Part shown: positions 1 to 46,981 of the stretch, one piece after another
How positions within the stretch are numbered: the stretch's first letter is position 1
Layout of the letters: each line of letters opens with the position of its first letter
Source: Acidobacteriota bacterium
GTDB lineage: Bacteria; Acidobacteriota; Terriglobia; Acidiferrales; UBA7541
Direction: 5' to 3'
NCBI GenBank assembly: GCA_021818865.1
Contig: JAKASX010000017.1
Location: 1-46,981 of the forward strand
Length of the DNA stretch: 46,981 bases
Notes under the pieces: model-generated
What the model was told of the DNA's origin: nothing
The model's input: only the letters and a program-made list of their open reading frames with translations
Database searches by the model: none
Made by a program: the position numbers and the translations under genes

Positions 1-366
1 GGCACGAACGACTTGGCTGAAGCCCTCGATCCGCTCATCGAGCACTACAACGCGATTCTTCTCGCCAATCACGGAGTGGTCACGTTCGGCCCCGATCTGC
101 TCACCGCCTTTTTCCGCATGGAAACCACCGAGCACATCGCCCGCGTCAACCTCGTCACGGAACTCCTCGGCCGTCAGGTCCTTCTCACCGACCGCGATGT
201 CGACCGTCTGCTCGCTTCGCGCCATCGCTCGCGCGGCGCCACTTCCGATCCTTGCTCTCGCACACGCACCGCCGATTCCCCCTCCGTCGACGACACCACC
301 CGCAATCGCCGCGACCTCGAAGTGCTGCTCGCCGAAGCCCTTCGCACCCTCAACGACGACCTTTAA
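1..366 (+). CDS. Class II aldolase/adducin family protein, C-terminal part (5' end outside window)
   Basis: The frame is open from the first base, so the N-terminus lies outside the window. The visible part reads GTNDLAEAL, then ILLANHGVVTFGPDL and AFFRMETTEHIARV, which is the C-terminal half of the class II aldolase/adducin fold (fuculose-phosphate aldolase, ribulose-phosphate epimerase and relatives). The His of NHG is a plausible zinc ligand. Enzymes of this family cleave or epimerise phosphorylated sugars in the cytoplasm; the substrate cannot be read from this fragment. The last 50 residues are Arg/Ser/Asp-rich and do not look like the conserved fold. The gene ends in TAA 60 bp before ruvA, whose own promoter lies in that gap. 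Confidence 0.75.
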   Translation, partial: GTNDLAEALDPLIEHYNAILLANHGVVTFGPDLLTAFFRMETTEHIARVNLVTELLGRQVLLTDRDVDRLLASRHRSRGATSDPCSRTRTADSPSVDDTTRNRRDLEVLLAEALRTLNDDL

Positions 367-388
367 CCCGTCCGTCCCTTCGCCCTCG

Positions 389-418
389 TTGACAGCTTCG
401 CCGCCCATGCCCAATAAT
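389..418 (+). promoter_or_regulatory. sigma70-type promoter of ruvA, leaderless arrangement
   Basis: A perfect -35 box TTGACA (389-394) is followed after 18 nt by AATAAT (413-418, five of six matches to TATAAT). The expected transcription start falls at about 425-427, on or next to the ruvA ATG at 427. No Shine-Dalgarno sequence fits in between, so the ruvA message is probably leaderless. Confidence 0.7.
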
Positions 419-426
419 CGCCGCGA

Positions 427-1050
427 ATGATTGGACGCCTCTCCGGAACGCTCGTGGAAAAGCAGCCGAACCAGGTGATCGTGGACGTCGGCGGCGTTGG
501 CTATCAGGTGCTCATCCCGCTGTCCACCTTCGCCGCGCTCGGCGCGCTGAACGATCCTGTCACCTTGCTCATCCACACCCACCTCCGCGAGGATCAGCTC
601 CAGCTCTACGGTTTCCTCACTGCCCGCGAGCGACGCATGTTCGAGCTGCTCATTTCCGTCACCGGAATCGGCCCCGGCCTCGCCCTGCGCATCCTTTCCG
701 GCAAATCGGCTGACGATCTTCTGGCCGCGATTCGCCGCGGCGAAGTCGAGCGGCTCGTCGGCATTCCCGGCATCGGCAAAAAAACCGCCGAGCGCATCGT
801 CATGGAATTGCGCGACCGCGTCGCCGAACTCGCGCCCGAAATGCCGTCGGCCGCGCCTTTGGCCGGCGTTGGCGCCGACGTCGCTTCCGCGCTCTTGAAT
901 CTCGGCTACGACCGTCGCGAAGTGGACGACGTCATCGCCCGCACGCTCCGCGCCCATCCGGGAGCCCCGTTCGAATTCGTGTTCCGCGCCGCTCTTGCGG
1001 AACTTTCCACGGCGTCGCAGGCCGCTCCACGCCTGCGCGCGAAAGGCTGA
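427..1050 (+). CDS. ruvA: Holliday junction branch migration complex subunit RuvA
   Basis: 207 residues, the normal RuvA length. RuvA binds four-way DNA junctions as a tetramer and loads the RuvB motor for branch migration during recombinational repair. The N-terminal OB-fold starts MIGRLSGTLVEKQPNQVIVD. Two helix-hairpin-helix motifs follow, SVTGIGPGLALRILSG (about 77-92) and LVGIPGIGKKTAERIV (about 110-125). A C-terminal three-helix domain that contacts RuvB spans about 150-200. ATG start. ruvB begins three bases after the stop, so the two are co-transcribed. ruvC is not in the window. Confidence 0.97.
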   Translation: MIGRLSGTLVEKQPNQVIVDVGGVGYQVLIPLSTFAALGALNDPVTLLIHTHLREDQLQLYGFLTARERRMFELLISVTGIGPGLALRILSGKSADDLLAAIRRGEVERLVGIPGIGKKTAERIVMELRDRVAELAPEMPSAAPLAGVGADVASALLNLGYDRREVDDVIARTLRAHPGAPFEFVFRAALAELSTASQAAPRLRAKG

Positions 1051-1053
1051 TCG

Positions 1054-2079
1054 GTGGACCAGAATCGTCAACGTATCGTTTCCGGCCAGGCGTTCGACGA
1101 GGACGCCCGCATCGAGGCCAGCGTCCGTCCGCGCCATTTCCAGGAATTCGTCGGCCAGTCCCGCGTGAAGGAGAATCTCTCCATCGCCGTCCAGGCCGCT
1201 CGCAGCCGCGGCGAAGCCCTCGATCACGTCCTGCTTTTCGGCCCTCCCGGCCTGGGCAAGACGACGCTCGCCCAGATTCTCGCCAACGAGCTGGGCGCCC
1301 CGATCAAATTCAGTTCCGGCCCCCTGCTCGAAAAAAAGGGCGACCTGACTGCCATCCTCACCTCGCTCGACGAGCGCGAAGTCCTCTTCCTCGATGAAAT
1401 CCATCGCCTGCTTCCGGCGCTCGAGGAAGTGCTCTATCCCGCGATGGAGGATTACCGAGTCGATCTCATCATCGGCTCGGGGCCCGGCGCCCGCATCCAT
1501 CCTTTTCGCTTGAATCGGTTCACCCTCGTCGGCGCCACCACGCGCGCCGGGCTGCTTACCGCGCCTTTGCGCTCGCGTTTCGGCATCGTCCACCGGCTCG
1601 ATTTCTACACGCCCGACGAAATGAAAACGATCGTCACCCGCTCGGCCGGCATTCTGAATATTCCCATCGATGAGGGCGGAGCCGAGGAAATCGCGACGCG
1701 CGGCCGCGGCACGCCCCGCATCGGCAATCGCCTGCTTCGCCGCGTTCGCGATTTCGCCGAGGTTCGCGCCGATGGCCGCGTCAACCGCGAAATCGCCCGC
1801 GAAGCCATCGCCATGCTCGGCGTCGACGAGCGTGGCCTCGATGAACTCGATCGGAACCTCCTGCTCACCATCATCCAGAAATATTCCGGTGGTCCCGTCG
1901 GTCTCAATACGATTGCCGCTTCGCTAGGCGAGGAAGAAGACGCCATCGAGGAAATCTACGAACCCTACTTGATGCAGCTTGGCCTGCTCGACCGCACCCC
2001 GCGCGGCCGCGTCGCTACCGCTGGCGCCTACCAATATTTCGGCCTCGAACCGGGACGCCAGCAGGCGCGCATGTTCTGA
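1054..2079 (+). CDS. ruvB: Holliday junction DNA helicase RuvB
   Basis: 341 residues starting at GTG. RuvB is the hexameric AAA+ motor that pumps DNA through the RuvA-bound junction. Visible motifs are Walker [10 protein letters not shown] (63-71), Walker B LFLDEIH (D114, E115), sensor 1 region [11 protein letters not shown] and the arginine-finger/sensor region PLRSRFGI. A winged-helix C-terminus follows (TPRGRVAT near 318). The start is fixed by proximity to the ruvA stop (3 nt away) and by the family N-terminus ([13 protein letters not shown] at residue 23). Together with ruvA it forms a two-gene operon driven from the promoter at 389-418. Confidence 0.98.
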
Positions 2080-2129
2080 ATGCGTCCGCGCTCCGCGCCC
2101 GTTCCCGGTTCGCCGCATCCGAAATCGCC

Positions 2130-2642
2130 ATGACCGCTTCACGCGTCATTTATCTCTCGCTCGGATCGAACGTCGGCGATCGCGCCGGCCAGATTGCCCG
2201 CACCGTCGAATCGCTTCCTGCCTCCGGCGTTCGCCCGCTGCGCCAATCCTCGCTTTACCTCACCGAACCTGTCGGCGGGATTTTCCAGCGCCCGTTCCTC
2301 AACGCCGCTCTCCAGGCCGAAACTCCGCTCATGCCGCTCGAGCTTCTTCACACGCTTCAGCGCCTCGAGCGCGCGCTCGGCCGCCGTCCCTCCGTTCCCC
2401 AGGGCCCCCGCTCGATTGATATCGACATCCTCTTTTATGGAACCAGCGTCATTCGCACGCCCGAACTCGAAATTCCCCATCCGCTCATCGCCCAGCGCCG
2501 TTTCGTCCTCGTCCCCTTGAACGAAATCGCGCCTGATCTCCGCCATCCGGTGCTTCAGCGCAGCATCGCCGAACTTCTGGGTTCAACCTCCGATCGCAGC
2601 TTCGTCCGCCTTTGGCGCGCAGGCGAAGAGCCTGCCGGCTGA
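2130..2642 (+). CDS. folK: 2-amino-4-hydroxy-6-hydroxymethyldihydropteridine diphosphokinase
   Basis: 170 residues. FolK transfers pyrophosphate from ATP to 6-hydroxymethyl-dihydropterin in folate synthesis. The family motifs are present: LSLGSNVGDRAGQI at the N-terminus, FLNAALQAET, LGRRPSVPQGPRSIDIDILF (the signature with the metal-binding D-x-D) and IPHPLIAQRRFVLVPL. It starts at ATG 2130, 50 bp after ruvB, with no separate promoter apparent, so it may be read through from ruvAB. No other folate gene is in the window. Confidence 0.95.
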   Translation: MTASRVIYLSLGSNVGDRAGQIARTVESLPASGVRPLRQSSLYLTEPVGGIFQRPFLNAALQAETPLMPLELLHTLQRLERALGRRPSVPQGPRSIDIDILFYGTSVIRTPELEIPHPLIAQRRFVLVPLNEIAPDLRHPVLQRSIAELLGSTSDRSFVRLWRAGEEPAG

Positions 2643-2726
2643 TCGTTTCGGCTTTCCCGCCGCCAGGCCCTATAGTAGTCGCATCTGCATTTTCATTTTC
2701 GTTTGCGAAAGGGTTGCTGGGCCAAC

Positions 2727-4334
2727 ATGAAAATCGTCATTACCGAAAGTATCTCCGAACGCGCCGCGGAAATCTTGCGCTCCGCCGATCCCTCCTGGCA
2801 GGTGATTAGCCTGGTCGGAACGAAGATCCCCGTCAGCGAAGCCGTTCGCGACGCCGACGCCCTGCTCATTCGCACCACGACGCGCGTCACTCCCGAACTC
2901 CTCGCCGAAGCCGCCCGTCTTCGCGTCGTCGGTCGCGCCGGCGTCGGCGTGGACAACGTGGACCTCGACGCGGCCACGCGGCGCGGCGTGGTCGTAATGA
3001 ATACGCCCGGCGGCAACTCGGTCAGCGTCGCCGAGCACACCTTCTCGTTTCTCACCGCTCTCGCCCGCCACGTCCTCGACGCCAACACCTCGATGAAAAA
3101 AGGCCTCTGGGAAAAAAAGAAATTCACGGGAGTCGAATTGCGCGGCAAAACGCTCGGCATCGTCGGCCTGGGCCGCGTCGGTTCTGCCGTCGCGCGCCTG
3201 GGCCGCGCCTACGAAATGGATCTGATCGCGGCCGATCCTTACGTTTCCCCGCGCCTCGCCTCCGAACTCGGCGTCCGCCTCCTGCCCTTTGAAGACGTTC
3301 TCCGTTCCTGCGATTTCCTCACGCTCCACTGCTCCCTCACGTCCGAAACGCGCGGTATGATCAACGCGCGTTCCCTCGAGCTCACGCGGCCCGGCGTGCG
3401 CGTCGTCAATTGCTCGCGTGGCGAGGTCGTCGAATCCGAAGCCCTGCTCGCCGCGCTCGAAAGCGGCCACGTCGCGGGCGCCGCGCTCGACGTTTTCGAT
3501 CCCGAGCCGCCCGGCGCTTCGCCGCTCGTCTGCCATCCCCGCGTCATCGTCACGCCCCACATCGCCGGCTCGACCGAGGAAGCCCAAACGCTTATCGGCG
3601 TCACCCTCGCCGAGCAAGTCCGCGATTTCCTCCTCGCCGGCATCCCGCGCAACGCCGTCAACCTTCCCTCGTTCACTCCCGAAGAACAGCGCCGCATGGA
3701 GCCGTATCTGCGCCTTGGCGAGCAACTCGGCTCTTTCCTCGCCCAGATTTCCGGCGAGCGGGTCGAGCAGGTGCGCATCAGCTACGACGGCGCTCTTGCA
3801 GAGCTGAACGCTTCGCCCATTCGCAACGCCGTTCTCGTCGGCATCCTTCGCCGCTCGCTCTCCGAGCGCGTCAATCGCATCAACGCCGGCGCCCTCGCCG
3901 CCGAGCGCGGCATCGAAGTCATCGAAGTCCACAGCGTTCGCCGCGCCGGTTTTTCGAATACGCTCGGCGTCGCGCTCCGCACCGATGCCGGCTCAACTTC
4001 CGCGCTGGGCATGGCGGGCCTGCGCGGTGGTGAATGGATTCTGGGTGTGGACGATATCGATATCGAGGCCCCGCTCCGCGGCCCGCTGCTCTTTCTGCGG
4101 AATCGGGACGTACCGGGCGTCATCGGCAAGGTAGGCACGCTGCTCGGTGGACGCAACATTAACATCGCCAATTTCGCCTTGGGCCGCGTCCCCGAGCGCG
4201 GCGAAGCAATTGGCCTCGTCAATCTGGATGAGCCGATTCCAGAATCGGTGCTCGCCGAGCTTCGCGCCGTTCCCGCGATCCGGCGCGCGGTTGTCATCGA
4301 ACTCGGCGAAACGCGTGCGGGAACGTTGCTCTGA
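2727..4334 (+). CDS. serA: D-3-phosphoglycerate dehydrogenase, long form with ASB and ACT domains
   Basis: 535 residues from ATG 2727 (MKIVITESISERAAEIL); an upstream in-frame TTG would add eight residues without homology. SerA oxidises 3-phosphoglycerate with NAD+, the first step of serine synthesis. The catalytic/nucleotide-binding part spans about 1-310: Rossmann motif GIVGLGRVGSAVARLG, catalytic Arg in NCSRGEVV, Glu in FDPEPP and the HIAGSTEEAQ His. An allosteric substrate-binding domain follows (about 320-450), then a C-terminal ACT domain (NRDVPGVIGKVGTLLG...NIANFALGR), usually the serine sensor. A TATAGT at 2671-2676 could be the -10 box, giving a leader of about 45 nt. Confidence 0.96.
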   Translation: MKIVITESISERAAEILRSADPSWQVISLVGTKIPVSEAVRDADALLIRTTTRVTPELLAEAARLRVVGRAGVGVDNVDLDAATRRGVVVMNTPGGNSVSVAEHTFSFLTALARHVLDANTSMKKGLWEKKKFTGVELRGKTLGIVGLGRVGSAVARLGRAYEMDLIAADPYVSPRLASELGVRLLPFEDVLRSCDFLTLHCSLTSETRGMINARSLELTRPGVRVVNCSRGEVVESEALLAALESGHVAGAALDVFDPEPPGASPLVCHPRVIVTPHIAGSTEEAQTLIGVTLAEQVRDFLLAGIPRNAVNLPSFTPEEQRRMEPYLRLGEQLGSFLAQISGERVEQVRISYDGALAELNASPIRNAVLVGILRRSLSERVNRINAGALAAERGIEVIEVHSVRRAGFSNTLGVALRTDAGSTSALGMAGLRGGEWILGVDDIDIEAPLRGPLLFLRNRDVPGVIGKVGTLLGGRNINIANFALGRVPERGEAIGLVNLDEPIPESVLAELRAVPAIRRAVVIELGETRAGTLL

Positions 4335-4352
4335 TCGCGCTGGCCGCGCAGC

Positions 4353-4850
4353 CTACTGAAGAACCTCCTGCAGCCGCGTGGCCCAGCCTCGGCCCACGCG
4401 CGTGCGGCTCAGCTGAATGCTTTTCGCGCCACACGCCAGCGTGAAAATCCGGCCTTTGACGGCGCCCTCCTGGTAGGGCTTCGCGCTCAGCGTGCACGTG
4501 TTCCGGCCGGCGTCGGTGAATTCATCCGCCAAATCGTAAAGCCGCCCGGCCAGCAGTCCTGCCGAGTATTCGTTGCTCGCAAACCACGTCTTTGCCGCGC
4601 GGCTCAGCTTCCCCTGCGTAAAGGTAACCAGCGCCACCGTTTCTCCGTCCGGCTTGACCACCGCCCACGTGTCGCCCGCTCCTCGCGCGCGTTCCACATG
4701 GTAGTGTTGCTTTACCGTGGCCAGGGTCGAGTTCTCCGGAGCGCCGAGCGTGAGTGCCACCGGGCCCAACCTGAGCCGGCCCGTTGAGGGCGTCTGGGCC
4801 AAAGCTGCCGGCGCAAACAACGCCAGAATCAGCCAGCCGAAAAATCGCAT
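4353..4850 (-). CDS. Small secreted protein of unknown function
   Basis: 165 residues. The N-terminus MRFFGWLILALFAPAALAQ is a clean Sec signal peptide with an ALA-Q cleavage site, so the mature protein (about 147 residues) is periplasmic or exported. The mature part has two cysteines (NTCTLSA and TLACGAK) that could form a disulphide, and no domain I recognise. It lies tail-to-tail with serA (18 bp between stops) and 36 bp downstream of the outer-membrane barrel gene on the same strand, so it may be that gene's operon partner. Confidence 0.7.
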   Translation of the reverse strand: MRFFGWLILALFAPAALAQTPSTGRLRLGPVALTLGAPENSTLATVKQHYHVERARGAGDTWAVVKPDGETVALVTFTQGKLSRAAKTWFASNEYSAGLLAGRLYDLADEFTDAGRNTCTLSAKPYQEGAVKGRIFTLACGAKSIQLSRTRVGRGWATRLQEVLQ

Positions 4851-4886
4851 GGAGATCCTCCTCTTCCGCCCTTCGCCACTCCCGAG

Positions 4887-5822
4887 TTAGAAAATGTGGA
4901 TGGGTTTCTTGTTGAGCTGAGGGAGCGTAAGCATCAGCTTCAGCGTCAATAGGTCGGATCCGGAAGTGAGGCCAAATCCCACACCCACTTTGGTCACCAG
5001 GTCGGGACTGGTGTGCTGGAGCACGCCCCAGACTTCGTGGAACTGTTGGTTAAGAGGCGCGAATTGGTTGAACGATCCGAATCCGTCAAACCCCTCGCCA
5101 CCCACGGCCCAAGTATTGTTGAAGTGATATTTGACCATTTCTTCGGGATTGAACTGCACCCCACCCAACCCCCCGGTGTAGTCCGTATCGACAACCGGAT
5201 TGTAGACGAGTTCCCATTTGTGTAGGTACACACCCACAATAGGCCGCACCTCGGCCGATTCCGTGTGGGATTCCCAATATCCGTAATTGAAGCTGAATTC
5301 GAAATTGACACCGTAAAAAAGCGTATGCCGCTCGGCGTGCGGCCGCACGAATAATTCCCGAATCTTGAAGCCGTCAATCGTCCCGCCACGCCCTTGGGAG
5401 TACGCGGTAAAGATGGGAAGATATACACCCTGTTCCCACCACGACTTAATCCCGTACGCCCATTCCACCCCTCCGTTCCAGGAATGATTGGGAATGATGG
5501 CGCCAGGGAAAGCAGGTGTTGAGCGCCCGATGGGGGTGAAGTTCTGGTGGAGCGTGACGCCGAAGATGCCTTGGGGTTGGATCACGGCATTGTAGACTTG
5601 AATTTCGTCGGTTTGCGCAAATGCCGCTCTCGGCCCCACGATCAGAACGGCCGCGATCGCCAGCCCCGCGCAAATCCATGATGTGAACCGAAGGGTCCTT
5701 CGCTTTCCGCCCGGCGAAGGCTGCCCCTGCGCCCCGGCCGCTCTCGGCGTCTTGAAATCCACTGCGTCCGTCGAACGCCCCGCTGGCAGCGAGCCGTTCC
5801 CGGACGCCGAAAATTGGTCCAT
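4887..5822 (-). CDS. Outer-membrane beta-barrel-like protein, unknown substrate
   Basis: 311 residues from ATG 5822, chosen because AAGGAGG sits nine bases upstream; a frame extension to 5882 lacks such a site. About 40 polar residues precede a hydrophobic stretch (TSWICAGLAIAAVLIVG, about 47-63) and a signal-peptidase-like AFAQ site near residue 70. The mature part alternates aromatic and polar residues in short strands (GVEWAYGIKSWW, NFEFSFNYGYWES, KWELVYNPVVD, KVGVGFGLTSGSD) and ends with KKPIHIF, which looks like a transmembrane beta-barrel. I cannot name the family or the transported compound. Confidence 0.65.
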   Translation of the reverse strand: MDQFSASGNGSLPAGRSTDAVDFKTPRAAGAQGQPSPGGKRRTLRFTSWICAGLAIAAVLIVGPRAAFAQTDEIQVYNAVIQPQGIFGVTLHQNFTPIGRSTPAFPGAIIPNHSWNGGVEWAYGIKSWWEQGVYLPIFTAYSQGRGGTIDGFKIRELFVRPHAERHTLFYGVNFEFSFNYGYWESHTESAEVRPIVGVYLHKWELVYNPVVDTDYTGGLGGVQFNPEEMVKYHFNNTWAVGGEGFDGFGSFNQFAPLNQQFHEVWGVLQHTSPDLVTKVGVGFGLTSGSDLLTLKLMLTLPQLNKKPIHIF

Positions 5823-6305
5823 AGTTCCACGCCTCCTTCTCCCATGCTCGGTTTCGATGCACCACAAGCGCGGCGGGTACATCCGCGGAAAGCCTCGCGA
5901 AACTCGCTAAGTTCCCGCTCCCGCCCTCCACCAAGGAAATTTCGGAAAATCTCCCCGCTATGACCCACGCCACGGCCTGGAACAACCATCTCATCTTACA
6001 CTGGTCCTCACGCGCCAGGCATTTCTCTTGGAACCCTCGCAAGCCCCATTTCACGCCGGTTTTGCCCATAGCTAAGGGGAAGGTGGAGTCCATCACCGCA
6101 AAAATTTTCGTGATTTTTCGATTTTCGAATTACGATTGCTCCCGACCACGCATCCAAGCCCGTGGCGTGCAATTCGTACCCGAACGCGCCAGATGCGTGG
6201 GGCCGGCCATCGGGGCCCTCATGATACGCCGGCTCGGAATTCCGCCAATTTCCGGCAAATACGGAGGCAGTCACGAAAGTTTCGCGGCTCACTCGCTCGA
6301 CCTGT
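5823..6305. other. Divergent intergenic region, no gene seen
   Basis: This stretch separates the barrel gene (leftward) from the porin gene (rightward). It holds a locally AT-rich segment at about 6098-6137 (runs of TTTT with repeated TTTTCG and ATTTTTCG), unlike the surrounding GC-rich sequence and plausible as promoter or operator DNA. Short open frames here show no recognisable protein. No promoter with both boxes in good register was found. Confidence 0.4.
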
Positions 6306-7886
6306 TTGCGCCTGGCAACCGCTTTGGCGGCCGTGATGCTGCCCGTGTGCGCGCAAGCCGCACCCGCCGGGGCGCCCCTCCGCGCATCGAAGCATCGCCG
6401 CTACCCCGCCACGCGTTTGAATTCGCCCCAAAAACCGCCCCACCCCCTCGGCCGGCATTCGCTCAACCGCAATGCCTGCCACGCACTGGCCGCCTCGTCT
6501 GTTCCGCCGCTTACGTCCTCCGGTCGGCTCTTCTCATTTCGGCGCGGCATCGCTTCATCCGCTTTCACCGCTCCGCTCTATTCCAGCCGCGCTCAGAATC
6601 CGTCCGCATCCGGCGCTCTCGCGCGGCGCTTCTGGATCGGCGGCCAGATCAACCTCATCGCGCAAGGCCACGCGCATTTCTACGCCGCCTATTCCGGTCC
6701 TAACAGTTTCCGCGCGTATCCCGAAGACGCCGTCACCAGCATCGAGGATTTTTTCTCGGGCTTCCGCGTCACGCGCCGTTTCTCCGTTCTCTTCGACGTC
6801 GAGGATGTTCGCGGCGGCGGCTTGAGCAGCGTGCTCGGCCTCGCCGGTTTCACCGATCTCGACGCGCAGAAAGCACCCAGCGCCGGCTCGCAGCCGAATA
6901 CCTACATGTCCCGCTTCCTGCTCCAGTACGTTTTGCCCCTCGGCCACTCGGTCGAGCGGAACGATCCCAACTATCTCGAATTGGCTAACCAACTGCCCTC
7001 GCGTCGCCTCGAAATCTATTTCGGCAAATTCAGCCTCGCCGATTTCTTCGATCGCAATCGCTACGCCAACAGCAGCCATTCGCAATTCATGAACTGGACG
7101 ACGGATCAGAACGGCGCCTGGGACTACGCCGCCAACACCCCCGGCTACACCTACGGCGCCTATCTCGAATTCGACAATGGCCCCTGGAGCCTTCGCTACG
7201 GCGAAGTCCTCATGACGCGCGTCCCGAACGGCCTTTACCTCAGCATGGATATTCCCAACACCCGCTCGGCCAACGGCCAGATCAATTGGGCCTACAGCCG
7301 GAATACGCACGGCAAATTCCGCTTGCTCGGTTTCGTGCAACAGGCGCCGATGGGCAGTTTCGCGAATGCCCTCGCCGCCTGGCGCGATGGCGTGACGCCC
7401 GTTCCCGAAGTTCCCGCCGTTCGCCGTCCCGATGCGCACGAATACGGTTTCGGCCTGAATTGGCAGCAGGGTTTGCCCGGTGGATTCGGCCTCTTCGCCC
7501 GCGCCGGCTGGAATAACGGCAAATACGAAAGCTATTCCTACACCGAGGTCAACAACACCGTGGAAACCGGCGTCCAGATCCCCGGCGACCTTTGGAAACG
7601 CGCGCAAGACCACGTCGGCCTCGCCTTCACTTCCAATGGCATTTCCCGTCTTCACCAGGAATATCTGGCTGCGGGCGGTCTCGGCTTCCAGCTCGGCGAC
7701 GGCGCGCTCACCTATGGCAGGGAACAAATTCTCGAGGGGTATTACAACCTGCGTCTACCGCTCGGTCTTTCCCTCGCCCCGGATATCCAATACATCACCA
7801 ATCCCGGCTATAACCAGGCCCGCGGCCCTGTCACCGTCTTCGGCCTGCGCCTTCACCTTCATCTGGGTTTCCATCGGATCGGCTGA
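6306..7886 (+). CDS. OprB-like carbohydrate-selective porin
   Basis: 526 residues as read from TTG 6306. The N-terminus (LRLATALAAVMLPVCAQA) looks like a signal peptide. Residues about 30-100 are low-complexity, Arg/Ser/Pro-rich. From about 105 the protein resembles OprB-family porins: FWIGGQINLIAQGHAHF, EIYFGKFSLADFFDRNRYAN, FMNWTTDQNGAWDYAANTPG and GEVLMTRVPNG, with strands ending in GLRLHLHLGFHRI. Such proteins form outer-membrane channels for sugars. The start is uncertain: the frame is open back to 6225 without ATG or GTG, and a GGAGG at 6263-6267 is too far from TTG 6306 to be its ribosome site. It runs tail-to-tail with xerC. Confidence 0.75.
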   Translation: MRLATALAAVMLPVCAQAAPAGAPLRASKHRRYPATRLNSPQKPPHPLGRHSLNRNACHALAASSVPPLTSSGRLFSFRRGIASSAFTAPLYSSRAQNPSASGALARRFWIGGQINLIAQGHAHFYAAYSGPNSFRAYPEDAVTSIEDFFSGFRVTRRFSVLFDVEDVRGGGLSSVLGLAGFTDLDAQKAPSAGSQPNTYMSRFLLQYVLPLGHSVERNDPNYLELANQLPSRRLEIYFGKFSLADFFDRNRYANSSHSQFMNWTTDQNGAWDYAANTPGYTYGAYLEFDNGPWSLRYGEVLMTRVPNGLYLSMDIPNTRSANGQINWAYSRNTHGKFRLLGFVQQAPMGSFANALAAWRDGVTPVPEVPAVRRPDAHEYGFGLNWQQGLPGGFGLFARAGWNNGKYESYSYTEVNNTVETGVQIPGDLWKRAQDHVGLAFTSNGISRLHQEYLAAGGLGFQLGDGALTYGREQILEGYYNLRLPLGLSLAPDIQYITNPGYNQARGPVTVFGLRLHLHLGFHRIG

Positions 7887-7932
7887 AATCGGCGGTAAGG
7901 TCGGCTGCCACGCCGCATCGCATTTCCCGCGT

Positions 7933-8865
7933 TTACGCGCGCGGATGCGATTTGTCGTAGGTTTCCATCAATTGGCGAATCGAGACTTGCGTGTATCGCT
8001 GCGTCGTCGAAAGCGATTTGTGGCCCAGCAGTTCCTGAATCGTGCGCAAATCCGCCCCGTCGGCCAGCAGGTGAGTCGCGAACGCGTGCCGCAGCGAATG
8101 CGGGTGCAGATTCAAATCCACTTCCGCCTGCCGCGCGTAGCGTTTCACCAGCCGCCCAACCGACCGGCTGGTCAGCCGTCCGCCCTTGTGATTCAGAAAC
8201 ACGGCTTCCCGCGAAGTGCTTTTTCCCAGCAGGCTTTCCCGCGCCGGCCAATACGCTTCGAGCGCCGCGCGCGCCTTCGATCCTAACGGCACGATCCGCT
8301 CCTTGTTCCCTTTGCCGCGCACGCGCAGCGTTTCCCCGCGCCGGTCGATGTCCGCCAGATTCAATCCGGTCAGCTCGCTCACGCGCAGGCCCGATCCGTA
8401 CAGAAATTCGAAAATGGCGCTGTCTCGCAGAATCAGCCACTGCGCTAGTTCCTGGTCCGTTTTCCCATCGGCCTTCGCTTCGAGCTTGCTCATCCAGTCG
8501 AGAAATCGGTTGATTTCTTCCGCCGTCAGCACGGCCGGCAATCGCTTCGGCACCGCCGGCGTCGAAACCAGCCGCGCGGGATTTTGCGAAATCATTCCTT
8601 CGCGCAGCGCAAACCGGAAAAGCGACCGCAAAGCCGCCAGTTTCCGCGCAATCGAGCTTTTTTCGAGTTTTTGATCGTGCAGGTGTCCCAGGTATTCGCG
8701 AATCAGCAGGTGATCCACTTCGGAGAGCGCAGGCGGCCGGCCGCCGGGCGGCTGGAGATACGCGGCGAACTGCTCGAGATCGGAAGCGTAATTGCGCAGG
8801 GTGTGCGCCGAGGCGTTGCGCTCGTAGCGCAAATGACGCAGGAACCGCTCGATCGCCTCGCGCAA
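7933..8865 (-). CDS. xerC: Tyrosine recombinase XerC
   Basis: 310 residues from TTG 8865, preceded by GGAGGG. Xer recombinases resolve chromosome dimers at dif during division. The N-terminal SAM-like domain covers about 1-90. The catalytic domain carries the full tyrosine-recombinase set: R161 (GSGLRVSEL), K185 (RGKGNKER), H256 and R259 (HPHSLRHAF), H282 (LLGHKSLST) and nucleophile Y291 (TQRYTQV). It is the last gene of dprA-topA-xerC, the same order known from Firmicutes such as Bacillus, which favours XerC over a phage integrase. No dif-like site was recognised here. Confidence 0.92.
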   Translation of the reverse strand: MREAIERFLRHLRYERNASAHTLRNYASDLEQFAAYLQPPGGRPPALSEVDHLLIREYLGHLHDQKLEKSSIARKLAALRSLFRFALREGMISQNPARLVSTPAVPKRLPAVLTAEEINRFLDWMSKLEAKADGKTDQELAQWLILRDSAIFEFLYGSGLRVSELTGLNLADIDRRGETLRVRGKGNKERIVPLGSKARAALEAYWPARESLLGKSTSREAVFLNHKGGRLTSRSVGRLVKRYARQAEVDLNLHPHSLRHAFATHLLADGADLRTIQELLGHKSLSTTQRYTQVSIRQLMETYDKSHPRA

Positions 8866-8900
8866 CGTCCCTCCCCGCGCTCGCTACCGCCCTTTAATCC

Positions 8901-11438
8901 TTAACTCTCGACTGGCGCTTCCGTTTCCGCTTTTGGCTCGCCCGCGCTCGTCGCTTCGCCTTCCCAGCCGCATTCCTCGCGCAGGCACGCCCGCTGGTTG
9001 CCCTGTTTGCCGCGCTTTTCCACCACGAGCGGCGCGTGGCATTTCGGGCAGGGTTCCGTGATCGGGTGGTGCGGCGTGGTGAAATCGCAATCGGGGTAGC
9101 GCGAGCAGCCGTAGAAAACACGGTTGCGCCCCTTCCGCGCCCGCCGTTCCACCAACTCCCCTTCGCCGCATTTCGGGCACGCGATTCCAAGCGTCTTCGC
9201 CTGCGTGTACCGGCATTTCGGATACGCCGAGCAGCCGATGAATTCTCCGTACCGCCCGTGCCGCTTCACCAGTTGCGCGCCGCACTCCGGGCATTTTTCT
9301 TCCAGCAGAACGTCCGGCTGCCGAGGCCGCTTCGTCCCTTCCACCAGCCGCCGAGTTGTTTTGCATTCCGGATACCCGCTGCACGCCAGAAACGCGCCGA
9401 ACCGTCCGCGCTTCACCACCATTTCCCGCCCGCAATTCGGGCAGTATTCCGGTCCCGACTGGCTCTCCACTTCCTCGCCGGATCGTTCGGAAAGGTCGCG
9501 CGTGTAATCGCATTCGGGATAGCGCGAACAGCCCAGGAAAAATCCGTGCCGGCTGATCCGTTCGAGCAGTTCGCCCTCGCCGCACTTCGGGCATTTCTCC
9601 CCGGTCGCGATGCCCGCCTTGTAGGATTCCATCTCGCCCTTGGCCTGTTCGAGTTCGCCGCTGAACCGCTCGTAAAACTCGCGCACCGCCTGCCGCCAGG
9701 GCAGTTTTCCCTCTTCAATCTCGTCGAGCTCATCTTCCATCCGCGCCGTGAACCCGACGTCGAAAATCTCCTCGAAATTCTTCACCAGCAGGTCGCTCAC
9801 TTTTTCGCCCAGCAGCGTCGGCTGAAATCGCCCCTGCTCCTTGCTCACGTAGTCGCGCTCGACGATCGTCGAAATGATGGTTGCGTAGGTCGAGGGCCGG
9901 CCGATTCCGCGTTCCTCGAGCTCCCGCACCAGCGTCGCTTCGGTATATCGCGGAGGCGGCTCGGTGAAATGCTGCAGCGGCCACAATTTTTCAAGCCGCA
10001 GCGTCTCACCCTCGGCCACGCGCGGCAGCCGCCGCTCTTCGTCGTCTTCATTCGCCTTGTCCGTGGCGCTTTCCTGTTCCGGCTGCTGGTAGACCGCCAG
10101 GAATCCGTCGAATTTCAGCACCGACCCCGTCGCGCGAAACACGCACGAAGCGGCTTCGATGTCGATCGTCGTCTGATCGAAAACCGCCGGTACCATCTGC
10201 GACGCGACGAATCGCAGCCAGATCAGCCGGTACAGCTTGTAAAGGTCGTCCTGCAGGTACGGCCGCACGTCCTCCGGCGTCCGCGAAACGTCGCTCGGCC
10301 GGATCGCTTCGTGCGCTTCTTGCGCTTCCTTTTTCGACCGGTAGGAATTCGGCTTTTCCGGCAGGTAGCTCGCGCCGAAGCTCGCCCGAATGTGCTTCCT
10401 CACGTCCTCGATCGCTTCCGGCGCCACGCGCACCGAATCCGTGCGCATGTAGGTGATCAGCCCGGCCGAGCCTTCCGCGCCCAGGTCCACGCCTTCGTAG
10501 AGTTGCTGCGCCAGCGCCATCGTTCGCTTCGCCGAAAACCGCAGCTTGTTGTACGCCTCCTGCTGCAACCGGGACGTCGTGAACGGGGCCGGCGGATTCC
10601 GCCGCTTTTCCTTTAGCTGCACCGACGCCACGCGCCAGCTCGCTCCGTCGAGTCCCGCCAGTATCTTTTCCGCTTCGCCCTGGTTGGGAATTTCCGCGTC
10701 CGCGCCGCCGCGCTTCCACAGCTTCGCTTCGAACGCCGGGCCTTCCCCGCCCGCGAGCATCGCGTGGATGGTCCAGTATTCCTGTGGCGTGAATGCCCGA
10801 ATTTCCCGTTCCCGCTCGACGATCAGCCGCAGCGCCACCGTCTGCACGCGTCCCGCCGATAGCCCGCGCCGCACCTTGTCCCACAGCAGAGGCGAAATCT
10901 GATAGCCCACCAGGCGGTCGAGCACGCGCCGCGCCTGCTGCGCGTCCACCAGGTTCACGTTGATTTCACTCGGGTGCTGAAACGCCTCGCGAATCCCTTT
11001 CGCGGTGATCTCGTGGAAGAGCACTCGCCAGATGGGTTTCGCCTCTGCGGCGCCCGCGGCCTTCGCTCTTGCCGCCGGTTTCGCCGCCTTCTTCCCTTTG
11101 CCGCGCTTCTTTTTCCCGTCAGCTTCTCCAAGCGATTCCCGCAGAACCTGCGCCAGATGCGCCGAAATCGCCTCGCCTTCGCGGTCCGGGTCGGCCGCCA
11201 GGTAGATGGCGTCGGCTGTTTGCGCCGCGCCCTCGATTTCGCTCAGCACCTTCGCCTTGCCCGGAATCACCTGGTAGGTCGGTTCGAACGATTGATCCTC
11301 CACGCTGATTCCCAACTCGCGTTTCGGCAAATCCTTCACGTGGCCCAGCGACGCCTTCACCGTATAGCCGGAGCCCAGATATTTATTGATGGTCTTCGCC
11401 TTCGTCGGCGATTCCACGATAACGAGCGACTTTCCCAT
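8901..11438 (-). CDS. topA: DNA topoisomerase I with five C-terminal zinc-ribbon units
   Basis: 845 residues. TopA relaxes negative supercoils by transient single-strand cleavage. The TOPRIM domain begins KSLVIVESPTKAKTI and has the acidic DPDREGE motif (83-89). A Lys/Ala-rich insert (about 108-134) interrupts TOPRIM. The active-site tyrosine is Y330 in GLITYMRTDSVR. The C-terminus holds four clear topoisomerase C4 units (CPKCGEGELLER, CPNCGREMVVK, CPECGAQLVKR, CPKCGEGELVER) plus a fifth degenerate one (CPKCHAPLVVEK). The stop lies 35 bp before the xerC start and the gene begins 20 bp after the dprA stop, consistent with one operon. Confidence 0.97.
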   Translation of the reverse strand: MGKSLVIVESPTKAKTINKYLGSGYTVKASLGHVKDLPKRELGISVEDQSFEPTYQVIPGKAKVLSEIEGAAQTADAIYLAADPDREGEAISAHLAQVLRESLGEADGKKKRGKGKKAAKPAARAKAAGAAEAKPIWRVLFHEITAKGIREAFQHPSEINVNLVDAQQARRVLDRLVGYQISPLLWDKVRRGLSAGRVQTVALRLIVEREREIRAFTPQEYWTIHAMLAGGEGPAFEAKLWKRGGADAEIPNQGEAEKILAGLDGASWRVASVQLKEKRRNPPAPFTTSRLQQEAYNKLRFSAKRTMALAQQLYEGVDLGAEGSAGLITYMRTDSVRVAPEAIEDVRKHIRASFGASYLPEKPNSYRSKKEAQEAHEAIRPSDVSRTPEDVRPYLQDDLYKLYRLIWLRFVASQMVPAVFDQTTIDIEAASCVFRATGSVLKFDGFLAVYQQPEQESATDKANEDDEERRLPRVAEGETLRLEKLWPLQHFTEPPPRYTEATLVRELEERGIGRPSTYATIISTIVERDYVSKEQGRFQPTLLGEKVSDLLVKNFEEIFDVGFTARMEDELDEIEEGKLPWRQAVREFYERFSGELEQAKGEMESYKAGIATGEKCPKCGEGELLERISRHGFFLGCSRYPECDYTRDLSERSGEEVESQSGPEYCPNCGREMVVKRGRFGAFLACSGYPECKTTRRLVEGTKRPRQPDVLLEEKCPECGAQLVKRHGRYGEFIGCSAYPKCRYTQAKTLGIACPKCGEGELVERRARKGRNRVFYGCSRYPDCDFTTPHHPITEPCPKCHAPLVVEKRGKQGNQRACLREECGWEGEATSAGEPKAETEAPVES

Positions 11439-11458
11439 GGCCTATGCTTTCGCCTTCC

Positions 11459-12595
11459 TCACAGCAGCACTTTCACGAATTGTTTTCCCGGCAACTGCCG
11501 GATGTACCCTTTCATTTCCAGATCGAAGAGCGCCGCCAGCGCCTCCGACGAACTCAATCCCGATTCTTCCACTAGGTCGTCGATGTGCCGCGGCTCATCC
11601 GGCCGCAGCAGGTGGTAGAGCGTCAGCTGCGGCCCGAACAGGCTCTCGTTCACCAAGGATGCCCGTTCCGCCGCCGTCGTTGTCTCCACTGGAGCGAGCG
11701 CCGCACGCACCGCGGTCGGCAACTCCTCCACCACGTCCTGCCATCCGGTCACGAGTTTCGCGCCCTGCTTGATTAATTGATGCGGGCCGAAACTCGTTGG
11801 CTGCGTCGCGTTCCCCGGCACGCCATACACCTCGCGCCCGAATTCCATCCCCAGCCGCGCGGTGATCAGCGAGCCGGAATGCTCCGTCCCTTCCACCACC
11901 ACCACGCCGAGTCCCAGCCCTGCGATGATCCTATTGCGCACCGGGAAATTCGCCGGCGTCGGCGGCGTGCCCATCGGCAGCTCGCTTAGAATCGCTCCTC
12001 GCCCTCCGGTGATTATCTGATCGAACAGTTTCCTGTTCTCCTTCGGATAAACCACATCGATCCCGCATCCCAGCACGCCGATCGTCATTCCCGCCGCGCT
12101 CTGGAGCGCTCCGCGGTGCGCCAGCGTGTCAATTCCTCGCGCCAGTCCGCTTGCCACCGCCAGTCCCTGCCCGGCCAGGTCGCGTCCCAGCCGTTCCGAC
12201 ATCTGAATGCCGTACGTCGTCGGTCTTCTCGTTCCCACGATCGAAATCGTCGGCCGGCCGAGCGCCTCCGGATTTCCCCGCAAATACAGCAGCGCCGGCG
12301 GATCGTAGATTTCCCGCAGCAGCGGCGGATAGGCGGCGTCGTTCCACGTCACCAGATGGCAGTCCGACGCCTTCACCCGCTCCAGCTCTTTTTCCGCGCG
12401 GCGCAGCGGTTCGCGCGAGTGAATGGACTGCGCGGCTTCTGCCGTCAGCCCCAGCGCCTCGAGTTCCGTCAGCGGCACCCGGAAAATCGCCTCCGGCTCG
12501 CCAAACATGCCAAGCAGCTTGGCCACGTTTCGCGATCCAAGCCCCGGCACCAGGCCGAGCGCCAGCCAGCCGAGATGGGAAGGGGAATCCGGCAT
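11459..12595 (-). CDS. dprA: DNA processing protein DprA/Smf
   Basis: 378 residues from ATG 12595. DprA binds incoming single-stranded DNA and loads RecA in natural transformation; it is also kept by many non-competent bacteria. Domains: an N-terminal helix-hairpin-helix/SAM-like part (GLVPGLGSRNVAKLLG, 13-28), a Rossmann-like DprA core with ISIVGTRRPTTYG, ASGLARGIDTLAHRGAL and FPVRNRIIAGL, and a C-terminal winged-helix segment (about 310-378, HIDDLVEESGLSSSEALAAL). It is the first gene of dprA-topA-xerC, with a strong promoter 14 bp upstream. Confidence 0.95.
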   Translation of the reverse strand: MPDSPSHLGWLALGLVPGLGSRNVAKLLGMFGEPEAIFRVPLTELEALGLTAEAAQSIHSREPLRRAEKELERVKASDCHLVTWNDAAYPPLLREIYDPPALLYLRGNPEALGRPTISIVGTRRPTTYGIQMSERLGRDLAGQGLAVASGLARGIDTLAHRGALQSAAGMTIGVLGCGIDVVYPKENRKLFDQIITGGRGAILSELPMGTPPTPANFPVRNRIIAGLGLGVVVVEGTEHSGSLITARLGMEFGREVYGVPGNATQPTSFGPHQLIKQGAKLVTGWQDVVEELPTAVRAALAPVETTTAAERASLVNESLFGPQLTLYHLLRPDEPRHIDDLVEESGLSSSEALAALFDLEMKGYIRQLPGKQFVKVLL

Positions 12596-12608
12596 CCAGC
12601 TCGCCTTG

Positions 12609-12638
12609 AGGGTAGGCAGAGCGGCGAACCAGTGTCAA
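12609..12638 (-). promoter_or_regulatory. sigma70-type promoter of dprA-topA-xerC
   Basis: On the minus strand TTGACA (12638-12633) is followed after 18 nt by TACCCT (12614-12609). The -10 box ends 13 nt before the dprA ATG, so the leader would be only about six nt. The AGG at 12606-12604 sits inside that gap but leaves little room for ribosome binding in a conventional leader. Confidence 0.6.
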
Positions 12639-12809
12639 GTAAGCCCTGAAAGCGAAGTTCTCAAAACGTCCAACCGGTCCGGCTACTCGAAACAAGCTAA
12701 TCAACTGGAAAACAAGGAATTAATTCGCGTCTGCGGTGCCACTCTCGCGTGTTGAAAGATGCGAAACACGTCCCAGCCGCAAGGTCTTCGCCCACTCACC
12801 GGGGCGGCT

Positions 12810-14282
12810 TCACGCCGCCTCTTCCACTTCTTTCGCCGCGCGCACGCCCGACTGAATCGCGCCCTCCATCCATCCCGCCCATGCCGAGGTGTGCTCGCCG
12901 GCGAAATGCACTCGTCCCTCCGGCGTCGCCATATAAGGACCGTACGCGGTCATCTGTCCCGTATGAAACCATTGCCACGCCCCGCGCTCCCAGAAATCGT
13001 TGTCCCACGATTTCGTTACCGCGCCTTCGAAATTCTCCCGCGCGCCCGGGAAAATGGTTTCCACCTCGTTCTGCACCGTCACGATCCGCCGGTCTTCCGG
13101 CAACCCGGATACCCTCAGCGCCAAATTACCCGTCAGCGTCGCCGTCAGCAGCCCGCGCCGTCCCGGCTGGTCGAAGGTCGGCGAGGTCACTTCGATCGGC
13201 CAGTCCGAGCGCGCGAATCCGTTGTCTCCGCGCGAAAGCCAATAGCGCCGCTGCTCCTGGCTGATGACCAGCGCCGCGGACATATACGACGTGTTCGCCA
13301 CCGCCGTCTGCTTGTAATCGGAAAGCAGCGGCGTGAACTGGACCCTCCGCAGCGCCGGAAACGGTATTGTGCAGATCAGGTAATCCGCCACGAGCGTCCG
13401 CAGCAGATTCCCCTGCAAATATCCGGCACGCACGCCGGTTTTGTCGTGCTCGATCGTTTGTACCGCCGCGCCGTACCGGATTCGGTCCGAGAGCCGTTCC
13501 GCCATCGCTCGTGGCAACCGGTCCATCCCTCCCACGATCTTGTATTGCGCCGTCACGTCGCCGTTCGCCGCCATCTCCGCCAGGACGCGCAGCGCGGAAA
13601 CGTCGCCGTAATCCATCCCGAGCAGCATCACGCGCACCGCTCCGGCCGAAGCCCCGCGCCGCCGCAGAAATTGGGGAAACGCGATCGAATCGAGATCGGC
13701 AAACGACGCCGGCGACCACCCAGGCGCCGCCGGATTGCCCAATTGCTTCGCCTCGCGCGCCGCGTAGTGCTCCCACATCCCGATGCGGCCCATCCGCTCT
13801 TCCGCCGCTGTCAGTGCAACCGGCCAGTGCACGTGTCCACCCAACGGCGCCGCAGCGTCCAGCCCGCCCACCTGATTCACGAGATTCCCGCTCGTCGGAA
13901 AATATGGCCCGAGTTTCAACTGGAACTGGCGCGCGTACCGCAGTGTCAATTCGTGCGTGTTCAGAATGCGCGCCGCGCCCACTTCCGCGTGCAGCCCGTC
14001 GGAAAATTCCTGCCGCCAGGTCAGCACGCGCCCTCCCGGCCGCAATTGCGCTTCGAGCAGCACCACGTCGTGCCCCGCGCGGTCCAGTTCGTACGTCGCC
14101 ACCAGGCCCGCCAGGCCCGCGCCCACCACGATGATCTTCTTCTTTTTTCGCTGCGCGCCCGTTTCGTTTGCTCGTGTCTGCGCCGCGGCCGTCGCAGCGC
14201 CTCCGGGCGCGCCCGGCAGCGCCAGCGCCGCGCTCGCCACGCCTGCCGTCTTCAGAAAGTCCCGTCGATTGATCTGCGACAC
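12810..14282 (-). CDS. Tat-exported flavin amine oxidase
   Basis: 490 residues from GTG 14282; the frame extends further upstream, but this start places the twin-arginine signal at the N-terminus (SQINRRDFLKTAGVASAALA). The mature protein opens with an FAD-binding GxGxxG segment (IIVVGAGLAGLVATYEL) followed by EAQLRPGGRV, the flavin monoamine oxidase/L-amino-acid oxidase signature. The C-terminal flavin motif is HFAGEHTSAWAGWMEGAI. It is probably a folded periplasmic FAD enzyme oxidising an amine or amino acid; the substrate is not readable. It stands alone on the minus strand, divergent from mqnA. Confidence 0.85.
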   Translation of the reverse strand: MSQINRRDFLKTAGVASAALALPGAPGGAATAAAQTRANETGAQRKKKKIIVVGAGLAGLVATYELDRAGHDVVLLEAQLRPGGRVLTWRQEFSDGLHAEVGAARILNTHELTLRYARQFQLKLGPYFPTSGNLVNQVGGLDAAAPLGGHVHWPVALTAAEERMGRIGMWEHYAAREAKQLGNPAAPGWSPASFADLDSIAFPQFLRRRGASAGAVRVMLLGMDYGDVSALRVLAEMAANGDVTAQYKIVGGMDRLPRAMAERLSDRIRYGAAVQTIEHDKTGVRAGYLQGNLLRTLVADYLICTIPFPALRRVQFTPLLSDYKQTAVANTSYMSAALVISQEQRRYWLSRGDNGFARSDWPIEVTSPTFDQPGRRGLLTATLTGNLALRVSGLPEDRRIVTVQNEVETIFPGARENFEGAVTKSWDNDFWERGAWQWFHTGQMTAYGPYMATPEGRVHFAGEHTSAWAGWMEGAIQSGVRAAKEVEEAA

Positions 14283-14436
14283 GTCGTCTCGCTCCCTCGC
14301 GTCTGTGTTTTTCCTCCGCGCCTCGTCTATTCTACGGCAATCGTTCCCGCCGCCGTCCGCTTCGCATCGGCCTTGTCGCCCCATCGCCCGCGCTCCCGCC
14401 AGCCGGGCCAACGGCAGGCGAGGTCGCGAAAGGGTG

Positions 14437-14445
14437 TGTTATATT
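14437..14445 (+). promoter_or_regulatory. Extended -10 promoter of mqnA-mqnC
   Basis: TGTTATATT is an extended -10 element (TG, one base, TATATT). No good -35 box lies 17 nt upstream, as expected for an extended -10 promoter. The leader would be about 24 nt. Confidence 0.5.
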
Positions 14446-14475
14446 GGCTTTTTTCTGCCGAAACGGATTTTTCGA

Positions 14476-15399
14476 ATGGCCAAACTCCGCGTTTCCGTCG
14501 TCGAATATCTCAATACGGCCCCGCTCGTGTGGGGATTCACCGATGGCCCGCTCGCCGGCCGCTACGACTTGAATTTCACCGTGCCTTCGCTTTGCGCCGA
14601 ATCCGTTCGTCGCGGATCGTCCGATATCGGTATCATTCCCGCGATCGAATATCAGCGCATGGAAGGCGTCGTCGCCTTTGCCGATATGGCGATCGCCTCG
14701 AAGCGCGAAGTGCGCAGCCTTCTCGTCGTGTCGAAACGCCCCATCGACCGCGTCCGCACGATGGCCCTCGACACCAGTTCCCGTTCCACCGCCGCTCTCG
14801 TTCGCTTGCTCGCGAAGCACCGCTGGAAAATCGAGCCGGAATTTTTCGACGCCGCGCCCGATCCCTCCGCCATGCTCGAACGCGCCGATGCCGCGCTCGT
14901 CATCGGCGATCCCGCCCTCCGCGTCTCCGTGAAAATGGACGCGCTCCACGCGAAAACTCCATCGGCCGGCGACCCCTGCTGTACCGACGATCCCGACGCC
15001 GCGCCCGTTCCCGGCGTTCGCATGCTTTTCGTTTACGACGTCGTCTCGGAATGGCGCGCCTGGACCGGCCTTCCCGCCGTCCTTGCGTTCTGGGTCGCGC
15101 GCCGCGATGTGGCCACGCCGGAAATCGCCGCCGATTTTCTCGCTTCGAAACTCTACGGCACGAGCCGCATCCCCGAAATCGCCCGCCAGGCCTCGGACCA
15201 ACTCCAGCTGCCCGAGGAGGCGATCGTCAGCTATTTGCGCGACAACATCAATTTCGATCTCGACGAGGAAAATCTCGCCAGCCTCGATCGTTACTATCGC
15301 GAATGCGCCGCGCTCGGCCTGATTGACCGCGTCCGTCCGCTCGATCTCGTCCACGCGCCCGGCGCTGCCGCCTCGCGCACCACCGGAGCCATTCGATGA
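14476..15399 (+). CDS. mqnA: Menaquinone biosynthesis protein MqnA (chorismate dehydratase)
   Basis: 307 residues from ATG 14476. MqnA dehydrates chorismate to 3-enolpyruvylbenzoate, the entry step of the futalosine route to menaquinone. The N-terminus RVSVVEYLNTAPLVWGF matches the family motif for a periplasmic-binding-protein-like fold that acts as an enzyme. Also typical are GSSDIGIIPAIEYQR, ALDTSSRSTAALVR and ALVIGDPAL. Its stop overlaps the mqnC start by four bases (ATGA), so translation is coupled. The C-terminal 20 residues (HAPGAAASRTTGAIR) are low-complexity. Confidence 0.94.
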   Translation: MAKLRVSVVEYLNTAPLVWGFTDGPLAGRYDLNFTVPSLCAESVRRGSSDIGIIPAIEYQRMEGVVAFADMAIASKREVRSLLVVSKRPIDRVRTMALDTSSRSTAALVRLLAKHRWKIEPEFFDAAPDPSAMLERADAALVIGDPALRVSVKMDALHAKTPSAGDPCCTDDPDAAPVPGVRMLFVYDVVSEWRAWTGLPAVLAFWVARRDVATPEIAADFLASKLYGTSRIPEIARQASDQLQLPEEAIVSYLRDNINFDLDEENLASLDRYYRECAALGLIDRVRPLDLVHAPGAAASRTTGAIR

Positions 15400-16430
15400 C
15401 TCTCACTCCTGGCGAAGCCCTCGACCTCCTCCAGTCTGACGATCTGGTCGGCATCGGTATGGCCGCTATGGAAGTCCGCCGCCGGAAAACCGATCCGCGC
15501 GTCGTCAGCTATCAGATCGATCGCAACATCAACTACACGAATTTCTGCACCGAATACTGTTCCTTCTGCGCCTTCTACCGCCCGCTCGGCCACGGCGAAG
15601 GCTATTTGCTTCCTTTCGAAACCATCCTCGAAAAAATCGAGGAAACTATCGCCCTCGGTGGCACCGGCATTCTCTTGCAGGGCGGCCTTCATCCCGATTT
15701 GCGCGTTGAGTACTACGAGAATCTGCTCACCACGATCAAGCGCCGTTTCCCGCGGATCCATCTCCACTGCTTTTCCGCGCCCGAAATCATCAATATTGCC
15801 GAAGTTTCCGGCCTCACCGTGCGCGATACCCTCGCCCGCCTGCGCGATGCCGGCCTCGATTCGGTTCCCGGCGGCGGCGCGGAAATCCTCGACGACGAAA
15901 TCCGCCAGCGCATTTCCCGCCTCAAGTGCACTTCCGACGAATGGGAACAGATGCATCGCGACGCCCACTCGCTCGGCATGCGCACCACGGCGACGATGAT
16001 GTTCGGCTGTGGCGAGGAATACCGTCACCGCGTGAATCACCTCGAGCGCATTCGCCGCATTCAGGAGGATACCGGCGGTTTCACCGCCTTCATTCCCTGG
16101 ATTTTCGCGCCGGAAAATAGCCCCCTCGGCAAGAAAGTCCCGCAGACCACCGCGGTGGATTATTTGAAAACGCTCGCCATCAGCCGGATGGTTCTCGATG
16201 ACATCGATCACGTCCAGTCCAGCTGGCTCACGCCGGGAATCAAGGTTTGCCAGATCGGCCTTCAGTTCGGCGCCGACGATGTCGGCAGCATCCTCATCGA
16301 GGAAAACGTCGTCTACGCCGCCGGCGTTCGCAACCGCACCAACGAAGCCGAATTGCGCCGCATCATCTCCGACGCCGGCTACATGCCCGTCCAGCGCGAT
16401 ACCCTCTACCGCTCCTATTTCCTGAAGTAA
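15396..16430 (+). CDS. mqnC: Cyclic dehypoxanthinyl futalosine synthase MqnC (radical SAM)
   Basis: 344 residues. MqnC is a radical SAM enzyme that cyclises dehypoxanthine futalosine. The 4Fe-4S motif CTEYCSFC sits in NINYTNFCTEYCSFCAFYRP, the MqnC form; MqnE has a different context. Other family segments are GGTGILLQGGLHPDL, SAPEIINIAEVSG, DSVPGGGAEIL and TTATMMFGCGEE. It overlaps mqnA by four bases. Neither mqnB, mqnD nor mqnE is in the window, so the rest of the pathway must be elsewhere. The organism is inferred to use menaquinone as its respiratory quinone. Confidence 0.95.
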   Translation: MTLTPGEALDLLQSDDLVGIGMAAMEVRRRKTDPRVVSYQIDRNINYTNFCTEYCSFCAFYRPLGHGEGYLLPFETILEKIEETIALGGTGILLQGGLHPDLRVEYYENLLTTIKRRFPRIHLHCFSAPEIINIAEVSGLTVRDTLARLRDAGLDSVPGGGAEILDDEIRQRISRLKCTSDEWEQMHRDAHSLGMRTTATMMFGCGEEYRHRVNHLERIRRIQEDTGGFTAFIPWIFAPENSPLGKKVPQTTAVDYLKTLAISRMVLDDIDHVQSSWLTPGIKVCQIGLQFGADDVGSILIEENVVYAAGVRNRTNEAELRRIISDAGYMPVQRDTLYRSYFLK

Positions 16431-16459
16431 TCGGGAAGGTTCCCGGCCGCCGCCGCCCG

Positions 16460-16488
16460 TTGACTTGTCCTCGGTCCCGCCATAATAT
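16460..16488 (+). promoter_or_regulatory. sigma70-type promoter of the first kinase-TPR gene
   Basis: TTGACT (16460-16465), a 17-nt spacer, then TAATAT (16483-16488). The predicted start is about 16495, three bases before the GTG start codon at 16498. The same layout (TTGAC, 17 nt, TA-TAT) stands before the paralogous kinase at 25952. Confidence 0.65.
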
Positions 16489-16497
16489 GCCTGCGGC

Positions 16498-19400
16498 GTG
16501 GCTGAGCCCTCTTCACTCATCGGTAGGACTGTCTCCCATTACCGCGTCGTCGAACGGCTCGGTGGCGGCGGGATGGGTGTCGTCTACAAAGCCGAAGACA
16601 CGCGGCTACACCGCTTCGTAGCCCTCAAGTTCCTTCCGGACGACCTGGCCCGCGACCCGCGCGCGCTCGAACGCTTTGAACGCGAAGCACAAGCCGCCTC
16701 TGCGCTCGACCATCCCAATATCTGCACGATTCACGAGATCGGCGAATTCGAGCGCCGTCCGTTTATCGCGATGCAGTGTCTCGAAGGCCAGACGCTCAAG
16801 CATCGCATTAACGGCCGGCCACTCCCGCTTGATCTGCTACTCGAACTCGGAGTCGAGATAGCCGAGGGTCTCGAAGCGGCGCATAGCAAAGGCATCGTCC
16901 ACCGCGACATCAAACCGGCGAATATTTTCGTCACCACGCAAGGCCACGCGAAAATCCTCGATTTCGGTCTGGCGAAACAAACGGCCAAGCCAGCCTCGCC
17001 CTCCGACGCTACGCTCACGCACGACAATGCCGCGCCGACGGTCGGCCCGGAGCAACTCACCAGCCCCGGCACCGCAGTTGGCACCGTCGCCTATATGTCG
17101 CCCGAGCAGGTGCGCGGCGAAACGGTGGACGCACGGACGGACCTTTTCAGCTTTGGCGCAGTTCTCTATGAAATGGCGACGGGCGTCCTGCCCTTTCGCG
17201 GCGAAACGACCGGAGCGATTTTCGAGGCGATCCTGCACGGCGCGCCCACCGCTCCCGTGCGTCTGAATCCCGACGCGCCTGCCGAACTCGAACGAATCAT
17301 TTCCAAGGCGCTCGAAAAGGATCGCCGCCTGCGCTGCCAATCCGCGGCCGAAATGCGCGCTGATCTCGCTCGGCTGAAGCGCGATACCGAATCCTCGCGC
17401 CACGCGATCACCATCACGCAACCCGCCGCGCCCGCTCCGTCATCGTCTTCCACTCCGGCAGCCCAGCCCGTCGCGGAGACCACAACACCATCCGCGCCGA
17501 TTGCCCAACCGACTCCGTCCACTCCGTTTTCTGCGGCCGGTAGCGGCACGCTCACGCCTGATGTCGCGGCCCCGAGCGTTCCCGTCCGACGCGGCATTCC
17601 GCTCTGGGCAGCTGCAACCGGCCTCGTCATCCTCCTTGCCGCCGTCGGCGCCGGAGCCTATTTCTTCTGGCCGCGCAAGCCCGTGCTTACGTCGAAGGAT
17701 TCCATCGTTCTCGCCGATTTCACGAACACCACCGGCCAATCGGTGTTCGACGGAACGATGAAGCAGGCGCTCGAAGTCCAACTCGCGCAATCGCCCTTTC
17801 TGAATATTCTGCCGAACCGCCAGGTGGAGGGAACGCTGCAGCTGATGGGCCGCGCGGCTAATTCGCCGATTACCGGGAGCGTGGCGCGGCAAATCTGCGA
17901 GCGGACCTCGAGCACGGCGACGATTGACGGCTCGATTTCGCTGATTGGCAGCGAATACGTGATCGGACTAAACGCCGTGGATTGCCAGAACGGAAATTCG
18001 ATCGCGCAGGAGCAGGTGACGGCGAACCGGCCGGAAGACGTCCTCTCCGCGCTGGGAACGGCCGTCACCAAGCTGCGCGGAAAACTGGGCGAATCGCTCG
18101 CTTCGATCCGGAAATTCAATGCGCCGCTGGCCGAAGCGACAACGTCTTCGCTGCCGGCGCTCAAGGCTTACACCACCGGTCGAAAAATATCGCAACAGAG
18201 CGGCGACGCGGGCGCGATCCCGTATTTCCAGCAGGCGATCCAGCTTGATCCGAATTTTGCCATGGCCTACGCGGCAATGGGCATCTCGTATTCGAATCTG
18301 GGCGAATTGGCCCTTGCCGCTCAGAACCTCACCAAAGCCTACGACCTGCGCAATCGCGTTTCCGAGCGCGAGCGTTTCCATATCGAAGGCATGTACTTTT
18401 CGAATGCGCTGGGGGATTTGGACAAGGCGCGCCAAAGCCTCTTGCAATGGGAGCAAACCTATCCGCGCGATTACGTTCCCTACGTGGATCTAGGCAGCGT
18501 GGATGCCCAGACCGGGCACTACGACGCCGCGGTAAACCAAGAACTGGAGTCTCTTCGCCTCAATCCGGATGACGCCATTGCTTCCGGCGACCTTGCGGCC
18601 TCCTATCTCAGTCTTGGCCGTTTCGACGAAGCCCGGTCGACCGCGAATCAGGCATTATCGCGTGGCCTCGATGGGCCCCTTGTCCGTACCCCTCTTTACA
18701 CGCTCGGTTTTCTTCAAAACGACTCCTCGCTGATGCAGAAGGTAGCGGCCTGGGCGGTGGGAAAAGTCGGCGCGGAAAGCGCGTTTCTCTCGGCGGAATC
18801 CGATACCGCGGCTTACGGCGGCCACTTGGCGCAGGCGCGAACGCTCGACGACCAAGCCGTTGCCACGGCCAGGCGCGACGGCCTGGACGAAGACGCCTGG
18901 CAGTGGAATCTGGACGCGGCGCTGCGCGAAGCGGAGATGGGCGATCCGGCCCTCGCACGCCAAATCGCTTCTTCGCTTCTCAAAACGCCCGGCCTCGATC
19001 GCTACACCGAGTCCGAGGCGTCCCTGGCGCTCGCTCTTGCTGGAGATGCGGCAGACGCGCAGCCCGTCGCCGACAGTCTGGCGAAGCAATATCCCAGGGA
19101 CACTATCCTGAACAATTACTGGCTGCCGTGCCTCCGCGCCGCTATCGCGCTCGATCATCACGACGCCGCTCAGGCGCTCCAAACGCTCCAGCCCGCTGCG
19201 GGCTACTCTCTCGGCAACTTGGGGCCAATGTATCCCGTTTATCTTCGCGGACTGGCGTTGCTGCAGGAAAAGAGGGGAGCTGAGGCGGCCGCCGCGTTCC
19301 AGCAGATGGTTGACCATCGCGGCGTCGTTGGAAACTCCCCGATTGGCGCGCTTGCCCAACTCGATTTAGCGCGGGCGCAGGCCATCGCGGGCGAAAGCGG

Positions 19401-19506
19401 CTCTGCGCGGACTTCCTATCAGAATTTCCTCGCGCTTTGGCACACAGCCGATCCCAATCTCGCGCTCCTCCAGCAAGCCAAATCCGAATACGCCAAATTG
19501 CAGTAA
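16498..19506 (+). CDS. Membrane-anchored Ser/Thr protein kinase with C-terminal TPR region (paralogue 1)
   Basis: 1002 residues from GTG 16498. The Hanks-type kinase domain covers about 14-290: glycine loop [15 protein letters not shown]44 (VALKFL), catalytic HRDIKPANI (D137), DFG (155-157) and activation segment [11 protein letters not shown] Pro/Ala/Ser/Thr-rich linker (about 302-362) leads to one membrane helix (about 368-391). The outer part begins with a TolB-like segment ([20 protein letters not shown]) and continues with TPR repeats to the C-terminus (for example [19 protein letters not shown]). Probable role: signalling in which the exported part senses something and the cytoplasmic kinase phosphorylates targets. 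Closely similar along its whole length to the protein at 25952-28945. Confidence 0.93.
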
Positions 19507-19513
19507 AGATCGC

Positions 19514-19553
19514 TGTCACCCTGAGGCCCGCTGTTGGGCCGAAGGGTCCCGCA
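19514..19553. repeat. Interspersed repeat of the TGTCAYCCTGAG...GAAGGGTC class
   Basis: TGTCACCCTGAGG opens and GCCGAAGGGTCCCGC closes the unit, with arms CCCTGAGGCCC and GGGCCGAAGGG able to pair as a hairpin. The flanks match units at 45025-45100 and 45513-45578. It lies seven bases after the kinase stop codon and could also end that transcript, although no T-run follows. The rest of 19507-19664 has no gene. Confidence 0.6.
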
Positions 19554-19647
19554 AATGGTGCCACGCGGCAAGTCCAGTGAGGAGAGGCAGCGGAGGAGCG
19601 TGGACTGAATTGGCGAGGAGGGTCGGTTCGTTCGCGCAGAGTGGGCT

Positions 19648-19665
19648 GGCGCTCGCTGGAGCGCC
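19648..19665 (-). terminator. Perfect 7-bp hairpin at the end of the zinc-ribbon gene
   Basis: GGCGCTC (19648-19654), loop GCTG, GAGCGCC (19659-19665) overlaps the last base of the minus-strand stop codon. No T-run follows, so it may be a repeat-derived hairpin or an mRNA 3'-end stabiliser rather than a true intrinsic terminator. Confidence 0.35.
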
Positions 19666-20438
19666 TACTGGTTTCCCGTTTCAGCGGCGCTGGCTTCTGG
19701 AGCAGCCTCGGCAGTCGCGGCAGCCGGCTTTTCGACGAAATAAAGGATGCGAGTGCACGTCTCGCAATGGAAGATTTCCTGTCCTTCGGATTGGCGTAGC
19801 AACTGCATTACGTGCGGCCGAATCCGCACGCTGCACATCGAGCAGGCTTCATCCCGCACCGCCGCGACGGCGATTCCGCCGTGCCTGCGCGCGATCCGGT
19901 GGTAGTGGTCCACCAGGTCCTGCGGCAATTCGGCCAGGCGCGCCTGCGACGCCGCCTGCATTTCCGCCATCTCCTTTTCGACCTGCTCCCGTTCCGCCTG
20001 CACTCTCTCCCGCCGGAGGCGGGCCGCTGTTTCCGCTTCGGCCAGAGCCGCTTCCGCGCGCTTCACGTCTTTCTCGGCCTGCTCTCCGCCCACCATCTGT
20101 TCGAGCAGCCGGTCCTCGGCCTTCCCGAGTTCCGCTTCCGCGCCGCGGATTTCCTCTTGCAGCGCCCGGTACGCGTCGTTGCTCTTCACCTGCAGGACCT
20201 GATCCTTGTATTTGAGGATTTTCCCGCGCCAGTCCTCGATGTCGAGTTCGTGTTTTTTGCGGCCTTTGTGCAGGTCGAGGACGCGCTGTTTCGCCGAGGC
20301 CAGCGCCGTGCGCGCGGCTTCGCTGCTTCGCTCGATCTCGGCGAGTTGCTGCGGGAAGGCGTCCACTTGCCGGCGAAGCTGGGCGATGTGCAGATCGAGC
20401 TCTTGCAGCTCGATCAATTTTTGGATCCGTTCGTTCAT
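19665..20438 (-). CDS. Coiled-coil protein with C-terminal C4 zinc ribbon (COG1579/DUF164-like)
   Basis: 257 residues from ATG 20438 (MNERIQKLIELQELDLHIAQL); the longer frame upstream is arginine-rich and unlike the family. Residues about 1-180 are heptad-rich and charged (LAEIERSSEAARTALASAKQ, AEAELGKAEDRLLEQM), a long antiparallel coiled coil. The C-terminus has a four-cysteine zinc ribbon, CSMCSVRIRP and FHCETCTRILYF. The family is widespread in bacteria and commonly annotated as a zinc-ribbon, possibly nucleic-acid-binding protein; its role is not established. A Glu/Ala-rich tail follows the ribbon. The gene is divergent from the cytochrome gene and probably has its own extended -10 promoter. 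Confidence 0.85.
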   Translation of the reverse strand: MNERIQKLIELQELDLHIAQLRRQVDAFPQQLAEIERSSEAARTALASAKQRVLDLHKGRKKHELDIEDWRGKILKYKDQVLQVKSNDAYRALQEEIRGAEAELGKAEDRLLEQMVGGEQAEKDVKRAEAALAEAETAARLRRERVQAEREQVEKEMAEMQAASQARLAELPQDLVDHYHRIARRHGGIAVAAVRDEACSMCSVRIRPHVMQLLRQSEGQEIFHCETCTRILYFVEKPAAATAEAAPEASAAETGNQ

Positions 20439-20448
20439 CCGAGGTTCG

Positions 20449-20457
20449 ATTCTAGCA
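20449..20457 (-). promoter_or_regulatory. Extended -10 promoter of the zinc-ribbon gene
   Basis: The minus strand reads TGCTAGAAT, an extended -10 element (TG, C, TAGAAT), ending ten bases before the ATG at 20438. The predicted start is only a few bases before the ATG, another near-leaderless layout. Confidence 0.5.
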
Positions 20458-20643
20458 CAGCGGCCGAATGCTCCCCGCGCTGGCATTGGATTGACGGAGG
20501 CGTTTTCGCCGCGTACCATCGGGGAACCCTTTGGCTGTGGCGCAAAGCGCCGCGATTCGCATCCCTGGCTCGCCATGGGCGAGCGCCGTCCATAGGCGAT
20601 CTTTTCGGGAACGACTGTGGGGATTTGCGCGGAGGATGGTGTC

Positions 20644-21720
20644 ATGAAGAGCGTTCGCGGCTTAGCTGCCTGCGGCTTGGCGATTGGATTGTGCTTGTTC
20701 ATGCTCATCGGCGTGACGCGCGGCCACGCCGCGCCGGCGAATCCCGCGCGGAAACCTCCTTCGGCGCGGATTCCCGCGAACTTCAGCGCCAAGCCCACGC
20801 CTCAGCGCATGGCTCGCGGACGTTACCTCGTCGAAACGGTCGCCGGATGTTTCGATTGCCACAGCCCGCACGAATATGTGCGCGGCCAATGGATCGCGCG
20901 AAAAGGGCTCAAGGGCGCCGGCCAGATTTTCCCCGGAAATATGATTCCGCTGCCTCCTCATTCGCTGGTCGTTGCTCCGAATATCACTCCCGATCGCGCG
21001 ACCGGAATCGGCTCCTGGACCGACGCCGAAATCGCGCGCGCGATCGGCGATGGCGTGGCCAAGGGCGGTCGCCTGCTTTTCAGCTTGATGCCCTACGCCT
21101 CCTTTCACGCGCTCACCACCGAAGACCTCAAATCCATCGTCGTTTATCTGCGTTCCTTGAAACCCGTGCATCACGCCCTGCCGACCACGCGCATGCCGTT
21201 TCCGGTTCAGGTTCAGTTGAACCAGGTCACCGCGCTCCCTCCTCCGGCGCACGCCTCGGCCGAAGTGCGCCGCGGCTGGTATTTGACCCGCATGGCCGGC
21301 TGCGCCGATTGCCACACGCCCATTTTGGCCAACGGAACCCGCCCGGCTTCCATGGTCCTTGCCGGTGGATTGCACTTTCAGGGTCCGTTCGGCAACGTTT
21401 TCAGCCTCAACATCACGCCTGATCCTTCGGGCATCAGTTTCATGACCGAAATGATGTTCGCGCGAACCCTGCAAACCGGCCGAGTGAATGGCACCGGCCG
21501 CCGTCTCAATCCGATCATGCCGTTTGGCGACCTTCGGAATTTGCGCCCCGCCGATTTGCGCGATATGTACCTCTACCTGCGCACCGTGCCGAAGGTTCGC
21601 CACGAAATCGACAACACCGATCCGCCCACCCACTGCCCTCTGGACGGCGAAATGCACGGCCTGGGCGATCTCAACTCAGTCCCCTCGAAACGGGGTTTGC
21701 ACAAAACTGGCGGCCTGTGA
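20644..21720 (+). CDS. Dihaem cytochrome c, exported
   Basis: 358 residues from ATG 20644, chosen because GGAGG lies eight bases upstream. The N-terminal hydrophobic segment (GLAIGLCLFMLIGVTRGHAA) is a signal peptide or membrane anchor. Two c-type haem sites are present, CFDCH (69-73) and CADCH (220-224), each at the head of a cytochrome c domain. Likely distal Met ligands lie in LMPYASFHAL and NPIMPFGDLRNL. The two-domain layout resembles cytochrome c subunits of periplasmic alcohol or aldehyde dehydrogenases and other gene-adjacent electron carriers. No dehydrogenase partner is adjacent, so its partner is unknown. It acts in the periplasm. Confidence 0.87.
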   Translation: MKSVRGLAACGLAIGLCLFMLIGVTRGHAAPANPARKPPSARIPANFSAKPTPQRMARGRYLVETVAGCFDCHSPHEYVRGQWIARKGLKGAGQIFPGNMIPLPPHSLVVAPNITPDRATGIGSWTDAEIARAIGDGVAKGGRLLFSLMPYASFHALTTEDLKSIVVYLRSLKPVHHALPTTRMPFPVQVQLNQVTALPPPAHASAEVRRGWYLTRMAGCADCHTPILANGTRPASMVLAGGLHFQGPFGNVFSLNITPDPSGISFMTEMMFARTLQTGRVNGTGRRLNPIMPFGDLRNLRPADLRDMYLYLRTVPKVRHEIDNTDPPTHCPLDGEMHGLGDLNSVPSKRGLHKTGGL

Positions 21721-21844
21721 CCGCGTTGAAGCCGCGCGGACAATAGCTCCGCGTGGGTCTCAACCGCCGCAAGGTGCCTCTTCCTCAGGTTTCTTCGTTC
21801 CCGAATGCCCGTGACGCCGCTGTGCGGCCGCGCCAAGCCCGCTT

Positions 21845-21873
21845 TTGCCTTCCTGCCGCAGTTGTCCTAGACT
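21845..21873 (+). promoter_or_regulatory. Probable promoter of the tldD-like/tldE-like pair
   Basis: TTGCCT (21845-21850), 17-nt spacer, TAGACT (21868-21873). The start would fall near 21880, six bases before the ATG at 21886, and no Shine-Dalgarno is visible. Confidence 0.45.
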
Positions 21874-21885
21874 ATAGCCCTCAAC

Positions 21886-23649
21886 ATGATTCGTCTTCTT
21901 TGGGGTCTTTTTTTCTCGTTTCTGTCGGTTTCCACGCCATCGCTTTCGCCCCGTCTGGGCTCCGCACCGCCTCCGGAGCAGGTTCAGCCGTCGCCGGTGC
22001 TCAAAGCGATGGAACTCGAACTTGATCCTTCCATCCAGGCGCTGCGCAAGGCGGATCCGCCGGCGTATTTCATCGGCTACGCCGTCACCGATCAGACTCT
22101 CGTCACTGTCGAAGGGTCGAATGGCGCGTTGCTCGAAAGCGACAGCCAGCACAATCGCGTCCTGCAGACGCAGGTTCGCGTGGGCAGCTACCAGCTCGAC
22201 AATACGCACAATATCGGCGACCGCAGCATGTCGCAATCGAGCGATCCGACGCTGCTTCCGCTTGACGACAACATTCCCGCCATTCGCCGCGCGATCTGGA
22301 TATCCACGAACACGCAATACCGCCGATCTGCCGCCCAGTACATTCGCGTGAAAACCAGCCGCCAGGTCCAGATCGAAAACGCGGAAACCACCGCGCCCGA
22401 TTTCTCGCACGAGCAGCCGGTCGTCTCTTATCTGCCGCTGGTTTCCTTCAAGGTGGACCGCCTTCCCTGGGAGCAGCGCGTGCGCCGCTATACCGCCGCG
22501 TTCAGCGCTTCGCCCGCGGTGATGAATTCCATCGCCACGTTCACCGCCAGCGCCACCAACCAGTTCTTCGTTTCGAGCGAAGGCACCCGCGAGCAATTCG
22601 GCCAGATTCGCTACCGCCTGGAACTCTACGTTCAGGCCAAGGCGCCCGACGGCATGAACCTGTATCGCTACGCGAATTTCGACTGGGTGAATCCGGCCGA
22701 TGCGCCGTCGGAACAGAAGGTGATGGCCAAGGTTCACCAGCTCATCGTGCAGATTCAGGATCTGCAAAAGGCCCCGGTCGTTCAGCCTTACGTCGGACCG
22801 GTGCTGCTTAGCGGCCGGGCCGCCGCCGTGTTCTTCCATGAAGTTCTCGGCCATCGGCTGGAGGGTTTCCGCCAAAAAGAGCTCACCGAAGGGCAGACGT
22901 TCACCGGAAAAGTCGGTCAGCAGATCATGCCGAGCTTCCTCTCCGTTTACGACGATCCCACGCTCAAGGAAATCAACGGCCAGGCCTTGCTCGGCTACTA
23001 CCCGTTCGACGACGAAGGTGTTCCCGCGCAGCGCGTCACGTTGGTCAAGGACGGCATCCTGAAAAATTTCCTGATGTCGCGCTCGCCGCTGCCCGGATTC
23101 CCCCATTCGAATGGCCACGGACGCCGTCAGATCGGTTTCCAGCCGATTTCGCGGATGGGCAATACGATCGTGGAAAGCTCGAAAGGCGTGCCGTTCGCGG
23201 AACTGCGCAAGATGCTTGTCGAGATGCTGCGCCGCGAGCACAAACCGTTCGGTTTGCTGATCGATGATCTCTCCGGCGGATTCACCATCACCGGGCGCGC
23301 CGAGCCGCAAGCCTTTCAGCTCGAGCCGCTGATCGTCTACAAGGTGTTTCCAGACGGTCGGCCCGATCAGCTTGTCCGCGGCGTCAATATCGTCGGCACT
23401 CCGCTTACCGTTCTGACCAAGATCGTCGCCACGGGCGACAAGGAAGCGGTGTTCAACGGATACTGCGTCGCCGAATCCGGCGCCGTGCCGGTTTCCGCCG
23501 ACGCGCCGGCGATGCTGCTTTCCGAGCTCGAAGTGGCCAAGAAGGAAACCTCCGCCGATAAGCCCCCGATCCTGCCGCCGCCCGCGCACGACCCGCTCGA
23601 CCCTGAGCCGAAGGGCATCAAGCCGACTCCCTGGGGGCAATCGCGATGA
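21886..23649 (+). CDS. Exported TldD-like metalloprotease
   Basis: 587 residues. The N-terminus MIRLLWGLFFSFLSVSTPSL is a likely signal peptide, unlike cytosolic TldD of Escherichia coli. The zinc site of the TldD family is intact: HEVLGH (H318, E319, H323), and a Cys near the C-terminus (NGYCVAESGAVPV, C527) corresponds to the third metal ligand. Other family segments are VTLVKDGILKNFLMSR, GHGRRQIGFQPISRMGNTIV and LIDDLSGGF. TldD pairs with TldE in a heterodimer that degrades unfolded peptides. The stop overlaps the start of the paralogous downstream gene (ATGA), so the two are translationally coupled and probably partner. Confidence 0.88.
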   Translation: MIRLLWGLFFSFLSVSTPSLSPRLGSAPPPEQVQPSPVLKAMELELDPSIQALRKADPPAYFIGYAVTDQTLVTVEGSNGALLESDSQHNRVLQTQVRVGSYQLDNTHNIGDRSMSQSSDPTLLPLDDNIPAIRRAIWISTNTQYRRSAAQYIRVKTSRQVQIENAETTAPDFSHEQPVVSYLPLVSFKVDRLPWEQRVRRYTAAFSASPAVMNSIATFTASATNQFFVSSEGTREQFGQIRYRLELYVQAKAPDGMNLYRYANFDWVNPADAPSEQKVMAKVHQLIVQIQDLQKAPVVQPYVGPVLLSGRAAAVFFHEVLGHRLEGFRQKELTEGQTFTGKVGQQIMPSFLSVYDDPTLKEINGQALLGYYPFDDEGVPAQRVTLVKDGILKNFLMSRSPLPGFPHSNGHGRRQIGFQPISRMGNTIVESSKGVPFAELRKMLVEMLRREHKPFGLLIDDLSGGFTITGRAEPQAFQLEPLIVYKVFPDGRPDQLVRGVNIVGTPLTVLTKIVATGDKEAVFNGYCVAESGAVPVSADAPAMLLSELEVAKKETSADKPPILPPPAHDPLDPEPKGIKPTPWGQSR

Positions 23650-25559
23650 TCCGCCGCGCGTTCGCCGTTCTCGCGTTCCTCTCTTTCCTGGCGCTGCCCG
23701 GCGGCCTCTTTGCCGCGCAGCCGATCAGCTCCGCGCGCCCCGCCGGGGCCAAGGGCTCTGTCCGCACAATTTCCATTCCCGCCGCCGGCAATTTTCCGGC
23801 GCTGAAAGTATCCGTCGCTCCCGGCCAGGCGCAATCGCCCGAGGACGATACGCTCCGCGCGATGAAAGCGGAAATGGCGCGCTCGCTTGCGCGGTTGCAA
23901 ACGGCGCAACTCGGGAAGCCTTATTTCATTGCGTATCGCCTGCTCGACGTTCAAGTCCGCACCATCACCGCGGATCTGGGCTCGATCGTCAACTCTTCCA
24001 CCACGCGCCAGCGCTTCATGCTCGTCCAGGTGCGGATGGGCAATTACCACATCGACAGTTCGAATTTCATTTCGAGCGGCGGCTTCCAGGGCTCGATTGG
24101 CAACGCCGGCCAGGTAGGGATTGACGGCGATTACTATTCGCTTCGCCAGGACCTCTGGCTCGCCACCGATCAGGCCTACAAGCAGGCTGCCGACAAACTC
24201 GCCGCCAAGCAGGCTTTCCTCAATAGCCTCGCCAAGCCGCCCGAAATCGACGATTTTGCCCGCATCCAGCAGCCGGTTGTTCTGATCGAACCACACGCGG
24301 TGCCCGACTGGACTTCGCGCGATTGGGGTAAGGAAGCCGAGCAGGCTTCCGCCGTGTTCCGTTCCTATCCCGATCTTTACGACGGCCGAGTCACCTATTA
24401 CATGATTTATCAGACGTACTATCTGCTCACGAGCGAAGGCACCGAGCTGCGTGTTCCCTCGAGTTTCGCCGCCATTGAGGCCGCCGCCGAAACGCAGGCG
24501 CCCGATGGCATGCCGCTTCACAATTTTTACTCCTTCTACGCGACCACGCCTTCCGGTCTGCCACCGATCGGCGAGGTGACGCAGCACATCGCGCACATCA
24601 GCCAGCAGCTCGAGGCGCTTCGCTCGGCGCCCTCCGTCGCCGATTACGATGGTCCGGTGCTGTTCGAACCCCAGGCGGCCGGTTCGCTGCTCGCGCAGCT
24701 TCTTGCTCCGTCGGTTTCCGGAGCGCGTCCGCCGCTCGCCTCGGTTGCCCAGTACGAACGCATCTATAGCGAATTGGGCGGTCGCAGTGACTGGACCGGG
24801 CGAATTGGCCAGCGCGTTTTGCCCACCAGCGTCACGCTGTTCGACGACCCTTCCGCCACGTCATTCGATGGCCATCCGCTGGTCGGCACTTATCAGGTGG
24901 ATGCCGAGGGCGTTCGCGGGCAGAAAGTCACGCTGGTCCAGAACGGTTTGCTCGAAGGCCTGTTGATGTCGCGGCGTCCGGGCCCCGATTTCAGCACGTC
25001 CAACGGTCATGGCCGCGCCGCGGGATTGGGCACGCCCACGCCGGCGATCAGCAACCTGTTTTTACAATCCAACGACGGCCTGTCAAATCAGGCGATGAAG
25101 CAAAAGCTTCTCGATATCTGTAAGAGCGACGGCATGCCGTGGTGCCTGGTGGTGACGCGCATGGATAATCCGGCGCTCGCCGCGATCCATCACGGCGAAT
25201 TCGATTCCATGCTGGCCGGGATGCTCAGCGGCGTTTCGAATGGCGACCGTGCGCCGCTCATCGTCTATCGGATTTGGACGAACGACGGGCACGAAGACCT
25301 GGTTCGCGGCGCGCGGATCATCGGTCTCACCGTGCGCAATCTGCGGAACATGGCCGCCGTCGGCGACAAACCCGAAGTCTTCAATTTCATGCAGAATCCC
25401 CAGTTCATGGCCACCGCGTTCGCGGCGTTCGGCTCGGCCGGCGGCGGCTTGCCCAGTTCCGTCATTACGCCTTCGCTCTTGATTCGCGACGTTCAGATCA
25501 ACGGGCCTCACGGCGGGGAACAGCGCCTTCCGCTCATTCCCATGCCGCCGATTCAGTAA
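23646..25559 (+). CDS. Exported TldE/PmbA-like partner, zinc site lost
   Basis: 637 residues, homologous along its length to the upstream TldD-like protein (DGPVLFEPQAAGSLLAQLL, VTLVQNGLLEGLLMSR, STSNGHGRAAG, LIVYRIWTNDGHEDLVRGAR). The HExxxH motif is replaced by FEPQAAG and the C-terminal Cys is absent (FNFMQNPQFMA), so it cannot bind zinc as TldD does. This mirrors the TldD (active)/TldE (inactive) split of the known heterodimer. The N-terminus IRRAFAVLAFLSFLALPGGLFAAQ is a signal peptide. It overlaps the upstream gene by four bases. The inferred complex would sit in the periplasm. Confidence 0.85.
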   Translation: MIRRAFAVLAFLSFLALPGGLFAAQPISSARPAGAKGSVRTISIPAAGNFPALKVSVAPGQAQSPEDDTLRAMKAEMARSLARLQTAQLGKPYFIAYRLLDVQVRTITADLGSIVNSSTTRQRFMLVQVRMGNYHIDSSNFISSGGFQGSIGNAGQVGIDGDYYSLRQDLWLATDQAYKQAADKLAAKQAFLNSLAKPPEIDDFARIQQPVVLIEPHAVPDWTSRDWGKEAEQASAVFRSYPDLYDGRVTYYMIYQTYYLLTSEGTELRVPSSFAAIEAAAETQAPDGMPLHNFYSFYATTPSGLPPIGEVTQHIAHISQQLEALRSAPSVADYDGPVLFEPQAAGSLLAQLLAPSVSGARPPLASVAQYERIYSELGGRSDWTGRIGQRVLPTSVTLFDDPSATSFDGHPLVGTYQVDAEGVRGQKVTLVQNGLLEGLLMSRRPGPDFSTSNGHGRAAGLGTPTPAISNLFLQSNDGLSNQAMKQKLLDICKSDGMPWCLVVTRMDNPALAAIHHGEFDSMLAGMLSGVSNGDRAPLIVYRIWTNDGHEDLVRGARIIGLTVRNLRNMAAVGDKPEVFNFMQNPQFMATAFAAFGSAGGGLPSSVITPSLLIRDVQINGPHGGEQRLPLIPMPPIQ

Positions 25560-25642
25560 CCGAGCCGCGTTTTCCCGGCGCGCCGAGCTCGCACGCATCG
25601 GCGTATAATCCTTTACTCGATGCTGGGGGAGGAAAACGCCAA

Positions 25643-25891
25643 ATGTCCGAACCGTCGTACGAGGAACTGAAAAAGCGCGTTGCGGAACTCGAAAAGCAGT
25701 CGGGCCGCCGCTCCGGCAAACTCGAATTCAAAGTCGGTGAAAAAGGCGGCGTCAGCGTATATGGCCTCGGCCGCTTTCCGGTCACTCTCTATTACGAGCA
25801 GTGGATTCGCCTTCTGGATAACGCAGGGGAACTGCGCGGATTCCTCGAGGAAAACAAGGCCGAGGGCCGCCTGAAGCTGAAAGAGAAATAG
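25643..25891 (+). CDS. Small hypothetical protein with N-terminal coiled coil
   Basis: 82 residues from ATG 25643; GGGGGAGG lies 10-17 bases upstream and TATAAT at 25604-25609 would serve as the -10 box. The N-terminal 25 residues (EELKKRVAELEKQSGR) are heptad-like. The rest (LEFKVGEKGGVSVYGLGRFP, VTLYYEQWIRLLDNAGELR) looks like a compact beta-alpha domain. No signal peptide or membrane segment. I do not recognise the family. The gene sits between the tldE-like gene and the second kinase, with its own promoter and ribosome site, so it is likely real. Confidence 0.7.
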   Translation: MSEPSYEELKKRVAELEKQSGRRSGKLEFKVGEKGGVSVYGLGRFPVTLYYEQWIRLLDNAGELRGFLEENKAEGRLKLKEK

Positions 25892-25904
25892 ACTGCGGCG
25901 CCGC

Positions 25905-25933
25905 TTGACCCTCGCGGCAGCCCATCGTAGTAT
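25905..25933 (+). promoter_or_regulatory. sigma70-type promoter of the second kinase-TPR gene
   Basis: TTGACC (25905-25910), 17-nt spacer, TAGTAT (25928-25933). The predicted start is about 25940, leaving a leader of about 12 nt before ATG 25952. The layout copies that of the first kinase gene at 16460-16488. Confidence 0.65.
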
Positions 25934-25951
25934 GCAGCGACGATTCAGGCG

Positions 25952-28945
25952 ATGGAACTGGTCGGGAGAACTTTCTCTCATTACCGCATCCTCGAACCGC
26001 TCGGCGCGGGCGGTATGGGTGTGGTTTACAAGGCGGAAGATACCCGCCTGCAGCGTCTGGTCGCCCTGAAATTTCTTCCCGAAGACGTCGCGCACAATCC
26101 CGCCGCTCTGGAGCGATTCCAGCGTGAGGCCCGCGCGGCCAGCGCGCTGAACCACCCCAATATTTGCACCATTTACGACATTGGCGAGGACCACGGGCGC
26201 CGTTTCATTGCGATGGAGTATCTGGAAGGCCGGACGCTCAAGCATCGCATCGAAAGCGGCCCGCTTCCGCTCGAGCAGCTGCTCGGTTTGGGCATCGAGA
26301 TTGCCGACGCGCTCGACGCCGCGCACGCCAAGGGCATCGTTCACCGCGACATCAAGCCGGCGAACATCTTCCTCACCGACCGCAACCACGCGAAGCTGCT
26401 CGATTTCGGCCTCGCCAAGCAGACCCTCGGCCAGGGTAATTCCACCGCAACCGCGGCCACGCTTCCCAGCGTCACCGAGGCTCTGCTCACCAGCCCGGGC
26501 ACGGCCGTGGGCACCGTCGCCTACATGTCGCCCGAGCAGGCGCGCGGCGAGCAGCTCGACGCGCGCACCGACGTCTTCAGCCTTGGCGCGGTGCTCTACG
26601 AAATGGCCACCGGCCTGGCGCCGTTCAGCGGTTCCACTGCCGCGGTCATCTTCAACGGAATCCTGGAGCGCGACCCGGAACCTCCCAGCCAGCGCAACGC
26701 CAAGCTGCCACCGAAACTCGACGAAATCATCGCCAAGACGCTCGAAAAGGACCGCGAACTGCGCTGCCAAACCGCCGCGGAGCTGCGCGCCGAGCTGAAG
26801 CGTCTGAAGCGGGATATCGATACCGGGCGAGCTGCGGCACGCACGTCCACCATGCCCGTCTCCGCGGCTCCAGAGTCAACTGCCTCGGCCGTCGCCGCGG
26901 CAGACCTGGGCTCGACACCCGGTTCCGGCACGCCGGCAGCCGCCGTAACGCCGCCGGCTGCGCCCGTTTCGCCGGGCAGCGGCCCGATTTCCGCAGCGGC
27001 CACTCCCGCTGCCTCCAAAAGCCGCTGGCCACTGGTTGCCGCTGCCGTCGTTGTCATTGGAGCCATCGGCGCCGGCGCCTATTTCTTCCTGAATCGCGCG
27101 CCCAAGCTCACCTCCAAGGACACGATCGTCCTCGCCGATTTCTCCAATACCACCGGCCAGTCGGTATTCGACGGTACGCTCAAGCAGGCGCTCGAAGTCC
27201 AGCTGGAGCAGTCGCCATTCCTGAACGTCCTGCCCGATCCGCAGGTGCAGGAGACGCTGAGGCTCATGGGCCGTCCGGCCAATTCGGCGATTACCGGCGG
27301 CGTGGCGCGGGAAATCTGCGAACGGACGTCAAGCACGGCGACGATTGACGGCTCGATCTCCATGCTCGGCAGCGAATACGTCCTCGGGCTCAACGCCATC
27401 GATTGTCAGACCGGAAGTCCGATCGCGCAGGAGCAGGTGACCGCCAGCCGTCCCGAAGATGTTCTCTCGGCGCTCGGCACCGCCGTCACCAAGCTCCGGC
27501 AGCGCCTTGGCGAATCGCTCGCTTCGATCCAGAAATTCAATATGCCGCTCGCCGAGGCGACCACTTCCTCGCTTCCCGCCCTCAAGGCTTTCAGCATGGG
27601 CCAGAAAGCGGAACTTGAAACCGGTGATGCCAGCGCGATTCCCTATTTTCAGCAGGCGATCCAGCTCGATCCGAATTTCGCGCTGGCGTACGCGCAGATA
27701 GGAATTTCCTACGGGAATCTGGGCGAATTCGGGCTTTCTACGCAGGACCTGACCAAGGCGTATGAGCTGCGCAATCGAGTCTCCGAGCGCGAGCGATTTC
27801 ACATCGAGAGCATGTATTACCTGAACGCGCTGGGCGACCTGGATCGGGCGCGCCAATCCCTGCTGCAATGGCAGCAGACCTACCCGCGCGATTTCATCCC
27901 CTACGTGGATCTGGGCAGCGTCGATGGGCAGGCGGGCGAGTGGAACAAATCGGTAGATCAAAGCCTAATGGCACTGCGATTGAATCCCGATGACGTGATT
28001 GCTTTCGGAAATCTGGCCCAGTCCTACATTATGTTGGGCCGGTTCGGCGAGGCTGGTTCGACGCTCGATCAAGCGGCAAAGCGCCATCTCGATGCGGCCT
28101 ACATACATGCTTATCGCTATCTGCTCGCTTTTCTCCAGAACGATCCGGCGACGATGAAGCAACAAGCGGCCTGGGCCGTGGGAAAGGTTGGCGCGGAAGA
28201 CGCGTTCCTGTCACTTGAATCGGATACGGCGGCCTACGCCGGCCATCTCTCCCAGGCGCGCACGCTCGACGACCAGGCTGTTGCCACGGCTCAACGCGAC
28301 GGCATGGCGGAAGACGCCTGGCTCTGGAATCTCGACGCCGCTTTGCGCGAAGCCGAAATGGGCGATCCTGCCCGCGCCCGCCAGATCGCCGGCGCTTTAC
28401 TGAAAACACCTGGACTCGATCGTTATACGCAAGCCGTCGCCGCGCTGGCGCTGGCTCGCGCGGGCGACGCCGCGGGCGCTCAGACCGTTGCCGACAGCCT
28501 GGCGAAGGCGTATCCGAACGACACGACGATGAGCGATTATTGGCTGCCTTCGATCCGCGCCGCCATCTCGCTCGATCACAATGACGCCGCGCAGGCGCTT
28601 CAGGATCTCCAGCCGTCGAAGCCGTACGAAGCAGGGCTGGAGCCCCCTTTCACGAATACGATTACCATGTATCCGGTTTATTTGCGTGGATTGGCGCTGC
28701 TCCAGGAAAAGCAGGGGCAGCAAGCCGCCGAGGTATTCCAGGAGCTCCTCGATCATCGGGGCGTCATTGCGAATTTTCCGATTGGCGCGCTCGCTCAGCT
28801 CGATCTGGCTCGCGCGCAGGCGATGGCTGGCGACGCGGCTGCCGCTCGCACTTCCTATCAGAACTTCCTCGCGCTCTGGCACACCGCCGATCCCAATCTC
28901 GCGCTGCTCCTGCAAGCCCGCTCGGAGTATGCACGCCTGAAGTAA
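25952..28945 (+). CDS. Membrane-anchored Ser/Thr protein kinase with C-terminal TPR region (paralogue 2)
   Basis: 997 residues. Same order as the protein at 16498-19506: kinase domain ([15 protein letters not shown]40 in [32 protein letters not shown]), Ala/Pro-rich linker, one membrane helix ([20 protein letters not shown]), TolB-like segment ([20 protein letters not shown]) and TPR repeats. Long stretches are identical or nearly so, for example [11 protein letters not shown] and GSVDGQAGE versus GSVDAQTGH, so it is a recent-looking paralogue. Differences concentrate in the linker and parts of the TPR region, including an insertion near [19 protein letters not shown] partner or substrate cannot be named. 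Confidence 0.93.
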
Positions 28946-29070
28946 TCAACTCGCAGATCTATTTTTCCTGCCGCAGAGTTTTGAGGGTCATCCCCCTTGA
29001 GCCGCAGGGCAAAGGCGCCTCTAACCTTCCTTCGTCAAGCGGAAAACTGCGAATTCGGCCGGAAATGAGC

Positions 29071-29101
29071 CGGGCCCTCGGCTTTGAGAGCCAAGGGCCT
29101 G
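29071..29101. terminator. Long hairpin between convergent genes
   Basis: GGCCCT (29073-29078) and GGCT (29080-29083) pair with AGCC (29089-29092) and AGGGCC (29094-29099), with one C-A mismatch and loop TTGAG. It lies between the end of the kinase gene (28945) and the end of the TonB receptor gene (29116), where a bidirectional terminator would be expected. Neither side has a clear T-run. Nothing else was seen in 28946-29115. Confidence 0.45.
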
Positions 29102-29115
29102 GCGGCATGCGTTTG

Positions 29116-31797
29116 CTAGAACTGGAAGCTGATCGTGCCGTAGGTGGAAAGCGGCGCGCCGGGGTAGCCGAGAATCGCTCCCGCGGATGCGCCGGTGATG
29201 GGCGTGAAATAGCCACCGGAAGTGATGTACTCATATGCGTTGTACTTCTTGTTGAACAAGTTCGTCATGGTGACGCTCAAGTTTAGGTATTTTTCGATTG
29301 GCGCGACGAAGGAAAGATTGGCCGTCCCGTATCCCGGCATCGTCATGCTGTCCGGCGCACCGGTCACGTTGCTCCACAGGTGCTGTGAGCCCGTATAGCT
29401 GTAGGAAAAACGCGGCTCGATCACCACTCGCTCGTGATGGGTGATTCCGTAATAGACGCCGAAATTGATCGTCGTGTTGGGCGTGTAGGAAACCGGGAGG
29501 TTGTTGTAGCAGCTGCCGCCCTGCGCCGGCGAGATGCAAGGGGCGCTCGGAGGCTCACCCTCATTAAAGGTTACGAAGTGAGCGGCTTCGCCGTTAAAGT
29601 TGGAAAAAATGTGGAGATTGTAGAGTGGATCGTCGTCGAAAAAGATGTTGACGCCGTGAAAGGTCGAGCTGCCACCCGAGGTGTATTCGTTGCCGTTGGC
29701 CGTTTCGTAGTCGATTTCCTGATTGTTGTAATCGAGATGGTAATAGGCGAGGCCGAAGATGGTGTTCTTCAGCACGGGCGCGTTTGCGAAATGCAGCTTG
29801 AAACCGACCTGCGCGTACTTGCCTTCGGCCAACAGGTAAGCCGTCGGATTGATTTTCTGGAACATCCCGCCGCCGCCGCCGACCGAAGGCGAATGATACT
29901 CGGTGCTGTATCCACCGTAGATGCTCAGCCAGTGGACCGGCATCACCGCCGCGCTGATCGATGGCTCGACGCCCGTCCGGCTTTCATGCGAGCTGCAAAT
30001 CGAGCCCTGATCGGTTGCGTTCCCCGGCGCGAGAAATGGATCGGTCGACTTGGGATAGAGCGAGCAGTGCCGGCTCAGCACCACGTTGTTCGCCGCCAGG
30101 TTGAAAACTCGGTACGCTTGGTCGCTGTAGCTGGTTTGGAACGCGACGAAGCGGATGCCGGGTGTGATATTCAGTTGCGGTATCGGATGGAAGGTGTCCT
30201 GGGCGTAGAGAGCTACATCGTCCTGATCGAAGTAGCCGGACCGGATCTTGCTGCCCTGGTTCGGAGTCATCGCTGGTCCGTTGCCGCCCAAGCTGGGATC
30301 GTAGAAATTGTTCTGGGTGTTATAGAGCTCATGGATGAAATAGGTTCCGAGGTCTACCGTGTTCATCGGCAGGACCTTCGAGAGCCCGATCTCATCCCCG
30401 AAGGTGTCGCTGTGAGGATTGTTCCACTCGTTGATCTGTCCCGAGCCCGGCGGCCCGGCGAAGACGTCAGCGAGGCGATTGTGCAGCCTGTGGATGGCCG
30501 AGTACCAGGTCATATTCGTGAGCGTGGTGGTGGAATTCAGCAGAAGATTTTCACGCCCGTAGATCATCCACAATGCGTTCGTATCGTACTTGTTGTAGCA
30601 ATTGTAAGGCAGACCGCTGTAAAAGCCGCTCGAATCTTCGGCGTAGTTGGTGCCTTGGCCATACGTATCGACGGCGCAGGACCCCGTTGAGGGATCATAG
30701 GTGTAGTAGACGCCCGCAGTCTGGTTCAGCGGAATCGTCTGGTTGCGGAAGCCACCAGCCTTTGAGTAATAGCCACCCAGTTCGAAGCTCCCGGACGAAA
30801 ACATGCGCACCGTCTTGGCGAACACCGCTCCGTCCTTGGAGTGGTTGTTAAAGCCATCGGGGGCCGAGCGGAAGCTGTCGCCGCTGCCAACTCCGCCGGA
30901 AATGACCGTCGACCAGCCGTGGAAGCCGCCGGTATTCAGGACAAACGCAATGTTCTTCTGGTTGAAGCTCCCATAGGTTCCCTGAACGCTGAGGTGGGTG
31001 CCGATGGTCGGTTGGATCGGGGTGAATTCCACGCCGCCGCCAACGTTATCGTAGAAGCGGTCCTTCGGATTTCCTGGCCCATACGTGACCGCCAGATTCT
31101 GGATGAGTAGGTTTTGCGGCATCGTGGCCGATTGCCACAAGCCGGTGGCTACGTCCGAAACCGGTACGCCGTCAAACGTGATGCCGAGCGAGCCGGGCGA
31201 TATGAACCCGGAAGCCTCGCCGCCCCACCCCTGATTGATTCCATTGAGTTGGATCGTGTATTTCGTCGCTCCCGTCTGCCCGTAGCCAAACACGTTGGCT
31301 CCCGGAGTAGAGGAGATCATTTGCGCACCACCGGCCATCGGGCCGGCCGCGTCTATTTGCTTCCGATCAATTATTCGAATCGTCTGAGCGGATTTGAGCA
31401 CCTGTTCTCGGGTGGGCTGCGGCCTTGCGCCCGGCAGGACGGTGCCGCGAACTACGACCGTCTGCGACAGCGTCATCACCGTCAATTTCACCGCCAGTGT
31501 GGCGGTTTCCTGCCTCGTCAGCGAAACTCGCTCGGAAAATGGCTCGAAACCACCTTTTTCCACTGTGACGAGATAATGATCCCGGGCCAGCCCGCGGGCC
31601 GTGAAAGAGCCATCGGCGGCGGTTTGGGTGTGCGTCACTGCGCCGGAAGCGAGATCGGTGACGGTGATCGTGGCGCCGCCAACCGCGCTTCCCGAAACGT
31701 CCATTACCCTCCCTTTGATCTGGCCTGTCATCTGAGCGCGCGCCACAACCGCGCTGCTCAAGACGAACAGGAATAGCAGAATCAGTTTTCGAGTCAC
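29116..31797 (-). CDS. TonB-dependent receptor with N-terminal carboxypeptidase-regulatory-like domain
   Basis: 893 residues from GTG 31797, chosen because GAGGAGG lies five bases upstream and the signal peptide starts there (TRKLILLFLFVLSSAVVARAQ). An Ig-like carboxypeptidase-regulatory domain follows (about 27-105: GQIKGRVMDVSGSAVGGATI, DGSFTARGLARDHYLVTVEKG). A plug domain with a periplasmic N-part (TREQVLKSAQTIRIID) comes next, then a 22-strand type barrel of about 600 residues ending in the outer-membrane signature YGTISFQF. It imports an unknown substrate with TonB energy. There is no adjacent TonB, SusD or ABC system to suggest a ligand. Confidence 0.88.
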   Translation of the reverse strand: MTRKLILLFLFVLSSAVVARAQMTGQIKGRVMDVSGSAVGGATITVTDLASGAVTHTQTAADGSFTARGLARDHYLVTVEKGGFEPFSERVSLTRQETATLAVKLTVMTLSQTVVVRGTVLPGARPQPTREQVLKSAQTIRIIDRKQIDAAGPMAGGAQMISSTPGANVFGYGQTGATKYTIQLNGINQGWGGEASGFISPGSLGITFDGVPVSDVATGLWQSATMPQNLLIQNLAVTYGPGNPKDRFYDNVGGGVEFTPIQPTIGTHLSVQGTYGSFNQKNIAFVLNTGGFHGWSTVISGGVGSGDSFRSAPDGFNNHSKDGAVFAKTVRMFSSGSFELGGYYSKAGGFRNQTIPLNQTAGVYYTYDPSTGSCAVDTYGQGTNYAEDSSGFYSGLPYNCYNKYDTNALWMIYGRENLLLNSTTTLTNMTWYSAIHRLHNRLADVFAGPPGSGQINEWNNPHSDTFGDEIGLSKVLPMNTVDLGTYFIHELYNTQNNFYDPSLGGNGPAMTPNQGSKIRSGYFDQDDVALYAQDTFHPIPQLNITPGIRFVAFQTSYSDQAYRVFNLAANNVVLSRHCSLYPKSTDPFLAPGNATDQGSICSSHESRTGVEPSISAAVMPVHWLSIYGGYSTEYHSPSVGGGGGMFQKINPTAYLLAEGKYAQVGFKLHFANAPVLKNTIFGLAYYHLDYNNQEIDYETANGNEYTSGGSSTFHGVNIFFDDDPLYNLHIFSNFNGEAAHFVTFNEGEPPSAPCISPAQGGSCYNNLPVSYTPNTTINFGVYYGITHHERVVIEPRFSYSYTGSQHLWSNVTGAPDSMTMPGYGTANLSFVAPIEKYLNLSVTMTNLFNKKYNAYEYITSGGYFTPITGASAGAILGYPGAPLSTYGTISFQF

Positions 31798-32131
31798 GAA
31801 GGCCTCCTCAATCTCAGCTCTATAAACAAGTAATGGGTCGCCCCACGCGGGCGTGATTTTCCTTCTCCGAGTGGTAAGAGGGTTTACTCCAAGGTGAAAA
31901 TCCCATGAACGAACTAGGGTTGAGGAAAACTCGGATCTGTGCCGGGAACCCGATAGAGGTGATTCAATTTTCAGGCTTTGCGCGACCGGAGGGGAATCGA
32001 AATCCGTTACAGCTTTGTGAATGCACGATGTCTTTCCGTCGCGGCGGTTTTCACCTGGCCATTCCGATACTCTCTGCTCGGATCGCCTCTGTGGCGCCCG
32101 GCGCAAGAGTCTGCTTTGTTTCCGAGGACTT
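31798..32131. other. Intergenic region upstream of the TonB receptor, no gene seen
   Basis: Both flanking genes read leftward, so this should hold the receptor promoter and leader. The ribosome site GAGGAGG is at its left edge. I found no -35/-10 pair in good register and no riboswitch I recognise; a TATAGA (31824-31819 on the minus strand) is the best -10 candidate. Confidence 0.35.
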
Positions 32132-33037
32132 TTAATGACCAATCGTGATGATCGGGATTTCCGGCGGGCAATTCAGGCGTATCGGCACGTGCGACCATCC
32201 GATTCCCCGGCTCACGTACATGCGCGAGCCACGTTCTTCATACCATCCCGCGAGGAAGCGGCCGGAGCCGCCCGGCAGCCAAAAGGGACGAATGAACGGC
32301 AGCCTCAATTGGCCTCCGTGCGTGTGCCCGGCAAGGCCAAGATCGTAGCGGCCGGCGGTTTCGTCGAAAAATTCGGGCGAATGAAAAAGGACAATTGTGT
32401 AAGCTCCCGGCGGCGCGCCGCGCAGTGCCGCGTCCAGATCGGCGTGGCCGCTCCAGGGATCGTCCAGTCCCGCAAGCCACACGCCGGGCCGCACGAGCGC
32501 TCCCTGATTCAAGAGGAAGTGCACTCCCGCGGTCCGATAGAAAAGCCGTTCGTGAGGAACCGGATGCCAATTCTCCCAATTCCCGCGAACCACCCACACT
32601 CCGAGCGGTGGGTGCGTGGAAGCAATCGCTGAAAGCACCTGATGCACGCGGTCGTAATGAACTCCCATGCCCACCGAATCGCCGGTAATCACGACCAGGT
32701 CAGGCCGCTCGCGCTTCAGAATCGCCACCACTTTGCGTTCGCGCTCGCCAAAATGCACCACGTGCATGTCGCTCAACTGCGCGATTTTCAGGGGAGGGGA
32801 GACCGGTGCGGCGATGTGCCAATGGGTAACTTGAACCGAGTTGGGCTCGATCCAGAAACCGTCGAGAGCAAGCAGGCAGAGCGCGGCAGCCAGCAAACCC
32901 CAGCCAACCCGGCTCCACGTCCGCCGTTTCAGTTTCGCCCCCTTGCCCGCTTCCTTTTTTTCGCCCGGAATACGCGGAAGCGACGAGTGTAAGCCAGCGC
33001 GAAAGCCTTCGCCAAGCGCGGCCCGCGCACGTGCCAC
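32132..33037 (-). CDS. Membrane-anchored calcineurin-like metallophosphoesterase
   Basis: 301 residues from GTG 33037; the open frame upstream runs into the divergent promoter and is unlikely to be translated. A basic N-terminus and one membrane helix (VGWGLLAAALCLLALDGFW) anchor the catalytic domain outside the membrane. Metal-binding motifs are AQLSDMHVVHFG (D-x-H), VVITGDSVG (GD), GNWENWH at the place of the usual GNH-D/E, LFHSPEFF and GLAGHTHGGQ (GHxH). The family includes YkuE and YaeI-type phosphohydrolases acting on lipid-linked or other phosphate esters; the substrate is unknown. Confidence 0.83.
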   Translation of the reverse strand: MARARAALGEGFRAGLHSSLPRIPGEKKEAGKGAKLKRRTWSRVGWGLLAAALCLLALDGFWIEPNSVQVTHWHIAAPVSPPLKIAQLSDMHVVHFGERERKVVAILKRERPDLVVITGDSVGMGVHYDRVHQVLSAIASTHPPLGVWVVRGNWENWHPVPHERLFYRTAGVHFLLNQGALVRPGVWLAGLDDPWSGHADLDAALRGAPPGAYTIVLFHSPEFFDETAGRYDLGLAGHTHGGQLRLPFIRPFWLPGGSGRFLAGWYEERGSRMYVSRGIGWSHVPIRLNCPPEIPIITIGH

Positions 33038-33054
33038 GAGCCTGCTCGCTGCCC

Positions 33055-33060
33055 TATAAT
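33055..33060 (+). promoter_or_regulatory. Consensus -10 box TATAAT of the cation-efflux gene
   Basis: A perfect TATAAT ends 11 bases before the ATG at 33072, placing the start near 33067. The -35 region (about 33031-33037) is poor. It again implies a leader of only a few bases. Confidence 0.5.
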
Positions 33061-33071
33061 GCCTTCGAGCG

Positions 33072-34478
33072 ATGGAATCCGCCGCGCACGCCGAGCGGGA
33101 AAAGAAGCTGGCCGCGCTGGGTTCCGTGTTTGCGGCGATCGTCCTGGTTTCCCTCAAAGTCTTCCTCGCCGCGGAAACTGGCAGCCTCGGCATTCTTTCC
33201 GAAGCGCTGCATTCGGGCCTCGATCTGGTGGCCGCCGTCTTCACCTATCTCTCCGTTCGCGTTTCCGACAAGCCGGCCGATACCATCCACACCTACGGCC
33301 ATGGCAAGGTGGAAAATTTTTCCGCGCTGTTCGAAACCGGCCTTCTGCTGCTCACCGCGGTTTACGTCATCTGGGAAGCGTTCCAGCGGCTGCTGTTCGT
33401 CCGCGTGACGCTGCGGCCGAGCCTCGCCGCCGTTTTCATTCTGGCGCTGGCCATGCTGATTGATTGGACCCGCTCGCGGGCGCTCTCTCGCGTGGCGCGG
33501 CGCCACGAAAGCGACGCGCTCGAAGCCGATGCGCTCCATTTTTCCACCGACGTCTGGAGCACGCTCGCCGTGCTCATCGGCATGTCGGCGGTGTGGCTCG
33601 GCCACAGGCTGGGCATCACATGGCTCCGGTTCGCCGATCCGCTTTCCGCGCTGGTTGTGGCGGGAGTGATCGTCTGGATCGGCTCGCGCCTGGGCAAGCG
33701 GACGGTGGACGCGCTGCTGGACGCCGCGCCAACCGGCCTGGTTGAGCGCATCCGCGAATCCGTGGAAGCCGGCGAGGGCATGCTGGCCGTTGAGCGGGTG
33801 CGGGTGCGGCGCGCGGGCAACCGCCATTTCGTGGATGTCACCATCACCGTTCCGCGCCAGTTGAGCATCGAGCAGGCGCACGATCTGAGCGTCGAGGTGG
33901 AAGCGCGCGTGCAGCGCGTGGTGAGCGGCGAGGTGATGGTCCACGTTGAGCCGCGCCGCGATTCCGCCGAGGGAATCTTCGACCGCGTTCGCGTCGTCGC
34001 CCAGCGCGCCGGCATGCCCATCCATGAAATCTCCGCGCAGCAGCTCGACGGCCGGCTCCTGGTGGATCTTCACCTCGAAGTGGACGAGCGGCTTTCGCTC
34101 GCCGACGCTCACCGCCGCGCCACCGATCTCGAGGAGAACCTGCGCGGCGAGCTCGACCCGCAGGCCGAAATCAACATTCACATCGAACCGCTCGGGCTGC
34201 TCGTCGCTGGCGCCGAGGAAAACAAGGAACTCGAGGCGGCGATCCAGGAACGGCTCGACCGGCTCCGCGCGGACTATCCCGAACTGGCCGATTGTCATCA
34301 GATTCACGCGCGCCGCGTGGAACACCGTGTCCAGGTTTCCTGTCACTGCTCCTTCGAAGGGAATTTGCCGATCACTCGCGTCCACGACATCACCGTGGCG
34401 CTCGAAGGCCGCCTGCGCCGCGATTTTCCGGAAATCGATCGCATCACGATCCATCCCGAACCGCTCGGCGAAGCGTGA
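33072..34478 (+). CDS. Cation diffusion facilitator (CDF) transporter with three tandem C-terminal dimerisation domains
   Basis: 468 residues; ordinary CDF proteins are about 300. The membrane part (about 12-205) has six helices and both metal-site motifs: HSGLD in TM2 and HFSTD in TM5 (HxxxD), as in zinc or iron/manganese exporters; GHGKVENFSALFE is the conserved loop. After TM6 come three consecutive copies of the cytoplasmic metallochaperone-like dimerisation fold, each about 80 residues and each ending in a similar strand: VMVHVEPR (about 290), INIHIEPLG (about 372) and ITIHPEPLG (C-terminus). It exports a divalent metal by proton antiport; which metal is not readable. Confidence 0.9.
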   Translation: MESAAHAEREKKLAALGSVFAAIVLVSLKVFLAAETGSLGILSEALHSGLDLVAAVFTYLSVRVSDKPADTIHTYGHGKVENFSALFETGLLLLTAVYVIWEAFQRLLFVRVTLRPSLAAVFILALAMLIDWTRSRALSRVARRHESDALEADALHFSTDVWSTLAVLIGMSAVWLGHRLGITWLRFADPLSALVVAGVIVWIGSRLGKRTVDALLDAAPTGLVERIRESVEAGEGMLAVERVRVRRAGNRHFVDVTITVPRQLSIEQAHDLSVEVEARVQRVVSGEVMVHVEPRRDSAEGIFDRVRVVAQRAGMPIHEISAQQLDGRLLVDLHLEVDERLSLADAHRRATDLEENLRGELDPQAEINIHIEPLGLLVAGAEENKELEAAIQERLDRLRADYPELADCHQIHARRVEHRVQVSCHCSFEGNLPITRVHDITVALEGRLRRDFPEIDRITIHPEPLGEA

Positions 34479-34543
34479 AACCGCGCCTGCCCTGCGATCT
34501 TGCACCTGTCGCTTTTTTCGCACCCCTCCCGCACTCGCTGTGC

Positions 34544-34601
34544 TAGCATGAAATCGCTGGGCTGTACCCGAGCAGCTATCGGGACGGCACCGGAGGGTCC
34601 C
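34544..34601 (+). promoter_or_regulatory. panB promoter and structured leader
   Basis: TGCTAGCAT (34541-34549) is an extended -10 element, giving a leader of about 46 nt. The leader can form CCCGA (34567-34571) with TCGGG (34579-34583), or alternatively GGGAC (34581-34585) with GTCCC (34597-34601). The two share GGG and exclude each other. The second places the Shine-Dalgarno GGAGG (34592-34596) in its loop and closes directly on the ATG. Regulatory function is a guess. Confidence 0.35.
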
Positions 34602-35489
34602 ATGAGCGCTGTTTCCTCCGCGGGCAACGGCCGCGTCACCGTGCCCGACATTCTCTCCCGCAAAGTTCGTCTCCCCGGCGGCTCCGAAACGCGGGGAAAA
34701 ATCACCTGCCTCACCGCTTACGATTTTCCCACCGCGCGCCTACTCGATTCGGCCGGCGTGGATATTTTGCTGGTGGGAGATTCGCTGGGCATGGTCGTGC
34801 TCGGCTACGAAAACACGATTCCCGTCTCGCTCGAAGAGATGCTGCACCACACGCGGGCGGTTTCGCGTGGGGCGCGCCGCGCGCTCGTCGTGGGAGATAT
34901 GCCTTACGGCAGCTATCACGTTTCGCCGGAAGAGGGAGTGCGAAACGCGTTGCGATTCATCAAGGAAGCGGGTGCCGCGGCGGTGAAGCTCGAAGGCGGC
35001 GAACGGCGGCTGGATCTGATTTCGCGCCTGGTGGACGCCGAAATCCCCGTCATGGGCCACATCGGCCTCACGCCGCAATCCGTACACCGTTTCGGCGGAT
35101 TCAAGGTGCAGGGCAAAACCGCGGAAGCGGCGAAGGAACTCCTGCGCGACGCCCGCGCGATCGAAGCGGCGGGTGCGTTCTCGCTGGTGCTCGAATCCAT
35201 TCCTCGCGAAATCGCCGCCGAAATCACCGCCGAATTGCGCATCCCGACCATCGGCATCGGCGCCGGACCGGATTGCGACGGCCAGGTGCTCGTCTTCCAC
35301 GATCTGGTCGGCTTGACCGTGGAGCGCACGCCAAAATTCGCCCGGCGCTACGCCGATCTTTCGAGCGCCATCACGCAGGCCGCGCGCGCGTTTTTCGACG
35401 ACGTTCGCTCCGGCGGCTTCCCATCCGACGCCGAATCCTTTCACCTCTCGCCGGAATCTGCTAAGGAAGCCGTCCGCCAGATAAAATAG
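34602..35489 (+). CDS. panB: 3-methyl-2-oxobutanoate hydroxymethyltransferase
   Basis: 295 residues from ATG 34602, chosen for GGAGG six bases upstream. PanB adds a hydroxymethyl group from methylene-tetrahydrofolate to ketoisovalerate, the first committed step to pantothenate and coenzyme A. Conserved segments are ITCLTAYDFPTARLLD, DILLVGDSLGMVVLGYENT (metal-binding Asp), VGDMPYGSYHVSPEEG, AVKLEGG, MGHIGLTPQSVHRFGGFKVQG and TIGIGAGPDCDGQVLV. panC lies 0.6 kb downstream on the same strand with one gene between; panD is not seen here. Confidence 0.96.
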   Translation: MSAVSSAGNGRVTVPDILSRKVRLPGGSETRGKITCLTAYDFPTARLLDSAGVDILLVGDSLGMVVLGYENTIPVSLEEMLHHTRAVSRGARRALVVGDMPYGSYHVSPEEGVRNALRFIKEAGAAAVKLEGGERRLDLISRLVDAEIPVMGHIGLTPQSVHRFGGFKVQGKTAEAAKELLRDARAIEAAGAFSLVLESIPREIAAEITAELRIPTIGIGAGPDCDGQVLVFHDLVGLTVERTPKFARRYADLSSAITQAARAFFDDVRSGGFPSDAESFHLSPESAKEAVRQIK

Positions 35490-35547
35490 TGAGCTTCGCG
35501 GACGCTTGGCCCGGCCGCGGCTTCCGCCGCTCAAAAAGGGGATCGCT

Positions 35548-36045
35548 TTGACGCCAGAGGATTTCCGCACGCTCTTCGAATACAACGCCTGGGCCAATCG
35601 CCGGATCCTCGAGGCCTGCGTCGCGCTGCCATCGGAACAATTCACTCGGCCGCTCGGTTCGAGTTTCCCTTCGATTCGCGATACGCTCGCGCACGTCACC
35701 GCCGCCGAATGGATCTGGACCGAGCGGTGGCGCGGCGAATCGCCCGCGGCGCCGCCCGAGTGGGTGAAGTCGGCCGATGGAAAAGCTCTCGACGAGCGGC
35801 TGAGCGCGCTCGATCGCGAACTTCTGGAATTTGCCTCTCGGTTGAGCGGCGACGATCTCTCGCATCCGATCGCGTACCGCAATTTGTCGGGTGAATCCTC
35901 GTCGCAGCCGCTTTGGCAACCGCTGCAGCACCTGGCCAATCATTCCACCTATCATCGCGGACAGATCGTCACCATGCTTCGCCATGTTGGCGCGCAGGCG
36001 CCGCATACCGATCTGATCGTTTTCTACCGCGGGCGCGCGAAGTAG
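35548..36045 (+). CDS. DinB-fold (YfiT/DUF664-like) putative metalloenzyme
   Basis: 165 residues from TTG 35548, with AAGGGG eight bases upstream. The DinB four-helix bundle is recognisable: LFEYNAWANRRILEA at the N-terminus, a first metal ligand in DTLAHVTAAEWIW (H49) and the pair in HLANHSTYHRGQI (H132, H136). Members of this fold bind zinc or nickel and include thiol-S-transferases and uncharacterised stress genes. The gene sits between panB (58 bp upstream) and panC (20 bp downstream) in what looks like one transcript. A link with pantothenate metabolism is only suggested by position. Confidence 0.85.
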   Translation: MTPEDFRTLFEYNAWANRRILEACVALPSEQFTRPLGSSFPSIRDTLAHVTAAEWIWTERWRGESPAAPPEWVKSADGKALDERLSALDRELLEFASRLSGDDLSHPIAYRNLSGESSSQPLWQPLQHLANHSTYHRGQIVTMLRHVGAQAPHTDLIVFYRGRAK

Positions 36046-36065
36046 CAGCCCAGGCGAATCGCACC

Positions 36066-36938
36066 GTGGAATTGATCCATACCGTTGACTGGATGAAGCA
36101 AGTGGCGCGGCAGGCACGCGAGGAGGGCGCGATCGTGGGCCTGGTTCCGACGATGGGAGCGCTGCACGAAGGCCACCTGTCGCTCGTCCGCGCGGCGCGC
36201 GAACGGTGCTCGCGCGTGACGGTTTCGATTTTCGTCAATCCGAAACAGTTCGGGCCGAAGGAGGATTTTGGGCGCTATCCGCGCACGCTCGATCGCGATC
36301 GCGACCTGCTCGAATCGCTTCGCGTTGACGATTTGTTCGCGCCGCCAGCTGAAGAGATGTATCCGCGCGGGTTTTCCACCAACGTTGTCGTGGAGGGCCT
36401 GAGCGAACGGCTCGAGGGCCGATCGCGCCCCGGCCATTTCACCGGCGTCACGACCGTGGTTCTGAAGCTTCTTGAAATCGTCCAGCCCGCGTTCGCCTAT
36501 TTCGGCCGGAAAGACGCACAGCAGGCGCGGATCGTGCGGCAGATGGCGCGGGATCTGAATCTCGACGCCGAAATCGTCGTTTGCCCGATCGTGCGCGAAG
36601 CCGATGGACTGGCCCTCAGTTCGCGCAACGCCTATCTTGGCGAGGCCGAACGCCGCGCCGCCACCGTTCTCTCGCGTTCTCTCGGGGCCGCGCGGCAGAT
36701 GATCGAGCGGGGTGAGCGCAAGACGGCGCCGCTCGTCGAGCGAATCTCGGCAGAGCTCGCCGTCGAGCCGCTCGCAGCGGTGGATTATGCGGAAATTGTG
36801 GACGCGGAAACGTTCGAGCCGGTCGAGCGGTTGGGCCGGCCGGCCCTCGCCGTGCTCGCCGTTTTCATCGGCGCAACGCGGCTGATCGATAACATGCTGA
36901 TCGAGGAACGCGCCGGCGGGATCGTTTGCGAGCTGTAA
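36066..36938 (+). CDS. panC: Pantoate--beta-alanine ligase (pantothenate synthetase)
   Basis: 290 residues from GTG 36066; an ATG at 36093 would drop the first strand that the family has, so GTG is preferred. PanC joins pantoate and beta-alanine using ATP. Signature segments are VPTMGALHEGHLSLVRAA, SIFVNPKQFGPKEDFGRYPR, HFTGVTTVVLKLLEIVQP, AYFGRKDAQQARIVRQM and LSSRNAYL (KMSKS-like loop). It follows the DinB-fold gene by 20 bp and completes the panB-panC pathway pair. Confidence 0.95.
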   Translation: MELIHTVDWMKQVARQAREEGAIVGLVPTMGALHEGHLSLVRAARERCSRVTVSIFVNPKQFGPKEDFGRYPRTLDRDRDLLESLRVDDLFAPPAEEMYPRGFSTNVVVEGLSERLEGRSRPGHFTGVTTVVLKLLEIVQPAFAYFGRKDAQQARIVRQMARDLNLDAEIVVCPIVREADGLALSSRNAYLGEAERRAATVLSRSLGAARQMIERGERKTAPLVERISAELAVEPLAAVDYAEIVDAETFEPVERLGRPALAVLAVFIGATRLIDNMLIEERAGGIVCEL

Positions 36939-37001
36939 CGTCGATTTCCAGCAAGCGGGCGTTGCTGGCTGGTTCTTCGAAGCCCGACGCGCCGGTGTGC
37001 T

Positions 37002-37478
37002 TCACTTGGCCAGGTTTTTCAGCACTTCCAGCACTTCGGCGGCGTGGCCCTTCGATGGCGCCGATTCCCAAATGTGCCGCACCTTGCCGTCGGGACCGAT
37101 GAGCGTGGTGGAGCGCACGATGCCAAGCGCCGTTTTGCCCATGAAGTGCTTCAGCCGCCGCGCGCCGTAGGGTTCAATCGCCTGAAAGTCCGGATCGCTG
37201 AGCAGCATGAAATTCAGCTTGTATTTGTCGCGGAAGCGCGCCTGCGTTTCCACCTTGTCGCCGCTGCAGCCGGCGATCGCCGCGTTCAGCTTGGCGAATT
37301 CGGGTTTGGCGTCGCGAAACTCGGACGCTTCGTTGATTCAACCCGGCGTCAGGGCTTTGGGAAAGAAATAGAGCACCAGCCAGCGGCCGCGGAAATCGCG
37401 CAGGCCGATCTCCTGGCCGTCGGCGTCCTTCAGCCGGAAATCGGGCGCTGGATCGCCGGGCTTGAGTTTTTGTCCCAT
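37002..37478 (-). CDS. bcp: Bcp-type peroxiredoxin with TGA at the peroxidatic cysteine: probable selenoprotein
   Basis: Read through one in-frame TGA (codon 47, bases 37340-37338) the frame gives 158 residues, the normal Bcp/PrxQ length. The N-terminal part is PGDPAPDFRLKDADGQEIGL...WLVLYFFPKALTPG; next comes TGA; then INEASEFRD, KLNFMLLSDPDFQAIEPYGA and SFMGKT-like HFMGKTALGI to the stop at 37002. In Bcp the sequence is FYPK..TPGCT..AC..RD, so TGA replaces exactly the catalytic Cys. Both flanks keep full homology, arguing for selenocysteine rather than decay. The usual resolving Cys five residues later is Ser52; Cys71 (AGCSGD) is the only cysteine. ATG 37478 has GGGAG upstream and lies 29 bp after gatB, so it is probably co-transcribed. 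The protein would reduce hydroperoxides in the cytoplasm. Confidence 0.85.
37309..37328 (-). promoter_or_regulatory. Candidate bacterial SECIS hairpin of the peroxiredoxin gene
   Basis: On the minus strand GCGTC (37328-37324) pairs with GACGC (37313-37309), then, after a single bulged C (37314), CGA (37323-37321) pairs with TCG (37317-37315), closing the three-base loop GTT (37320-37318). The loop starts 17 nt after the TGA and its first base is G. Both fit the known bacterial SECIS rule (apical loop about 16-37 nt from UGA, G among its first two bases). In the frame it encodes ASEFRDA. Confidence 0.6.
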
Positions 37479-37507
37479 GGCGTTTCTCCCGCTCGCTCGG
37501 CGCGCGG

Positions 37508-38992
<1,485 letters not shown>

Positions 38993-39001
38993 AGTTTTCC
39001 G

Positions 39002-39007
39002 ATTATA
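39002..39007 (-). promoter_or_regulatory. Consensus -10 box TATAAT of gatB
   Basis: The minus strand reads TATAAT (39007-39002), ending nine bases before ATG 38992. No convincing -35 was found in register. The transcript would start at or within three bases of the ATG. Confidence 0.5.
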
Positions 39008-39067
39008 TCATCCGGTCAATCACGGCCACGCTGGGAGGCATGGGCTCTGCTTTCCGTCTCAAAACGG

Positions 39068-39180
39068 TGCTATCATCTAGTCGGTGCAGGGCCGACCCCT
39101 CCGAGCCGTCGCGACGTGCCCAGGCCCATTAGGCGTCGTTCGCCAAACCGCTGAGCTCGCAGGGGGAGGAGCGAAAGCGA
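39068..39180 (+). promoter_or_regulatory. Promoter and about 100-nt leader of a small membrane protein gene
   Basis: TGCTATCAT (39068-39076) is an extended -10 element. The leader that follows (about 39083-39180) is GC-rich, ends in a strong GGGGGAGG ribosome site (39161-39168) and contains several self-complementary blocks. I recognise no riboswitch or known RNA in it. Confidence 0.4.
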
Positions 39181-39456
39181 TTGACTCGCAAGCGCAGAGT
39201 GGCGATCAGCCTTCTCATCCTGGCGGCCATGGTGCTGCTTCTCGCGTTAAACCTGGACTACCTTACCGACATTGCGCTGGAGGTTTCCGTGCTGGCCTTC
39301 AGCGCCTATGCGGTTGCGATCTGGATATACCGGCGCAGCAAGGGCGAAAAGTCTGTGCCCTTCGAACGCTATTCCAAGAGCTTCCTCCGGTTTGCGCTCG
39401 ATGAGGATGAAGAAAAACCGGAAAAAGCAAACGACGTTCCGCAGTCCAAGAAATAG
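39181..39456 (+). CDS. Small membrane protein of unknown function
   Basis: 91 residues from TTG 39181, with GGGGGAGG 12-19 bases upstream. Two membrane helices are visible, VAISLLILAAMVLLLALNL (about 7-25) and IALEVSVLAFSAYAVAIWIY (about 31-50). A charged cytoplasmic tail follows (FERYSKSFLRFALDEDEEKP). No family is recognised. It has its own promoter, a signal-like first helix and a strong ribosome site, so it is likely expressed. It is convergent with the B12 receptor gene. Confidence 0.7.
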   Translation: MTRKRRVAISLLILAAMVLLLALNLDYLTDIALEVSVLAFSAYAVAIWIYRRSKGEKSVPFERYSKSFLRFALDEDEEKPEKANDVPQSKK

Positions 39457-39579
39457 AAGGAAAAGCGCATGAGGGGGGCAGCCATCCGGCCGCTCCCTGC
39501 AACAGACGGTGCCCTCTGCGCCCCTCCACGGCTCCAAAGCTAGAAATGAAACACCACCCCCTGGGCTCAGCACAAGCAT

Positions 39580-39633
39580 GGGCGGGTTCAAAACGCCCCT
39601 TTTGCGTCCCGGATGGACTTACCGGACCCGCCC
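39580..39633. other. Three-way-junction-like inverted-repeat element
   Basis: GGGCGGGT (39580-39587) pairs with ACCCGCCC (39626-39633), eight perfect base pairs. Inside are two small hairpins, ACGC/GCGT (39593-39596, 39604-39607; loop CCCTTTT) and CCGG/CCGG (39609-39612, 39622-39625). It lies in the 224-bp gap between convergent genes. It is not a tRNA: no anticodon arm or TTC arm. The rest of 39457-39680 shows no gene. Confidence 0.5.
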
Positions 39634-39680
39634 TTACGATGGCCGAGGCAGAAGAGGGTGATCAGAACCTTTGCTCAGAT

Positions 39681-41831
39681 TCATCTCCCTCCGCCCCAGC
39701 TATAGCGCAGTCCCACGCGATACGACACCGCGAGCGCCGGATAACCGAGCACGATTTGGTAGCGACGGTCGAACACATTGTCCACGCGCGCGTAGCTGCT
39801 CAGCCCGTTGCCCAGGCGCCAACTGGCGCCGAGGTTCACGATGAAATAGCTCGGCACGCTCGTCAATCCGAGTCCCAGGAAATCGCTGTCTGTTCGCCGG
39901 CCCACGTATTGCGCTTCGGCGTTCCAGTTCGTGCGTCCCACGGAAACGTTTGCCACCACGTTTGCAGCGTTCAGCGGACGCAAGAACAGCCGGTTGCCGG
40001 GCAATTCGGTGGGATCGGTCGCATTGGGGCTTCGTAAGACGAGCGTATTGTCGTAAGTGTAGTTCGCGTCGACGAGGAGCCAATGCGCCGGCTGCGATTC
40101 CACTCTCGCATTCGCCCCATAGGCGCGCGAGCGGTCCGTATTGAAGAACGTTCCCGTCCCATACGGGCAGGCCGAAGTGATCGAGCCGAAGCCGAAACTC
40201 ACGATGTCGTAGAACTCGTTGCGAAAGCCGTTGAGGCTAACGTGCACGCGGTCGGCCGCAAGCGTTTGATCCACGCCAGCGTCGAGCGTTTGGCTGCGCT
40301 CGGGCCGCAGCAGGGGATTACCGGGAAAACAGGGATCGTTCGAAAACGTATCGAGAAACGACGGCGCCTTGATGCCCCAACCGTAAGAGGCATACGCGCG
40401 CGTCGGGCCCCATTCGCGGCCGCCTTCGCGCAGCGCGTAGGAAAGGCCCATGCGCGGCACCACGCGCGTGCCGAAGCTGGCGTTGGCGTCGGCGCGAGCG
40501 CCAAGGACGGCGGTCAGCCGGCGCGTCGCCTGCACTTCGGCCTCGAAATAGCCGGCTTGGTTATTGCGCCGCGCGTGGACGCCGCCAAAATAGCCGTTTT
40601 CAATCTCGTATTCGTACCCGGCAGTCAGCGCGCCATCGCCGAAGAGGTAACTCGATTGCTCTTCGAAATCGAGCCGATTGTATTCGTTCCGCGTGGTGTA
40701 GATGGGCGGATCGGCGTAGGTTTCTCCCAGATAGGATTCGGCGGCGTCCAGATGGTGGTGCCAACGGCTTCCCGTCTGGAAGTCCCAGGCCAGATTCGCG
40801 GAAACGTCTTTCAGTGCGTCGTGCTGGTTCTGGTCGTAGGGCAAAAAAAGCGTTTGGCCGGCCACGCCGGCGTCGCTCGCGCTCGAGCGAGCGGCCAGGC
40901 GCAGGGTATCGGTCGGCGAGAAATGCCAGCCGAAATCGCCGGAAAGCGAATTGTCGCGGTAACGATCGTTCGGTCCCTGCCCCTGTGTTTCAAAGGACGC
41001 GATTCCCGCCGAATAATCCAGTTTCCCCGCGAGTCCGCTCAGGTTCGCGCCGGCATGCCAGGTGGAAAACTTGCCGCCGTCGGCGAACAGGTTGATACGC
41101 GGGCGCCGCGTCGTGCCGCGGCGCGTCAAAATCTGGATCACGCCGCTCATCGCGTCCGAGCCGAAAAGCGCGCTCGCGGCTCCGTGCACCACTTCCACTT
41201 TTTCCACGTTATCGAGCGTGAAATTCGAGAAATCCACCGCGCCGCCCGGCTCGTTCACCGGCGAGCCGTCCACGAGCACCTTGGTGAAATTGGAATTTCC
41301 GCCATCGAGGAAAAGAGACGTCGCGCCGCCCATCGGCCCAAGCTGCGAAATCGAGACGCCGGCAAGCGACGTGAGGAGCGGTGCGAGCCACGCATCGTGC
41401 CGCTGCTCGATTTCCTGCCGCGTGACCACGTCCACCGGCCCGACCGTGTCGGAAACGGGCACCGGTTCGGCTTCGGCTGTCACCGTCACCGTCGAAGCGA
41501 GCGGCCGCAGCGCCAGCCGTAAGTTCCAGACCATCCGCTGCCCTGCGGCGACCTCGATTCTTCGCTCGACCGGGGCGAAAGACGGATCGCTGATGCGAAC
41601 CAGATAGCGTCCAGCCGGAAGTCTCAGCGTGTACCGGCCGTCCGCCGAGGAAACGGCGCGATAGCTTAGCCCACGCGCGTCACCGCTGGCGACGATTGCC
41701 GCTCCGGCGATTGGCGCGCCGCTCGGATCGGCCAAAATTCCGGTGAGGCGCGCGGAACGCGCCGCGGCAAATATCGAAAATGGGAAGGAAAGCAGCAAAA
41801 GGAAGAAAACTGCCGGGCGTCGAACCAGCAT
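39681..41831 (-). CDS. btuB: BtuB-like TonB-dependent receptor for cobalamin
   Basis: 716 residues from ATG 41831, GAGGAGG ahead. A signal peptide (FFLLLLSFPFSIFAAARS) is followed by a carboxypeptidase-regulatory-like domain (about 27-105: RLTGILADPSGAPIAGAAI, GRYTLRLPAGRYLVRI), a feature not present in enteric BtuB. The plug (about 115-235) has PVDVVTRQEIEQ, LFLDGGNSNFTKVLVDGSPV and VEKVEVVHGAASALFGSDAM. A barrel follows to the C-terminus (YRVGLRYSWGGGR). The cobalamin assignment rests on the riboswitch directly upstream and on the btuDCF operon next to it; by sequence alone it is a BtuB/CirA-type receptor. Confidence 0.87.
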   Translation of the reverse strand: MLVRRPAVFFLLLLSFPFSIFAAARSARLTGILADPSGAPIAGAAIVASGDARGLSYRAVSSADGRYTLRLPAGRYLVRISDPSFAPVERRIEVAAGQRMVWNLRLALRPLASTVTVTAEAEPVPVSDTVGPVDVVTRQEIEQRHDAWLAPLLTSLAGVSISQLGPMGGATSLFLDGGNSNFTKVLVDGSPVNEPGGAVDFSNFTLDNVEKVEVVHGAASALFGSDAMSGVIQILTRRGTTRRPRINLFADGGKFSTWHAGANLSGLAGKLDYSAGIASFETQGQGPNDRYRDNSLSGDFGWHFSPTDTLRLAARSSASDAGVAGQTLFLPYDQNQHDALKDVSANLAWDFQTGSRWHHHLDAAESYLGETYADPPIYTTRNEYNRLDFEEQSSYLFGDGALTAGYEYEIENGYFGGVHARRNNQAGYFEAEVQATRRLTAVLGARADANASFGTRVVPRMGLSYALREGGREWGPTRAYASYGWGIKAPSFLDTFSNDPCFPGNPLLRPERSQTLDAGVDQTLAADRVHVSLNGFRNEFYDIVSFGFGSITSACPYGTGTFFNTDRSRAYGANARVESQPAHWLLVDANYTYDNTLVLRSPNATDPTELPGNRLFLRPLNAANVVANVSVGRTNWNAEAQYVGRRTDSDFLGLGLTSVPSYFIVNLGASWRLGNGLSSYARVDNVFDRRYQIVLGYPALAVSYRVGLRYSWGGGR

Positions 41832-41925
41832 CGCGATCCTCCTCTCTCGCCCGCGCGAGAGTTGAAGGTTGTTCCGGCGTACCGATGGCCCAACGGGCTA
41901 CTGGCTTTCGCCGGAATGGGGGCTT

Positions 41926-42100
41926 CGCCGGTCTCCTGGCTTGGCGGCGTGTTCCTGCCGAAGTGCCTTCCCGGCTCAAGGGAGCCAGTGGCGCTTCGCA
42001 CGTTCGCGTATCGCCTTACAGTCGCGCGGCGGCGACGGCATTGCACCGTCTTCCCGTGCACGAAGCTCCGGGTGAATGAGACGACGCTCGGTGCCGGAAC
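41926..42100 (-). ncRNA. Cobalamin riboswitch upstream of the btuB-like gene
   Basis: The minus strand shows the aptamer core in order: GGGAAGACGGTGCAATGCCG, GCGCGACTGTAAGGCG, GCCACTGG, a hairpin (CTCCCTTGAG), GGGAAGGC and the B12-box end GCCAGGAGACCGGC (to 41926). A -10 box TATAAA lies at 42158-42153. Between aptamer and gene, TTCCGGCG can pair with CGCCGGAA. A second hairpin, CTCTCGC/GCGAGAG (about 41840-41858), abuts the ribosome site GAGGAGG. This suggests control of translation initiation; no T-run terminator is present. Cobalamin would repress the receptor. Confidence 0.92.
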
Positions 42101-42164
42101 GTTTCCGGCCAAACGCCGCGGGTTTGCGGATCGAGCAAAATCGGGTTCGCGTTTTATACCGTTT

Positions 42165-43028
42165 CTATTCCGCTCTCACCTCCAACAAAATTCTGGGCCG
42201 GCCGCTTGCGCCCGGTTCGACGCGCAGCGGCGCGGCAAACACTTCGCGCAGCACCGCTTCCTGGAAGACTTCGCTTGGTTTTCCCGTACCCAACGCGCGG
42301 CCGCGGTGCATGAGCACCACCTGATCGGCGAATTCGGCAGCCAGCCCAAGTTCGTGCGTCACCACGACGATCGTCGCGCGACCGCTGGCGGCGAGCGCGG
42401 CCAGTTGCCGCAGCAATTCCACCTGGCCGCCGATATCGAGGTGCAGCGTCGGCTCGTCGAGCAGGAGCAGCAGCGGCTGCTGCGCCAGGGCCCGCGCCAG
42501 CACCACGCGCTGCTTTTCGCCGCCGGAAATTTCGTGCATCCAGCGCTCCGCCAGGTGCGCGCCGCCCACCTGTTCGAGCGCTCTCATGGCCAGTCCCAGA
42601 TCGTCGGTGGAGGGAAAATGCAGCCGCCGGCTGTAGGGATAGCGTCCCTGCAAAACGTATTCGACCGCGCTCATCGGGAATACGAGCGGGCTTTCCTGCT
42701 GCACCACCGCGATTCGCTGCGCGCGCGTTCGTGCGTCCAGCCGGTCCAGCGCGACGCCGTCCAGCTCCACGTGCCCGGCGAGCGGCCGCAGAAGGCCGGA
42801 AAGCAGGCGCAGCAGCGTGGTTTTGCCGCTGGCGTTCGGCCCGACGATCATCAGCAGCTCGCCACGCCGCGCGCGGAAGCTCACCGGCTCCAGCGTGAAG
42901 CGCGGCGCTTCGCTGCGGCCGGCATGATAGGCGTAGCTCAGGTGCTCGACGAGCAACCGCGGCGGCTCGCCAGGCGTCACCGCCGGCGTTGTGCCCGCAT
43001 TCGGCAGCGGCGTTGCCGTCTCGCTCAT
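42165..43028 (-). CDS. btuD: ABC transporter ATP-binding protein for cobalamin (BtuD-like)
   Basis: 287 residues from ATG 43028, which overlaps the btuC stop by four bases (ATGA). Motifs: Walker A GPNASGKTT, Q-loop VVQQESPLV, signature ISGGEKQRVVLARAL, Walker B LLLLLDEPTLHLD and switch His in VVTHELG. The family is the FecE/BtuD group of iron-siderophore/haem/B12 importers. The B12 assignment comes from the riboswitches at both ends of the locus. It is the last gene of btuF-btuC-btuD; btuB follows with its own promoter and riboswitch. Confidence 0.92.
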   Translation of the reverse strand: MSETATPLPNAGTTPAVTPGEPPRLLVEHLSYAYHAGRSEAPRFTLEPVSFRARRGELLMIVGPNASGKTTLLRLLSGLLRPLAGHVELDGVALDRLDARTRAQRIAVVQQESPLVFPMSAVEYVLQGRYPYSRRLHFPSTDDLGLAMRALEQVGGAHLAERWMHEISGGEKQRVVLARALAQQPLLLLLDEPTLHLDIGGQVELLRQLAALAASGRATIVVVTHELGLAAEFADQVVLMHRGRALGTGKPSEVFQEAVLREVFAAPLRVEPGASGRPRILLEVRAE

Positions 43029-44050
43029 CCCATCTTCCTTCGCAGCAGATAAATGAAAACCGGCGCGCCCGCAATCGCCGTCATCGCGCCCACCGGCAAT
43101 TCCGTCGGCGCGATCACCGTCCGCGCCAGCGTATCGGCGATGATCAGCGCGATAGCGCCACCAAGCGCCGACGCCGGAATCAGCAGCCGGTAATCGGAGC
43201 CGAACAGCATTCGCATCACGTGTGGCACCAGCAGCCCGATGTAACCGATCGCCCCGCTCACCGAAACCGCCAGCGCCGTGAGCAGCGATCCGGCCAGATA
43301 CACCACCAGCTTCACCCGGCTCACGTTCACGCCCAAATGCATCGCTTCCTGTTCGCCGGCGGCCAGCAGGTTCAAATCGGCCGCCGTGGTGTAAACGCCG
43401 CCGATCGTCATCCACGCCACCAGCATCAGCCAGCCCGTTCGCATCGGCAACGGCGACGACAAATCGCCCATCAGCCAGAACGCCATTCCGCGCAGGTCGC
43501 GTCCCGGCAGCGAAGCCATCAGGAACATGATCACCGCCGAAAAAAACGACGCGGTGATGATTCCCGCGAGCAGCAGCGTGAAGCTATCAAGCTGGCCGTG
43601 CCTGCGGCCCAGAAAATAGACCGCACCGACCGTCAGCAATGCACCGGCAAACGCGGCCGCCATCGTGCCGATCGTCGTTCGCGGCTCGACGAGGAGGGCC
43701 AGAATCGCCCCCAGCGCGGCGCCGCTCGAAACACCCAGCACGTAGGGATCGGCCAGCGGATTTCGCAAGAGCGCCTGAAATCCCGCTCCCGCCACGGAAA
43801 GCGACGCGCCCACCAGCAGCGCCAGCAGCACGCGCGGCAGCCGCAAATCCAGCACGATCATCCGGCAATCGGCCGTCATGTGGGCTGTATTGCCGGTGGC
43901 GGCTTCCACCAGACACGCGCCCACTTGCGGCGTCGAAATCGAAACGGCGCCCAGCCGCAGCGAAATGACGGCGACCACGAGCAGAAGCAGCGCCAGCAGC
44001 AACGTCACTCCGATTACTCTGCGTGAAGTCAGCGGTTTCGACGGGCTCAC
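43025..44050 (-). CDS. btuC: Cobalamin ABC transporter permease (BtuC-like, FecCD family)
   Basis: 341 residues from GTG 44050, overlapping the btuF stop (GTGA). About ten membrane helices, typical of FecCD permeases. Family segments are LRLPRVLLALLVGASLSVAG, GAGFQALLRNPLADPYVLGV, GAALGAILALL, GAIGYIGLLVPHVMRMLFG and GAIALIIADTLARTV, ending in PVFIYLLRRKMG. It forms the inner-membrane channel with BtuD and receives cobalamin from BtuF. Its four-base overlaps on both sides indicate translational coupling. Confidence 0.93.
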   Translation of the reverse strand: MSPSKPLTSRRVIGVTLLLALLLLVVAVISLRLGAVSISTPQVGACLVEAATGNTAHMTADCRMIVLDLRLPRVLLALLVGASLSVAGAGFQALLRNPLADPYVLGVSSGAALGAILALLVEPRTTIGTMAAAFAGALLTVGAVYFLGRRHGQLDSFTLLLAGIITASFFSAVIMFLMASLPGRDLRGMAFWLMGDLSSPLPMRTGWLMLVAWMTIGGVYTTAADLNLLAAGEQEAMHLGVNVSRVKLVVYLAGSLLTALAVSVSGAIGYIGLLVPHVMRMLFGSDYRLLIPASALGGAIALIIADTLARTVIAPTELPVGAMTAIAGAPVFIYLLRRKMG

Positions 44051-45225
44051 GATTGCGCCCTCGTCTGCGCCGGTTTCGGCGCGCTGGCTGCCGGCTGTGA
44101 AAACGCGCGCGGATGCAGCGCGCGCGCCAGTTTCTCGATCGCGCCGATGAGCGGAGGGCTCGGCCGGTTGATGGCGTCGCTGACCACCAGGATGTGGCCG
44201 TCCTTTACGGCTTTAAGGTCTCGCCAGCCCGCGCGGCGCTCGAGCGAGCGTGCGATTTCCGCGGGCGTGCCCGCGCTCGAAGCGGGAAAAATCAGGTATT
44301 GCGGCTGCTTGGCCAGAACCTCCTCCAGGCTGATGTGCGGCCAATCCTCGCTTACGCTCACCACCGATTTCGCTCCCGCCCACCGCAGCGCATCGGCCAG
44401 AAAGGTGTTGCGCCCCGTGGTAATCAGCGGATCCTCCCAAACGACGAAAAACACGCTTTTGGGCGGATGCGCCTCAAGGCGCGCGCGCAGCGCCTCGAGC
44501 CGCGCCTCGAGCCGCGCCGCCAGCGCTTCGCCCGCCGCTTTTTCGCCGATCACCGACCCGATTTTCCGCACCGAGCGAATCATGCCCTGAACCGTGTGGG
44601 CGTCGGTGGCGTAAACGGGAATGTCGAGCCGTTCGAGCGAATAGACCGTTTCCCAGCGGTTGATCGAACCGTCCACGAGCACCAGATTCGGCTGCAGCGC
44701 CGCAATTCGTTCCAGGCTCGGCTCGACCGGCTCACCCACGCTTTCGACGTGCGGCTTGCCCGGCGGGATTTCGCTGAAATCGGTGATGCCGGCGATTTTT
44801 TTCGCCGCGCCCAGCGCGTAGAGGATGTCGGTGTCGTTTGGCGCGAGCGAAACGATGCGCGTTACCCTGGCCGGAACGGTCACCCTGCGGCCGGCTTCAT
44901 CCGTCACCGTGCGCGTCGCCGGTTTCGTTTGCCGTGCAGCTTGGAAAGCCGCAAGCGCCGTGCGAACTCCGTGGCTCGCCGCGTGCTGGGGGCTTGCCTG
45001 CGCGCTCCTCTCCCCTGTAAAAGCTGTCATCCTGAGGCCGAACGCAAAAGCCAAACGCACTTTGCCAATGTTCAGCGGCCGAAGGATCTGCCTTTCTTGG
45101 TGGCTCGCGACGAATTTTGCGGATTGGAGCACAGCTGCCAGACCGAGCGCCGACACCAGGAGCGGAAGAGCCGCGAGCAGCGGCGCACGGCGCTCGAACG
45201 CGCGTCTTGTTTTTTCCGGCAACAA
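44047..45225 (-). CDS. btuF: Periplasmic cobalamin-binding protein (BtuF-like)
   Basis: 392 residues if TTG 45225 is used (another TTG follows at 45222). The start is uncertain because it sits in the U-tract of an intrinsic terminator and no ribosome site precedes it. Signal-like helix: LLAALPLLVSALGLAAVL (16-33). Residues about 34-102 do not belong to the fold and include repeat-derived sequence (42-67). The BtuF fold starts near TRTVTDEAGRRVTVPARVTR and has RIVSLAPNDTDILYALGA, GEPVEPSLERIAALQPNLVL and SVFFVVWEDPLITTGRNTFL. It carries cobalamin to BtuCD; its product feeds the same pathway as the receptor downstream. Confidence 0.87.
   Translation of the reverse strand: MLPEKTRRAFERRAPLLAALPLLVSALGLAAVLQSAKFVASHQERQILRPLNIGKVRLAFAFGLRMTAFTGERSAQASPQHAASHGVRTALAAFQAARQTKPATRTVTDEAGRRVTVPARVTRIVSLAPNDTDILYALGAAKKIAGITDFSEIPPGKPHVESVGEPVEPSLERIAALQPNLVLVDGSINRWETVYSLERLDIPVYATDAHTVQGMIRSVRKIGSVIGEKAAGEALAARLEARLEALRARLEAHPPKSVFFVVWEDPLITTGRNTFLADALRWAGAKSVVSVSEDWPHISLEEVLAKQPQYLIFPASSAGTPAEIARSLERRAGWRDLKAVKDGHILVVSDAINRPSPPLIGAIEKLARALHPRAFSQPAASAPKPAQTRAQS
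45025..45100. repeat. Interspersed repeat unit inside btuF
   Basis: TGTCATCCTGAGGC (45025-45038) opens and GCGGCCGAAGGATCTGC (45075-45091) closes the unit, the same ends as the repeat at 19514-19553. On the minus strand it is read in frame as residues about 42-67 of BtuF (QERQILRP...FGLRM), between signal helix and binding domain. Confidence 0.65.
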
Positions 45226-45252
45226 AAAAGCCCCGGCGGACGGAGCGGGGCT
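45224..45252 (-). terminator. Intrinsic terminator of the btuF riboswitch
   Basis: On the minus strand AGCCCCG (45252-45246) and CGGGGCT (45235-45229) form a seven-base-pair GC-rich stem around a ten-base loop, followed at once by TTTTTT (45229-45224). It is placed between the cobalamin aptamer and btuF, as expected of a transcription-attenuating expression platform. GGAGTGTGGCTCC just upstream may be an alternative, antiterminating partner. Confidence 0.8.
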
Positions 45253-45374
45253 CTGGGAGCCACACTCCTGGCCGCGAGAGTGTCAGCTTTCTCCGATTCG
45301 GGCAGGTTTCCTGACTGACGGCCTTCCGCGCGTGGCGGAACGTGGAAGCTATTGCGCTACCTCATCTCTTGTAG

Positions 45375-45440
45375 GGCACGGCTCGAGCCGTGCCGCAAAG
45401 CCGGCCAAATATCGGGGGCTTAAGCCCCTGAGGGCCGGCC
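45375..45440. repeat. Nested palindromes inside the btuF riboswitch
   Basis: A perfect 20-base palindrome GGCACGGCTCGAGCCGTGCC (45375-45394). Next to it, GCCGGCC (45400-45406) and GGCCGGC (45433-45439) enclose GGGGCTTAAGCCCC (45415-45428), itself a perfect palindrome. Such palindromes resemble short dispersed repeats seen in other GC-rich bacterial genomes. Confidence 0.75.
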
Positions 45441-45512
45441 GAAGAGGTCACGCGACAACTCCAAGGGTGTTTCCGGCTCGCGTTTTTCTATCCGTCACGC
45501 AACGCCCCCCTT

Positions 45513-45578
45513 GGTCATTCCGAGCGCAGCGCCTGCCCGCCGGTCTCTCGGCGGGAGGAATCCGCTTTCATTCTGCGC
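45513..45578. repeat. Interspersed repeat unit inside the btuF riboswitch
   Basis: GGTCATTCCGAGCGCAGCG opens the unit and GGAGGAATCCGCTTTC closes it, with an internal hairpin CCCGCC/GGCGGG (about 45537-45556). The plan (TCATYC-GAG, variable hairpin, GAAGGATC or GAGGAATC) matches the units at 19514-19553 and 45025-45100. Confidence 0.6.
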
Positions 45579-45747
45579 TGCGTGGGCGCTGCTGACGCGT
45601 CGAGCGGCCCTTCCGGTCGCCGTTCTACGCGGCTTCCGTGGGCGTCCCTTCATCGGGACGGGAAACACCGGCCGATCACAGTGGCGGGACCGCGGCCGAT
45701 TCGCACGGCCTTCCCTTCACCCGATCCGGCTGCTTGTTTCAAATCGA

Positions 45748-45777
45748 AGTGTAGGCGCGCGGCCGAGCCGGTGTCAA
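45748..45777 (-). promoter_or_regulatory. sigma70-type promoter of the btuFCD leader
   Basis: On the minus strand TTGACA (45777-45772) is followed after 18 nt by TACACT (45753-45748). The start would be at about 45741, directly upstream of the 5' half of the cobalamin aptamer, so the leader RNA is about 515 nt long. Confidence 0.7.
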
Positions 45778-45990
45778 TCTGGACGCGGGAAAGCATATAC
45801 AGCCGCGGAAAAGGGACAACCCCCTTGCTCCTTCGCCTTGTATTCGCGCGCCCAAATTTGGTGCAGGACTGCTCGCAGCGGATGGGCGGCTGGCACGTTT
45901 TGTTGGTGCGCGGGTGTGTGCAACGCGAGCGGGGTGTAAGCGTGGGTGCAGACTTGCTTGGAACCCCAGCCCGGGTTAGCTCGTGAATCG
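45778..45990. other. Intergenic region, no gene seen
   Basis: This lies between the riboswitch promoter and the end of the nuclease-like gene. Open frames on the plus strand across 45511-45986 overlap the riboswitch and repeats and have no recognisable protein character. Confidence 0.4.
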
Positions 45991-46587
45991 TTAGAGGCCG
46001 AGCCGGGTAGGTAGCTCCGGCCTGCCGAGGTTCTCTACGAATGGCCGCACATCCGTGTTGTCGCGCAGGTGAAACTCACATTTGAGGTTGTACCTGTCAG
46101 GGTGAAAATCGTAAATGTGCCAGCATTCCCCATCGGTAACCGCTCCGCACACGGCTGGCTCGTTGTCTACCGGGACCACCAATTTTGGCCCTCCGAATCG
46201 CCCCGCGAAGTGTTCACGCACGTACCCGCGCAGCTCATCAAGAGCGTCTCCGCGAAGGTTCGTCTCTGGCCAGCCCACCATCTTGACTTCCACAATGGCC
46301 ACCCTCTTGTTTGTACCGTTGCGGTTCTTGCCAAACAACTCGTAGTCTGGGAACTTCCCGCGCTTTGCACGGTCCACTTGGTCATGGCAAAGCGTCTCCC
46401 AGCCAAGTCCTCTTAGTATCGGCTCGACGAATATCGCTTGCGTGTCCACTTCGAACGCACCTTGACGCTCACCCGTAAGGCACGCGGCCACGGCTGAATG
46501 ACTTGTGCGACAGTTTTTAACCAGCGTCGGGTCTTTCAGCCATCCCAAGCGAAAGACTTCGTTGCTAAATCCGTAATCAATGTCCAT
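45991..46587 (-). CDS. Hypothetical protein with PD-(D/E)XK nuclease-like motif
   Basis: 198 residues from ATG 46587. The central part reads FVEPILRGLGWETL, FPDYELFG and, after a short gap, KRVAIVEVKMVGWPE. An Asp on one strand and Glu-x-Lys on the next (PD...EVK) is the PD-(D/E)XK nuclease core, and the preceding context resembles the N-terminal nuclease region of type I restriction R subunits and related stand-alone proteins. The rest (AVTDGECWHIYDF, DVRPFVENL) also fits that group. No methylase or specificity subunit is adjacent in the window. Its codon use is less GC-skewed than neighbouring genes, which may mean later acquisition. Confidence 0.65.
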   Translation of the reverse strand: MDIDYGFSNEVFRLGWLKDPTLVKNCRTSHSAVAACLTGERQGAFEVDTQAIFVEPILRGLGWETLCHDQVDRAKRGKFPDYELFGKNRNGTNKRVAIVEVKMVGWPETNLRGDALDELRGYVREHFAGRFGGPKLVVPVDNEPAVCGAVTDGECWHIYDFHPDRYNLKCEFHLRDNTDVRPFVENLGRPELPTRLGL

Positions 46588-46981
46588 CGCACTTCGAGCC
46601 GGCCACGTGCCGCGGGCGCGCTGCCGCCAGCAGCAGCATTGATCGGCGTCGGGAAACGCTCCGACGACCCGCGTTCTTCGTGGTACTTCCTGTAGCGACC
46701 GCTCCAGCGGGTTGTTCGTTCGCAGGCAGCGCCAGTGCCGGTGCCCCGCGGAAGCCCGTAGGAGTAAAGCGTCTCCTCGCCCGAGGCAGCGTTGGGGTGA
46801 TGGGCGTCACAGACACGAGATGCGAGTCTGGGTTATGCTGGGAGTGGTTGCAAGGGTGGGACGTTCCGCGCAAAAGCGCCTTGCGGCCTGCAAAGAGGGG
46901 GACAATTACGGTCAAGCGCGCGTTCTGAATGGAGCGGTCAGCTCTTCCGCGCCGCGACAGCGAATAGGGACCGTCGGGATC
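46588..46981. other. Terminal non-coding stretch, no gene seen
   Basis: Two short overlapping open frames on opposite strands occur here, but both are Arg/Ala/Pro/Thr-rich, lack ribosome sites and resemble no protein I know. The segment may contain repeat remnants (CGACCGCTCCAGCGGG near 46698). Confidence 0.4.

Follow-up and report, generated by a model that had tools for sequence, protein, structure and literature searches.

The minus strand of the window (the whole stretch of 46,981 nucleotides analysed here) carries, from 45777 to 45225, a single cobalamin riboswitch composed of a promoter, a split aptamer, a P13-like hairpin and a terminator, followed by a btuF-btuC-btuD operon. This leader is very probably a cis-regulatory cobalamin riboswitch attenuating btuFCD, whose optional arm has been enlarged by two tolerated, self-closing dispersed elements, here called A and B. 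We infer that the leader binds cobalamin and still regulates the operon in cells, and likewise infer the direction of control, which is likely that of a standard B12 off-switch, judging from the family and the terminator. The inserts are apparently tolerated, with no sign of domestication in the sequences compared. The window corresponds to contig C136 in the genome (G000; 3.97 Mb, 165 contigs) of an uncultured acidobacterium, whose nearest named relative is the Acidobacteria MAG YF1.bin127.

A single split aptamer precedes B12-uptake genes

The genes 3' of the leader are of the B12-uptake type, with Pfam domain matches to btuF-, btuC- and btuD-like products (Table 1). A scan for BtuF over genome contigs returned only a sister species with a separate assembly (G003; JAKAOH010000016.1) and a distant Chloroflexota locus, and plasmid records gave short partial matches only, mostly from Streptomyces. 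An earlier note on this DNA had described both conserved halves of a cobalamin aptamer in the right order, with a promoter before and an intrinsic terminator after, and all three claims hold: the promoter and the terminator are in place, and the 3' core AGTCAGGAAACCTGCCCGA (45316-45298) follows the 5' core GGGAA...CCCGCCACTGTGATCGGCC in the correct order.

Table 1 Features of the split riboswitch leader and of the genes associated with it
Feature	Position	Strand	Evidence or remark
Sigma-70-type promoter TTGACA-18-TACACT	45748..45777	-	Sole promoter-like site in 44900-46000; 0.1 expected in shuffles
5' half of aptamer (P1 5' strand, GGGAA, P4/P5, CCCGCCACTGTGATCGGCC)	45664..45726	-	Profile R2, 5e-13; RF00174; 0 differences from G003
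Peripheral arm, 5' side: P7-like 5' strand GGTGTTTCC, P8-like hairpin CGTCCC..GGGACG (45660-45643), GCCCACGG..CCGGAAGGGCC hairpin, start of stem carrying element B	45597..45669	-	Same domain in G004 without large inserts; P7-like GGTGTTTCC / GGAAACACC predicted pairing probability 1.0
Element B, TCATTCCGAG / GATTCCTC..CGGAATGAC dispersed repeat	45596-45495	-	Apical loop of peripheral stem, closed by GCAGCGCCC/GGGCGTTGC
Peripheral arm, 3' side, ending in P7-like 3' strand GGAAACACC (45474-45466)	45466..45494	-	0 differences from G003
Element A, MITE-like, 122 nt, palindromes AGGGGCTTAAGCCCC and GGCACGGCTCGAGCCGTGCC	45464-45343	-	Inserted at helix junction
TTCCGC..GCGGAA hairpin, then P6 3' strand (GGCC)	45324..45340	-	Common to genus members having the leader; pairing probability 0.75-1.0
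B12 box AGTCAGGAAACC (45316-45305) and P1 3' strand GCCCGAATCGG	45293..45316	-	Family alignment, R2 3' match, P1 permutation test
P13-like hairpin CACTC..GAGTG, loop TCGCG	45258..45287	-	Family alignment; sequence reading
Intrinsic terminator GCCCCG..CGGGGCTTTTTT, hairpin and T6 tract	45225..45251	-	Expression platform; kept in nearly all family leaders
btuF-like periplasmic binding protein	44047..45225	-	Peripla_BP_2, E 3e-34
btuC-like permease	43025..44050	-	FecCD, E 7e-90
btuD-like ABC ATPase	42165..43040 (approximate start)	-	ABC_tran, E 2e-31
Second, ordinary cobalamin riboswitch	41909..42080	-	90.6 bits; upstream of TonB receptor gene
TonB receptor, downstream of second riboswitch	39681-41831		TonB_dep_Rec_b-barrel

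The comparison set consisted of 30 btuF leaders belonging to the family and the order, with this genus contributing four. A profile of 16 btuF leaders from other genera and none from this genus (R2, model length 142) matches the window twice and collinearly, at 45726-45664 (model 8-70, 5e-13) and at 45345-45253 (model 39-135, 7e-9), and the search gave nothing else of note in 45150-45600. The earlier note had allowed for the halves failing to score as one hit; both match this one family profile in order. It had also proposed RF00174 as a check, and this model gives a match at 45715-45615 (33.9 bits against a gathering score of 31.5) in which the 5' half is real but the 3' half is spurious, being taken from inside the arm, so that RF00174 by itself does not bridge the inserts. 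The leader of an insert-light congener (G004) gives a single full RF00174 match (1-189, 43.9 bits), and comparison of the orthologous btuF leaders, likewise proposed earlier, uncovered none with two complete riboswitches at this site.

RNAalifold, run on the core alignment of the 30 leaders, recovered P3, P4 and P13 and missed P1, because the register of P1 shifts between genera; we therefore compared the pairing of P1 strands with their own and with swapped partners. Across the 30 leaders the strands pair better with their own partner, whose energy was reached in 0 of 5000 permutations. The collinear R2 halves, the own-partner pairing of P1 and the full-length match in G004 together indicate that the window leader is one split aptamer. 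The idea of two riboswitches was rejected on the collinearity of the halves and on the lack of any relative with two complete copies here. Read from the sequence, the P13-like loop TCGCG could pair with the aptamer loop TGCGA; this L5-L13 kissing pairing (UGCGA/UCGCG) would be weak, with 5 bp in the window of which one is G-U, and with a mismatch in G004, as judged by eye from the alignment.

Two dispersed elements enlarge the peripheral arm

The window has a gap of 372 nt between the 5' core CCCGCCACTGTGA and the B12 box, the second longest among the leaders compared, where the 26 leaders of other genera have 29-203 nt. Within the genus, G004 has 171 nt and the three remaining leaders have 370-376 nt. 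The earlier statement that the joining region is about ten times longer than usual is correct relative to the compact leaders (29-49 nt in 17 leaders) but not relative to the remaining leaders outside the genus, which span 65-203 nt. In the same way, the description of about 300 nt of repeats was right in that dispersed repeats interrupt the aptamer, but too generous in extent: only ~226 of the ~342 nt between the halves are dispersed repeat (elements A and B), and ~120 nt belong to a normal optional peripheral domain. This domain is present in G004 without the two elements, in agreement with the proposal that the insertion occupies an optional peripheral arm.

The TCATTCCGAG-type repeat and the two palindromes reported earlier are all present, but the palindromes are not separate, both lying within the single element A. 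Within the window, the GGCACGGCT..AGCCGTGCC palindrome is significant (1 found, 0 in shuffles) and TCATTCCGAG is not (5 matches at <=1 mismatch against 3.9 expected); the repeat status of both was settled by genome-wide copy number. A model of element A (R1, which includes the window copy) has 44 matches in the same genome; for G001-G003 the number is 27-57, and for G004 it is at least 115. Other blastn matches across the genome are independent of R1. The consensus of the element ends in terminal inverted repeats TAGAAGCTGTTGCAAAACC..GGTTTTGCAACAGCTTCTA, degenerate in the window copy, and its ends read TA..TA, a possible TA target-site duplication. In being 122 nt long, non-coding and multicopy, with imperfect terminal inverted repeats, element A is like MITEs; its inner palindrome doublet, which also occurs without the terminal repeats, is like the doublets of REP type (REPs, REPINs). 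A relative of element A (64 bits) is found between the leader and the btuF coding region of G004 (L053 697-819), so the region upstream of btuF has been hit repeatedly.

Copies of element B occur elsewhere in the same genome, on contigs C111 and C58. The pattern of this element has 8 matches in that genome and up to 101 in G008, and the reversed pattern has 0. Nested repeats were seen in G004 (L106, C74 49400-50100), where element B lies inside another palindromic element that itself lies inside element A.

The aptamer is conserved and the inserts drift

In the sister species G003 both elements are at the same sites, and the arrangement is ~94% identical. Comparison of G000 with G003 gives 0 substitutions over the 227 nt of aptamer and arm that lie outside the elements, and 23 substitutions over the 226 nt of elements A and B (Fisher P 6e-8 against aptamer and arm); flanks and inserts differ by ~10%. 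This comparison, which is based on a single species pair, argues for selection on the riboswitch with the inserts present, the inserts themselves drifting. At the level of sequence, conservation of the core beside drifting inserts is the strongest evidence that the leader would still be a riboswitch, and the cautious suggestion that function may be retained can be raised to very probably.

Two further congeners differ in their arms: the leader of G004 is without elements A and B, and that of G002 carries different palindrome-bearing inserts in three other loops. One of the G002 palindromes has 4 copies in that genome; for the rest, nothing beyond close variants or short blastn matches turned up elsewhere, which makes the G002 case weaker.

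Predicted folding suggests that self-closing inserts are tolerated

We propose that two non-autonomous dispersed palindromic elements have enlarged the optional P6-arm peripheral domain. B occupies the apical loop of one of its stems, and A the junction where the P7-like helix meets the hairpin that follows. Being self-complementary end to end, each of them would form its own closed RNA stem, so that the flanking riboswitch helices could still meet. The aptamer, the P13-like hairpin and the terminator could then act as usual: B12 binding would stabilise the aptamer together with its contact to the P13 loop, the terminator would form, and the transport genes would be turned off.

Folding was assessed by secondary-structure prediction at 37 C, without ligand, tertiary contacts or co-transcriptional folding. 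In the unconstrained fold of the leader, A and B form closed side domains, and the predicted pairing probabilities of P6 and P7 are 0.95 and 1.0 with the inserts as against 0.97 and 1.0 without them. When both inserts are dinucleotide-shuffled, 2% of 150 sequences keep P6 and P7, random window DNA keeps them in 5%, and none reach the native P6. Most of the damage comes from A, as shuffling it alone leaves both helices in 11%, compared with 91% for B alone. When 15 other copies of element A, taken from G004, are put into this site, 12 are predicted to leave both helices intact. Since the native and most foreign copies of A fit and shuffled ones mostly disrupt, tolerance seems to lie in the self-closing design, with no adaptation needed after insertion; in these predictions it looks like a general property of self-closing elements rather than an acquired function.

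With the terminator region included, the pairing of P1 is 0.13-0.38 (0 at one position), a low value that would fit a switch or a weak P1 alike. For the G002 leader, with its different, longer inserts, P7 is predicted at 0.97 and P6 at 0.11.

Alternative explanations

The earlier note had spoken of a riboswitch tolerating or domesticating repeats, and the first of these two words is the one that our data favour. Domesticated inserts could act through their stems as a delay, a pause or an RNase III site, or as a tuned spacer lengthening the decision window (~340 nt), and it is true that both species retain both elements with 2 indel columns only in 226 nt and that in both A and B are predicted to form their closing helices. 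We nevertheless consider domestication unlikely, as the elements diverge like the N-terminus of btuF (43 in 325; Fisher P 0.29). We looked within the elements for compensatory change, which would point to domestication, without finding it, 5 of 14 differing base pairs being kept and 9 broken or lost; also, most foreign copies of A are predicted to fit the site, G004 is without both elements and G002 has other inserts. A riboswitch broken by the insertions and now decaying, with btuF constitutive or silent, would explain why Rfam detects the leader only in part and why the gap is so long, but it is very unlikely given intact promoter hexamers, an intact terminator and the unchanged aptamer and arm amid diverged flanks and inserts.

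Another reading takes the whole long arm for a single inherited class-I peripheral domain whose likeness to repeats is superficial; its GCCCACGG..CCGGAAGGGCC module is indeed common to G004 and resembles a module of G006, G016 and G026. With several to tens of copies of A and B elsewhere in these genomes, and both missing from the G004 arm, we find this highly implausible. Hardly any credence is due to an assembly artefact joining two loci: another contig of the same genome, C148, is indeed identical to the window over 115 nt and breaks off within the 5' half of this riboswitch, but in the separately assembled G003 the same sites are occupied by both inserts, and the structure in the window is therefore not an assembly error. 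The end of this 42-kb contig (L050 1-147) places the riboswitch 5' half downstream of an Rce1-like (CAAX protease) gene, and the riboswitch is absent from the counterpart of that region in G003 (C106); the contig end may represent another copy of the leader, or else a variant between strains.

Relation to known systems

Our reading of two tolerated dispersed elements in one aptamer arm extends earlier work. In the account of Barrick and Breaker (2007; PMC2258182), long non-conserved stem-loops inserted at particular sites are tolerated by riboswitches, and a true match scores low with a covariance model when its insertion sits at an unusual position. The AdoCbl riboswitch of that study (RF00174) has the same core, B12 box and optional P8-P10-P11 domain as the window leader; the origin of its inserts is unspecified, whereas those of the window leader are recognisable dispersed mobile-type repeats with further copies in their own genome, and we compared selection on the core with that on the inserts. 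According to the passage of PMC2229807 that cites Ogata et al. (2002), Rickettsia palindromic elements of 105-146 bp are tolerated in RNase P RNA and tmRNA genes. Like A and B, these are self-complementary repeats in structured RNA genes, but the hosts named there are a ribozyme and a translational RNA rather than a riboswitch aptamer, and the repeats and the phylum are unrelated. Upstream of trp in pneumococcus, a BOX element separates two T boxes (Croucher et al. 2011, PMC3049150) in a leader whose parts are thought to fold independently and whose regulation is seemingly retained; it too is a dispersed repeat in a riboswitch leader, but it sits between two T boxes, whereas A and B are inside one aptamer. 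We searched the literature for repeats within riboswitch aptamers and came upon no case of a dispersed mobile-type repeat in an aptamer arm, although such a case may have escaped the search. Long insertions in riboswitches are known as such, and the novelty lies in tracing them to identifiable mobile repeats within the arm of an aptamer.

These elements provide an identifiable source for long non-conserved riboswitch stem-loops and a natural comparison series within one genus, running from two elements in G000 and G003 through other inserts in G002 to neither in G004. They also yield a testable rule, namely that self-closing repeats are tolerated inside structured RNA and composition-matched sequence is predicted not to be. 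More tentatively, the 'variable insertions' of riboswitches might often be fossil mobile palindromes, a generalisation that we offer as possible rather than probable: a self-closing repeat would enter a peripheral arm harmlessly, so arms would act as landing sites, and this lineage would have been caught in the act. In practical terms, Rfam under-scores such leaders, and the reported 3' boundary can be wrong.

Surroundings of the leader

In a congener with a 90%-complete genome (G001), an RF00174 match is absent and only weak relatives of BtuF are present; B12 uptake has possibly been lost, or the contig is missing. Between a transposase remnant and the promoter, the window contains a 198-aa ORF (45991-46587) for which no Pfam match was found and in which a PD-(D/E)XK-like EVK motif can be made out by eye. 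The remnant of a Mutator-family (IS256-type) transposase is recognisable 5' of the leader in G003 (L052 300-690, minus-strand orientation; PF00872), and a stretch of the window at 46577-46915 resembles it by eye, although in frame-shifted form.
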